Shown here: positions 1 through 64,000 of the stretch, one piece after another
How the letters are laid out: each line of letters begins with the position of its first letter
Position numbering within the stretch: the stretch's first letter is position 1
Origin: Lactifluus volemus
Lineage: Eukaryota > Basidiomycota > Agaricomycetes > Russulales > Russulaceae
DNA length: 64,000 bases
Direction: 5' to 3'
Assembly: GCA_022376515.1 (NCBI GenBank)
Contig: WTXI01000003.1
Location: forward strand, 930,001-994,000
Translations under genes and position numbers: made by a program
Notes under the pieces: model-generated
The model's database searches: none
Seen by the model: only the letters and a program-made list of their open reading frames with translations
Told to the model about the DNA's origin: nothing

Positions 1-898
1 TGCTAAAACAGGGCGATCTTTGTCAAAACTCATTTACATATACATTCAATTCATTTGCAGATGAACGAGATATAGGTTCCGAAGGACCCTACCTGATCTA
101 CCGTCAAACTAGTGTAAGGTCAGGGTGACTGCCGCCCTCAAAGTCACTCTTCTTCCATTCTCTCTGTTTCTCTCCTTCCTCATCTGTTCTGATTCCGCTA
201 CTTTCGATGGTCCCGCAATGATCCTAGAACACCGGTGCGCCACCGATTGTGCACTCCGCTTATCTTTTGACGCCACATCGGCCACGTTCCTGTCTTCGCT
301 CCTCTCGTTGTGGTGCTGCACTAATGCCCTGCTTTGTTCACCTATCTCAGCTCCGGTCCTTTTACTTTTATTCTCTCCCGTGGTACTGGTTCGTAAAATT
401 ATTTTCGCATAATGTCTTCTGCCAGTGTAGCCACCAGTTTCAGTATATACAAGCATCTGAATTGTGCAGCAAATGAGCAGCGAAGCATCGTCTCCTGCCC
501 CATTTCCTCGTACACAAACTTCTCATGCCTCGTACCTAGTTTGCTTCACGTCTGCCTCACTTCCCGCCTCTGTTACATCAGAACCAATCCCCTCTGAATT
601 CCCCTTGCCTTTCTTCGTTCCGAACTTACCCCGCGTTCCGTGGCATGCATATAATTAATCTTCCAAGTGTGCAGCTGTTGGGAAGGGATCATTGTTGGCT
701 GACTCGCACATCGAGTTCCCGTGACAGCGTGTGCTTGCATTTATTAGTAATGCGGACGTCGTCCCCAGCTCCTTTCCAAAGTGTCAGGGCACACTGCTAT
801 CTCACCGTTGCAGTCTATGTATGCATCTGCGAACCCCTCAAGCACATCATCCATTGCTTGCGCAGCAACAGGTGCATTGGGCAGCCCGACCACATACA
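1..898. other. gene-poor stretch, nothing recognised
   Basis: Only short open frames on both strands, none with a recognisable domain. A frame at 125-412 (+) is leucine/serine rich and hydrophobic at its N-terminus, but it has no stop-flanked exon structure that I can extend. A minus frame at 744-932 has a protein-like composition but I do not recognise it, and it runs into the foldback at 899-967. I call no gene here. Confidence 0.5.
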
Positions 899-967
899 AT
901 GAGTTCCCTACCAAGGTTAACGTGTGAACCAACTTGGTTCACACGTTGACCTTGGTAGGGAACTCAT
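899..967. repeat. near-perfect 34-bp foldback (inverted repeat)
   Basis: Positions 899-932 and 934-967 are reverse complements of each other at 33 of 34 positions, separated by a single base at 933. The one mismatch (at 918, opposite 948) would be a G-U/T pair in one strand. The arms start and end abruptly: the bases immediately outside do not pair. Such a tight foldback may be a remnant of a small MITE-like element, a template-switch or inverted-duplication scar, or an assembly artefact. It lies about 430 bp upstream of the decayed Egt1 segment. Confidence 0.9.
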
Positions 968-1396
968 GAAGGCATGAGCACACTGTGTCAAAGCAGGTAG
1001 AGTGGAGTGAAAGAGAGTGACTCCGAGAACTTAGAGCTTCGAAGGCAAACACAAATGATCTGAATCAATGAGAGATGTATTGGATCACTTGAGTCTTCCT
1101 TCAAACCTCTACGTTTCTCCGTCTTGCTCTACTCAATCTACTTCGACTCATCATGCTCACCCCTTGTTCTCACATTCCGAACACCTCACACCATACCTCC
1201 AAACCCTTCCACAAGTGTTATCTTTATTCCTGTGCACATCCCCTCTATCACTCTGTTTTGGCATCTTTGGTTGCCTCTCAGTAACCCCTCATATGACCAA
1301 ACGCCCTGGTAAGCTATAGCCTAGACTTGGAGGTTCATCAAGAAGTCTGCTACACGGTTGTCAGCCGAAATGGGTTAACGCCGAGGGTGGGCACAA

Positions 1397-2698
1397 GAAC
1401 GCTGGCCGTCACACGCCACCATCCTTGATTTTGAGAAGCGCCCGGCTATCAAACCTTTGCGCGGAAATTGGATTCCGGAAGTCGCCCGCTGACACGGAAA
1501 GTGGCCCGTGTACTTTTCATGACCCTCGATCGAACATGATGCCGAAGTTGGGATCCTTATTATCTCTCACCCTGTTGGTCTCAACAAGAAACATAGACGC
1601 TCTTCTATATGCTTGTACAACGCGCGGGTACAGGTACGCTTCCGCCATCCGTAGGTGGGTTCGCCACCCCTTGTTGGGAATCGCTCGCCGTGGCCTGGGA
1701 TGCCTCTCCCGCTCCCGTCAGTGCCACGGTCACACTTGGGCCTACAATGGTTGAGCTTGGTCACGATGACCATGAGGCCGATGATGCGTCTCTTGATGTG
1801 AGGGACCACAAGTTTGGATGGGACAACAAGCATCCCCGGCGCAAGGTTGACGTCGGCGAGCTCCGCATCGAGTGGCGCCCTGTTATCAATGGTCAGTTCG
1901 ACGATTTCTGGAAAGCGGCTGAAGGGAAGATACCGTTGCCAAAGTCATGGGTAATGGATAATAGCAATGCCATGGCACGTAATTCGCCAATACTTTTACC
2001 TTGACGGAGTTGATATTTGTCCAGGTCCGCGCCATTTATGGGTCAGTTCCGATGAGGATAATACCTCTGGCCTGTCGTGACCGATTACAATAGTCTCTCT
2101 ACGCACGCGACAGTTCATGGTGGCCGCTTGCCATTGGAGGCTGAACTCCGAGTCTTCTTCAACGAGTTCGAGATTTCGTACGAGGAAGGGACGATCGTTG
2201 GGTTCCGTAACTGGCATCATGTACCGTGAGTACTTGTTCTTTGAGGGATTTGTGCCCTATCATACGTTCTCATCATGATGCGCAGCGCAACGACTGGCGG
2301 AAAAAAGGATGAAGGACGGGCGCACAATGGTGGTGTCTGGGAGTGGACTTCGACTGTGTGGGACAAACTTGATGGGTTCGAAGTTTCGTCACTTTATCCA
2401 GGAATTTCAGCAGACATTTTTTAATATACACCACAACGTCGTGGTACGTGAAAAAAGTTACTGTTTCTACGTGCATGTGCTCAAAAAGTGGCCTTCGAAG
2501 CTTGGTGGGTCGCACGCAACGACACCGTGTCTGGCAGAACGCCGTACATTGCGTAATTGGTACCAACGTAATTATCCATACACATCCATTGGCGCTCAAG
2601 TTGTGTATGTGCGACAGAGTAGAACCCTCAATTGGGAAGCTGGACAGTCGAAAAGCAAAGGCGGGGAAAGAATCCCAATCTGTATCTACACAGAATGA
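1397..2698 (+). pseudogene. EGT1: decayed C-terminal part of ergothioneine synthase Egt1 (end of DinB domain plus sulfatase-modifying-factor-like domain)
   Basis: In pieces spread over three frames this stretch encodes the last part of the DinB-like domain and the whole EgtB/FGE-type domain of fungal Egt1, the enzyme that makes hercynylcysteine sulfoxide from trimethylhistidine and cysteine. Recognisable blocks are QRAGTGTLPP, TVTLGP, GHDD, FGWDN, EWRPVINGQF, GFRNWHHVP, HNGGVWEWTSTVWD, RRTLRNWYQRNYPYTSIGA. Old introns are still readable at 2226-2285 and 2444-2500. Lesions: an in-frame TAG at 1594-1596 inside the DinB/FGE linker, a frameshift near 1525-1535, another near 2055-2070, and one in the T-run near 2413-2424. 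The N-terminal methyltransferase and most of DinB, including the iron-binding His motif, are absent upstream. The family assignment is solid; calling it a pseudogene rests on the stop plus the missing half. Confidence 0.8.
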
Positions 2699-3521
2699 AT
2701 TCGTCTCAATATCAGTCTGCGACTCGGAGGGGGACTTGATGTTGTCCTTCCGGGTTCAGCAAGTTGTTATTATAGGAAGTAATACGAAGGAGCTCTGATA
2801 GAGAGGGGAGAGCTTAAGGCATCCACAGATCCAAAACGAGTTCCGTCGAATCAGTCAATTGCAGAGCCACCGCCAGGGCACTTCTTAAATCCTAGCAAAG
2901 GGATAACATAGTTTCCGAATCTCCGGTCACCGTGCTTTTGGCTTGCGACTTGCTGCACTCATGCAATCACTCGGGCCTTTTTTTTGGTCGAAATCGATGA
3001 AATCCTCCCATCGTCATGACTCTCTAGCCCATACTCAGGATCTGACCCACTGTTCCAACTTGCTTTTTACTAACCCTCAGGCTACACGATTTCGCGATAT
3101 CAAGTTTCTATAACCACGGTACGCATTTCTTAACGGGAGATCATCGTGTACCGTGTTTCCTTTCAGCGCAGACTAGTCACCAGTCACAAAGAGGGAAGCA
3201 TGAGACCTAGTGGGAAATTTTCGGTTCATGCCTTTTGGCTAGGCGCTTGTCACATATGGATCATGGTCGGCCTAGAGCTCATTCACTTTGGACACAAGAC
3301 GGACGAGATATTATCTCTGAGGGCGGAAGGCATGTAGCCTTATCTCGGAGTGCGACCCAGTATCACCCTTTCTGTCGCTGTAACCATGAGGCTGGCGAGG
3401 GACAATTCATTTGGGTGGCTCTTCGGGATACTGAAGCCGACACTGGCACGATGGAGATCTTCAAGCCAGGCTATAAAATCCAGCAAGTCGTTCCAACTAT
3501 TGTAAAACCAACCGTTCTCCC
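2699..3521. other. intergenic, no gene seen
   Basis: About 0.8 kb between the Egt1 remnant and the EgtD-like gene. I see no conserved coding blocks. In a tandem-copy scenario the missing 3' and 5' parts of the two copies would have been lost here. The last ~100 bp serve as the upstream region of the methyltransferase gene. Confidence 0.5.
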
Positions 3522-5057
3522 ATGTCGACGCGCATTATTGACGTCCGCTTGAACGATGACACTTCCAATGGCGAGGCCAACTTGCACGATGAAATCGTCA
3601 AGGGCCTGTCCCAACCTTTCAACGAAAAAACTCTTCCATCTGTCCTGCTCTATGACGAGGAGGGCCTTCGTCTCTATGAAGACTTTGCCACTTCTGCCAA
3701 AGAGTACTACCTGTTCCCTGCCGAAGAAAATCTTCTCAAGAGCAATGCACATGAAATTGCCAAAATTATGTACAGTCGATCCAAACGTGACCATCAGGAA
3801 CCTATTCAAGTTGAGAGTGTCATACTCGAGCTCGGTGCTGGGTGAGTCCCTTAGTTCGAGCACTAAGGCCCTTTTTTTATGCCATCTCTATGTCATCGTG
3901 CATTGGAAGAGTCGATATGCGGAGTACTGACGAAGGACATGTGTTCTATTTAAACAGTGCGTTGCGCAAGACGTCTCACCTCCTATCTGCATTCTCAAAG
4001 GTAGTACCTGAACAAAAAACTCCTGCACCGATCACCTATTATGCGCTTGATCTTGAGCGACGGGAGCTACAGCGCACCCTCGACGAGCTGGCTGCTTCGC
4101 CCGTTGGTCTTGAGATGCAGGCAAAGTTGATGCACGCAGGCTCTGGGGTATATTCGAAGGTGGACTCAAATTTGTGGCCGAAGGAGGCCTGCGAGGGCGT
4201 GAGGTTGCGAGAGCAGCAGCCATTTCTGTTCGCTCACGTTCGCCGAGTTCCGATGGGCCACCACGCAACCTTCCCCCACTGGCAGCTCGTCCGAGCAAGG
4301 TTCGATCGAGACTGCGCCCTCCACTCCAGACGCGAGTCTCGAGACGCCGTTACATGTTCTGTTCTTGGGCTCCACAATCGGAATGTTCTTTCACGGTGAG
4401 GACGCCGCTTTCCTTAACACACTTCCTCTGCGCGCCGACAAGGGTGACACGCTACTCATTGGGATCGACATGTGCCGTGATATCCCACGCATCGAGCGCG
4501 CGTACAACGATACGGCGGGACTCTTACGTCGCTTTGTCTTAAATGGGCTGAAAACCGCAGGTAGAGCGCTCGGAGATGAGTCTCTCTTCCCACAGGAGAA
4601 GTGGGAGTACAAACCCTATTTCAACGTAGAGGAACGTGCGTGTCTTTGCTTTTGCTTCCCATAAAAAAATATGTTTTCCCGGAAGGTGGCTGACTCGGAC
4701 GGGCGATGATTTTGAATAAACCATCGTTTTGGGGTTTTAGAACGGGTTGAGTTGTTCGTCTCTTCACGAATCGCGCAGACGGTGCCCGACCCACAGATGG
4801 GGATCGAATTTGCATTCCTCGAGGGGGAGCAGGTGAGGATTGTGACGTCCCATAAGGTCTCATTTTCCCCTGACTCGAGCTACAAATCGAGAGCTGACGA
4901 ATAAATGCAGTTCAACGAAGAGGCTGTCCGTCGCCTTTTTACGGAGGCCAACCTAAGACCGTTGAGATACTGGACAGACGCCGACTCTGGTTATTCTTTG
5001 TGGCTTCTTGAACGCCCGCAGGCCAAGGGTAGCGTGGAGACAGATTGCCAAAAGTGA
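3522..5057 (+). CDS. EgtD-like histidine-type SAM methyltransferase, stand-alone (frame interrupted twice)
   Basis: Exons about 3522-3841, 3958-4635, 4741-4856 and 4911-5057 encode a methyltransferase of the histidine-specific family (N-terminal module of Egt1; also the fold of fungal EasF-type N-methyltransferases). Signature blocks in order: IIDVR, ITLP-like KTLPSVLLYDEEGLRLY, EYYLFPAEENLL, ELGAGALRKTSHLL (SAM-binding glycine motif, split by the first intron), ALDLERREL, LWGIFEGGLKFVAEGGLR, PLHVLFLGSTIGMF, GDTLLIGIDM, LFPQEKWEYKPYFN, FNEEAVRRLF and WLLERP. It ends at 5057 directly after the methyltransferase core, so DinB and FGE modules are absent. Two -1 frame changes are needed, near 4130-4140 and in the linker between 4210 and 4340. 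They may be assembly deletions, as in neighbouring genes, or real. It could methylate histidine (ergothioneine route) or another amine. Confidence 0.75.
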
Positions 5058-5462
5058 AGTAACGGACGGGGAAACTGATGCACTCATCACGATATAGAAA
5101 TTAGTACTACTAGTAGGTGGAAGCGAGCGCTGCGAAAAGAACCGAAGTATCCGAGTGACCAGACACGAACGAGAATCGGAAAATGTAGAGAATATCATCT
5201 TGTTCGATGAACTGACCAGGTCTTTGACGACCGTTTCTGGAATAATCGATCATCGGCGGAGAGCTTAGTAAGCGTGCGCTCCTTCGGCGAGCCGCACTGC
5301 CACGACTGCTGCGGTGTAGCAACGAATTGAGGAGGACACGCAAGCAATGGGCTGACATTGCTTACACATCCTCTGCTTCCCCGCATTGAATAAAGAGCGA
5401 TCTCTACTCTTGTCACAGCTTAACTCACTTCTTTCATCGTCCCACTGTCTCATCGCGCACTC
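5058..5462. other. intergenic, promoter side of the WSS1-like gene
   Basis: About 400 bp between two plus-strand genes. No coding blocks recognised. It presumably holds the 3' end of the methyltransferase transcript and the promoter of the next gene. Confidence 0.5.
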
Positions 5463-6775
5463 ATGTCTACCGATGTATGGGTACTCTCGTACGAGCACCT
5501 GAAGGACTTGCCAAGATCAGATCAGGCCCTTTTATTTCTTCAGGGGTGGCCTCACGCGTAAAGCCCATCATGCGGAAGCACGGCTGGAGGCTTCCTGTCC
5601 TCGCAGAGTTTTTCCCCGACAGTCCCAATCTTTTAGGGTTGAGTAAGTCTGCACAATCTATCGTGTAATGTTCTGGAACTTTACGTTTGGTAGACATAAA
5701 TATGGGTCAGAAGATTCTCGTTCGATTAAGATACGCTGGGGCGATTGACGCGTTCTATCCTGAGGAGGAAGTTATCCATACTATGCTTCATGAGGTGCTC
5801 CTCTTGCATCTTTGTCGCTTGCTGTTTCCCAGTGCTCATTTACCCTCTTTCTTCAGCTCACACATAACGTGCATGGTCCCCATGACCAAACGTTTTACAA
5901 GTTTTTATCTGGTCTTGAAGAAGAGTACTATGAACTCAAGCGTTCTGGATACGCAGGTGAAGGATTCTTCTCCAACGGACGTCGATTAGGCGTTGGTATA
6001 CCGCAAAACCTTCCTGCATTTGTCGCTCAGCAACGCGCGCTCGAAGCCGCCGAAAGGAGGCGAAGGGCTGGTGGTGCACTCACCGGAACGCAGGGACCAG
6101 TCAGATTAGGAGGAGGCAACCTCGCGAATCTCGGATTAACCCCAAGGGAACTGGCTGTACTGGTACGCCAAGCCTTTGTTTCTCCCGTACGACGCGTCAT
6201 CTCATGCTTTTTGAAAAAAAAAGGCTGCTGATATGAGGGCTGCCGACGAGAAGAAGTGTGCATCGGGCACCTGGGCTGAGCAAGAAGCCGCGAAGGCTGC
6301 ACGTGATAGCCATCACAGCAATGCCATCGATCTTACAAACGACTGGGAAGCTGAAGTCTTTGACTTTGGTGACGAGATCGTCATCCTAGACGAGAAGCCA
6401 TCGTCTCTACCGCAACCGGCTGAACCACAGTCATCGGCTCATAAACAGCCCTCGAACCCTCGACCGGGAACAAGTCAGCCTCCACCAGATGTTAACCTCT
6501 CGACCAAGCCACAACCGCCCCCTATCAACAGCGCGTCTAAGCCATCGACCGTATCCTCATGGACTTGTACAACGTGCACGCTCGTGAATGGGCCGCACGC
6601 TCTGCAGTGTGACGCCTGCCTCGCCGCACCGCCCCCTCAAGTTCTGGCGCAAGCCCCAACCGCCATCACACCTGGGGGGTGGAGTTGTGGAGTCTGTGGC
6701 GAACAGGGTATGGAGCACCAGTTTTGGACTTGTAGATTCTGTGGTTCGGTGAAGCCCGAAAGCGTTTTCGGTTGA
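5463..6775 (+). CDS. WSS1: WLM-domain metalloprotease, Wss1/SPRTN-like
   Basis: Three to four exons encode a WLM-family zinc protease. Wss1 relatives cut DNA-protein crosslinks and act with SUMO and Cdc48. The N-terminal block YEHLKDLPRSDQAL is followed by VKPIMRKHGW, LAEFFPDSPNLLGLN (joined across an intron) and the catalytic HELTHNVHGPH (HExxHxxxxxH), which is assembled across the intron ending near 5855. The C-terminal half has two RanBP2-type zinc fingers: WTCTTCTLVN...CDAC and GGWSCGVCG...WTCRFCG. Between them and the protease lie AIDLTND and EIVILDE, which look like SUMO-interacting motifs. A -1 frame change is needed near 5541, between LLFLQ and VASRVKPIM, probably a lost G in a GGGG run. 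The stop at 6775 faces the 3' end of NCA2. Confidence 0.88.
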
Positions 6776-6955
6776 CTGGGCATTATTATCCATAATCTCT
6801 GTTATGTACGTAGGAATATTTAGTAGAACTTAGAGGTCATTCCACCCACGTTTTATCGTCGCGATGGCATGCCAAAGCCTTGCATCGGCCTTCGCTACTA
6901 TTGCTGACGTGGGCTGTCCTGCTACGAGAACTCGTAGTGCTAACAATCCGTTTCT

Positions 6956-9140
6956 TCACGGTGATACCTCGGCCGTCATACGCTGCCATCCAAGTGCATG
7001 CCCCCACGATCTCCACATCCTCTCAACGACCAGGATTTTCTCTTCCCGACCTAAACCAGGATCCTCCAAATCTCCCACATCTCCCAAGAATCCTTCCCTC
7101 AAGCGGCTCCTCGCCGGTAGCCAAGTCTCGGCGTACTGTCGGAGAGACGACACCGAGAGCAGCAGTAAGCCCGCGGTCAAGTGCGGCAGTGCGCCCCCTT
7201 TTCCCTCCGTCGAGTCGAGGCGTTCTTCCACTTGAGTGCGATGCTCTTCCTTGTGTTGCGTGCGCGGCTGCGTGATGAGTAAATGCTCTATACGACGCAT
7301 GGCTGACCATGCAGCCATCCGCCGTCTCCTGCCGCCAGGCGACCATGACTCGATGCGCCAGCGTAGAGCCTGCCTAAATACCCACCCGCCACGTACACGA
7401 GTGAAAGTGCTGGCGCGACACCAACAAAGGCGAATGTGAGCTCTTGAGACCTGAGTAGCTTATCGATCCCCGCAAGCGCCTGATCAACGTCCACCTAGAA
7501 AGGTACAGTATGCATTTTAAAAGGGCGCGAATGAAGGGCAAATAGTGCACCTTAGCCTTCTGGACTTGAACAAAGGCAGAGCGTAGGAGTGTTCCAGAAA
7601 TCGCAGAGCGGACGGGATTTTTGATATCTTCCTCATAGATCTCAAGGATTGGTGTGAGGTCACCCAACCGTAACTTGCTGGAGAGCTCATCAAGCTGTAT
7701 CGAACTATAGTTTAGCTTCTCCCTAGCCAGTGACAGGGCCATACGCTCTAGAGACTACGAGAATCGGTCAAAGAGAAAGGACCCGAGAAGGGCGGGAAAA
7801 TACCTGCAAGTCGGCATCAATACTTCCTTTCTGAACAATGATACTGCCTTCTCCACCCGCACGAACTGTTTTCGCAATGTCGGCCAAGGGTTCCACCAAC
7901 CAGCCCCGACAAAACCCTTTAAAGGTCTCCCCTGCATCTTTAGCGAGGGAAAGCAACGTATGCTGAGATGCGCCGACTCGCTGAACCGCGTACAGAGTCA
8001 GCGGCGGCAATACAAGAAGGCTCGGCCAGATTCTGACGAATCTACTTGGACGAAGTAGAGAATGAACTCGTAAGCATTCCAGGTGAAGAGATACGTGCAT
8101 CGGCAAAACCTTGGAAGATGTGGCTGCTAATGCGTCCAAGAGGGACGTTGGAAGCTCAAGTTGTACCCTGTCCATGTGCCGGCCGACTAATACCTGGTTG
8201 ATAACCTGTAAGAATGCTGAGCGTTCATCCAGATCCGCTTGCAGTGTACGAGAAAGCTCGTCACGCTTGCTTGTAAGTTCGCCAAGAGCCTCAGCACGCT
8301 CATCGCGGATACGTTCGAGCTCCAAGCGCTTAGCATGGATTTCTTGGTTTGTAAGTCGGAGAGGCAACGTGGCATAATGGAGGAAATGCTGGGCAGTGAT
8401 AGAAAAGGTGCGCCATAGTTTTGGAAACGCTGAGGTAATTATGCCAGAAGGGGATGATGATGACGAACGAAGTGACGAAGAGTACGTCCTAAATGGCGCA
8501 AGTGGAGGTGGGACAAGGCTAGCCTGAGGGTGGGTGCGAAGATGGGGAAATATGCAGGCGGCAATAGAATATGGGAGCCCTGTATCCTTCTTGAGTAGGT
8601 CACTTATTGACGAGGGTTTGAATAAAGAAAATGAAATCGGTTGATTATTTGAGCGCAGTACGCGGAGCACATCTTTGACGAGATTGGAGATGCGAAGTGG
8701 TAAGGCTAAAAAGCAGGGTTAGAACGGAAGCAACGTCGGTGATGGCGTAAGTTACTTTGGATCAAGTGGTACGCTATCCTCAGCCAGGAGCGTTCCATGT
8801 CGGCCCACCACTCTGCCTCCGTCTCTGTGGCGATAGCCTCCGTCAGAAGGGTGTCCAGTGCCTTGGTATAAATTCCAGCAACAAGTCTGCCTAGGATGGC
8901 GTCTTTTAGAACATGTTCTTCACCACCAACGCGTGGAGCGTATCCTGCACTTGACAAAGTGCTATTTTCATCCTCTAGTTCTTGCAGGTACTTGATACCA
9001 TCTCTGACATTACTTGGTGAGATGGGGGGAGAGAGGGACAAGAAAAGAGAACGAAGAGCATCCTTGGATGGAATGGCAGCGGTATTGATGAATAGCGTAG
9101 AGCTTTGAACTAGCTTGCAAGTTATATGCGATACCGACAT
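6956..9140 (-). CDS. NCA2: Nca2-like mitochondrial inner-membrane protein
   Basis: A multi-exon minus-strand gene of the NCA2 family (nuclear control of mitochondrial ATP synthase subunit expression). The start is set at the ATG at 9138-9140, giving MSVSHITCKLVQSSTL; an in-frame ATG at 9272 is possible but lacks family-like sequence. Blocks in order: PPISPSNVRDGIKYLQ, WWADMERSWLRIAYHLIQ, LPLRISNLVKDVL, LPLRLTNQEIHAKRLELERI with a coiled-coil-like stretch, FCRGWLVEPLADIAKTVR, SLERMALSLAREKLNY, LGDLTPILEIYEEDIKNP, and the family hallmark DQALAGIDKLLRSQELTFAF followed by a hydrophobic segment. It ends with MRRIEHLL...YAETWLPARSRLREGFLGDV. It is convergent with the WSS1-like gene. Confidence 0.85.
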
Positions 9141-9346
9141 GAGTCGCAAAAGTAAGACTCGGCTCGTGACGCCAACTTGAACTTGACCACTTGGAGAGTA
9201 ATTATCACTACTCCGAGTCTTACATATAGATTTTTTAGAATATCTACTCCAGGTTTTCACATGTAGATGCACTGCTCGGCTGAGCCCGTTCTGTATCTTG
9301 GCCCGCGACTAATTTTTGTATTGTACACCCCGAAATGCCAGAGAGG

Positions 9347-10066
9347 TTAATCATCCCTCCATGCAACTTGTCCATTGGACCATCGATCACCCCACATCAC
9401 CCGCTTGTGGTACGTTTTGCGCAGTTCACGGAACTCCTTGACAAAATCGTCGACTTCCTTACCGCTAGCAGGAGTCGCCGCGGTCTCAGACGAAGTAGAT
9501 CGCACAAAGGAGGATGCCAGTGCCTCTGAGAGATCATCCTGCTCTGTCGTTGCATGCCGCAGGCGCATTAGGAGGAATTGTGGCGTGAAACGCTCAAGTC
9601 GTTTATTAGCAGAATTCAACACCACCAAAGTATCGTGCACACCTGGTAGACCTCTTTCTGCTCACGCTGAAGCTCTGCCCATCTCGCTTCTAATGACTTT
9701 GCCTGTTCAAACGCATCCTTTGTCTCCGATCGTAGTTTGTATAGCTCGTCTTGGAGAGCCAGGTTTTGTTCTGATCAGTATGGCGCATGAGAGGAGACGG
9801 GGCCAAAAAGCGGGTGATGCTAACGCACTTGCAATCGTCTCATTCGCAAGTCCAACATCCGCCTGGCTGTGATACAGCTCTTTCACCTTGGAAAGAGAGT
9901 GAAAGATGGCTTGGAAGTAAGCTGGCTCTGCGAGCATATCTTCCAGATCCTCGCGCCTAGATATGCTGTCCCGTAAGTCATGAGACCTACTAGATTATCG
10001 TGAGAGGACGCACGTTAGGTGGGATAGCTCAGGGAATTCCGTAGTTAATGCTGTTTGAATCGACAT
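9347..10066 (-). CDS. VPS37: ESCRT-I subunit Vps37-like
   Basis: A small minus-strand gene whose ATG at 10064-10066 gives MSIQTALTTEFPELSHL. After an intron it continues SRREDLEDMLAEPAYFQAIF, HSLSKVKELYHSQADVGLAN, then ALQDELYKLRSETKDAFEQ and LEARWAELQREQKEVYQ, a long coiled coil typical of the Mod(r)/Vps37 domain. The last exon has RFTPQFLLMRLRHATTEQDD and ends DDFVKEFRELRKTYHKR...GQVAWRDD. Vps37 is the coiled-coil stalk subunit of ESCRT-I in endosomal cargo sorting. It is divergent from RRP40, with about 120 bp between the start codons. Confidence 0.85.
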
Positions 10067-10189
10067 AGCGCACGCGGAAGTATTGTAGAATGTAGGTGAA
10101 CGGATGTGCGTTGTTTTGACTCGAGCCACACTCAGAAGAGTCAGAACGCGTCCCGCGATCCGGCTTAGTCGCTCATCTCGCCGTCTAAT

Positions 10190-11042
10190 ATGCCTGTCGT
10201 CCTTCCAGGTGAGGTAATACAGACTCAACACAAAACTTTAAAGCTTGGTCCTGGGCTCCAGCAGTCGGTCGACTTGCAAGGAAGAACGTCGACTGTTGTG
10301 ACGCGCGCTGGGACTTTGGAGCAAAACGCAAAGGGCAACAAACTTTGGGTGGAGGGAAATTCACGTCGCGTGAGTCTGGTCACCGTACCTCTAGCAGTCG
10401 ATCCCTGTAACAATTTAGCGAAGTATGTGCCAGCAGCGCAAGAACCTGTCATCGGCGTCGTGAGCGCTCGACAGGGTGAGGGTTGGAGGGTAGATATAGG
10501 TTCTGCCCATCAGGCTTCACTTGACGGACTCGCCTTCGAAGGAGCAAGCAGACGAAATCGACCAAACCTAAAGGTACTTCACACATATTCGTTAAGGTTG
10601 TTCCCCCATTCGCGAGGCTTATATCAATAAGGTAAACTCGCTCGTATATGCGCGTGTTTCTCTCGCACACAAGGATATGGAACCAGAGCTAGAATGTTTC
10701 GACGCACAGACGCGCAAAGCTGAAGGTTTCGGCGAGCTCAAAGGAGGGTTCTTGGTACGCTGCAGTCTTAAAATGTCCAGAAAGTGCGTAGTATACTTCA
10801 CTGACTACCGTATCTCACGAAGAGTATACAGCTTACTGGATCCAAAATATTTCCTCCTCCCTTTGCTTGGGTCGCGCTTTCCTCTAGATTCAGCGGTTGG
10901 TACAAACGGAAGGGTCTGGATCAGTGCGAAGGAGGTCAAACAGACGATTGCTGCCGCCCGATGTATCGAAGCTGCTGATCCTGATGGAGGACGGATGGAC
11001 GAGAACACTATTAAGAAGTTTATTGGCACCCTTGATCTATGA
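10190..11042 (+). CDS. RRP40: exosome cap subunit Rrp40
   Basis: Three exons encode an S1/KH RNA-binding cap protein of the nuclear and cytoplasmic RNA exosome. The start gives MPVVLPGEVI. The S1 part reads PVIGVVSARQGEGWRVDIGS and SLDGLAFEGASRRNRPNLK. After an intron it continues VNSLVYARVSLAHKDMEPEL and AQTRKAEGFGELKGGFL. After a second intron comes the KH-like end: LLDPKYFLLPLLGSRFPLDS, VGTNGRVWISAKEVKQTIAA, MDENTIKKFIGTLDL. Size (about 245 aa) and block order match Rrp40 rather than Rrp4 or Csl4. It converges on EAF6. Confidence 0.9.
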
Positions 11043-11213
11043 CATGCCCGAGACAGGAAAACTCTCTTGCACCGATAGGATCGCTGAAAGCGAGGAAAGC
11101 AAGGCAGCGATGTCGTATAAATACAGTCTATCCCTAAAACAGCCCAAGTAAGCTAGTGACGCGAACCAGGATGGCATAGGATCTACTTACCGAAAACTTA
11201 AACAACCAAAGGG

Positions 11214-11900
11214 TCAGTCATCGTCAGCAACACGAGCCCGCTTATTGGGCCGTCTACCGCCAGCTGCGATTGTACTGCCCTCGTCATCACTTACAGTCCC
11301 AACACTTCGACGGCTAGCAGCTGCTCGCTTCTTCCGCTGATACTCTCTATCACGGTTCTTCTTTAGTTGAGCAGCTGTGAGCTCCGGTGGTCGGGGTGCG
11401 GGAGGGAGTACGACGGTGGTGAGCCCAGAAGATGATTGTTTGAACTCGTCGGTGTTCGGGGCAGATTCCTCCCCTTCACCAGATAGTTCTAAAGACTGGG
11501 CATCGCAGGTTCAGATTAGTGGTTCAGATTGATTATGAATAAGCGAATCTCACCCTCTGATAAGTCAAGCTACTGGTAGAGAATAGCCTGTCTGCGTCAC
11601 TCAACTCGTATCGTTTCTTCGTCATCTGGTTTTTCAAGTATCCCTCAAATCCATGGATGATATTACCGCCGCTATGTGCAGACGTTTCCATGAGATACTG
11701 TCCCTCGAGAGTGTGCATTTGCACTTCTATTTGAGCCTAGGAAGAATGAACAATCAAAAAGTGGGGTAAAACATAGACTAACGTACCAATTGCTTATCCA
11801 AAGCACGTCTTTTCATGAGAGCCTGTATCAACTCCTTTTTCGCGTCCATTATACTGTTCTTATCCTCCGGTGTTAGGGTGGGTCCTTCTTCAGCCGCCAT
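11214..11900 (-). CDS. EAF6: NuA4 histone acetyltransferase subunit Eaf6-like
   Basis: The minus-strand ATG at 11898-11900 gives MAAEEGPTLTPEDKNSIMDA, followed across an intron by KKELIQALMKRRALDKQL and the family core QIEVQMHTLEGQYLMETSAH, SGGNIIHGFEGYLKNQ and SSLTYQR. The tail is polar and basic (PPELTAAQLKKNRDREYQRK, ending RPNKRARVADDD), with an evident nuclear-localisation-like cluster. Eaf6 belongs to NuA4 and NuA3-type acetyltransferase complexes. The gene shares a 153-bp divergent promoter with RPT5. Confidence 0.85.
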
Positions 11901-12053
11901 GATGAACAAGTTCACGCTGCAGGCGGCCAAAGGACACGATGCTGGAATCTGGGCCATCAGTAGCCATATTAGATCACGTGATATAATTCATTACGTATAC
12001 AGGACGCGCGTCCGAGTTTGGACAACTCACATTTGGGTCATTTTCTGTCTATC
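11901..12053. promoter_or_regulatory. divergent promoter EAF6/RPT5 with two palindromes
   Basis: The 153 bp between the two start codons contain the 10-bp palindrome atcacgtgat (11973-11982), a CACGTG E-box of the kind bound by bHLH factors such as Cbf1, and the 12-bp palindrome ggacgcgcgtcc (12002-12013). Both are seen directly in the sequence; any binding is inferred. Confidence 0.5.
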
Positions 12054-13698
12054 ATGTCGACGGTTCCCCCTGGAGAACATCCAAATAATGACGGTCAAAT
12101 ACCTGACCCGCAAAATTCGGATCCTGTTGCCCCCTCGGGTTCTCAACCAGAACCCGCTGAAATGGACACGACACCTGACCAACCGGAGGAGACCTGGGAC
12201 GATATTCCTGAGGATATCATGGAGCTCGACACAGATGACATCTTGACGCGTATTCGCCTTATTGATAATGACATCAAGGTTCGTCTTGTCACTCTTTATA
12301 ACCTGAGCTAGTTCAACTTTGGGACCAGGTCATGCGCTCAGAACAGTTGCGGTTAAACCATGAGCAGAATGTCATGAAGGAGAAAATTAGAGACAATGGA
12401 GAGAAGATAAAGCAAAACAAGGTGTTACCTTATCTTGTAGCAAATGTCGTCGAGGTATGTGCACATCCTTGTCAGCGATTTGTTCAGTTATGAAGCGTGC
12501 TAGTAAGATCTTAGACGTTGATCCTGAAGGTCAAGAGGATGGCGCGAACCAGGATCTTGACTCTATGCGCAAGGGGAAGACTGCTGTCATCAAGACGTCT
12601 ACTCGTCAAACTGTTTTTCTCCCCCTTATTGGTCTCGTCCCCCCAGAAAATCTAGAGCCCCAAGACCTTATTGGCGTCAACAAAGATTCGTATCTTGTCC
12701 TTGACACACTTCCCGCAGAATATGACTCGCGTGTGAAGGCCATGGAAGTCGATGAGCGACCCACTGAAACCTACACAGACATTGGGGGTTTGGAAAAGCA
12801 AATAGAGGAGCTGGTCGAGGCCATTGTTTTACCAATGGAACAGGCAGACAAATTCAAAACTCTTGGTATAAAGCCACCAAAGGGTTGTTTGATGTATGGG
12901 CCTCCAGGTGAGCGATATTCGCATGCAGTTTCCTCACCTGGCGTTCATGCTACGAAGGAACTGGAAAGACACTCCTTGCCAGAGCATGTGCCGCACAGAC
13001 AAATGCTTGCTACCTCAAACTGGCAGGTCCCTCGTTGGTGCAAATGTTCATCGGTGATGGTGCCAAGCTTGTCCGGGATGCCTTCAAGCTTGCGAAAGAG
13101 AAGGCACCAGCCATCATCTTCATTGACGAGTTGGATGCAATAGGTACTAAGCGGTTCGACTCGGATAAGAGCGGCGACAGGGAGGTGCAGCGCACCATGC
13201 TTGAGCTACTTAATCAGCTTGACGGCTTCAGTAGTGATGAAAGGATCAAGGTGTGTAAGTGCACATGGTTCTCCCACCGCGTAACTGAGATTTTATACAG
13301 GTCATCGCTGCAACAAATCGCATCGACATTCTTGACCCGGCGCTTCTTCGCTCCGGTCGACTCGACCGCAAGATCGAGTTTCCACTGCCAGCAGAGACCG
13401 CCCGCGCACGCATTCTTGAGATCCACTCCCGCAAGATGTCTGTTGGCCCTGATGTCAACTTTGAGGAGCTTGCGCGTAGCACCGATGAATTCAACGGCGC
13501 ACAATTAAAGGCGGTCTGTGTCGAAGCTGGAATGATTGCGCTGCGTGAAGGTGCGACAAAACTTGGACACGAACACTTCATCAGCGGTATTGCGGAGGGT
13601 GAGTTGTGTCCTTCCTTGTAGATCGAAGTGATGAAATTAACGCCATGGCTAAACTAGTGCAAAGCAAGAAGAAGAATGACCTCATGTACTTTGCTTAA
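12054..13698 (+). CDS. RPT5: 26S proteasome regulatory ATPase Rpt5
   Basis: Six or so exons encode a complete AAA ATPase of the 19S base. After an acidic N-terminus ([35 protein letters not shown]) comes the coiled coil and OB part ([48 protein letters not shown]), then [20 protein letters not shown], Walker [14 protein letters not shown] (split by an intron after GPPG), Walker [19 protein letters not shown]-like [18 protein letters not shown], and [20 protein letters not shown]. The C-terminus [10 protein letters not shown] has the hydrophobic-Tyr-any end that inserts into the 20S alpha ring (HbYX motif: Y-F-A here instead of the more usual Y-Y-A). No lesions seen. The QxxxxLxxVKPPKG-type spacing and DxLQ block fit Rpt5 best. 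Confidence 0.93.
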
Positions 13699-13883
13699 AC
13701 CCCGTATAGAATACCCCTACTATTTCCTGTCTTTACGCACGTATTGTACACTCGCAAAATTTTACACTTTTATTTTCTCGGGCCAACAACAGGCTGCACT
13801 CTGTGACTAGTCACGGCAAAGTCACGGTAACTGTAGCTGGTCGTGGGGGACCGTCATCTCCTCAGTGGTGCGCACCAGGTGTC

Positions 13884-15705
13884 ATGTCGAGTACAACGAG
13901 CTGGAAGAATTTATTTTCAGAAGGCATAACGAAGTTCCGTAGTCAAGACCTGGATGGTGCTCTCAAGTCCTTCGATGAGGTACAGATCATTCTTTATGCT
14001 CAGTTTCTAGGCTAAGGCCGTCATCTCTTGGCACCGTAAAGGCTATCCGTCTCTCAAACGACACATCTCATACGTTATATGATTCTCGTGCTGCCGTCTA
14101 CGAAAAGCAGAATCGTATTAAAGACGCGCTACGCGATGCCAAGAAGACCATCGATATAGCCCCCACTCAGTGGCACGGCTACTACCGTTCGGCACGTCTC
14201 TTCGCAGCTCTCAACAAACAAGTCAGTGCACTGCAGATGTGTTCACTTGCGTTGGAACGCCTCGGTACCGACGCAAAACACGAAGCACGTAGAAGCGAGC
14301 TCACAGCCCTACGTTTGCGGCTAGAGACGCCGATCGCAAAGTTCCCCGTTGAGCTACTCTTGATGGTATTCGAGATTGTAGGGAGGCCCGTCATCATCTC
14401 CCATATCTGCCACCGATGGCGCCAGGTTGCACTATCGCAGCCCACGCTCTGGCGCTCGTTGGTACTCACGGGACTGCCGAAGAAAGCGCTTCGCAAGGTC
14501 CGGGAGTGGCGCAAACGATCGTGTGGACGGATTGCGGAGTTGACTATCCACAAGTCGCTCGGAGAGGTCATCTTGCCGCACGGCTGGCAGCTGGCGGTAC
14601 ATCCTGACGACGCTGCAATGCGCGACCACATCTTGGCAGAGCTGCGATGCCTGGATTTGACGTTTGTCAAAGCATGCCATTTGGAGGATGTGGATGTTGC
14701 ACAGTTCCTTGCCGCGTTGGAGGGAGATCTTATTGGCCCGCTTGGCATGCATCATCTTGAAACCCTCTCATCATCGCAATCATATCCCAGTGGGCCGATA
14801 TTCTTAGGAAGCAAAGAATACGTTATCCGGTCGTGGAAAAACCTGCGCGCGCTCACCATCAACAATATGGGGTGTGATTGGACGACGCTCACCGACCTCA
14901 TGCATGGTCTCAATTCATTTGAGTACAGGGTGTCTAACTTTTCTGTCTCTTTCGAATGTGTCTCTCTGGTCTTGCAAGCCAACCCCGAGTTGGAAAAGGT
15001 CGTTGTCGAAGCAAATCCTTTCTGCAGTCCCCTGGCCCTTGAAGCCCCAGAACCCTTTACATCCAATCTACGCCACCTTGAACTCAATGGCGTCGACCTG
15101 TCACGTCACTCTACTCAAAGTTTAAGCCTTCCTTCACTCCAAGTATTACGACTATCGCGGGCTCCGGGTATGGAGGCGATGCTACGACGTCTTGCCGAGG
15201 ACCCAGGGACTTCCTTTGCGGGTCTCGTCGAGCTAACGATAAAACATTACCTCCTTGAGGCCCAGTTCGTTATTTCGATGTTATCCCAGGCCCCGAAATT
15301 GAAGATATTACAGCTTTCGGGTGACTCTGGCGTTAATGACGTTGCGGCATCCTTGTCAATCCCTTGTAAAACGCTCCTCCGAATCCCGATATCTGGCAGC
15401 GTGGAGCCCGTTCCTATTGAACTACCCATTTTGTGCCCTGCACTTAGTGTGCTGGACCTTTCCGGATCCCCAGGCTGACGACAAGTCCACTCATGCGGAT
15501 TGTCAAGGAGAGGATTGCTCTGACATCTTCTGACGATGGTGGGAGATATTGGTTGCCGGGAGAAGATGACGACCAGCGGGTCTCATGTATTCAAGTACTT
15601 AAAGTTGATGAATGTCCTCAAATTGAGGCCGAGATACTGCCCTGGTTTCGGAAGAACGTACCAACGTTTAGTTGTCGTTTCCTTTCCAAGAAGTTTAGAG
15701 TATGA
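13884..15705 (+). CDS. TPR plus F-box plus leucine-rich-repeat protein
   Basis: The first exon (13884-13979) begins MSSTTSWKNLFSEGITKFRS. An intron at 13980-14041 joins SFDE to AIRLSNDTSHTLYDSRAAVY. Residues ~5-110 form TPR-like repeats (YEKQNRIKDALRDAKKTIDI, YYRSARLFAALNKQVSALQ). An F-box follows (FPVELLLMVFEIV...HICHRWRQVALSQPTLWRSL), then a long LRR-like region with recurring LxxLxLS units up to about 15475. A lost base at about 15476 breaks the frame at SGSPG; the next frame continues LTTSPLMRIVKERIALTSSD and WLPGEDDDQRVSCIQVLKVD to the stop at 15705, clearly the same protein. It is probably a substrate adaptor of an SCF ubiquitin ligase; the substrate is unknown. Confidence 0.82.
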
Positions 15706-15807
15706 CGTCACTCCGTCGTTCCCGATTTGATACTTACGACGTTGTCTGCTTATTTATCGTCTGCTCATCGTCTGCTTAATAATGTCAGAGATTCTCAGTC
15801 TTTCGTT

Positions 15808-17137
15808 ATGTCTCCAGAAAGCCCACTTTATGTTCCTCACTTCACCCCAGCCAACTATGGCAGCTTCTTCTTCGCGGGTCAGTATCGTACATCTTGTTCG
15901 AATAGCCTGAGAAAGAAAGCCACTCTAACCTTGCCAGTACTTCCTCAGGAGCGCTATGTGCAACGTGCGCTCGTCTTTTCCTGGCCGACTTGGTCCATGC
16001 ATTCTCACTTTTTTTTTTCTCCTTAAAGCATAACGCATGGTGCCATGACACGTAAGCACTTTTCTACTCGTGGCCGCCCCTCCGACAACTCATATGCGGT
16101 GGCATTTCACCAGCGATCGATGTCGTCAAAACACGCATCCAAATAGACCCCGCCCTTGCGCGACACCACCTCTTCTCCGGAGGCCGTCTTATCGTCACTA
16201 AAGAAGGGCCCTCGGCACTCTTGACCGGCTTTGGACCTACCGCCGTCGGCTACTTTGTCCAGGGTGGTGCCAAATTTGCCGGTTACGAGTTTTGGAAACA
16301 GAAATTCGTCCTCGTCGCTGGTGATCAGGAGACGGCGGTTAGGTATCGCACTGCGATTTACCTCGGCGCCGCGAGCGTTGGAGAGTCTGTATCCGTATAT
16401 CTAAATCCATTGTCCCACTAATATCATTCATCCTCCCTCTCTCTACTGGCCAATGCGGCGCAACTTAGATTCTTCGCAGACATTCTCCTGACGCCATTAG
16501 AAGCTACGCGCATTCGAATGGTTTCGCAGCATGGCTACGCGACTGGGTTAGTCTCGGGCTTTACACGTCTTTGCGCGAAGGTGGAGTGCGCGATCTCTAC
16601 GCAGGCTTCATTCCGATTCTTTTCAAGTGAGCGCTCGTTTCCTTATCTTCTCATGCGTAATCTCGCGTCCAGGCAGATCCCATACGCGATCGGTCAGTTC
16701 ACAGTCAACGAGTTGTGTCATGAGGTTGCGTTTCGGAACATGTCCGAGGAGGCCCGGGCCAAACTATCGCCTACCTCCAAATTATCTATCTCGCTTACCA
16801 GCGGCGTCATAGCCGGTTTTGCTGCTGCTATACTCTCCCAACCTGCAGACACGTTGCTGTCACAGATAAATAAGGGTCATGGGCCTCAGGGCACAATGCT
16901 CTATCGCCTCGGCACTCTTGCAAGGCAGGCTGGGTTCAAGGGCTTATTTGCGGGTCTTGGACCGCGTATGGTGATGACAGCTGGCCTTGTGTCTGGTCAA
17001 TTCTTGATATATGGGGCTGTCAAACATGGTCCGTGCATCTCAAGGTCCTTCCTGATCGTATTCGCTCATTAGTGCACGATCTGATAGCGATGGGTGCTCC
17101 ACCAGGCGTGGAGATCCACAAGGAGTCAACGAAATAG
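15808..17137 (+). CDS. MIR1: mitochondrial phosphate carrier, Mir1-type
   Basis: Seven exons encode a three-repeat mitochondrial carrier that imports phosphate into the matrix. The start is MSPESPLYVPHFTPANYGSF. Exons are 15808-15877, 15949-15964, 16029-16051, 16114-16384, 16469-16626, 16673-17028 and 17073-17137. Signatures: repeat 1 THGAMTPIDVVKTRIQ, repeat 2 FFADILLTPLEATRIRMVSQ, repeat 3 AAILSQPADTLLSQINK. The third motif and FIPILFKQIPYAIGQFTVNE identify the phosphate-carrier subfamily. The end is GAPPGVEIHKESTK. Two very short exons (16 and 23 nt) precede the first signature and are needed to keep frame. A -1 frame change lies near 16563-16572, before LREGGVRDLYAGF, in an otherwise intact gene and is most likely an assembly deletion. 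Convergent with MSH5. Confidence 0.88.
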
Positions 17138-17294
17138 GAGGCCAGCTCTAGGCACTCAAAGAATTAAATGACGAGAACGTAAAGGGACTGACTTGATATT
17201 GTGTACTGAATGGACAGTAATCGTGAAGAACATGTATTTTCCTGTCTGCAATCGCATTCGCTAATTGTATGCACCGATCGACACGCCCAACTAA

Positions 17295-20200
17295 TCATTC
17301 ATTATCAGACCGATCCACTGGCACATCTTGTCCCAAGACCTTTGCCAATTTTTTCCTGACCTCCCCAAGTTCAGCTTCCTGAGTCCTCAAGTCCCATTCA
17401 AGAAACCGTTGGCACACCGCCGACGCGAGATCCATGTCCAATTGCTCTTCCTCCGAAATCGCTTCATCCAAAAGCTTAGGAAGCTCGTGCGCCGAAAGCA
17501 ATTCCCTAACAGAAGTTTTGTGTAGACTGCCACCCTTCAAGAATCCTGTAAAGGGCGTACGTTACATATTGCGTGCGCCGGACAACTTGCGCCGGGACAC
17601 CGAATAGCTCTGCACAGCGCGCCGCATGCGACTCGAGGGAGAGTCCATTCACGGCCCTGCCTTATGCCGTGAGAATTCCTCTCAAGTGGCACGAGTCCCA
17701 GGAAACCAACCTGTAGAGATATGTGATAGTTTCGCCCTTGATCGTACCGGAGGTGCCGCCATCGATGATCTCACCGCTGCGCGTAGCAAACATGATCTCC
17801 AAATAGACAAAAGTGATTGGTAGTCTTTCAGGCTCGAGCAGACCCGTGGTGAAAAGCTCGTGAAAGTGCGTCGTAGCTATCACCTTTGGGCAGTCGGAGC
17901 CGCGTGCAAGCAAGTGTTTCAAGATTCCAGCAAAGAGGCCCGCGCCATCTGTTTTGAGTAACCCCAAGACGTACCAGAGGTAGAGGCAGGGTGTGAATAC
18001 GGAAGAGACAGTCAGTTACCCAAGCAAGCCCTGTACAAATCCGGAGAAATATACGAGCCTGCAGCTGTCGTCCCTTTTCCGAATTCGTCTAGTAGAATCA
18101 GAGACCGCGCAGTGGCATTTCGCAGGGCAAGAGATACTTGATTGAGGTCGATCATAAAGGCTGATTGCACCTAAGTGAGCAACACATCGGTTAGCGTATG
18201 TCCATGTTCACACTCGCTTGGGATTACTTTGGAAACCGACTCGCGGGTTTGAACACGTGTAAAGACTGCGCATCAGAATCAGAAAATAGCATTGCAGTCG
18301 TTCACCACGCACGCTTATCCACGATCCGAGCGTCGCGGATTCAGCAGGGACAAAACTAGGCCAAAATGAGGGGCTCCCCAAAAGTGGCGAAAGCCCAACC
18401 CGTATACGCACCAACCAATCTTGGCAAGGTTCCTTCAATAAGACGTGGCATGATAGGAAATGAAATGCCCACTTGTGCCATCAGTTGTATGAGCGCTGTC
18501 TGTGATCCCAGTTCACAATCGGAGGTTCCGGAAAATTTCGAGAATCGTTCGAATGACGAACGCACCTGCTTTAGATATACACTCTATGATACACTGTTAA
18601 GATGCTTTTTCCGACAGAAGCACCTGACTCTTTTACCTTTCCGCACGCATTCGCGCCCGTGCAAACGAGTACGCTATTTCCCAGTATACTTCATCAGACA
18701 TGAGGTCGTCATCTTCGCCACGAACATCCGGGTAGAAATCAATGCCCGCTCCTCCGACCATGAAGATGTCATTTGGCACGAATGTGTCGACGGTTTGTTC
18801 TTGCAATGGGTGCCTGTAGAGATAATGTAGGCTTCCGGCCACAACGATTATATGAGACCAAAACGCACCGGCCTTGCTTGATGTTGATTACATTTTCCTC
18901 GCTCATCTGAGGTCTCCTATAATTATACAGGTTCGAAGCTTCTGCAAAGCAGAGGAGACAGTCAAGCTCTGCGCAAATATCACACGCTTCACTTATCGCC
19001 TCCGAGAAAGGGAGGACCTTCTCCGTCAAATCGTGAATAATTTCTAATTCTCGATCTTCGTCACTCTTTAAGTTAGCAGCTCTGCATTTATCCATAAAAA
19101 TTGAAGTGCACCGATGATCGAGGGATATAGGTCTCCCAAATGTTTGTCCAAATCTTGGCGGGGGCAACATAAGCTACCGAATGCCGGATTCAGTGGAATA
19201 CTTGCCATGCATCTTGTCATTCTTAAAATAAACGTGTGATCTGAGAAAAAAAATTGATGTGGCACTTGACCCTGTTTCAAGAACAGGCGCACTGACTCAG
19301 ATGAAAACTGAATGAATGAATATGAGGGCCTCTATCAGACCAAGAAACAAAGTGACATACGTGGAATGTCCAGCCATCCAGGACTTCTATGCCATCTCCG
19401 CTTCGCCATTCTTCGAGCATGGGCACGCAGATCAGGAAACCTACTATATGAGAAAGATCCAAAAAACCTTAAACAATAGAGCTGTGCTCCACCTAGCTGA
19501 GGAAAGTACACGACATTCAGAGAGGCTGCATAATCCTGTGGGACCGTGGGGCTTATCCCCTCCGCAACCCTTGACTACGTAGCATTAACCAACGGTTAGG
19601 ACGAGACCCTAGTCAACTCATAACGATTCACTCACGAGGACGGCATCTATGCCGCTGTATACGTGCTTGCGGTTGTCTAATTCCTCATCAATATGTGGGC
19701 GAACGCATACACGTTGCAGCAACGTCGACTCTTCCCAATCAATCTGCGCGAAATTGTATATTAAAAAGAGTCCGACCACGACAAAGAAAAGTTCCATACG
19801 GTCTCGTTTACCATGCCACCGACTTCTCGGAAGGCAGCGATATCCAAAGCAGTGATCAGCTTAGGGTGTGGGAATCAGTCTAACGCGTGGAAAGGTCGGT
19901 CGGCCCCACAGCCCACAAACTCGCCTTCTTGACGATATCGACGTCCCCACCCATGCTGAGTTCCCCAAGCTTGTCCCGAAGTATCGCGGTGTGGAAGGTA
20001 AACTTTTGTTTCGTTCGTTCGTATGTGAGGACGTATCACCCCAACTCTGGAAATGATGCCCACCCTGACTAGCCCTTGCCAATCCGCGAGAATGGCTTTC
20101 CCCGCCCGCAAGGTGGCAAGAATTCGCGGAACACTCTTAATACCTCCTAGTTGACTGTGCATTACGTTCGCAATGTCAAGGTTTTCGGGGCGCGTGAAAC

Positions 20201-21651
20201 ACTCTACGGCATCATGGCGGACATTTATGACCTCCAAGGAGAGTGACGGCCGTAGAAGCCACGTTCGAAGCAGCGAGCGCCCAAGTGTCGTCCTGGTATT
20301 GTCCAGCGTACCTAAGCCTCTCGTCAACATGAATGGCAGGAGCACGCTGGGACGGGACTCGGACCGAATAGTGACAGTCCCTCTTTTGTTTTCGTAGAAT
20401 GTATCGACGCATGACTTTCATTCTCAAACACTTGCAGCGAACTTTTTTTTAATTTGGGGCGTCATGACACTATCCTAACCGATTCAGTGCGCAAGAAAAA
20501 AACCTCACAATAGGGCATCGGCGTTGATTTGCATTGTTGTATCCCTGTGTTATAGACGTGCATGAGACGCGGGGCATATGGCTGTAGGCTTACAAGGACA
20601 AGTTCACTATCCCACGGACATCAAGCCCTCTAATTCCCTCGGGCTCTAAGTCACCAAGTGCTTGTTCCCTAATGAGATAATCGAGCAATGCACCGATCGA
20701 GCCCAGCTAAGGGGTCACCATTGTTCATAAAGACGTTCCCATGAGAAACGTTCTACGGAACCCACCGCAAACGGGGACATATCGAGAGTGACAAAGTTGG
20801 ACATACGAACTGAGGCATTCCACCGTCTCAGGGTGGGATCGCCTTCGGTGTTTCTTCTCCGCTGCATGAATTCATACGCACTTCTGGGCTCTGTCGATGC
20901 ATCTCGGCCAGTAGGGTCAAGAATTTCTTCGGGGAGATCAGAAAGCAACCCTAGAGACAAAACGTTGTTACGCCCTCTCTCGGGTCTGAAATCTTTTTGT
21001 GGTCGGATCTGGAAGAAGCCTCCAGAAGCAGCCACTGCGGAGCAAGGTCGATGCATATATCACCTGTCCAAAAGAAATCCATACTGGAATCGCTGCACAG
21101 ATCGATAAACTTGTCGTCGGCTTTAGAGCTGACCAGAAACACGTCGGGCGAGACTTGGTCCAACACTGCGGGACGCGCCAACGAAGAATTTAAAAAAAAA
21201 CTCTAAAATCTTTTTAAAGGACTGACGCGTTTTGGTCACGTCAAAATGTGCCGTCTCTTGCGTGTCTTCGAGCACGTAAATTAGAAAATTTACTGGGTTG
21301 TAATAAGCGCAGCCGATTCGTCCCCTTTGAAAAGGGGAATGGCGTGAGAGGCCGCATGACGAGGATATATGCGCATGTTTTCCTTACGCTAAATATGTGG
21401 CAGCCAGACAAATCTGCGAACAGGTCAGCGACATGCGGGTGTCAAGTGACGATGTACGTTTGACGAGAATAGACGGGGGGACCCACTTTATTGTCGTGGC
21501 TACTCTCTTCCGAGTCACCTTCCTTGCCACCGTCCACGAGGCCGTCTGAATTCCAGCGCACTTTCTTCCTGCTTCTCTCGTCTGAATCTGGGGTATCAGT
21601 ATCTGTGCGCAAAGGTGGCTGTTGAGATATTCCACGTAGGGTTCGAGACAT
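17295..21651 (-). CDS. MSH5: meiotic MutS homologue Msh5
   Basis: A long, heavily interrupted minus-strand gene (many introns of 45-65 bp). The start at 21651 gives [20 protein letters not shown]. Blocks in order: [79 protein letters not shown]; MutS domain [55 protein letters not shown]; then [76 protein letters not shown]; the ATPase Walker A GANACGK|SVYLKQ (a 55-bp intron splits K from S); [28 protein letters not shown] block near 18080-18110; [14 protein letters not shown]; and ATTHFHELF. It lacks the N-terminal mismatch-recognition domain, as MSH5 does. Msh4-Msh5 stabilises meiotic crossover intermediates. Confidence 0.9.
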
Positions 21652-21968
21652 TAGTGGAGAATTGAAGAAGTAAAATCAGCGGTTCTGGATCGATGGATGA
21701 CGCGCCACGCGATATAATTTTACGAGACCACGTGCGCGTGATTGGCGCCACTCAAACCGACGCTGAGGCGCGGTGACTCTGACCGTCGCTCAATTCCCAC
21801 TTGAGTCTATAATTTGGCGCCGAAAGGGGGACATCGGGCGCCGAAATCGGGTGAACACCTTACAGAGGCCCATTCCTTCGACTAGAAAATCGATGAACAT
21901 TTGAAAGTAAGGATGTGAGCAAAGGCAGTCAGGCCCCCACTCCCCTCCCCCACCCTCTATCATCAAAT
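21652..21968. promoter_or_regulatory. MSH5 upstream region with E2F-like GGCGCC cluster
   Basis: The 317 bp between the MSH5 start and the PHB2 stop contain ttggcgcc (21742-21749), tttggcgc (21813-21820, an exact TTTSGCGC E2F-type octamer) and a third GGCGCC core near 21837. A CACGTG lies at about 21728-21734. The clustering is seen directly; a role in cell-cycle or meiotic control is inferred. Confidence 0.4.
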
Positions 21969-23354
21969 TTATTTTTTAGATTTGAGCAATTCCTTCGTCA
22001 TGTCTTCTCCCGTTACTATAAACGAGGACCAAAGATGTTAACACTTCCTCAGATCGCTCTCTATTGTAGAAGCTTACCGTTCAACATGAGAGACTGTGCG
22101 TCGAGCATGACCTTATTCCCGGAATCAGAAAGCAGGGTCGCAATATCCCGAGCCGCCTCTAGTCTCCGCAATTGCAAGAACCCTTGTTGTTCCGCATTGC
22201 GTCCCCAATCAGCTCAGCGCTCCGCGCCTCACCCTGCGCCCGCACAATTATGGACTTGAAAGGGGGGGAGGTCAATCGGTCTGACAGCGTGTCAACGAGA
22301 TGACAATTGGAATACCTGCTTCTCTTGAATAGCCTGATCTACAAGGAATGCGGCTCGAAGTGCGGTTTGCTGCGCAATCTAAGGGACATATTGAGCGGAG
22401 CTCCTATACGGGATGTGGCGCGTGCCCGTACCTGCTTCGCTTCGACTGCATGTGTAAACTCTTGGGAAAACGCGACGTGCGTGATCGAGACATCGTCCAA
22501 AACAAGGTTGAATCGGAGCGCGCGGGTAGTGAGGTTCTCCCGCACAAGACGCGAAACCTAGTAGGCATCACGATGTTCAGCGATCACATCGTATAATACA
22601 ACACTCAAAGAGATAGTTACCATTTCACGCTGCGTGATGAGCTGGCTTGCATTAAACTGTGCGACGACGCTTTTCAAAACCTCGTTCACTATAGATGGCA
22701 GTACCCGCTCGTCGAAATCTCCGCCAAGCTCGCGGTAGATTGTAGGAAGCGCCTGGGGGGATGGCCGAGACAAAACGCGGCATGTAATATTAACCATTTG
22801 TAGGTCTGGAGTTCCACTGAGATCCTAACGCGTCCGCAGAAGAAGAGTGGCGCCTACCTTTTGTTCCTGTCAAGCTCGCAATATTCCTTGGTTTCGCCCG
22901 AATGTCGAATATGATGGGTGTCTCGAACCATGGATCTAGGGGATAATTTTCATTCTGATAGGGGTCCAAGGAGCTTGGAAATCACGTACCCTAAGATGGG
23001 TGCCTTCTGCATACACAGTATCTGTCACTCCATGAAGTCTGCAAACTCGCCATCAAAAGTTGATACGCGAGCGAAGGACATCAAGTAGCATACCTAGTGT
23101 ATTTGATGGCGCGGTGACCTCCATCGACTGTATTTGGACCATTTAACACGCTAGGACGGTTAATGAAAGGAGGGGCGGTGCGTACCGTTGAACAGGCTTG
23201 CGTTCAGCGCCAGACCCCCGGCCACAAGAGCAACTATCAAGCCACCGCCAGCAAATAGGCCCCGAGGTGTGCCTCCTGGAAAGCCCCCACCTCCCTGGCT
23301 TGCGCGCTGCAGCTGCTGTGCAAACCTGCGGAACGCTTCTTGTTGGTTATTCAT
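21969..23354 (-). CDS. PHB2: prohibitin 2
   Basis: The minus-strand start at 23354 gives [20 protein letters not shown], then a glycine-rich stretch and a single membrane anchor ([20 protein letters not shown]). Following exons give [117 protein letters not shown] and [20 protein letters not shown]. The last exon, across an intron after LMLN, ends [15 protein letters not shown] at 21969. Prohibitin rings with Phb1 scaffold the mitochondrial inner membrane. Divergent from the PQ-loop gene (200 bp between starts). Confidence 0.92.
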
Positions 23355-23554
23355 GGGAGCGGAGGAAGTGTTGGGTGCGGCGCGTGGAGGCGTGTAGTAG
23401 CCGGGATGCCGGGCTGGCGGGGCGGTGATTGCCGTGCCAACCCCTCCTTCGATAAAACGGTTTTTTTTTTTTTTTAAAAAAACGTTTTGCCAACACATGG
23501 AATCGGCCCCTTGGCCATCACTGATTTTTACTCTCTTTCACCACTTTCATCAGC

Positions 23555-24733
23555 ATGACTCGCTTCACTGACGCCTTGAGTGGCATCGTACGTCATTTTA
23601 CGTCGGTCCTGTCCAGCTCTGCTGACAAACTGAGATGACATAGCTTGGCTGGATATCTATCGCTACATGGCAAGTAAAATGCCCTTCACGTTTTGGTTGT
23701 TATTTCATTCGTCGCAGGGTTGTTGTATACTCACCGCAGATCTACGAAAATTTCTCCCTCAAATCCGGGGAAGGCCTCAGTATGCCTTTGTTGTCATTTG
23801 GCTTGCCGGGACCTGTGCAACATCGTCGGAGCGTCCGTTGCTGGCCTTCTGCCGACAATGATCATTCTAGCCGGATACGTGCGTTTTCTCATATTTTTCC
23901 TTTAATTTTAATTTTTTGACTGGGCTCAATATCATTTCTGTAGTATACCCTTTGCGATACCATCCTTCTGATGCAAATATACTATTACCGCTGGGTGAAT
24001 ACGGGTACGCTGTCACGCCCAGAGGTGTGCCCCGATGGAGATATTGAAGAAGCGACGCCGCTGCTTACTTCAAGTAATGATGGACAAGAATCCGAAAAGG
24101 AACGTTCCCTGAAACGCCACGTATTGGAGTACGTAGGCATGGTCCTCTGCCTTATTGTAGCAGGTGTAGTGGCCTGGACCATCAACGAAAAGGTACAGGG
24201 GGTCAATGATGGGGAACCATGGCCCGAAGAGATCTTGGAGTGGAAGAGTCAACTGATGGGGTACGCGAGTGCGATGCTATATAGTAAGCATCTTATCACA
24301 TCTTGAACTGGATGTCGCACTCATGATCAATTCAAAAGTTGGTTCACGCATACCTCAAATATGTGAGTGGCGGGTCTAGCGCTGGTGAAAGAATTACGAC
24401 TAAGCGGTGACCAGTAAAAAACTTTAACACAAAGTGTCATGGGCTGTCCCCTGGGTTGTTCATCTTTGGAATCATGGGAAATTTGACGTATGCGCTGTCC
24501 ATTTGCGTGTCGTCAATGGAAATAGATCATTTGATCGCAAACGCGAGTTGGTTGGCCGGTAAGAGATGTCTATGACTGATGGATCGGAAAATGCTAAGAT
24601 GTGTCAAGGGAGCACTATGACGATATTGCTTGATATGATTGTGGGTATCCGTATCTGAAACTTGTGATGAAATGGTAGCTGACTGGAGTTAAACTAGGTT
24701 GTAGGACAAATGATATACTATAGAGGAATGTAG
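23555..24733 (+). CDS. PQ-loop membrane protein, Ypq1/PQLC2-like vacuolar basic amino-acid transporter
   Basis: At least seven exons, from MTRFTDALSGI (23555) to MIYYRGM stop (24733). The two PQ-loop motifs are VVVYSPQIYENFSLKSGEGL and GSRIPQILKNFNTKCHGLS. Hydrophobic segments include VVIWLAG/DLCNIVGASVAG, LLPTMIILAGY, YVGMVLCLIVAGVVAW and LFIFGIMGNLTYALSI. A polar cytosolic loop (about 80 aa) sits in the middle. Family members export lysine/arginine from vacuole or lysosome. Two -1 frame changes occur near 23783-23790 (CCTTTG) and 23808-23812 (GCCGGG), both in homopolymers. The intron 23670-23717 appears to use a GC donor (gcaagt), splitting a Trp codon. Confidence 0.85.
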
Positions 24734-25365
24734 AGTAGAAGTAGAAGTAGAGTAGTAAAGAGTGTGGGAGTAGCCGATAGAACTTTGTTCTAATCTGCCT
24801 CGTTGCGGACCTCGTGCTCCTCGTGGTACCGTTCAATATACCGCGGCGGTCCACGTTGCAGGTCACCCCTCGCGCGCTTACTCTTCTTTGCAGTCTGCCG
24901 CCGCCCGAACCTGGGCACGCTGTCGGCCTCGTGCGTGTCATAATCACTACACGCAGAATGCCATCTACCGCCATTTATCATCGTGAGATATGTGTTCCCG
25001 CTGGCTCGCCCCACTCCCCCTCATGTCTACCTCATAAAGTAGATGTTTACCCTCCACCCTTGTCTACTCTCCTTTGTCTCACTACTACTCCTCCTTGGCT
25101 TGTAACCAGTCCCTCCTCCGTTATCTCAGCTCTGTTGTGTTTCAGAGCCACGTCTGCCACATCCACACCCTTCTCCATCATTATACTTTATCCCCTCAAT
25201 CCACATCGCCATCATGTCTCGCTCTCCGGTGGTTTGTCCCCCACCTTCCTCAACCATGGATGCCACATTTGCTACTGCGTCCCGGGAGGATTTAGTAGCG
25301 CCCGGGATCCCTAGGCTTTCTCCCCCTCACACAAGTCGATCGACCCAATCAATCCTCCACGTCGA
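24734..25365. other. intergenic, no gene seen
   Basis: About 630 bp with C/T-rich tracts at 25010-25200 that could be the promoter of the following F-box gene. Open frames at 24814-25314 and 25214-25573 show no conserved content; part of the second could be the 5' leader or N-terminus of the next gene. Confidence 0.45.
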
Positions 25366-27183
25366 ATGCGAGTCCCGCCAGAATTCTTCACTCGTCCAGC
25401 AAGCACTGCAAGCGTGTCATTGGGCAGAGGGTCCGGTTCAGCTCTCGCACGGAATCTCGCTTCCAACAATATGCCGGCTCCCCACGCTCGTGATGGCACC
25501 ACACCGGAAGCTTCTATCCCGGATCTCCGTGAAGCGCTCTCCACCCTCGAATCGAAGATGGCCTCCCTCATGAACGAGCGTGAGCGACTCGAAAGGAGCT
25601 CGAACAGGCGGTTCGTCTCCAGGCTCCGATTCAACGCCTGCCGAGCGAGCTGCTCTCCTCCATCTTCACCATTGGCGTGCACGGCGCAGGGGAAGAGGAC
25701 ACGCTCATGTTGTCCAACATCGTGTTGGTCTGTCGATACTGGGCGGACGTCGCGATGAACACTTCCGTCCTATGGTCCCACGTCGCGGTGAGCAATCATG
25801 TCTCCCTGGACAAGGCCAGGCGGCGACTGTCGCGCTCAAAATCGGTACCGATTCACGTCGATATCAATTTCAGTCCTCAAATGGACGGCAGGGGAGGGAC
25901 CACAGAGGCAATCATTCATGCGATGGATATCTTATATCCCTCAATATGGCGGTGGAAATCCTTCCAATTATCAGTCCCCACCCGACCTCAGGCCACGCGG
26001 CGTTGTCACGCTGCAAGGAGAAAGCACCGATGCTCCAAGTCTTCCAAGTCCGCGTGTTCAATTCTATGCAGGACGACCACTATTCTCCTCCCCCACTCCC
26101 TCTATTCGACGGCCATTTCCCCCGGCTGAGCGTATGTTCGTTCAACTCGTTCAACTTTGGATGGGACCTCAGCATGGTTCGCGGATTGCGAGTTTTGGAG
26201 TAGGCGGCTATTGGAACGACTTTGCGCCAGCGGTAAACGTCATTCTTGACATCTTGCGCGCTTCTCCGCAGTTGGAAGAGCTCTCCTTGCGAAACATGTC
26301 CGACGTTGACCCGGAAACGTGCACGATGTACCAGCATGAACCACACCTCGAAAATCGATTACCGTCGTATATGATTCAGCTACCACGGCTCACCAAAATG
26401 ACGTTTCACTACGCGGGTATCCAGCGCACGCGGACCATTCTCAGCCAGATCGCCTTTCCGGCGCTTGAGAAGGTCGCGTTGTGCTACATGGACAACGTGA
26501 CCACTTTGCTCAATCACCTCAAGCGTCAATCACTCACCTCCTTGCCACTGCATCATCTGAGAATCGAAGCGTCATTTTTCGGCGAACTCGAGTTGGTCAG
26601 GCTTCTCAGCCGAATGTCCTCACTGACGACGCTCGAACTCGTAGACGTGGAGGATGCTTCTTCGAGTCTGATCAGAGTGCGTAGAAAAGAACCCCACCCA
26701 CAAGTTCCTGTTTTTTTTTCTGACCTTTTTTTTTTGCAGAGCCTTTCCGCTCCCACGGCAACCACGGCGTGGATCTGTCCCAAACTGGAAACGCTGAGCT
26801 TGGACGGGTGTACGACGCTCGACTGGGACGCGTTGCGTACGTTCGTCGAATCACGTTTACCCGCACACGTACGCGCCTATCCTCGTCAAGCGGTGCCCCC
26901 AATGGTCACCTTACCGGCACCCACTTCCTACTCCTCACTCACGCTACGTCAGCCACACCCGACGGTCCCACACGTGCTCGCGCTCGCGCATCCGACGACC
27001 ACCTCACACGGACGCTCACACTCGGTCCCTCCCAACGCGTCGAGCTACTCGTGGCCGCTGCGCCTCAAGAGCCTCGATTTGACGCGGTGTCATCAGATCG
27101 GTAAGGAGATGGTACAGTGGTTGAGGCTTTACGTCGACGAGGTCAAGTGCGAGATGGTTCGCGGGTCGTGGCAGGAATCCTGA
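25366..27183 (+). CDS. F-box/LRR-like protein
   Basis: The N-terminus is uncertain; I set it at the ATG at 25366 (MRVPPEFFTRPAS). The conserved part starts with the coiled coil PDLREALSTLESKMASLMNE, then IQRLPSELLSSIF and IVLVCRYWADVAMNTSVLWS, the usual basidiomycete F-box layout, followed by LRR-like segments (SPQLEELSLRNMSDVDPETC, FPALEKVALCYMDNVTTLLN, LSRMSSLTTLELVDVEDASS, CPKLETLSLDGCTTLDWDAL) and LKSLDLTRCHQIGKEMVQWL. It stops at 27183. An intron lies at about 26677-26739. Three -1 frame changes are needed, near 25595 (AAAGGAG), 25990-26000 and 26201. Likely an SCF adaptor; substrate unknown. Convergent with the G-patch gene. Confidence 0.75.
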
Positions 27184-27512
27184 AATACCAACGAACCCAT
27201 CAAAAGTTCGGTAACGGCTCGCCATGTTGACTCTGAGTCGCGGGAATTGTCTAGTCTGTCTTTTAAATCCGCCCCCCTTTCCCCACCCATGCGCCAGTGA
27301 CAAAGATCGGAAAAAAGTTTTGGTCTTCAACAACCCTTGCGCGAGTACGATGCTGTTCCCCAGCCAACTGTCCTTTTTTTTTTTTATTACTCTTAACGTA
27401 CGATGCATAGAGAATTCCGTTTTCCGACCTTGGCATGGCTTTATGTCGACAATGATCCCAATACATATGTAAACAGCTGTATCTATATACAATTCTACAA
27501 CAATTCGGTGCT
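27184..27512. other. convergent 3' region, no gene
   Basis: About 330 bp between two convergent genes. It holds a T-run near 27370-27385 and AT-rich sequence consistent with 3' ends. Nothing else seen. Confidence 0.5.
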
Positions 27513-28711
27513 TCAGAAGGGCTCGCTCAGATAGGCCATCACGTTCTGCCGAGATTCGCGCTCGAGGCGTTCGATTCGGGCGAAGGACCTCCGGCCTTTT
27601 CCGAAGCGACGCTGGGCGCGACGCGTGTCCTCGCTGGCTTTGACGTGCGCGGCGAGGGCGGCGGCGTTGTGCGTGACGCGCTTAACGGAGGATCGGTAAG
27701 GACCCTCCGTTTTGGCTTTGAGACCGATGCCGAGACGGTCGGATTTGAGTACGGTTGGAAGGGGCGTGAGCAGAGCGGTCTGATGGCTCGTCGTTGGATT
27801 AGGAGGGTCTTGTGCTGCCGAGTCTGAGTCTGGGGTCATCGTCACATCAGGGTCATCCTCCCATTCTTGTTCTTCTTCAGAGGAAAAGAAAAGGAGGAAT
27901 CGTCGGATAGAGTGAGGTCGATCACGGCATCGGGGACCACGGATGTTGTAAGATGATGGACTTTGACGACGTCATCGTGAGTGGCTGCTTCTGTAATTCG
28001 CACTTTAGATGGGGATGTCGTCGATGGCTCGGTAGAGTCGTCGAGTTTCCCCGCACTGATACCATTACTACTACCGCCACCACCCTCTTTCTTTTTATTC
28101 TTCTTCCTCTCGTTTTTCCGCATACTCGTCCCCGCGCGGACGTGTGCGTCATCAGTTTTCCTCTTGCTGTTGGGGCCTAGAGCTTCGCCTTCTGACCAAC
28201 CCTGGTTCTGTAACATGGTCCATCCCTTGTTAGAAGGACCGAGGTGGAGAAAGACGGGTGGTTTGAACGGTCGGTTAGTTGTTGGGGGTTTACGTGAGAG
28301 GATGTCCGCGAGCGAGTCGTTGCTGGAAGTCAGAGGAGTAGGTGTCGGTTCCGATGTAGATTGGGAGATTGCACGCGAGATGAACCAATGTGGCCGTTGT
28401 TTGGGTGCCGCTACAAGTCGAGGCTGATGCGATGAGGGAAGAGCATTTACGGGATCGGAATTGCTCTGACGATTGAGGGAGCTGTACCAGGTTGCTACGT
28501 CGTCAGAGTTAGAGTGATGGGAGGTAAAGAGGGCAGGCTGAGTGGCAGGGACAAAGTTTACGGGACGAGTGAGACGATTAGATTTAGAGAAGCCAGCCAA
28601 GGAAGACTCTTGATGCCATTTCTCATCAATTTGGCCAGTCTCTTTCAATAACTGATCCTTGTCTTTCTCTGGATCATAATTCGACCGAATGTAATGTGTC
28701 ACTGTGGCCAT
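27513..28711 (-). CDS. G-patch domain protein with candidate SUMO-interacting motif
   Basis: The minus-strand start gives MATVTHYIRSNYDPEKDKDQ. The first part holds FSKSNRLTRPVNFVPATQ and the G-patch block NKGWTMLQNQGWSEGEALGP. After a low-complexity, lysine-rich insert (KKNKKKEGGGG) comes DAVIDLTLSDDSS, a textbook SUMO-interacting motif shape, then an acidic stretch. The frame changes by -1 in a T/C run near 27885-27895. The next frame reads EEEQEWEDDPDVTMTPDSDS, then TPLPTVLKSDRLGIGLKAK, the distal part of the G-patch region, and ends in a basic helix RFGKGRRSFARIERLERESR...YLSEPF. G-patch proteins usually activate DEAH helicases in RNA processing. Whether SUMO is bound is inference. Confidence 0.78.
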
Positions 28712-28833
28712 TATTAAGGAAGAGAAAGTAGCTTATCTCATCTCGGACCAACATCGTTGACTCTTGATCGCGTCATCCTACTTTTGTACACATTCGACTT
28801 TAAGGGTAGTCAGGTCAGTTTGAGTTCTCACTC

Positions 28834-31113
28834 ATGTCTCTCATCTCCCCATCAACAACCTCCTCTTATGGTTCCATCAACCATACTCACAAGTCCCCGC
28901 CTTCACAGGATAACTTGACTTCCGATGATATCCCCACAGGTGCCCTTCCTGGGCCCTCAACCAATGGGCAGACCACTCTCCATCGCGGCCTATCGTCCCG
29001 CCAGGTCCAAATGATCGCCATTGGAGGCACAATCGGCACTGGCCTTTTCTTGGGCACAGGCCGGTCCTTGGCTCAAGGCGGCCCAGCGAGCATGCTGATA
29101 TGCTACTCCATCGTCGGCGCCATCGTTTATATCACTTTACTTCTCCTAGGCGAGATGGCGACTCAATACCCCATACCCGGTAAGTCTCATTATCTCCAGA
29201 GCTGGTCCATTTTTTAGAGAGGTGAATTGCCATACAGGCTCTTTTAATGCCTACGCCACCAGATTCTTTTCCCCAGCCTACGGATTTGCCCTTTCCTGGA
29301 ATTATTGGTTCAACGACGCCATCTCCGTCGCGTCCGATCTCACTGCTGCCCAATTGGTATTGGATTTTTGGAATACCCCAAATTCTTGGATCTTCAGTCT
29401 CTCGCTCTGGATGTTCCTCGTCTCTGTTAATGCCATTCACGTTAATGCCTATGGAGAATTAGGCATGTATTCTTTCCTTCTTTCCCGGCCCGCTGTCATT
29501 CTCATACATGACCTGTCAAACAGAGTATTGGTTGTCTTCGCTTAAAGTTGCTACAATCGTCATATTCATTCTCCTCGGCTTACTTGTTAATGTTGGCGCC
29601 AATCGCGAATACCGCTTCATCGGGTTTGAGAATTGGACCATCCCTGGTGCACCTTTTGTAGGCGGCTTTGGCGGTTTCGCCATGTATTCGTAACGGCCAG
29701 CTTTGCCTGTAGGTCATTCTTCATCATTCGTAGACCAATCTTATCTCTTGCTACAGACGGTGGGACGGAGAGCCTAGGGATCACTGCAGGAGAAACAAAG
29801 AACCCCACCGGAGCATGCCACGGGTCGTTAAATTTGTGTTTTGGCGGTGCGTAGATATGTTTAGAGGACCCTTTCACACCAAAGTTGACACAATCTCTTT
29901 TTAGCATCCTCCTCTTCTATCTCTTGAGCATCCTGCTGATTGGTTTGAATGGTCCGATCTGTTCCTTTCTTGGATTTTTGCGTCCTCAATGACGATCGGA
30001 CTTAGTTCCTTGGGATTACCCGAATCTTTCCAACAAGAGTTCAACAACATCCCCTTTCACCATCGTTTTCAAGAAATTTGGGTCCAGTGCGTTTTTCACC
30101 TCGCTCTCGAGTCTCTTATCCCAATCCTATTTCGCAGCCACCGCCGCATCTTTCATGAACACCGTCATTCTCAGCTCCGCGGTTTCTGCCGGTAATCACG
30201 CACTCTTTGCCGGCACACGAGTGCTTTATGGGCTCGCCAAGGCGTCCCAAGCACCTTCTGTGTTCGCGCGGACCACGCGTGGAGGCGTACCGCTTCCTGC
30301 ACTCTTTATGACCAGCAGCATCAGTGCGCTGTGCTTCGGCAGCTCGTTTATCGGAAGTGGCCAGCTGTGGGCGTGGTTACAGAATCTTGTTGGCGTGTCT
30401 AACCAGGTACGACTGCTTACTTGCTGCATGCGACCCATGTGTGTTGATGCGCGTTCCCTCTACGTGCTGTGCAGATCGCATGGTTATCCATCGGCATTGC
30501 ATCGTGGCGTTTTCGTGCCGCGTGGAAAGCGCAAGGCCGCCCGCTCTCGGAAATGAAGTTTCGAGCACAATGGACCTGGCCATGGGGTCCGCCTTTCGTG
30601 GTACGTATGGCCTCTATCCTACTCGCCTTTTTTTTCATGCTTTTTTTTTTTTGCTACCAGATAATCGCCGTTTCAATCATGATTCTCTGTGCGTATCCCC
30701 TTTCCCTGTTTTCTTTTTTTCGCTTCTCTGATACATGGTTCTGCTGCGTTTTTTTTTTTCCCTTTGTGTTTTGATGCCGCGCAGTCCAAGGCTGGTCCTC
30801 CATCATACCCCACTTCTCCGCAGTCGACTTCGTATCATTCTATATCGAACTGTTCGTGATGGGATTTATGTACCTCCTTTGGCTCCTCGTCCGGCAGGCG
30901 TTGCCCCACCACGCGCCAGCGACGTCATCCTCGACGCCTCCCACACACCCGGCCCGCCAGCCATTCTTCGATTTTGTCGACGTGGCGCACATAGATCTGT
31001 TCGACGACGAGCACGAGGAACAGTTTGACAAGCACGAGGACGAGGTGCGCGTGCAGCGGATGCGTGGGCGTGCAAGCTGGGCCTGGGCCCTATATTATTA
31101 CCTCGTCGCCTAG
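28834..31113 (+). CDS. amino-acid permease (YAT/APC family)
   Basis: A multi-exon plus-strand gene starting MSLISPSTTSSYGSINHTHK. The transporter core begins HRGLSSRQVQMIAIGGTIGT, GLFLGTGRSLAQGGPASMLI and LLGEMATQYPIPGSFNAYAT, followed by WNYWFNDAISVASDLTAAQL, GTESLGITAGETKNPT, PRVVKFVFWRILLFYLLSIL, SYFAATAASFMNTVILSSAV, SAGNHALFAGTRVLYGLAKA and GVPLPALFMTSSISALCFGS. The cytosolic tail (HIDLFDDEHEEQFDKHEDEV) is acidic. About 12 membrane segments in all. Frame changes of -1 at about 29680 (GCC|CAT) and 29810 (ACC|CGG) are homopolymer losses. The last third contains three introns with long T runs. Substrate probably neutral or broad-range amino acids; not determinable here. Divergent from the G-patch gene (122 bp). 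Confidence 0.87.
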
Positions 31114-31529
31114 AATCTAGATTACACACACATACCCTAATATACTGTATATATACTGTATGTACACATGGACCGCCACTTATCCAACTATTACCCGGTT
31201 ACTTGTGACGAACAAAAATCCGATTGGGCGAGGGAGAAGAAGGGGTAGTGGAGTGGTACGGCATGGGACAACAAACGAGAGACTAATGTAAGGTTACTGT
31301 ACGTGGTATGGTATTGACAAGCGACGAGAGAATGATGATAGGATAAATGACCGATATGGAGCAGCAGCTAGCAATGACAAGTCTATGTCAAACAACCAAG
31401 GAGGGGGGGAGGGAAAGAGGGGAGAGGGATATGTACCAGAGATTTGCGAAAGTTGCAGGAAAACAAACAAACAAACAAAATAAAACAAAAGGTCCGGGGC
31501 TAGACCATTCCTATGGTCAGGTGGGTCAG
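31114..31529. other. convergent 3' region with AT-rich direct repeat
   Basis: About 415 bp between the convergent permease and YPK1 genes. An AT-rich stretch near 31139-31163 repeats atatactgtat twice and looks like 3'-end or polyadenylation context. The plus-strand purine-rich tract at 31400-31490 includes a short aaac/aaca repeat. No gene seen. Confidence 0.5.
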
Positions 31530-33619
31530 TCAATTCGCAAGGGCCGTGAGGCCACGCGCATTGTACGAGAAGCCTATATAAGATACATCCGAGTATTCCC
31601 GTCAGCAAAAAATAACGAAGTGTGACGTCATGTTTTGACGATGTTTACCTTCGAATTGCGCCTGAACGGTCTGGGACAGTTGCGAACCCTCGACCACCGA
31701 GTCGAGGGGCTGCTCCGCAGTGAAGACGGTATCGAAATTGGACACGTCTACGGGACTTCGGACGCTCGGCTTGAAAGGCGGTTGGATCTTCTTGTGAGCG
31801 AGGCGTTGCCAGTCGATCTTGTCAAAGAATGGGTGACGTTTGATCTCCTCTGCGCCGTTTACGCCCAGACGCTGCGCCGGGTCACGCGTGAGGAGGCTGG
31901 TGAGGATCGACCGCGCGCTTGGCGAGACCTCGTCTGGAAAGAGGAGCGGATCACGCAAGATCTTCTCATACATCTTGTCGGTGATTTCTGGTGAGCGCCC
32001 CGTAAGTGTCCCAGTAACACGCAAAAACAATCGATGTGAGAACCAGAAACGCACCATCGTAGAAGGGAGGAAGACCAACGAGCATCTCGTACAAGAGCAC
32101 GCCCAGAGTCCACCAGTCGATTGTCCGATCTATAGTCGAATTCCGGTCGGCTATGGCCACAACGCATAAAACAAGGAAGGAAGGGCATACTGTATCCGGC
32201 ACCGTTGAGGATCTCGGGAGCGAGGTACTCTGGGGTTCCGCAGAAAGTGTTAGTCATGTCATTGTCCTTCATGTTGAGTTTGCAGAGCCCAAAATCGCAA
32301 AGAGCGATGTGTCCTGTATAGTCGAGAAGGATGTTTTCCGGCTTGAGATCGCTGCACACGGCGCGATCAGTATGAGTGATGGACATGAATGTAGGAGTGA
32401 TCGGGGACACGCGTCGAGACGCAAGGCTCACCGGTAGACGACATCGAGGTCGTGGAGGTGCTCCAGTGCGAGAAGGAGCTCCGCGCTATAGAAGCGACTA
32501 CGCTCCTCATTGAATTTTTGTTCGCGTTGGAGGTGATGGAAGAGCTCTCCCCCGTTGACAAATCTAAGAGAGCATATCAGAATTGTGAAGTGTGAAAGAA
32601 GTAGAGGTGGCGCACGCACGCGAGCACGAGATACAACTTTTGCTCTGATTGGAAGCTAAACTTGAGCGGCACAATGAAAGGGCTTGTAACCCGGGAAAGA
32701 ACGAGACGTTCTGCAAGTGTATGCGTGATTTCCCCGCGATCGACGATGTGCGCCTTGCGGATGGTTTTCAGAGCATAGATACGTTGTGTATCCCGCTTGC
32801 GGACTTGCATAACCTTGCCGAAACTGCCTTTGCCAATGACGGTAGTCAATTCAAAGTCATCAACGGTGAGTGATTGGCCCTAAAGAACGATTATTGCCAG
32901 AAATTGAGATGAACAAGATATACACACGGTGCTCGGCTTGAAAGAAACGCCAACGAGAACCCTTCCGCTACCGCCGTTAAGGTCATACCACTGGTCTTGA
33001 GTGGATACGTTATCATAATCTGGGGTAAATTTGATGCCTCCGAGGAACACGTCATTGCCCATGTCATCGTCAGCGCCGCGCTTTGGCTCCTCTTTGCGCA
33101 AATAGGACTGTAGAGAAATTTCGGAATTGCGGGAAACATCGCTAAAGAACGGATACGTGTACTGATGACTAAGACGTGGGGTCAAGAAATACAATTATAC
33201 GTACAAATGTGCCTGGTACATGTAAAGCGGCTTGTCGAGCTCGCCGGCAAGGGGAGTGATGAGGATTTGGTTGACCTCGAATTCCATGACGATGTATGGA
33301 AGCCACCAACATTGGGTGCGCTGTACGCTATCGCGCTTGCCTCGGGCAGCGAGCCTAGATTGGGAGACACTGGCAGGGGAGACAGAAGCGGCTACCTTTG
33401 CCTGCTGGGAGGAAAGAGCTGCTTGAACAACAGTAGGGACGGAGGTACCCTGAGGGACAGAAAGACCTTCTGCCCAGAGAACGCGTATGGAGAGGATGCC
33501 AGTGCGAAGGCGGGGTTTTTCTCGTCACCTGGAGTTGGTGTTATTGAACGAGTAGACGCTGCGTCGTCACGGTCGGGGGTAAGAGTTGCTTTTTTGCTCT
33601 TTCCAAGTTTCCAGGACAT
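31530..33619 (-). CDS. YPK1: AGC protein kinase Ypk1/SGK-like with N-terminal C2-like domain
   Basis: The start at 33619 gives [20 protein letters not shown]. Exon 2 reads [20 protein letters not shown] and [11 protein letters not shown], then [14 protein letters not shown] and [20 protein letters not shown], a C2-like module as in fungal Ypk kinases. The kinase domain has [20 protein letters not shown] (P-loop), [11 protein letters not shown] (catalytic Lys), [29 protein letters not shown], activation loop [15 protein letters not shown] and [20 protein letters not shown]. The tail has the AGC turn region ([20 protein letters not shown]) and, after a last intron, the hydrophobic motif [10 protein letters not shown], ending ALTALAN-like at 31530. 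Ypk1 acts downstream of TORC2 and PDK1 in membrane lipid stress signalling. Divergent from the VAP gene. Confidence 0.92.
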
Positions 33620-34014
33620 GATGGTGAGAGTGTAAAAAAGGTCGTTTCCTTGGCGAAATTTACCATAACCGAAGTCTTATTTTTATTTTTTTATTTTTAA
33701 ATTTAATTGGTACTGTAAGCCTCATGGCAAGTGAGAAGCAAGAACCCCTAGATTTGTTGATAAGTAACTTGATACAAAGTTGTGTATGCGCGTGCAGACC
33801 GCGAGGAAACCATGATGGGAGTGAGATAGAAAAGGCTTGCCCGTGAACACGACACACTCCAACTTGCTCTGTTTCTTTTCTTTTCTGTTCTGCTCTATCC
33901 CCAAGTCAAGTCAAACCGAAGTATTAGTCAGCCTTGCCTCGCCCTTGCTCGCTCTCTACTACGTTTACATTAGACTTGTCACCCCCTTCCTCACGCCCTT
34001 CCTTCCCCCCCAAA
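33620..34014. promoter_or_regulatory. divergent promoter region YPK1/VAP
   Basis: About 395 bp between the two start codons, with an A/T-rich block near 33680-33720 and C/T-rich tracts just upstream of the VAP start (33860-34010), typical of fungal core promoters. No specific operator recognised. Confidence 0.45.
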
Positions 34015-35307
34015 ATGTCCGTCACTCTTCAACCCAGCAATTCACTCGGTTTTAATCGTGCGTCTTTCCTTCCCTTTATACTCTCCATCTCTTCCCTCTT
34101 CACACTCACTTTCTTCAAAGGTCCTTTGACCCAGAACGTGAAACGTTCTTTAAGTATTACAAACCCCAATGCCGATCCTGTATCTTTCAAAATCAAGACA
34201 ACTGCTCCAAAGGTTATCCTTTTATATCGTGTCGATCTTGTCCAGCTCTCATCGAGCTCCCTAGTTGTACTGCGTACGGCCCAATTCCGGAAAGGTGGAC
34301 CCTGGCCAGACGGTTGAAGTTCAAGGTGCAATATCTCTTCTAGTATCCCGAAACGGTGGGCTAACCGATATGCCCAAGTCATGTTGCAAGCTATGAAAGA
34401 GGAACCCCCGCTCAATGCAAAATGTAAAGACAAATTCCTGATTCAGAGCATGTTGATTCCTCCAGAGAAGGCTGCCTTTCCTCCCCACGATCTCGTGCGT
34501 ATTTCCCCCCCGTAAAGCCGTTCATTATCCCATTTTTTATTCTCATCACAGTGGAATGTTTCCGAGGGCGAGGACCAGGGCAAGGTTCACTCTCAGAAAG
34601 TAAAGGTAAATTATCTTCCTCCAGACGGCCAACCGCCGCTCGAAGAGGAAGATGAACTTCCCCACCGGACGTCCATTAGGAGCGGAATGGCTTCCGATGA
34701 TGCTGTGAGTAGTCCCACATCTGTACCTTGTCAGCATCTAATCATTTTTCAGCACTTGTTCGGCACCGTCAAGGGAAGGCCTAGCACATACGGTCCACCC
34801 GGAGACCAGATCTCGCTCATGCATGACACCGTGCATCCTACAGTTATCGACCGTCCTGTAACGCCGCGTGATTACTCAGGCCAGCAGCAGGACGAGGAAC
34901 CCTCGCGTGAAGAGCCCGCAGGTGGCGTGGGTGTGATTAATGTGAACGTGCATTCGCCACAGCCTCCTCCTCCTGTCCCTGCCCCACTCGTCGCGCCTCC
35001 ACCCCCTTCGGAGCCTAGCCCCGAGTTTCTTGCAAAATACAAGGATGCCCAGGATGAAATCCAACGGCTGCGTTCCCTACTCGCCGCCGTCCCTGACCCT
35101 AGCTCCGTTGCGAGCAGTGGTACAAGCCCGACCGAACTCCGACAGCGACACACTAGCAGTCGGTCCCCCCGAAGCGACGATGGTACTGTTGTCGAATCGG
35201 ATGTAACTTATGCGACGGAATCCTCGCTCCAGCCGGAAGGTGTCCCGCTCCAAGTTGTTGTTATTGTCTCCCTACTAGTGTTCATCACCACTTATCTATT
35301 CTTCTAA
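34015..35307 (+). CDS. SCS2: VAP-family ER membrane protein (Scs2-like)
   Basis: Five or six exons. MSVTLQPSNSLGFNR, then PLTQNVKRSLSITNPNADPV, SFKIKTTAPK, YCVRPNSGKVDPGQTVEVQV, MLQAMKEEPPLNAKCKDKFL and IQSMLIPPEKAAFPPHDLWN form a complete MSP domain; the K-T-T-A-P-K patch is the FFAT-binding site of VAPs. A proline-rich low-complexity linker follows (PQPPPPVPAPLVAPPPP), then a coiled-coil stretch (FLAKYKDAQDEIQRLRSLLA) and a C-terminal tail anchor LQVVVIVSLLVFITTYLFF. VAPs tether the ER to other membranes and bring in lipid-transfer proteins. The first introns are assigned by matching the MSP fold across splice sites. Convergent with the SDR gene. Confidence 0.9.
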
Positions 35308-35688
35308 TACCTCTGTTTATATTTCGCCCTCGGGCTTTTGGACGTGAATGGCAACGCAACGGTTTCCTGCAAGCCGCATGCAGAAGAACTTACGTGCCTC
35401 TTCAACTTTGGATTCTTAAAGGTGTATCGATGCTCTTTTACATATGCGCGACCTCTGCTCGCATATCCCTTCCACTTCTCCGATCGGTGTGTCCAATCTG
35501 TCTCTTGCCCACTCACGACACATTGCGGACGACAGTTTACATACACACTTCATTATTTGCATTCTAAGTAAACGTACAACACGAGACTGACGCACCGCGA
35601 CCGCGAGGCGTCGGTGCGCACAATCGAAGTTAGTTACTTTCATGAGGCTGCTCTGATAGCCCTGAAACTCTTTCGGTTTTCCCGTCCC
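35308..35688. other. convergent 3' region, no gene
   Basis: About 380 bp between convergent genes. Open frames here are short and not conserved. Nothing further seen. Confidence 0.5.
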
Positions 35689-37048
35689 TTACGACTGCGC
35701 AGCTTGCTCCTTCTCAATGCGCAGCAGATCATCTACAGTGTCCAAGATAGTATCTTGCCACTTGATGTAATTCTTGAGCCCAAGCCCGGTCTCGGTCGCG
35801 CTCGTATCTAGAGTAGCGAATGACCCGACTGCGGATTCCATACCGGTGATGACGGGAAGGCGTCCCTTCAGCTCCGGTCTCTCCTCGGCAAGCAACTCGA
35901 TAGCCTCTTCCCACGTGAACGTGCTCGAAGACACGACGTACCGCTTTGGCGTGCCAGACGCGAGCCGGACGCTAGTACCACCATCCTTGAGGGCCAACAC
36001 GTGGGCACGCGCCACGTCCCGAACGTCAACGTTCAACGGCGGCCCGCGCACAGCCGGATCGTACCCGTCGACCAGTCGACCCGGCGGACCGTTGATGAGC
36101 GCGTCGATGTACCGGTTCGTGCCCTTGACGCTCGAACCGTCGTAGATTTGGCCGCGGCCTAGCGGTCCATAGATGTACGATGGGTGCAGCGTCGTGATGT
36201 CGAGTTCGGGGTGGGCGCGGTTGAAATCGTGCACCGCGCGATCGGCTAGGCCCTTGGAGATCGAGTAGACCAGGAAGCCGGACGCGCCCGGTGCGAGAGC
36301 GTCCTCGGCCGTCTGGGGGTTGTAACCTTTTTGGAAAAAACGAAGGATGTTCAGTCGTGAGAAAAGAAACGGGAAGCGGAGAGTTTGTGATATATACTCA
36401 CACTTCTCGTTGATCGTGAAATCTTTATTGAAAAAGTCGTCCAGGGCGACAAGCGATGCCATGCTCGAGGTAATGACGAGCTTCTTCACGCCAGCAGCGA
36501 GAGCGGCATCGAGGATGCGCGTAGTGCCAGATACGGCGGTCTAGTTATTGATTTGTTAGTAGAAAGCGCGGACGTTTCGCACCATGAAGGAACTACTACG
36601 CACATTCAAGATGACTTGCGGAGCGGCGCTGTGAGCGAGCGGAGAAGCAACATGGATGATGGCATCGACCCCTAAGACGTGTTATATTCCAGGCTTACGA
36701 GGAGCGGGGCAATGGTAGCAGCATCACTGACCTTCTACGGGATTGGACAGGTCAGACGTGTTCAAGTCGTCAATAACGGTGGTAGTGAACCTGTCACCGA
36801 AGGATTCGTAGCTCTTGCTGATGCGTGCGACGTTGGGGCTACGGACAGCACTGACAACGGCGACGGGTAAGGTAAGCGCAGGATAGGGAGATAGGGCCAG
36901 GACGTACGCTCGAACGGAGTAGCCTTCCTGCAAGAGCTGATCAACAACATGAGATCCAACAAAGCCAGAGGCACCAGTACCTGGTAAAACTAGTAAGAAC
37001 GACTCGAAAGCAATACGCGTTGGTACGACGTACGAGGATGAGAGTCAT
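35689..37048 (-). CDS. NAD(P)-dependent extended SDR (dihydroflavonol-reductase/Gre2-like)
   Basis: A minus-strand gene of four or five exons. The ATG at 37046-37048 gives MTLIL, then across an intron the nucleotide-binding motif TGASGFVGSHVVDQLLQEGY (GxxGxxG). Further exons: VIDDLNTSDLSNPVEG, GVDAIIHVASPLAHSAAPQV, RILDAALAAGVKKLVITSSM and the catalytic YSISKG (YxxxK), TTLHPSYIYGPLGRGQIYDG, VDVRDVARAHVLALKDGGTS and RYVVSSSTFTWEEAIELLAE. End ...RIEKEQAAQS. The fold is that of carbonyl/ketone reductases of the Gre2/DFR group. Substrate cannot be told from sequence. GC content is higher than in the flanking gene-poor segment. Confidence 0.87.
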
Positions 37049-39308
37049 GATGAATGAGTTGAAGGGGAGTGTGGTCGAATTGCCCTAGCTGGATGTTTCC
37101 CGATTGTTTATATATCTTCTTGACCCTTGCAGCTTACTGACCTGCATGAAAGTCTGAGATTGAGGCTGATTGCAAAGCAATGCCCGCCCGCAAAAACTTT
37201 ACTCCTGGAGGTAATTCGAAGTGTAACCAAAGACGCCATATCAACAGTGGCAAACTATGTACAACCTTGGGATGTAGTTGAGCTAGATCTCACTGGCACC
37301 TCATAACTGATCAACAACCGCGGCGGAGGTTTTAACGACACGTACTGCGAACCAGTGCTACTCTTCTGAGGCTATCCCTGACCCCCTATAAGCTAGTTGT
37401 GCTTCATCAGCAAGATACGGCTACCCGGCTATACCTTGAGAGGCTGCCGGTCAAACGCCGCTGTCTCTTTTTGTCCTACCCCCCAGTCTCTTGGACTGAA
37501 AGCTATCAAGTTACTAAGTTACCAGGCTTCCACGACTCGTGTGATCTGAGACGAGCTCATTTCTGGAATTCGGGATTCACACACAAGCTCTGCTATGACA
37601 AGCTTTCAAGTTGCTCAGCTACCTATTACTTGTAGTATCTCCGCGAAAACAGTCCGCGCTGTGGTGGTCCTGACGCATACAATACCTAAACTGTTCTCAT
37701 AGGCTTCTAGGCTTGCCTTTGTCTTTCAATGGCATCATATGACAAAGGGCGTGCCACAGATGTGATCACAAGAACCAGAGGGTTTGTCATCGCAACGTTA
37801 ATCATCAATGCTTAGGAGTAATAGCCGGCGACAGGAAGGTTCCCGAGACCGAGCTAATACTACAACTCCTGAGGTCAGTACTGGGTACTCTTGGCGGGAG
37901 TGGTTCACTTATGTCACATGATTTCCATGCCTACATCGGGTGTTGATCAACAGAGGTCATTGTCTGCCTGCAACAGGGCATGGACCAACGAACCGTTATA
38001 TCTGACCAACTGTTCGAACCGGAAAGCAGAACGAGGACAAGTCGCCACTGGTCTTTTGACTCCTTGTGGGACTGTTGACGGAGACTAGCAAGTCAGGAGA
38101 TGGTCTGGATATCTATTGCGAGATGGAACTGAAAATATTTGGGCCTTAAGGCCATCTTCGCAAAGTATGTTGTTGCTCCTCTTAAACCCTGCCCTTCTTG
38201 GGCTGTCCTTTTTGCTGGTCATAACTATAGTAATTGATTTGTTTATCTGGATATCAGACATCTAGATGAATGGGTTATATGTATGATTGTGTAGTTGCAT
38301 GCAATCACCGAAGGGTATAGCCTAACGAGGGTGGGGCTAAACTTGAGCTTTGAGCCCCTGACCAGTTCCAATGACTCGGACACCACCCACAGTCAAAGTC
38401 CTGTTTTGGTGGGTCATGCCATCCCTTGCATCATGTTCCCTTTTCTGTCTCACCCCAAGTCGCTGGTTCCCCAGCTCGGCCTGGTGGGAGTCAAGCCCTG
38501 GATGGGATCGTTGTTGTCATGGTGCCACTCTCGTCAGTTGTCTCAGACCTTGATTTGGCCCTCCATCTCCTCATTCGCATGTCCAACAATTTGCTGTCCC
38601 CGAGAACAAGGGTCAAGGCCGACTGTGTGGCACCCATCACTGCGCCTGAGGATATGATATCTCAGTGATGCTCCTTGGGAGAGAGGCCATCATCGTTGAT
38701 TATGGGCTCACGCGGTGCGAACATTCGGTGCTGTGGCCTGAGTCTATGACCATGTCTATGGACAGCAGCGGGATTTGCGCAAGTGAGGAGACGGTCCCTC
38801 GGACTGTACACCGAAATACTAAACAACTTTCTGCAAGCAAGAGAATGATTTCCTCCGAGGACGGCGTCCGCCCGTCGATGACTCTGAGAGAACGAAGAGG
38901 TGTCACGGTGGGATGAGATCAGGGGTCACTTCACAAGCACCACAGGGTTGTGAGGACACCTGCGACGACAACATCACGGTCGTTCAAATCGGCTGCTCAT
39001 TCGTGGAAGCCCAGTTATCCAAGCTGCTGGGACGTCTCTAACAGCTCCATCAATCTCAACAAGGCTTCAATCTCCACTCTGTCGCTGAGGTACCTGCAAA
39101 TGACCCAGTCCTCCAGTTTGCATACCCGGAGACTGGAAGTCCGTCATAAACGAATGCCACATCTCCTGGAACTCCAAAACCCGTTATTCGATGCAATAAA
39201 CGCATGTCGACTCGTGTAGCAGAGGCAGTTGCACATACGCTCTCGCATACAGCTGCCTTCACTCGGATCTTGGCAGTAACACGCAATTTTATTAGAGTCG
39301 AATACATT
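37049..39308. other. 2.3-kb gene-poor segment with one copy of a dispersed repeat
   Basis: No conserved gene recognised between the SDR start and the NDUFS4 stop. The part 37605-37855 matches 46920-47135 (see the repeat entries). Open frames at 38295-39220 and on the minus strand at 39056-39412 were read and show no domain; the last overlaps the true NDUFS4 end in another frame. Composition and ORF decay suggest old transposon debris. Confidence 0.5.
37605..37855. repeat. dispersed repeat, copy A
   Basis: Aligns in direct orientation with 46920-47135. Shared short blocks in the same order include ttgctc(a/g)gctacct, gaaaacagtc(c/t)gcg, ctcataggcttc, ggcatcat, gcagatgtgatcacaag (with cacagatgtgatcacaag here) and agaccgagct. 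Divergence is substantial, so the element is old. Class unknown. Confidence 0.65.
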
Positions 39309-40211
39309 CTACTTTGTACGAGCAATGCGGAGTTTGTGCTGTTTATATTCATAATTTTCTGCATAGTTCTTGGGCGGGATCCTTTCTGGGGCTGGTGGTT
39401 GCCTGTGGTCAATTCAAATTCAGCAGTCAGATCGACCGAAATACACTGGGAGGCACGGAGTCGTAAAAGTTCATTGGGACTTACACATAATAGTCCCAGT
39501 CTAGCAAAAAAAAAAAAGCAATTCCTTTTGAGTAAAGTTCAAAAATGAGTGAAGGGGGGGGGGGAAACATACTTTGCTTCTCGGCAAAGTGAATGGCATC
39601 CTCCTTGGATCTGAACGAAAGTCGGGTGCCCTGAACGTAGTCCGCCCTTGCCTCCATCATCAACGATACTACCCAAAAAAATTTAAAAGCGAACAAAAGC
39701 CCTACGAGCTTGCCCAACCCATCAATGGGTTTTCCCAGCGCCCGCCGCCGGGAAGGACGTCCCAGTCAAGACGCCAGCGGTTCCCCTTTGCTCCACCGCT
39801 CTGCATCGTATTCCGGGTAGGTTGGTATATACGTACGACGCGCTGACGGAGCTCGGCTAGACATTATGCTAATAATGAGATACTGATGGTTTTCTTTGGG
39901 GAGGGGGGGGAGAAGGAGAGATATACCTGGTGCCCCGCTGATGATATCCGCGCTCAGAACATCTTTCTGTGGGATGGGTGCGATCTCCGATGGCCCTTTG
40001 GTAGCGGTAGGACCGGGCTGGGAGGCCTCTGTTGAAAGAGTACGGAGGCTAGTGAGGGACGAAGAAGGGCAGGTTTGAAAAGGCCTCTGAGCAAGCCCGG
40101 AGGAGTGTCATTGTTTGATTCTGTGGCGTCAGAAGCCCCAGCGTCGCACTTCCGACAACGCTTCACCCGCTTTTGGTACAGAACTCTCACGGTTATTCCT
40201 CTTCGTTGCAT
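39309..40211 (-). CDS. NDUFS4: NADH:ubiquinone oxidoreductase 18-kDa subunit (NDUFS4-like)
   Basis: The minus-strand gene has a basic mitochondrial presequence-like N-terminus (start tentatively 40211; LLRGLFKPALLRPSLASVLF is the likely import signal) then ASQPGPTATKGPSEIAPIPQ, KDVLSADIISGAPG, and after an intron AELRQRVVRIYQPTRNTMQS, GNRWRLDWDVLPGGGRWENP, LMGWASS, YVQGTRLSFRSKEDAIHFAE and KQNWDYYV. The last exon, after an intron, reads QPPAPERIPPKNYAENYEYK and ends RIARTK at 39309. These blocks are the ETC complex I accessory-subunit signature. The presequence and exon 2 are joined only if one base is missing near 40045. The protein is an assembly subunit at the N-module/Q-module junction of complex I. 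Confidence 0.87.
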
Positions 40212-40644
40212 GATTCAATTGAACTATTATGAACTGGCGGACTACGTCAATGACAACACAGTCCAGTCTCTTTCCAGCACATTACTCTCATCCGACCAGG
40301 TATGGTGTCAGGACTGATTATTAGACTTGCTCCAAGGCCTCCCTGCAGTAGCAACTAGTCATCAAATCCGACAAGTCGGTCATCGTAGAGGACATACAGC
40401 CAAATAGCATTGGTACATATGCATGACCTCGACAATATCTTCATACATCGTACACTCGCCACGTCTAGATACAATAACATCAATAAATACAGACGGATGG
40501 GCGCAAGGGACCCGCCTACGACTAGCAACTTAAATACAATACAATAACAGGACGCCCATCCTTCACCCCAAAAAACTTTCAGATCATGAAATGGCCTTGA
40601 ATAAAACGTCATGAACTTCACTTATTCACCACCCGAATGCCCTG
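40212..40644. other. intergenic between two minus-strand genes
   Basis: About 430 bp; promoter side of NDUFS4 and 3' flank of the reductase gene. AT-rich, no coding blocks. Confidence 0.5.
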
Positions 40645-42879
40645 TCAATGGAATTCGTTGAGATGACCAGCGAAGACAAGGTGGGAGAACAAAGCGTACT
40701 CTTCGATGCTCTCGACGCCGCCCACGTCCTTCCAGTCCGCCCAACTCACGCGCCCTACGGCCCGGACGGCTTCGTCCATGAGTGAGGTTGGTCCGCACGA
40801 ACCAATAACGACGCCGCTCGGCACGTCTGAACTACCGCGTCGGTTCCTCGAGTACGCAGCACGCACACCGGCGATCACGCCTTGCAGCGTGTCATAAATG
40901 TCGGGACGTCCTGCGCGGAGGTGCATGCCTGGCGGCAATGCCTCGCGTTGCACGCGGTGTGGGCGAGAAGAAGCCCGAGTCCAATGGACGGTGAATCGGA
41001 GGGAGAGGGTAGAGTGCGGTGATGCGCGCGGCTGCATGAGCGGTGTAAGCTCTGGAAGAAGTGAGTAGAGAGAATCTGGTGCATAGCGTTAGCTCGCGTG
41101 AACGCCAGGACCAAAATCACCCTTACCCGGGTCTGTGACCGACCAGATAACCTCGATGATGCGCACGTGACTCCTCCCATTAGAATGCTTTTGCAGCATA
41201 TCATCAAGTACGCTCATTAGATACGAAACACCACTACCGCCAGCGACGAGGACGGCTCCTGAATATGAAGTATAAAGTGTGTACCCAGGGCCACCTTGAA
41301 GGCGTATCAGCGCTGTTGCAAGACCAAACACCAACACCCAGAGCTTACTGTATGGGCCTTCAAGAATAATACGGACTTTGCGTGCAGGTCCCCGCCCGCG
41401 TTCGGTATCCATAGGCCCCCCTTTGGGGCGTGCATCCGCAGCTCCACTGGCCATGCGTAGCAAGTTACGTGTCCACGACCCCTTTGCTTTGATCGGGAGC
41501 ATCAAACCTCCGCGCCTGATCCCGCAGCGATAGTGAACGGCCGGGCGCGACTTATGAGCCAGGTCGACCACCAGCCGAACCACGAGTTACTGACAACACG
41601 AAGACGAACATGTTGACCCGCGCGCCATCCTGCGCCAAGAGAGGCACATGAATAAGCGTTGTACCCCCGTTTAGCGCATGTTCAGCAGTGGCCCACGCCA
41701 CAGTGTACCGCGTCCGAGCAATGCGAGCGAAGTGATCGAACACGTAGAGACCCACTGCGGCCAGTATGAAGGGTAAAGTAGTAGGGACGTGCATGTACGT
41801 CTGAGGCAATCAGGATTTGGGGTAAATGGTAAAAAAAACAAAAAGACCTACCGCAAGCAACAAGATGGCAACACAGATGACATGGACCATAAAGAATAAG
41901 GTATACATACTGTTCCGTATAAACGACATTGTACAGACGAATAACAAGTCGACAGCGCAGGTTGCAACGAGTCCCCAGACGTATTGAGGGATAAGCAGCT
42001 GTTCTCGCAAGGTTCCGGTCAAAGACCATTGATAGACTGAGAGGCAGGATGAGTTCAGCGACGTGGTCAACGAGGAAATACACACGGTAACCAACGGCAT
42101 GAACGTTAACCGTAATGACGATTACGCGCCCTGCAAAGCGGTGGATGTAGTTCAACTGAACATTGAATGTGGATAAATGAAGACAGCTTAGAGATGCAAT
42201 CGATCTTTACCTTCTCATAACCAACTCCACACAGCCAGCTCAGCCAGTTCGTCTTTCCTGCCAGAGCCACGGCGACCGGAATCTGTGACACTGCCACAAA
42301 GCCGGTGCGTGGGGGATCGATGAACGGATCGGATTGGATTAAGCAGGCGTAAAGGATAATGACAGCGTAAGCGAGGAGAACGAGTAGTTTGCCAAAGGAG
42401 AATCCAGGGGATACGCGAAAGTTGAGCGCGTAGGCAAGCGTAGGATGTACGATCGTCGTCCAGTAGGGAACACGAGTGGGCGGGCCGTGCAGTTTCTGGG
42501 AGCCACGGGCGCGCGGGATGACCAGGGCCTGGAGCGTCTGTGGCGCCTTGTCGTCCTCCGGCGCGTCGACGGACGTACGTGTGGTGTGATTCGTACGCGT
42601 ACTCTTGGAGCGCACCGGGTCGGGTTTGGTGGTCGTACCAGAGCGGCCGAGCGTGCGCGCGTTATTGCTTCGTTCTGGGGATGCGCGCGATGCACCGGAG
42701 CGTAGGAAGAGCCCATTGAGGAACTCGGAGGGTTGAAACAAGCGAACAAGGGCACGAGGGAGAGTCAGGACGACGTAGACAGCGAAAAGGATGAGCAACA
42801 GAATATCTATGTGAAAGACAAAGCGAGGTACATCTATCTGGTGAGGAGCAGTGAACGCAAAAGACGGTGAGGGAGACAT
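40645..42879 (-). CDS. ferric-reductase-type transmembrane flavocytochrome (FRE/NOX superfamily)
   Basis: The start at 42879 gives MSPSPSFAFTAPHQIDVPRF and a first membrane span, then a disordered basic/Thr-rich loop (~residues 60-130). The heme core has LNYIHRFAGRVIVITVNVHA (His pair 13 residues apart) and VHVICVAILLLA joined across an intron to TYMHVPTTLPFI (second His pair). The FAD domain shows GWRAGQHVRLRV and RPFTIAAGS; the NAD(P)H domain shows EGPY joined to GGPGYTLYTSYSGAVLVAGG and SGVSYLMSVLDDML, then VVIGSCGPTSLMDEAVRAVG. There is no EF-hand. The C-terminus reads GGVESIEE; the annotated stop at 40645 may be preceded by one more intron. Fungal members reduce Fe(III)/Cu(II) chelates at the plasma membrane; a superoxide-producing role is less likely. 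Confidence 0.87.
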
Positions 42880-43503
42880 GGTGGAAAGAAAAAAGAGTGG
42901 TCTGCTCTACGATACGAGACGCGACCTAAAACGTGCGTGCAGTCAAAGAGAACGGTTAAGTATGACCGAGGACAAAAAAAAAAAAGAAATTTTACGAGAA
43001 GTACTCACGTTCTTCAGCTGCGCGTGTCGTAAGATGACTCTGCTACGGTTGCTCCTCGGCTCGTAACGGAGTAATAGAAACACACGTTCTATCTTTGAAA
43101 TCGCAGAGGAAAGCAAAAGGGGGGGAAGGCAATGAGGCAGGCCATGCTACTTGGGCTGAAGTATTTGAGCTCTGGATTAGATTGGCCTCGTGGCAGCGGG
43201 TCATTATGTTAAGCGGTTACAAACAAAGTTGTTTTTCTTTTTTTCCGATTTTCTGGGAGGTTTACCTTCCTAAAACAGTTACAGAATGGCGTTGTAATCC
43301 GATAGGCAGGCAGTGCATCGTAAATGTGACTGGAAAAGGAACGACACGGGACTGTTTGGTGAGAGAGATACATAGCTTGTTGCCCTTCACATTGCGATTC
43401 CAATTCCCCTAAAGAGCCTTTTCTCTGCTTACAAACAAATGTTGTCCGCAAATGGAAATAACAAACGGCTTCCCGGATTAGGTCATAGACTGGTGAACAC
43501 CTC
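42880..43503. promoter_or_regulatory. divergent promoter region FRE/PRP38
   Basis: About 620 bp separates the two start codons, unusually long for this window. It contains an A-run near 42970-42985. No iron-response GATA (HGATAR) cluster was obvious to me by eye, so no regulatory claim is made. Confidence 0.4.
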
Positions 43504-44514
43504 ATGGCTAACACCACTGTACGTGGAGCGCAAGCTATCCACAGCCAGAACCCTCAGGTAGTTGCTGTATCTCTAGAATTCTGTAATCCCTAAACTTCCA
43601 CCTAGTTTCTCGTCGAGACCGTGATCCGCAATAGGATTTATGAATCATCCTTTTGGAAGGAGCATTGCTTTGCTTTAACAGGCGCGTTGTGCACGTACCT
43701 TCCTCGCGACCCGAGCTTATCAACTTGAGCAGCGGAAAGCTTGATCGACTTTGCAATCAAAATTCGGGCTGTGGGCGGCGTTTATGGCAATCAAAAACCG
43801 ACCGAATTTCTGTGCCTTCTCCTCAAATTATTGCAAATCCAGCCCGAGAAGGAGATCCTTATCGAATACCTTCAAGCAGATGAGTTCAAGTGAGCACCTT
43901 TGTACTGCCTAATAGGCTCACCGTCAAACTTATCTATGCAGGTACTTACGGGCCTTGGCGGCTTTATACATACGCATGACTTTTCGAGCCGTGGAGGTCT
44001 ACGAAATACTCGAACCTCTCTTAAAAGATTATAGAAAACTGCGTTATCGGGAGCAGAGTAAGCACCTCTTTATGGATCCTGTGCACCCACAACTCACCTG
44101 GTTTCAGCTGGCTACTCTCTGACGTATATTGATGAGTTTGTTGATCGACTATTGAATGAAGACCGTGTATGCGACATCATCCTGCCCCGTATATCGAAGC
44201 GTGCCGTCCTCGAAGAAAATGGTGAACTTACCCCCCGCCAGAGCCGTCTCCTCAACGCCATAGAAGGTAAAGACGAAGAGGATACAAGACCAAGTCACAG
44301 CCGAGGCAGTAGTCGCAGCTCGCGTAGCGCCAAGGCTAGCATGTCAGATCGGAGCAATGATCGCAGCCGGAGTGCTCGAGCAGCCTCAACAGATGGCAAG
44401 GATGACTCCCGTTACGTATCACAGAGCCCCGTTGCAAGCAGGTCAGCATCTCCCATGGGGTCGGAAGGTCGTTTCCGTTCTCGAAGTCGTAGCATATCTC
44501 CGGATCGAGTGTAG
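43504..44514 (+). CDS. PRP38: pre-mRNA splicing factor Prp38
   Basis: The start gives MANTTVRGAQAIHSQNPQ, joined to FLVETVIRNRIYESSFWKEH, then AESLIDFAIKIRAVGGVYGN, QKPTEFLCLLLKLLQIQPEK, IEYLQADEFK, YLRALAALYIRMTFRAVEVY, EILEPLLKDYRKLRYRE, TYIDEFVDRLLNEDRVCDII and LPRISKRAVLEENGELTPRQ: a full Prp38 domain. The C-terminus is an RS-rich tail (SRSSRSAKASMSDRSNDRSR...), absent from budding yeast Prp38 but usual in filamentous fungi and metazoa. Prp38 is a U4/U6.U5 tri-snRNP / B-complex factor needed for spliceosome activation. The intron 43682-43732 appears to start with GC (gcgcgt). Tandem with MOD5, 77 bp apart. Confidence 0.92.
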
Positions 44515-44591
44515 CTGTACGTTGGTGTCAGTGTCATTAGGGTTAGGGGTTCAATCACTTCACGCATGAAAGAGTCTGCCACGTCGCCAAT

Positions 44592-46466
44592 ATGGCTCTT
44601 CGTCCTATCATCGCAATATGCGGAACTACTGGCGTTGGTAAATCAAAGCTAGCCGTTGAACTTGCCCTCAACCTGTCCGAGAAGCTCGACAGTCATGGTT
44701 GGAAGGGGGGCGTCGTGGTCAATGCCGATGCTATGCAAGCGTACAAGGGTTTCAACACCATAACGAACAAAATCCCACTCGGAGAGAGGGCCGGAGTTGA
44801 CCACGTTCTCATGGATTTCAAAGAACCCACTGAACAGTATGTCGTCGGTCAGTGGGTCCACGATGCTATACGGGCCGTGAGCCCATTTCATAAATTTAGC
44901 TGGCTCATCGCTCTCGTCTAATCGCTTCCGGGTCAGATCAGTGATGCGCATAGTGTGCGAAAAATCCCTATCGTGGTTGGAGGGACTGCGTACTGGATGC
45001 AACACCTCATCTTCCCCGGTCGGCTTGCTGTCGAACCAGGCCAACTCTCCGGATCGGATGCATCACCGGCTCCCCCTGATAGCAGCGTGCTACCACTCTC
45101 GAACGAGCTATCATCTACGCTATCCCAGATAACAACAGATTTGCGCGAGTTGTTCGATGCACTTCCCGAAGTCCCGCCATCGGCCGTCGATGACCCTGGC
45201 GCAGCTCTTGCCTTGTATAACCTCCTGCATGCTCTTGACCCTACCGTGGCTGCTAGGTGGCATTGGAGAGATACCCGAAAAGTTCTACGGAACTTAGAGA
45301 TTATAAGGGAGACCGGCAGGACGGTGAGCGATATTCATCGAGAACAATCGACTGCCACCCCCACACCTAGGTAAGTTCCGCACGCCAGCGCCGTACCGCA
45401 CTACCTCCTTATATGTGAAACTAGATACGATACACTTTGTCTGTGGCTGTACGCCGATCCAACGGAGCTCAAGCATCGGTTAGATATCAGGGCGGAAGAG
45501 ATGCTTCAGGTAAAATTTTGGACCTCTCTCTCATCCTCGCGAACGCTTACACAAACAAATAGAACAATCTATTGGATGAAGTCCGTGAACTCAGTCGGCT
45601 GGTGTTATCGTCCGAGGAGGGTGATTCGAGCGCTTCTGCTTCATCCATAGATTTTACCTTTGGAATTTTCCAGTCAATAGGTTGGACTCCATAAACTCTA
45701 CGGAGGTCATGGCTAAAATGTTCTCGTGACAGGCTTCCGGGAGTTTCATCAATACCTCGCTGATCCATCCCCGTCCGAGAAGAAGTATCTGGTTGCTGTT
45801 GAAAATCTGAAGATTGCTAATCGCCAATATGCCAAGCGGCAAGTCTCATGGATTCGCAACAAGTTCCTTCCAGCAGCACATGCAGCAAAGACGACGGAGG
45901 GAACCAAATGTGTCAAGCTCTATCTCCTAGATGCGACAGGTCTGCATAGTGTCTCCTTCAAATGGATAGGTCGTCGCTCATTCTAGACCATACGTATACG
46001 CATAGAACTCCCAAAATGGACCTCGGAAGTCAGAGACGTAGCGAACGGATTGGCAGAAGGTCAGCTGATTGCTTGAACCCTTCATTTTTACGTGTAATTC
46101 TATGGATCGACCTTGCCTCCTTGAACAGCATTCCTCAGATGTGATCCACTCCCAGATCCGCCCACTCTTTCGTCCACTGCAAAAACGATTCTCTCTGCCG
46201 TTCCCGTCAAGGCCACCAAGTATGCACGCAAGTAGCCTTTTGAGAAATGCAAGCTAATCGTTTTTAGTCCGACAGAAGTCCTCGTCGCGCGCCGTAAAGT
46301 CATATGTCCCGTCTGCACCGTGGACGACGCCCTTCCCGTCATGATCGAAGAAGGATCCGAATGGGTGGCACACACTAGAACAAAGGTTCATAAGCGGCTA
46401 GCTGCGAAGGATATTAGGGCGACGAGAACGGGGCCATCTCGCCTTTCTGTGGAGCCCTGTACGTAG
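44592..46466 (+). CDS. MOD5: tRNA dimethylallyltransferase (isopentenyltransferase)
   Basis: The start gives MALRPIIAICGTTGVGKSKL (P-loop GTTGVGKS), VVVNADAMQAYKGFNTITNK, IPLGERAGVDHVLMDFKEP, and VVGQWVHDAIRA joined across an intron to ISDAHSVRKIPIVVGGTAYW, MQHLIFPGRL. Later exons: DTRKVLRNLEIIRETGRTVS, LCLWLYADPTELKHRLDIRA, GFREFHQYL, NLKIANRQYAKRQVSWIRNK and a C-terminal matrin-type zinc finger CPVCTVDDALPVMIEEGSEW, VAHTRTKVHKR. It ends VEPCT at 46466. The enzyme modifies A37 of UNN-reading tRNAs with dimethylallyl diphosphate in cytosol and mitochondria. Nine or so exons with several short ones. A decayed duplicate lies 7 kb downstream. Confidence 0.9.
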
Positions 46467-48612
46467 CGATGACACGATATGGTGGAGAATTTCCCATACT
46501 TGGGTCGACAGACTGCCTCACCTCAATTGATAATTGGTGGCTTATTCGGGAGCCTTGGTGAGATAGCACAAAGATCCGTTATCTCCAACCGCTTGTACGT
46601 ACCTTCCTGCAATCGTGTTCCCATTTTATGAATTGGTTACCAAGAGCCACGATGCATCGCCCATTCTTGAACTGCCTATCACAAGGTGTCTACGTCGTGT
46701 TCGGGTGTTACTGATGTCGGCGTGAATACAATATGTTACCTTTCCGGTAATAGAGGCGCAGCGCGTTCCATAGAAGCGCGCAAGTCGTAGGACAGCACCC
46801 TTCGGCTAAAACGGTCTTCAAGTTGGCGCAGAGCTACCACATCCCAACACGAGCAATCTTGAGACAAGCTCATCCTGGCATTGAGCCCCCGACCCACAGT
46901 CATTCCTGTGCCACAGCGATGATAGGCTTGCTCGGCTACCTAGTCCAATATCACCGTGAAAACAGTCTGCGTTTGCGATGGTCTCTCCGCATGCAAATGC
47001 CTATTTTGGAGTTCTGTACTCATAGGCTTCCAGGTTTTCCTTCTCCCGTATTTCAAAGGCATCATCGATAACAAATGCGTGCCGCAGATGTGATCACAAG
47101 GACCAGATTCCTAAGACCGAGCTCTACCGCGGCCTAACATGATCCCATCAACACAACGGCTCGGAAAAATACCGGGCTGTTGCTCAGATGAGTACGTCGG
47201 CCGCGGAAATGATGCACTAAGGCATGGGCCGCTATCTACCACGGTGTCACTGGCAAATACAAGAGGACGCACGCATGCACGCAAGGCGATGTGCGATGAA
47301 CGAAAACCCATCGTAGTGATTTTTGAGTAAATTGAAGCCTTGATCTGAGCGGCACAGAGAAGGAATCAAGTACTCGTAGGTTACGTGCCAGTGCAGAATC
47401 ATGCTAGCTCTTGCTCTCGTATACCACCATCTATGGGCTGGTTTCGAGTCGAGGGAACCTTTCATCTACAAGGTCCGTATTACAAACGATCCTGTCTCAT
47501 CTGAAATTAACTTATGGAGGTTCTCGGTCAGTTGCTGTCCTCTCTGGGGATTATGGATACCGTCCTCTTCCAGAGTCAGCCTCCTCCGCCTTTGTCAAGT
47601 CCTCCCCTTTCACTAAACCCAAATCCTGGACTTGATCGCGTTTGTGCTCAAATTTTAGTCAACATTAACGCGTTCAGGTTCAGGATATCGTTAACCTTCA
47701 TCAACTGCGAGTCTTTGGGTGTCAGCGATGAATTCCACCTTTCTGGGAACCCCGGTTCAGCCCGTGACCTCTCCGTTCTAGGCTTGACCATTTAACTTTC
47801 CACTTGAGATGATCGTCTCCTGGTGTTCAAGAAGTCTTAAACCGTGACACCGTACTGTGTTTTATTTTCTCTGTCCTTGACCTTGAACATGGAAAACAAG
47901 ACACGCAACGGCGTTACGGACACAAAGTGCAACATCACTGCTGCCTTTTGAGCGCCACTTGGCAGGAGGACGGTATCACGTCCTGGTCCCTCATTCGACT
48001 TTCAGGAGAGCGCTGGCCAGGTCGTCATAGTGTTTTTCCATCAGATGCTTGCCAGGCATCTAAGGGAAAACCGACTAGAAGGAAAGTGCGGCTTTGTGCT
48101 GTCTTACAGTCCTTTTGGCTAGACTCGACATCCATGCCACCATCGGGTGTTTACCTCCAACGCTGAGCCCATGTTCCTCTTAGGGACTGGCGGTATTGCC
48201 ACAACCAACAGTGAATTCTTGTATGCCTATGCCGTGTTGGTATACAGGAATTATTATGTGTTCAGTTATCGCCTCTATAAGCCTGCCCACTTTGTAGATC
48301 AACCGATTTCGATAGAGAAACCTTTGGAACAACATGTACCGTGCGCATAACTCTTCCACAAGACGGTCCCCTCTGCTGTACTGAAATGTCTTACTGCACT
48401 CTTCGAGTTTGCTGTCTATGCATGCATATAATTACACGGCCAAAACGACAGAAGCGGTGAGGCAAAAACCCGGTAACTGGTTATGATATGGCTAGACAGA
48501 TGGGGCAGGGATGGGCAGTAAGAATGAAGTATAATGTTATGTATATCTACAACAGGATTTTGGTTAAATATGGGTTTGTCTGTAAATAACAGTAATGCTA
48601 CATTGGGGAAAG
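46467..48612. other. 2.1-kb gene-poor segment with copy B of a dispersed repeat
   Basis: The first ~370 bp (to about 46830) is the 3' flank that is also duplicated beside the MOD5 pseudogene. 46920-47135 is copy B of the dispersed repeat. Beyond it I see only short frames without conserved content (47411-47800, 47927-48350). Confidence 0.5.
46920..47135. repeat. dispersed repeat, copy B
   Basis: Direct-orientation partner of 37605-37855, with the same succession of short identical blocks. The two copies lie about 9.3 kb apart, each inside one of the two gene-poor segments of the window. Confidence 0.65.
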
Positions 48613-49771
48613 TCAGTCGTGTGAGTTTACTTTTGTCAGAATGAAAGACAGGTGGTAGTGAAACGCATCAAGAATCGCACGCATAAAGCCCACGTGGCGC
48701 TTCTTGTATGGGGCAACGGCCGTGCCACGCCGTGTGAGGGACGTGTCACGCCTTTTGAGTTTGCAAATCGCCCCCGACGAGGACGGCGTTGAGGTCGGTC
48801 TGGCCCCAGACCCATTCGTGGACGTCGGCTCGTTTCCCGGGGTTGTGCCTGAGCCGTTCGTTGAACCATTTGTCGCCGGTGAGCCTGAGCTGACATCGGT
48901 CCCAGTCCCACTATCCGGTGAGGCCAGGTTGGACACCGGCGGGCCGGGGAAAACGTAAGGCGAACCCCGGTCAAACACGGTTGGGTCGTAGATGCCCGGA
49001 TCGTTGTCATTGTAAGCGCCGGGGAAGGATACAGTCTGGTTGGGGGTGCCAGTTTTCGAGCCACCGACGAGGATCTGGGTGCATGACGGGTAGAACTCGG
49101 CGCCGCCCAGGTTCACGGCGAGGTGTAGAGCAATGATCTCATGACGAATGAGGTAGCCGCCAGATGAGACGTCATCAGGGAGGGTGACAAAGACGGGTTC
49201 TTTATTCACTGTCGAGTTTCGTAAGTTACTTTGAGAGAAAGAACAAGAGCTCTACGCACTGACATCCTGCTGGTACCAAGTGGACCCATCGGGCTTTATA
49301 CCGAGCTGGTCGACTTTGAACCACTTTGCTGTTGAACCATTAAATTTGTCGCACGTGCTACTATCACACGCCCCCATGTAAGTCATGATTGGGCCGGTAT
49401 TATGAGGCCACTTGCGGCCAAAGACGCGTCGGGTTAGCGGCAAGTTGAAAAAAAAAAGGCCAGGAACGGCGACTGACATTTCCCTGGTTAGGATCACCCC
49501 AAAAAAACTCTACGACAGAACCAGGATTCGCGGGAACGACCATGGTGGCTAACTGGGCAGCCAGCCCGCAATTTATATCTAGGTTTTGGGCACCCTTGAC
49601 GGGGCTAATATCAGCGATCTGGCGAATGGGACTATCTGTGGGCTGCGCGCCGGGGACATTGCCACTGTAGGGTGTGCCATCTATTACAACTTTTGTGACA
49701 TAACCGTGGGCTGCGGCCAAGGGAAGAAAAGCAAGGAGTGGGGAGAGGAAGAGGACAAAGTTAAAGAGCAT
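48613..49771 (-). CDS. AA9 lytic polysaccharide monooxygenase
   Basis: The minus-strand start at 49771 gives a signal peptide of 21 residues ending LPLAAA, with cleavage directly before HGYV, so the mature protein begins with the copper-binding His1. Blocks: KVVIDGTPYSGNVPG, DINCGLAAQLATMVVPANPG, VVEFFWGD, then across an intron GNWPHNTGPIMTYMGACDSS (second copper His), STWYQQDVS, YLIRHEIIALHLA (conserved active-site His), GGAEFYPSCTQILVGGS (axial Tyr). A Ser/Thr/Gly-rich linker (~50 aa) follows and then a basic tail CKLKRRDTSLTRRGTAVAPY instead of a CBM1. AA9 enzymes oxidatively cleave cellulose or hemicellulose outside the cell. Three exons; no lesions seen. Confidence 0.92.
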
Positions 49772-50875
49772 AAGAGAGCGTGGAAGTGAGTGGGGGTGGA
49801 TGAGCCGTGGTCGATTCTGCCTGCCTGCTCCTCGTCTCCTCTTACTGTATTAACGAGAAACGAAGTTGGCCTTGAGGCTTAAGGACCCTTCTCCAACTGC
49901 CCCGCTTCTTTCCGGTCGCTTGATCCGTCCGTCAGCCGCGGTCTCCGAATCCAGTGAGTTTACTAGCAACTCGCTCACTCCAGCCAATTCGGAGATGTTA
50001 CAGAGGGGTGCACGTCAGCCCGGCCCCACTTCAACCCGTTCAATAGGAATCACGGTGCTCCATCGACATCAGAGAGCTGACGACATGTGGGAGATCTTGT
50101 GAACATCCAAAGTGACACAACTTGAACTGGGGAGACCGATTTCTCTTAACGGATCACTGAGCATTATTGGGTAATTATATGACCTTCACATCCGACATCG
50201 TTACGCTCACCTTGTGTTCCGTAGCGTTCTGCATGCCGGAAATTTCCGTTGATTCACTGCGGTCTTTCCTGCGCTTGATCTGAGGCCTATTTAGGGGAGG
50301 GATGATTTGGCCGGGCCCTTGGAAGTAAAGAAACAAGACAAGCAATGCTGGAGCTCTCGCTGCTTGTGCGTGTGCGGCATCGTTGGTGGTGAGACATACT
50401 GCATACTGTAAATCACGCACAAATTGACTGGTAACCATCTTTATTGCTGGATCGTACGACGACGTTTTTCATCGCATTTACCATGCATGTATCTTACGGC
50501 ATTATTGACGTACGCCTCGGATACAACATTTTCAACGCCCGTCGTCACAATCTTGAGGTGGGTTTACTTTGTTCAACGCAATCGAGGTCCAGGAGACTCT
50601 AGGGCCATCTCCATCGATGGGGGTAGGCGACTTTGTGGATGGCGACCAGCAGGATGGGCTCGGAGGCCTATTGAGTGCGAGCGCAGATGCGCTGGAAAAA
50701 CGGGCTAGGGACCACTCAACTCAATGAGGGAATAGACTTAACATGAGACCTCCCGGAAACTCACCTTTGTCAAAAAAAATTTGACAGTGAAATCAGTCAT
50801 CGTTATGGAAAGATTTTGTAGTTGTGGGCACTTGAGCTGAGGCCATTGAGTGGACGCAATCGAGAATTGAGGATT
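49772..50875. other. gene-poor stretch, nothing recognised
   Basis: About 1.1 kb upstream of the LPMO. Minus frame 50175-50438 and plus frames 49866-50102 and 50424-50708 show no domain. The first few hundred bases act as the LPMO promoter region. Confidence 0.45.
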
Positions 50876-51620
50876 TCATTTTCCAAGATGAACAAATCTT
50901 ATACCAGATTTGATGTCGTTCAATTTGGAACCTGGATATCCGACAATCTTTGTCGACGTAAAATCGATCGAATAGGGCGAGGGGGAGTCGGCGTCGTTGT
51001 CAGAACGCCACCGAGGCTGTCGTCCCTTTCCTCCACGCCCTTCAGAGTCGGAAGATTGAACACAACACCCGCCAACCGTCTCGATGCTTCCACGCTTGCC
51101 AGGCGTTGGTAGAGGTGTATCTGCTTGACGCGTCGCTCCGAATTTTGGAATAGCTTTCGAAGATCTGCCTCTGTTGAAGTCGTGGATGGGGGCCATAGCC
51201 AGAGACGCACGCAGTAAGTCCTCGACGTTCGTGCGCTGGATAAGAACAATTGTTGGCTTTGACACGCGTAGAGGATGACCTATTCGCACTATACCAATTC
51301 CGGGTTGCCCTGTTATGACTGCCGAAGGCAGAACCTGATCTCCACGTTTGTCGACTTTATCATAGTGCTGCTCGCAATGCTTTGAGCACCCAATATCCTC
51401 GATACCCGAGTCAAGAATGTGATAGCCCGGACCAAATTCGTCCTGCAGATTCTACTCATCCTCGTCCGAGTCTACATCCATCGTTTCGTCTTCACCCGTC
51501 ACGCTGTCATGATGTGGCTCAGCCTCGGCTCAGGCTCTTTCTCTTCATCAAGCACGTGGTCCCAGAACTCCGGGTCATAAGATCGATGTCTGGTAGGAGG
51601 GTCCATTCGCTAATAGCATG
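50876..51620 (-). pseudogene. broken P-loop protein fragment
   Basis: Minus-strand reading gives PEFWDHVLDEEKEPEPRLSH, then after a frame change an acidic MDVDSDEDE with a stop, then FGPGYHILDSGIEDIGCSKH, VLPSAVITGQPGIG and PTIVLIQRTNVEDLLRASLA. The GQPGIG looks like the start of a Walker A motif, but the Lys-Ser/Thr that should follow is missing: the sequence jumps to IVRIGHPLRVSKP. No downstream ATPase blocks are found. It appears to be a truncated, rearranged copy of a P-loop protein whose intact form is not in this window. The product is not recognised further. Confidence 0.5.
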
Positions 51621-51890
51621 ACGTTTGACGACTGAGGCAAGAGTCGAGGGTGTGGATGCCATTGTTAAGAGAACAGTTTCCAAAGTACAGCTTCACAGCG
51701 TCCTTTACGGTGAGCACTGGCAGAAACTGGAGTACAGTCCGTAAGACCCAACAGATATACGTCCGCAAGAGGACCATAGTACTGGCACACGCGCCTTCCC
51801 CTCTCTTCACCTTTCATCCCTTGGCACATACCGGTGCACGTTCTGTTTCACAGAGTTGTGTCGTACCGACCAAGTTCTTGGAGGTGGGTT

Positions 51891-53490
51891 CGGGCCGTGA
51901 GCCCATTTCATATCTCGCTCTCTCGTCGGGACTACATACTGGATGCAGTACATCATCTTCCCTGGCCGGAACGGGCTGATCATCTACGCTATCCCGGGTA
52001 ACAAAAGATTTGCGCGAGTTCTTCTCGAAGTCACACAATCGGCAGTCATCACTCCTCCTGGCGTAGCTCTTGCCTCCTGCATGCTTCTGGACCCTACCAT
52101 TGCAACTTCATGGCTTCGGAGAGATACGAAAAACGTTCTTCGTAATCTGGAGATTATGAAGGAAAGTGGCAGGACAATGAGCGATATTCACCGAGAGCAA
52201 TCGATGCTGTACGCAGCCGAGCTGACGCTCAAGTGTAGGTTAGGTATTCCAGTAGTAAACTTCTGAACGTCTCAACCTTCGCGAAGGCTTATGAAAACCT
52301 CGTGGATGAAGTCCGTGAACTGACTCGGCTGGTGTCATCGTCCGAGAAGAGCGATTCGAGCGCTTCGGCCGCGTCGTCATCATATCTCGGGACAGGTTCG
52401 GGACTTTCATCGATACCTCGCTGATCCATCGCCGTTAGAGAAGAAGTAACCAATTTCTGTCGAAATCCTGAAAGGTTGCTAATCGCCAATACTCCAAGCG
52501 GCAAGTCGCATGGATTCGCAACAATTTCCTCCATATAGCACATATAGCAAAGTCGACGGAGAGAACCTTGTATCCGGTCTGCATCATTCCATCAAATGGG
52601 TAGGTAGACCGCTCATTCTAGACTTATACGCATAAATGGAGGACGGAGGTCAAAGTCGCAGCGAACGAATGGCTTGGCAGAATGTCAGCTGAATGCTTGG
52701 ACCCTTTATTCATTTTTTTTTTTACGTGGACAGTCTCAACAAAACGAAAGGATCCACTCCCCGATCCACCCACTCGTTTCTTCCCCAGAAAAGGGATGCT
52801 CTCGCTGCTACTCCCTTCATGGCCACGGAGTATGCACACGAGTAGTAGCCCTTATCTTTGGAAAAAATGCAAATACTAACCACTTTAAGTCCGACGGAAG
52901 CTTGTAGTACTGGCGGCCGCCGCAAAGCCATATGCTGCGTCTGCGCCGTGGACGACCTGTAATGATCGATCCGAATGGGCGGTTAGCCACGAAGGATATT
53001 AGGATGACGAAGAGATTATCATTATCTTACCTTTCTGCGGAGCCCTTGTACGTAGTAATGACAGGAACCATGACGGGAATTTCCCATGGGTGCCATTTGT
53101 CGTGAGATACCCTCCGACCTAATTGATGATGGCTTATTCGGGACCTGACCATCCACTCATACCATTTTCTCATTGTTCAAATTTCGGACTTTGTGAGATA
53201 AGACAACTTGAAAGATCCGTTATCTCCACCCACTTCAAGTTGGTTGGTTATGCGTACGTACTTTCCTGCGATCCGAATTCGGTTTATTATAAAAATTGGC
53301 TAGACCATTGACACGATGCCGGTCACATGCGTCATATAATGCTTAAAGCTGATTAGAACGCTCCTTCAGCGTCGTGTTCGAGCCTGGAAAATGTTTTCCG
53401 TGTCTGCGTGAATTTCTCCATTTCAGGCAATAGAGCACGGGGCGTTCCGTGGAAGCGCGCTAGTCGTAGGATCCTGCGTGGAGATGTATA
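51891..53490 (+). pseudogene. MOD5: decayed segmental duplicate of the MOD5 gene and its 3' flank
   Basis: From 51891 the sequence follows 44871 onward: 21 identical bases across the end of MOD5 exon 1 and the intron-1 donor, then a deletion in the intron, then recognisable TTYWMQYIIFPGR-like, DTKNVLRNLEIMKESGRTMS, DIHREQSM, VDEVRELTRLV-like and zinc-finger region (VRRLRRG-type remnants near 52920-52960) in shifting frames. The match goes on past the gene into the 3' flank: gggaatttccca, ttggcttattcggga, agatccgttatctcca, and the end block gtggaagcgcgctagtcgtagga at 53450-53473 versus atagaagcgcgcaagtcgtagga in the original. Exon 1 with the P-loop is absent, several internal exons are shortened and frames are lost, so it cannot make the enzyme. 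Confidence 0.85.
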
Positions 53491-53844
53491 CGTCCCTTTA
53501 GCCCAACATGGTCAGGCCTGGAGCTAATTCAACACCTCGGGGAAAATGCACAATCATGGCATGTCGCATCAATCTCTACTGTGAAGATACAGTATTTATA
53601 AGGCCACATCAGACATCTGAGAAGTCATAGTGACAAGATGTGAAATACATATGACATATAATGTACAGAGAATGTGGCGTCGTATATGGTGATGATATAC
53701 GATGGCCAATTCAACATGTCTGATATGGAGAAGAACGAAACGGAGGGAGTGTAATGAAAAAAAAAGGGGCCGCAGCGCGGAAAAAAGTTGTTACAGTTCC
53801 GGTGTCTAAGGTCATCGCCATGCGAATTGATGATAAGCCGTCCT
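53491..53844. other. intergenic, no gene
   Basis: About 350 bp after the MOD5 duplicate, AT-rich near 53580-53720. Holds the 3' flank of the minus-strand RING gene. Nothing else seen. Confidence 0.45.
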
Positions 53845-54831
53845 TCATGAGAGGAGTGTGCCAATAACGAGTGCGCAACCAAGTAGGCTGAGAAGAGAGC
53901 CAAACTCGCGCAGCGGCACTAAATCAGACATAAGGGCCGCGAAAGATTCGTACTTCGGCTGGATAGATAGCGCACGGTTTCGCCTTTGGGAACGACCATC
54001 CTCGCTCTCTGACGTTGAGGGGGACGCTGCGTCCGAGTCATATTCTTGACTTGAACTCGAGCCTGAGCCAGATGATGGTGTAAGGATAAGCCGACGGGAC
54101 CGTGAATTCGGGGGAGAAAGCCGGCGTGAGGGGCGTGGCGTCAGTAAGAAACGGACAGCGGAGAGTTTGGGCTTTGCAGGAGGGTGAAGGGAAATAGTGT
54201 CCGTTTCTAGTGATAGAGGCACACGACATGTAGGACAACGCCCATCCGACCCGATCGCTGACAACCACTGTCATGCGCTCAGCGACAAGACAAGATTCTG
54301 TGCCACGCCGACTTACGTCTGACAGGTGCTGATAACAGAACAGCTGCCCACAGCACCTTGATTTGTTAGGTTTCACAGCAGACTCGAAGCTGTACCGAAT
54401 AATGGATGAGTATGATAGCGGGATGGATGTTGTGCCTGAACCGAATAGACCCACGTACCAGATCCCACAGACGTCGCGCATGTCTCGTCCCGTGGTGATT
54501 CCCTTCTTACCATTCCAGCCCTGGGCCCGTGTCAGTCGGGTGTTTTCTTGATCATGCGTGGAAGCGAGCGTGGGAGTAGACGTCGCAGGAGTGGGAAGGG
54601 TTTCAATACCATCACCGGGAGACTCTTCGATGATACTCTCGAGGGATCCATGAGAATTCAAGTGTGTCCGGGAGCGCGTACGAGGAAGGCGGCGTGTGGG
54701 TGAAGGGAGTGGGGATGTCTAGAACGAAGGAAAGGCCTGAATATCAAGCAAATTGATGGGATGCAACTTATTCATACCTGAGGTAGGACTGAAAGTGGAG
54801 AGGAGGGTGAGGAGGGTGGTATCAGAGCCAT
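53845..54831 (-). CDS. RING-finger protein with C-terminal membrane tail
   Basis: The minus-strand start is set at 54831 (MALIPPSSPSSPLSVLPQ), followed across an intron by TSPLPSPTRRLPRTRSRTHL, SHGSLESIIEESPGDGIETL and ARDMRDV-type sequence. The RING is assembled over two introns: CGIC, FESAVKPNKSRCCGQLFCYQ, HLSDWLSAIGSDGRCPTCRV, with Cys/His spacing C-x2-C...C-C-x4-C-x2-H...C-x2-C. A Pro/Ser-rich region (LLTPRPSRRLSPPNSRSRRL) leads to EFGSLLSLLGCALVIGTLLS, a terminal membrane span ending in a stop at 53845. Probably a tail-anchored E3 ubiquitin ligase of ER or another organelle; no specific orthologue recognised. Confidence 0.8.
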
Positions 54832-55370
54832 TTTCTGCGGAAAGGTGATGGATGTAAGAGACAAAACGCCTCTGAAATGGGTTTCTAATGAGTAGTGCTC
54901 CGGCCAAATATCAGAAGGACATAAACGGAGAGCGGCCCGGGGCTTAAGTGACACAATATTCGGTATCAGCAACAGAACCAATCAAGATCCTTTTTACGGA
55001 TCCGATATAGGTGGGCATTTGACGATCCTCCCTATTATGATGGGTTACAGAGGCTGTGTCTTTATGGGAACACCGGTTTTGTGCACGATTATGGATGAGA
55101 CCGGACTGTCATAGATCGGACCGGCATATTTGAAACGGTGACCACTGGTGACCGGTGAGCGCTCGGATGTTTGACCTTGGAGGGGGGAAGCCGTCCAATA
55201 ACGATCGAGTGGTGTTGGCAGCACAATGGAAAGGCTCACAATCAGCTTGTAGGGATGACAATAAACCTAGCTGGAGAGACAATGGCTTCAGACACGTGCC
55301 GGCGTGTTGTGACCCAGTTTGTCCCTCGCACTGAACCCTAATGCTCAGGCTCAGCGCCTTCCGGTAAGTA
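54832..55370. other. intergenic, no gene
   Basis: About 540 bp between two minus-strand genes. It holds the RING gene promoter and the 3' end of the next gene. No conserved frames seen. Confidence 0.45.
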
Positions 55371-56517
55371 TTAACGGGCGTTGAGATCCAATTTGGCCAG
55401 TTTAGAAAGTAAATTTGCACGTTCGTCGAGCAATGCAAGCGCATGCTGACTGGGAGATGTGTGCCGGGTGATCGAGCGCTTTTCGGCAGGATGGCGTGGC
55501 ATGCAGGGTATATCAGGCTAGAGGGAGCTATTGGTTAATGGTGGCTACTAGGGGAGACACTTGCGTATTGTCTCTCACCTTTTCTGGTACAGAACATGCG
55601 TGGAGCATCTTGGCAGCTTTGCGGGCCTCGAATGTGCGTAATTCCAAATCAGCGTCCACTTGCTGGATATATCCATCATAGCGCACGGCGCAGTCTTTCA
55701 GATAAGAGTTCTTAGAAGAACTTTCATCTTGAGAGCAATCGCAGTATGCATCGACCGTGTCGTCGTTATCACGAGTGAGTGACTCGTGTTCGGTACGCAA
55801 GAGCTCTTTTAGCTCTTCTTCACCCTGTTGAGCGAGGAACGATGGGTCTTCTATTTCGTGGATGCACTGAGGTCGGTGTCTGTGCTCTACTTGGGATGAG
55901 GTGTGTTCGTTTCTCGGTCGCCGTGTTTCTGTAGCCAAACTATTAACCGATTGGATGGTAGTCTCGGACTCTTGGTATTCCCTGTCAAATGAAAAAGCAC
56001 TAGTAGCAGTATTTGTGGCGGTGGATCGCGTTGAAGGGGAAGCTATTCGTGGAGCCTCCAGAATAGACCTCCCGGTGCTTCCGTTCGCTGTTGAGAGTGG
56101 CGTTTTCGGGATTCTAGAGGAAGAATTAATATTGAATGGGAGCAATCCCGTCTGTTTTCCGAGCCAGCAGAGTAGTTTGGCTATGAAGACGACCTCTTCC
56201 CATTCACCTGCGGCAAGACGCCGAGGATCGATGTCACTGAGGCCAATATCTTCGTTGAGAACATCTGTCTCGAGTACTCCCAGGAAGATCTTCATGGCCT
56301 GTACTTTGGCCGCATCGCTGCGGGACTCACGGATAGAGGCGGATATAGGGAGGCGGGACTGGAGGAGTGACTCTAGTATGGCAAGTAGCAAAGAAGGGGT
56401 GAGGTCTAGTGGTGAATCGAGTACAAATGGAAGGCCAATACGGTCGAGGAGAGCGTTGAGAGGGTCGATGAGGGGTGGAGATAAATCAAAGGAGGCCAAC
56501 TCTGAGGAGGTGTTCAT
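55371..56517 (-). CDS. DUF5745-like (CEP95-type CH-like) domain protein
   Basis: The start at 56517 gives MNTSSELASFDLSPPLIDPL, NALLDRIGLPFVLDSPLDLT, PSLLLAILESLLQSRLPISA, VQAMKIFLGVLETDVLNEDI and GLSDIDPRRLAAGEWEEVVF, IAKLLCWLGKQTGLLP. This is the calponin-homology-like fold named DUF5745, known to me from centrosomal CEP95-type proteins. After a serine-rich region comes a coiled coil (EELKELLRTEHESLTRDN, DADLELRTFEARKAAKMLHA). A last exon reads EKRSITRHTSPSQHALALLD, ERANLLSKLAKLDLNAR and ends at 55371. The frame at 55528 that reads into the intron is not the end. A spindle-pole-body role is inference. Shares a 75-bp divergent promoter with the peroxin gene. Confidence 0.75.
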
Positions 56518-56592
56518 CGATGTTCAACTTTGACCACGACGCGTCGTGAAAAAGCCCGAAACTTTCACCAATGTCAATGACAACACGCAACA
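56518..56592. promoter_or_regulatory. 75-bp divergent promoter with 14-bp palindrome
   Basis: The space between the two start codons contains cacgacgcgtcgtg (56535-56548), a perfect palindrome centred on ACGCGT, the MluI cell-cycle box recognised by fungal MBF. It is the only obvious motif in the gap and would serve both genes. Confidence 0.5.
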
Positions 56593-58136
56593 ATGTCAGT
56601 CTTTGACTACGTCGATATTCCACCGTATGCTACCATCGTCCCAACGACCAGTACAAAGGTCAACTCCTCGCTCCCACCCTCGTCGAATGCCCCCGAAGAC
56701 TCTGCAACCTCGTCTGTCCCAGGCAACACCCCAACCCCAACCCGCACTGTCTTTGGAAACCTTCCCGGCATACTTGTTGCTTCATCACTTCAAATTCCAA
56801 CAAATGTACTAAATCCAAACCCGCGCAATGTCTCTCAGCTGGTGTCTACCCGGGATCCACTCTCAGTTCCTACGACCACGGTCAACTTCCGCAGGTTTAT
56901 CAGCAGGATAGGCCCACTGTTCTGGCTTCAAGATAGAATAGAGGAAATCGTGACCTGGAAGAAAGGTTGGAAGGTTACCGTGCTGTGGATGATGGCCTAC
57001 AGTTTCATCTGTTAGTCGGGTCTCACTATGGCTCATGAACGACGAGCTAACATTTTTGTAGGCTATCACCCACGAATCATTCTCTTGCTCCCTAACATCA
57101 TAGTTCTTACAATAATCATCACGGCACATCCTCGCACGAGCCTAGGAACCGGATCGTCGATTACGGAGCAGATTCAGCCGCCACCGCGTGCTCTTGCACG
57201 CGAAGGCAGCACAGAATGGCTCGGGAACATCCAGGGGGTACAGAATCTCATGGGCCTCCTGTATGTAGCTATAATTCGAATCTACTGAGATCGAGCAACT
57301 AAACCTAACACCCAGCGCCGATGTCCACGAAGCGTCCTTTCCTTATCTCCTGCACCTAACCTTCTCTACCCCTTACACACCGCAAATCTTCACGATAACT
57401 CTCTTGAGCACTCTCCTCGCTTTTCCCTTCCTCTCTCTAATCCCCCTTCGCCCATTGTTTCTCATATGCGGCCTTACCCCCTTTGCCTTCACCCACCCCT
57501 TTATCCGACGCACGCTCCCGCTTTTCCTGTCGAACCTGCCCCTTCCTTACGTGCGCGCGCGCTTCATGCGTCTCATTTACGACGACAGGCTCAAAGACCG
57601 CCACTGGCAAAGCGAGTTGCGCGAAGTTGAGCTATTCGAGAACGAGCGCTGGTTCCCAGCCGGTGAATCGACCGGTTGGAGCAAGGCTAACCTCAAATCG
57701 GGCGAGCGCGTCGCGTGGACGCGCGGGCGGGATGGTTGGACAGGCGTTGCTGCGGATGGCAATAGTGATATCAGGTCGGTGATCCCCTTCCACTCCTCCT
57801 CTTGCCTCGGCCTACTCACACAGTAACAGCAGTAATCTCACATTTATGCTCGCGCCTAACTGGGAATTTGTCGAAACTGAAGACTGGCGGGCCGATATCG
57901 AGGCCAAGTGGAGCGAAGTCGGCGCCGATGATTGTGAGTGTTTTTCCCAGGTCTTTGCTCATACAATTATAACCTCATTCTGTAATTCAGTGGGATGGGT
58001 ATATACTAATGATGCATGGCTCGAGCCACATGCGTCGCCGATGAATGAGCGGAAGACCAACCCCGCGACGATGACGCGGAGAAGGCGGTGGTTGAGACGA
58101 ATCTACTTAAACCCTGCTGTGCCTCCTGTGTTGTAA
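56593..58136 (+). CDS. integral peroxisomal membrane peroxin with DysF domain (Pex24/Pex28-30 family)
   Basis: The start gives MSVFDYVDIPPYATIVPTTS, a Pro/Thr-rich N-terminus, NFRRFISRIGPLFWLQDRIE and EIVTWKKGWKVTVLWMMAYS, then GYHPRIILLLPNIIVLTIII, WLGNIQGVQNLMGLL and several hydrophobic segments (ITLLSTLLAFPFLSLIPLRP, LFLICGLTPFAFTHPF). The C-terminal DysF parts are ELFENERWFPAGESTGWSKA, VAWTRGRDGWTG, and, after two introns, GWVYTNDAWLEPHASPMNER and TRRRRWLRRIYLNP. It stops at 58136. The family shapes ER-peroxisome contact and controls peroxisome number. No lesions seen. Convergent with the permease. Confidence 0.87.
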
Positions 58137-58394
58137 GTCACTGTATATTTCTCGCGGTCTTTTTCTTTCCGAGTGGCGAGGAAGAGCAAGGAATTATATT
58201 GCTGCTGCCTGGTGCGTCTTCCTGTCATGATCACACCAAAAGCTTTCGAGTCAATTGTAGAGGTGGTACAGTATGTTACCGTGGAAGCTGATAAAATCAA
58301 GTGACAGCTAGGTCCTTAATAGATAAGGTACAGGGAGGAACTCATAGAATTGGATTAGTCCGTTCTCACACCCTCATCTTATTATGGGGATAGG

Positions 58395-61300
58395 CTACAA
58401 GAATTGTCGAATTCTTTGCATCCCTGTGGGTTTTTCGAGGGTGTCTGTCTCATCTGTCTCTTCCAGGGATGGAATTCCCTGAAAGTGTCTCAGTGTCTCA
58501 GTTGTCTGGCAACAGAAAGGAGTGACTCACAGTGACGAAATCCAGTTGCGATAAAGGGATCTGGGGTTACATTTGGGCGCTCTGTTAGGTGCGACATTCC
58601 AAAAGACAACGCACGATCTTTGTCTTCTTATACATCTTCCAACCGAAGAACAAGAGCGTAAAGACCGGCAGGTTTATATCTTAAACCATGGATATCTATT
58701 AACCATGGAATGCATAATTGAGTTGGGTGGCGCACGTACATGCCGCAACGAAGTCCGGGCCATTGAAATGCCAAAATACCGATAAGCCACTTACGAGGAT
58801 GAAAAAAATCGACCTGCCAACAGCGTCATGATCTATATACGTAAAATGGAGCATACAGCCACGTACCAAAAGACCACATACATTCCAGCATAGGGCTGGA
58901 ATATGGAACGGTAGGCAATATTTGTGTCATGCCGTTCCAGACCCTGAACTTTCAGTCCATAATCTAGGAAGGATGTCATCCATCAGGATTTTCACAATTT
59001 TCTTGTCACATCTTGTCTCTCTTGTCACATCTTGTCAACAGGCTCCCACAAGCTCTAAAAAGCTCTAAAAAGCTCCTACAAGACCGACAAGTGGACAAGA
59101 CACAAGAGCCACAAGGTAGGTATGAAATCGCACAAGATGGTCAGATATTTGTGCATATAAGACAAAACAAGTGCACAAGACGACAAGTGCACAAGATGAC
59201 AAGGCAAAAAAGATCAAAATCATGGTATTATATTGGTAATACTCTACCACACAGTACACAAATCCAGTGCCATTCTGACCACAGGCAAATAGTTGTCCCA
59301 TTGCACTGTATTTCGCACTAGCGCTTATACAGGAGAAAATTGCTCCGATCGACTGCAACGCGACTAAGATCCATCCCACACCGAATCAGGTGCTGCTGAC
59401 GTATCTGTCGCCATCGCCATGGACAAGCACAGGCCGCTCTGTAATGGGTCAGGTGGTGACGAGAGGGTGTCGGGCCACTAGGACCGATCGGCCTGGCAGG
59501 GTTTTTGTCTCTCTTGTCTACAGCCCGCCGGGCTCCCCTGTCCCACCATTGATCGCTCGCGCAGCATGCCCCACTCACCAGTTAGAACTTGAAATAGATG
59601 TGGAGTGCAAAAAGGCAAGTAGCGCACCTTCATCGAAGCCTCAGACAGGACAAAGTCAACCTCTGGATGCCGCATTTCCATATGTTCTTGGTACTTACGC
59701 AACTCGTCGATTCCCTTTTGGGAGCATGAAGATCGCAACGCAGCTGACTGCATTGTACTCGGCCTGAACGTCTGCGTTGCGTCGCCGCGCCGCAACCTTT
59801 TCGTTCTCGCCTTCGCGCGGGGTGAATTTGCTCGGATCCGGAAGAGGTTCTAAATCAACAGCCACCAACCACCACCATCAATGGGCTTACAAGGGAAGTG
59901 AAAAGCGGGGCAAAGGACGCACTCGGGTCGACCTCCCCAACGCCACCGCCCACGCTTGCAGAACACGTACACGGAGACGACGACCCCGTCCCCTGTCCAC
60001 CATAGCTAAGAGTGGCAAAACGAGGGGGCGAGCGCGGGCTGCCGACACCTGCGCCAAAGAGCTTCTTCGAAGCCAGCGATAGGGCGCGTGAGAGAGCGTT
60101 TGTCGCGGAGCGGCCCATCGGAATCAGTACGCCACTGTGGCTCGGTGGTGGTGGGAAGGTTGGGCCAGATGGTGAGTCCGGTGAGAGGTGAGGCAGAAGA
60201 TCAGGGAGGCGCTTCTCATCGTTGGCAGAGGCAAGCATCGGCGGTACGTGGCGGTCAAGGAGAGGCCGACGCCGGGTTGCATTGATCTCTGTGGGATGGT
60301 CTGATTTTCTGAAGACTTTGGTATGCATTAACATATTTACCGTCCACTACCCGATTGAATTCGACAGCTTCTACAAGTACATACTCCCTACGGAGCAAGC
60401 AGTCCTCTTCTGTCTCCCTTGAAGTGCGAGACTGCAGCCATAGTTGGACCTTGTTGAGCAAGAAATGAAGCCTGGGTGAGTTCAGGACGCCGCCTCACCT
60501 TTGGTCAGATAAACGGCACTAAAGGGGAATGGTCAGAGAACGTATGGATGAAAAAAATATACCACTAACTCAGAAGGTTACAATTTTCGAACTGCACTGG
60601 GGGTGTTGACACATTTTCGACCAGTGACCAGGGGAAATAGCAACAGCGAGAAGGGTGAAGGAAGCGAAGGTAGGCTCAAAAGAGCGGTAAGCCTTTCTCT
60701 AAGTCGTTCGAAAAAAAAATGTCGTACGATTTTAATTTCCCACACGAATTTGAAAGTTCAACTTAGCCACCAATGGCAGCAATACTAACTTGCTCAACCA
60801 TGCCCTTCCGAAGTGGGGTCCTTGTCAACTTGCATTCGGGAGTAAGTCACCACCTGGCATCTTGTATATGATGTTAATCAGCCTCCCACAGACTCAATTG
60901 AGTATGACCAAGGCAGAAAGAGAACTCGTGTTTCTGTGAGTCTTATGTTTGCTCTGTATTTTCTTTTTTTTTTCAGACCAGTTTTGAAAGATCGTCCCAT
61001 TCCACCTGTCGCTGAATCCTTTGGCGTGAGCACCTGGCAGGTGCCTTTCCCGTCCTGGCAATCCATCATCCCACAACTTGCGTTTTTCTTCGTTTTTGAG
61101 GACATGTTCCATTATTTCTGTTCGTTGGTTCCTGCTACATTTGGCCTTTTTTTCCCCCCAGTCCTTGCTAATCTTCGTGTATATATTCTCACAGCTCATC
61201 AACTTCTTCACACATCCTTACTCTACAAACCTATCCATGAGCTCCACCACAAATATTCTGCGCCTTTTGGCCTTGCTGCCATGCACGCACACCTGGCAAT

Positions 61301-64000
61301 CAGGAAGGGCCATCGTACGAGCTTTTGCACTGGATTGGACCCAAGGTGCGTTCAGCCTCGTTGGCTCGCTTGCGTGGCAAAAGGTGTGATCGTCACTGGC
61401 CGCCGTTTTCTTTGGCTATGACACGGATCGTGTGTGCAAGGATCTGGAATATGCTTCTCGAGGTCTGCGTTCGTTCCGGAGCGTCGGCGATTCGAACGTG
61501 AGCTCCTTGAGCTTATGCATCAGCGAGTCCCAGCGGTTTGAAAGAAGTTGGCCAAAAGGGAAGAGCACCGCGAGACAAAAGTGCGAATGGGACCACGAGC
61601 ATGATTGACGAAACGAAACGTTTGGACTGTTCAGTGATCGCGACAGGGATTGGTACGGTCGTAGCTACTCGCCCAGTGACAATTGTGACCGCTATGGCGT
61701 ATAGGGTCCGCGAAAAAGACTATCGTGACGACTGCTCCCAGGACTTCGACCGTGATCGCCTATTGTGATCGATCGCATTCTCGGAGGGTAACTACGACCG
61801 TGAACACCCACGATCCTCTCCTGTGGCGGCGGTCTTTCCATCCCCGCCACCGCCTCCTGCCCGCACACTAGTGGTGCTTCCAAACTGTCCCCGGCACCCA
61901 CCCCTCTCCCGAGCAAGTCTCCCATGTCGAACGTTCAGAACATGACTCCAGAGGAGCGGCACGCTATTATCCAAGCTGAGGCGCAATGCCGTACTGTGGA
62001 GCGCATGGCTGAGGACCTGAGGCCAAACTTGCAGGACACCTCGGCTGGTGAATGTTGAACATTGAATGTGTGAGACCATACACTACTAGCACTCAGAATG
62101 TGAATACAAAGTAGTTACAAAATTTTTAGTAACTTGTCATCTTGTCGCTCTTGTTGAGCTTGAAGGTCTCGCCAGCTTGTTGACAAGCTGTGACAAGATG
62201 TGACAAGCCTTGACAAGCTGAAAAGCCCACAAGAAAGCTGTTATCTTGCTGATGTCATCTGGCGGTCGTCATGTGAAAAATATGCCCACAGAATCGAAGA
62301 TAGGTGACGCCAATCATCAACCAACTGGATAAAATGGACACATTAATCGGGTCTACTGGGCGAGATGGGCATGACACTCGTACTTGAGGAGGCTTCCAAC
62401 CGCGCCTCACGATCGTGTTCAGTCCATGCGATAAACCGAAGTCGTGAGAGTGGCTCACTCAAATTGACAAACCAACTGAGGCAAGATCAGACCCTGCCTT
62501 TCTCGATACAAAAAATCACCTACTTGAACACTTTACCAGAACTGTTGCTGACATTCAGGAAGGCAAGAAATGAAAAGAGGCCCTGAATACATCACGAGTC
62601 GGTATGCATTTCTAGCTGGTATGCTCATGTTTGGCGTACGGCTGTGATGATAGCGACATAGGGCACGCCATTGTGGGACAAAGTAGTGATAAAGTTTGGG
62701 GCATGGCCTTGCACACCGAGCGCAAACAGTAATCTCGACGCCGAGTACAACATGCCATTCGCAGATGAGAAAGCACTTGTCAGGACGACAGCATTCACAA
62801 TATGAGGGAGCACTGAAAATACGAAACGTTCAGGGAATGAACGGGTCGCATTGAATAGGTACCGACCTTTCACGCCTGCCCGGTTAAAAACAAGCACGAA
62901 CGGCGATTGGCCCGCGTTGCCTGTTTTTCTGGGCGAGGGCTGAGAATGGTTAAACTTCGAAGAATGACAAGACCGACTTGAAAAGTTGTGGATCGTTGGA
63001 TGGTATGAGCATCCCAACAATCAGGCCAGTAAGGACCTGCACGGAGATTAATAGATGAAAGATAGAGAGCAACTTATACAGGATTCACGTAGCAGACGAA
63101 GATGCGGAAGAAGACCGTACGCATGGCAGTAATCATATTCTTCCGTGGATAACGTGTTTCTGCGGCAGCGCTAGTCGAAGAGTGAAGTTAGACACGACAA
63201 TTAGACGAGAGGTGTACAAACAGTGTGATGATTTCCATCCCGCACATTGCGAACGCGGCGTATATTATCCCAAGAAGAAGGCCCAAAAACCTGCCCGGCG
63301 CTCCCGGCTCGAGAGCTATGGGATCTGTGTATCAGTGGCCAGCATTCAGAACCATCAGACGCAGCTCACAAGAGACGAGCGGGCCTGGGTGTTTCCAGTA
63401 CTGTAGTGGGTGAGCCAAGGAGGTGTTCCAGAATGATCTCCTTACCTCAAATCCGTGACTATTGGCGACAAGGTTGTTATCAGTTGAACAGGTTGTGAGT
63501 TAAGTAGTGACACAGCGGACCGGGTGTGATCAGGACCTCCGCCAAGGTTTATGACAAGGCCACCAATGATCTGTAGCAGATGGAAGTTAACGAAAGTTGG
63601 GATAAGTGGTAAAATATGTACATACCAAGCCGACCACAAGCATGACTGCGAGATATCAGCAACTCGGATCGAATTGAGCCAAATGGCCTACGTTTCAAGG
63701 TAGCAAAGACAACCTCGGCTAGATACGGCCCTTAGCGATAGGAATACACTGGCACTTCACGAAGCTCACTGTTTCCGAAAAATCTTATTTTTGAAACCAA
63801 GTAAGAAGGGTAGGCACCTGAATAAGTGGACCGACCTTAGACCAAGGAGATTGACAGAGTACACGGCAGCAATCAAAACTGCGACATAAATAGATACGTG
63901 CTTGGCCTGCACCTAGGTTAGGTTCGGAGGTTTGCCACGAGACGAGGTCATACATCATGGTCCCAAAAACTTATTAATACGGCCGCAGCAGTTATTTCTG
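58395..64000 (-). CDS. amino-acid permease (Gap1/Put4-like), 5' end outside the window, with a 3.3-kb intron
   Basis: Reading from the window edge down: ITAAAVLISFWD, VQAKHVSIYVAVLIAAVYSV (63840-63900), IIGGLVINLGGGPDHTR, DPIALEPGAPGRFLGLLLGI, IYAAFAMCGMEIIT, NPVLTGLIVGMLIPSNDPQL, HIVNAVVLTSAFSSANGMLY, SASRLLFALGVQGHAPNFIT, HNGVPYVAIITA, NVSNSSGKVF, WFVNLS and SWLMIGVTYLRF to the donor at 62289. The next coding block starts at 58963, with YYGLKVQGLERHDTNIAYRS and IFQPYAGMYVVFW, then NLPVFTLLFFGWKMYKKTKI, IPLSQLDFVT and GIPSLEETDETDTLEKPTGM, stop at 58395. The junction TYLRF|YYGLKVQGLERH is exactly the family sequence, so the gene may still be spliced and functional. The remaining introns are small. 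The C-terminal exons are pieced together by hand. Confidence 0.85.
58972..58980. repeat. target-site duplication, left copy
   Basis: gatgtcatc, identical to 62251-62259; lies 8 bp inside the permease intron from its acceptor. Confidence 0.8.
58994..59215. repeat. CTTGTC-rich left subterminal region
   Basis: Contains cttgtcacatcttgtc twice near its outer end, then a series of gacaag, acaagac and gcacaaga units in the opposite sense further in, plus a tandem of agctctaaaa. The mirror arrangement occurs at the right end of the element. Confidence 0.7.
59600..60461 (-). pseudogene. ATG1: captured fragment of autophagy kinase ATG1 (regulatory region and start of C-terminal tMIT domain)
   Basis: Minus-strand blocks in order: LLRREYVLVEAVEFNRVVD, FPPPPSHSGVLIP, NALSRALSLASKKLFGAGVG, PLPDPSKFTPREGENEKVAA, RRRNADVQAEYNAVSCVAIF and KGIDELRKYQEHMEMRHPEV, DFVLSE. 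This is the region of basidiomycete Atg1 between the kinase domain and the C-terminal tMIT domain, and the first part of that domain. The kinase domain and the protein's end are missing, frames shift (for example a stop after VVVGGC and a -1 near 59715) and the piece lies wholly inside the mobile element. It is in the sense direction of the permease transcript. Identification rests on remembered family sequence. Confidence 0.75.
60801..61345 (+). pseudogene. ERG25: captured fragment of C-4 methylsterol oxidase ERG25
   Basis: Plus-strand exons give IPPVAESFGVSTWQVPFPSW, QSIIPQLAFFFVFEDMFHYF, joined across an intron (acceptor near 61199) to HQLLHTSLLYKPIHELHHKY and SAPFGLAA. HxxxH and HELHHKY are part of the di-iron His clusters of the fatty-acid-hydroxylase superfamily; the FGVSTWQVPFPSW block points to Erg25. 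Short upstream exons (60801-60935) are tentative. The sequence loses homology after AAMHAHLA: the expected AEYAHPAE with the last His cluster is altered, and the N-terminal half is absent. It lies inside the mobile element, opposite in direction to the permease and the ATG1 piece. Confidence 0.75.
61320..62057 (+). pseudogene. third host-like fragment in the element, Arg/Asp-rich, unidentified
   Basis: Pieces in different frames look protein-coding: YELLHWIGPKVRSASLARLR, RRFERELLELMHQRVPAV, KKLAKREEHRETKVRM, FSDRDRDWYGRSYSPSDNCD and MSNVQNMTPEERHAIIQAEA. The composition suggests an RS/RD-rich nuclear RNA-binding protein, but I do not recognise which, and the pieces may come from more than one gene. 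Stops and frame changes prevent a product. Confidence 0.4.
62137..62240. repeat. CTTGTC-rich right subterminal region
   Basis: Read on the minus strand it begins with cagcttgtcaaggcttgtca and catcttgtcacagcttgtca, the counterpart of the left end, then gacaagatgacaag further in. Repeated short units, not one continuous inverted repeat. Confidence 0.7.
62251..62259. repeat. target-site duplication, right copy
   Basis: gatgtcatc, identical to 58972-58980; lies 30 bp inside the permease intron from its donor. Confidence 0.8.

Follow-up and report, generated by a model that had tools for sequence, protein, structure and literature searches.

An intron of a general amino-acid permease gene in Lactifluus volemus contains an insertion of 3274 bp which, judged by sequence comparisons within a single assembly, is very probably a non-autonomous DNA transposon of the Plavaka type carrying acquired fragments of host genes, and hence a Pack-TYPE element of the Plavaka superfamily. 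The genome (62.4 Mb, 628 contigs) provides a clean case, in that donor genes, transposase-encoding relatives, and both filled and empty sites are found together; the window, by which we mean the whole 64,000-nucleotide stretch analyzed, corresponds to C223:930001-994000. The initial annotation, made from the window alone, had described the insertion as a Pack-MULE, but the ends of the element, its target duplication, and its transposase partner are all those of Plavaka, and the Mutator-like identity is not upheld.

A permease gene with one enlarged intron

We aligned the minus strand, with a spliced-alignment script of our own, to residues 33-550 of the 550-residue Russula general amino-acid permease P0002. 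The resulting gene has 28 introns, and 517 residues are aligned, 436 of them identical, with neither frameshifts nor stops; a TAG follows immediately after the last residue aligned. Twenty-seven introns are 45-62 nt long, and the remaining one, at 62289-58964, is 3326 nt. The earlier observation that the permease reading resumes across this gap, with a GT donor and an AG acceptor, is therefore confirmed by the alignment to P0002, as is the intact reading that underlay its description as a possibly working host gene. The gene and its enlarged intron are placed as follows.

58395..64000, minus strand: general amino-acid permease gene, continuing beyond the window as far as an in-frame ATG (~64789, identified by eye)
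58964..62289, minus strand: permease intron enlarged by the insertion, 3326 nt here and 50 nt in the empty site

With a different template, P0001, a frameshift appeared at 64286; we rejected it, as it lies in residues absent from P0002 and is gone in the P0002 alignment. We note that the public model for this permease, P0030, is short at both sides, and that the insertion may have misled its annotation.

Copies of the element share exact ends

A genome search with a 300-bp left-end query and a 351-bp query stopping 4 bp before the right end identified at least five full copies, which are the window copy, C223:1320262-1323556, C51:14510-17806, C423:48749-52046, and C556:1228859-1232115 (minus strand), together with partial copies on C233 and C34. 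All five full copies start with CATCAGGATTTT and end with TGTTATCTTGCTGATG, and the flanking bases diverge immediately outside, giving the following borders in the window.

58981..62254, plus strand: transposable element, 3274 bp, with termini CATCAGGATTTT...ATCTTGCTGATG and sharp identity borders in five full-length copies
58981..59230, plus strand: left terminal region with many CTTGT/ACAAG repeats, its first 230 bp 91% identical to an element on C2 with a Plavaka transposase
62005..62254, plus strand: right terminal region, likewise with many CTTGT/ACAAG repeats; the C2 element matches its last 62 bp at 89% identity

There are 16 CTTGT/ACAAG motifs in the left terminal 250 bp and nine in the right, compared with a mean of 0.57 and a maximum of 5 per 250-mer among 5000 random 250-mers of the window; subterminal repeats of this sort are typical of CACTA-like elements. 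The C223:1320262, C51, and C423 copies are each 98.4% identical to the window copy over aligned bases, and the C556 copy is 90.6% identical to it; 17 substitutions in 2949 gap-free element columns are private to the window copy. Additional copies with the same ends and with 9-bp flanks had been anticipated; four more full copies do have the same ends, but 9-bp flanks are present at none of 11 insertions (see below).

A further region, C596:484303-494384, has a left end matching the family of the window element, and its right side matches too, not to the very end; it contains a 951-amino-acid open reading frame that resembles a Copia-type polyprotein.

Empty sites and the 2-bp target duplication

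Elsewhere in the genome, the 3′ part of the permease is matched once, at C227:20440-21007, and here the site is unoccupied. When the element and one TC are removed, the window matches C227 with 992 identities in 1000 positions and no gap, and the permease intron in the empty site is 50 nt long. This unoccupied site in the same assembly, together with the exact ends shared among copies, bears out the proposal that a DNA transposon inserted into the permease intron, although not the 47-bp parent intron proposed along with it, as the 9-bp model predicts an intron 3 bases shorter than the empty site shows.

We consider it unlikely that C227 is a collinear duplicated segment rather than the other haplotype, which would make the empty site paralogous and not allelic. 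Two places ~11 kb apart on C227 are collinear with C223, at 95-99.6% identity, as would be seen in a leftover haplotype contig, and the site is unoccupied under either reading. As a separate observation, C227 (43 kb; region C227:20301-23200) appears to be a second haplotype of C223 that was left uncollapsed, and some of the small contigs may likewise be alleles.

The C51 copy provides a second empty site, as it sits within a repeat of which other copies, on C275 and C301, lack the element. Joined with 2 bp removed, the C51 flanks align without a gap over 798 bases to both C275 and C301, with 4 mismatches each, and a gap appears when 0 or 9 bp are removed (the values tried were 0, 2, and 9). 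The repeat forming its left flank (C51:14110-14509) matches at least 40 other sites with 82-100% identity, many on C17, C301, C623, and C6. An empty site was also sought for the C423 copy, where the flank matches end ~50 bp before the junction.

Target duplications were tallied for the 11 insertions with both ends known, comprising the five full copies, the elements on C598 and C2, and four elements of a related family (see below). The two flanks agree over 2 bp in 10 insertions, over 3 bp in none, over 5 bp in one (the window copy), and over 9 bp in none; mismatched flank pairs, used as a control, share 2 bp in 12 of 110 comparisons. The sole full copy without a 2-bp duplication is C223:1320262-1323556, with AG on one side and TA on the other, and we found no second genome match for its left flank. 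In the window, the duplication and the longer repeat that overlaps it are as follows.

58979..58980, no strand: TC, left copy of the 2-bp target-site duplication (C227 empty site; 2-bp duplication in 10 of 11 insertions)
62255..62256, no strand: TC, right copy of the 2-bp target-site duplication (same evidence)
58972..58980, plus strand: left copy of gatgtcatc, all host sequence and present in the empty site too
62251..62259, plus strand: right copy of gatgtcatc, in which GATG is the element end, TC the duplication, and ATC host sequence (GTC in the empty site)

The two copies of gatgtcatc, 3270 bp apart, are indeed present, and had been interpreted as a 9-bp target duplication. That interpretation does not hold: all five full copies end in GATG, which is therefore part of the element. 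The repeat appears to be 9 bp long because the host also happens to read GATG just before the site, and because the agreement of the window flanks happens to run on from TC to five bases (TCATC). The match also depends on the A at 62257, where C227 has a G; this is the one base beside the site that differs between filled and empty forms. At the 10 other insertions, no more than three of the nine bases preceding the element are the same as in the string formed by GATG and the 5 bases that follow it. The 9-mer occurs 1199 times in the genome (622 + 577; 709 for the reversed control), such that a chance pair is unremarkable after the fact. The 9-bp duplication of gatgtcatc is a coincidence, and illustrates a trap, in that the transposon end can supply half of a perfect 9-bp repeat seen at a single insertion.

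The base beside TC, A in the filled site and G in the empty one, counts against the 2-bp reading. A 5-bp duplication of TCATC accompanied by a 3-bp loss also gives the observed length; it invokes more steps than a 2-bp duplication of TC, which we prefer.

Relationship to Plavaka transposons

As described in a 2025 study of fungal elements, PlavakaB elements have termini CATCA..TGATG and duplications of 2 or 3 bp (PMC12730594). The termini 5′-CATCA..TGATG-3′ are present in the five full copies, in the C2 and C598 elements, and in the four second-family elements read, and the duplication is of PlavakaB length, being 2 bp at 10 of 11 insertions as well as at the two empty sites.

The Plavaka transposase domain, PF18759, has 168 matches in the genome. 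An 8609-bp element at C2:273804-282412 (minus strand), with ends of the same type whose left 230 bp and right 62 bp are the segments compared above, contains open reading frames matching PF18759 positions 1-102, 100-168, and 242-325. A second element, at C598:26293-38607 (12,315 bp), has less similar ends of the same type (70% and 74%) and PF18759 matches inside; these contain stops, and the C598 element is thus probably dead. Among 36 right-end matches, PF18759 lies within 10 kb on the inner side in eight and on the outer side in none; this tally used 78 of the 168 PF18759 matches, with 72 others each lying within 3 kb of a used one, and the C2 element is outside the 36, its right end having been located separately. 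The 28 right-end matches without a nearby PF18759 are expected of non-autonomous copies, and are no proof of a partner. None of the five full copies contains PF18759 among the 150 of 168 matches listed.

The ends, the duplication length, and the transposase found between same-type ends all point to Plavaka, a CACTA-related superfamily, as the probable affiliation of the element, and "Pack-Plavaka" would be an apt name for the non-autonomous, gene-fragment-carrying Plavaka at 58981-62254. The KDZ group (Kyakuja/Dileera/Zisupton), which the end motifs had suggested, was rejected because the transposase found is that of Plavaka and because the duplication lengths differ, those given in the same study being 7 bp for Kyakuja and 8 bp for Zisupton (PMC12730594).

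That the element is a Pack-MULE, of Mutator-like type and with a target duplication of 9 bp, is now highly improbable. Pack-MULE target duplications are 8-10 bp, typically 9 bp, in keeping with the perfect gatgtcatc at both ends of the window copy; host-gene fragments are present inside, and MULE domains do occur in the genome (PF10551, 23 matches). However, none of the 10 other insertions has a 9-bp duplication, the GATG before the right flank belongs to the element, the C227 empty site is 3 bp longer than the 9-bp model allows, the 36 right-end matches have none of the 23 PF10551 matches within 15 kb, and it is a Plavaka transposase that lies between same-type ends. The empty sites of the window copy (on C227) and of the C51 copy refute the Pack-MULE reading, and we reject it on these, on the 2-bp duplication, and on the absence of MULE domains near the 36 right ends. 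The window element is like Pack-MULEs in having gene pieces within a non-autonomous element, but it has neither their 9-bp duplication nor a Mutator transposase partner.

Captured host-gene fragments

The description of the insertion as a non-autonomous element with host-gene pieces is well founded: there is no PF18759 within it among the matches listed, and two pieces are recognizable as ATG1-like and ERG25-like.

59577..60421, minus strand: ATG1-like gene piece, in two joined blocks (59577-59924 and 59919-60421) with 89% and 94% identity to C201:212466-213443
60934..61293, plus strand: C-4 methylsterol oxidase (ERG25-like) piece, apparent intron included, with 85% identity to C334:1380372-1380727

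The ATG1 piece has matches on C201, C63, and C46, of which C201 is the one compared in detail. This candidate donor has open reading frames that score above cut-off for PF12063 and PF21127, the ATG1-like MIT domains; a comparison of the candidate donor reading frame with solved structures gave no match. Between the two ATG1 blocks of the window copy, 100 bp of C201 sequence are absent, and the same 100 bp are absent from three sisters (C223:1320262, C51, and C423). The copies on C556 and C233 retain them, with identities to C201 of 96% over 777 aligned positions and 94% over 994, respectively, and the C556, C233, and window copies end at the same C201 base, 213443. We also note that the ATG1 piece is continuous in the older C556 and C233 copies, and that the edges of the sisters' 100-bp deletion carry a short repeat.

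The C334 donor protein, assembled from hand-joined open reading frames, resembles C-4 methyl sterol oxidases, with matches of up to 87%, and also matches L. volemus P0124. The ERG25 piece starts at the same donor base in all six copies, with only 130 bp of it retained in C556. Both donor and element have an apparent intron, read by eye, between the stretches coding for FEDMFHYF and AHQLLHT, which places the capture at the level of DNA and not of spliced RNA. The five full copies and the partial one on C233 share the outer boundary of the ATG1 piece on one side and that of the ERG25 piece on one side, which suggests that capture preceded the spread of the element, and pieces have been lost from copies since capture. 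Smaller stretches of the element match other loci at 76-95%.

We propose that a Plavaka transposase supplied in trans would bind the CATCA/TGATG ends together with the subterminal CTTGT/ACAAG repeats, excise the element, and reinsert it through cuts staggered by 2 bp. The host fragments would have been acquired as DNA before the element multiplied, and the 100-bp ATG1 deletion would have followed in the branch that gave rise to the window copy and its three nearest sisters. In the permease, the element landed in the 50-nt intron. It is well documented here that an unusual element was inserted by an ordinary mechanism.

Consequences for the permease gene

Fungi recognize short introns, and on this basis reduced or failed splicing of the 3.3-kb permease intron is plausible; function may come from the empty permease allele. 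The permease could also be a decaying pseudogene, with the insertion saying nothing about splicing or selection, a possibility that we rate at somewhat below an even chance. The 3.3-kb intron is far beyond the 45-62 nt of the other 27, and the annotated L. volemus permease protein P0030 (254 amino acids) ends before the insertion; both speak for decay. The open reading over all the residues aligned to P0002, and their high identity, argue against decay, although the insertion is too young for this to prove selection: with only the 17 private substitutions noted above, it is so recent that an unselected gene could still be open. The locus provides a natural test of whether a short-intron fungal gene can splice a 3.3-kb intron.

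Relationship to known gene-capturing elements

The window element is non-autonomous and has host coding DNA between transposon ends, which is what characterizes Pack-TYPE elements. Gene capture by fungal transposons is already known. Helitrons are rolling-circle elements without inverted ends or target duplication, and those that capture genes in Pleurotus ostreatus are another example of gene-fragment capture in a mushroom.

The Pleurotus Helitrons are described in PMC4289320. For Pyrenophora tritici-repentis, PMC3538342 reports that a hAT element transduplicated a histone H3-like gene and that a Tc1/Mariner element transduplicated genes; as here, a fungal DNA transposon multiplies gene sequence between its ends, but the superfamilies are different, complete open reading frames are involved, and the host is an ascomycete. 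Plant Pack-CACTA and other Pack-TYPE elements, as presented in PMC8903248, are similarly non-autonomous, use the ends of CACTA-related autonomous elements, and contain fragments of more than one gene; the window element differs in being fungal, in its Plavaka ends, and in its 2-bp duplication, that of CACTA (EnSpm) being given as 3 bp in PMC12730594. The PlavakaB elements of Agaricomycotina in the same study share the CATCA..TGATG termini, the 2-bp duplication, and the presence of PF18759 in larger same-end elements, whereas the window element lacks a transposase and carries host-gene fragments, the published elements compared here being with or without a TET/JBP gene (PMC12730594).

A limited search of open-access text (titles and partial abstracts) found no report of a gene-capturing Plavaka, and no paper on transposable elements in Lactifluus volemus was found in open-access text. 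If our interpretation is correct, gene-fragment capture extends to the Plavaka superfamily, which has received little study despite its abundance in mushrooms.

A second family of gene-fragment-carrying elements

The L. volemus genome has at least two such families, one with the ATG1 and ERG25 pieces (five full copies) and a 3.5-kb one with other pieces. The latter, also non-autonomous, is represented by a 3479-bp element at C223:809184-812662 with Plavaka-type ends, the right 149 bp of which are 80.5% identical to the window element. The family has about 12 listed copies at 97-99% identity, one of them in two pieces, and all three non-autonomous copies read have 2-bp duplications. We lean slightly toward the broader view that Plavaka is a general gene-fragment shuffling system in Russulales, the fungal counterpart of plant Pack-CACTA. 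A relative of the second family on C556 has the same ends and carries PF18759. Parts of the second family match other loci, for example C46:17339-17620 at 93%, where an open reading frame weakly resembles PQQ-type beta-propellers (Pfam, below cut-off).
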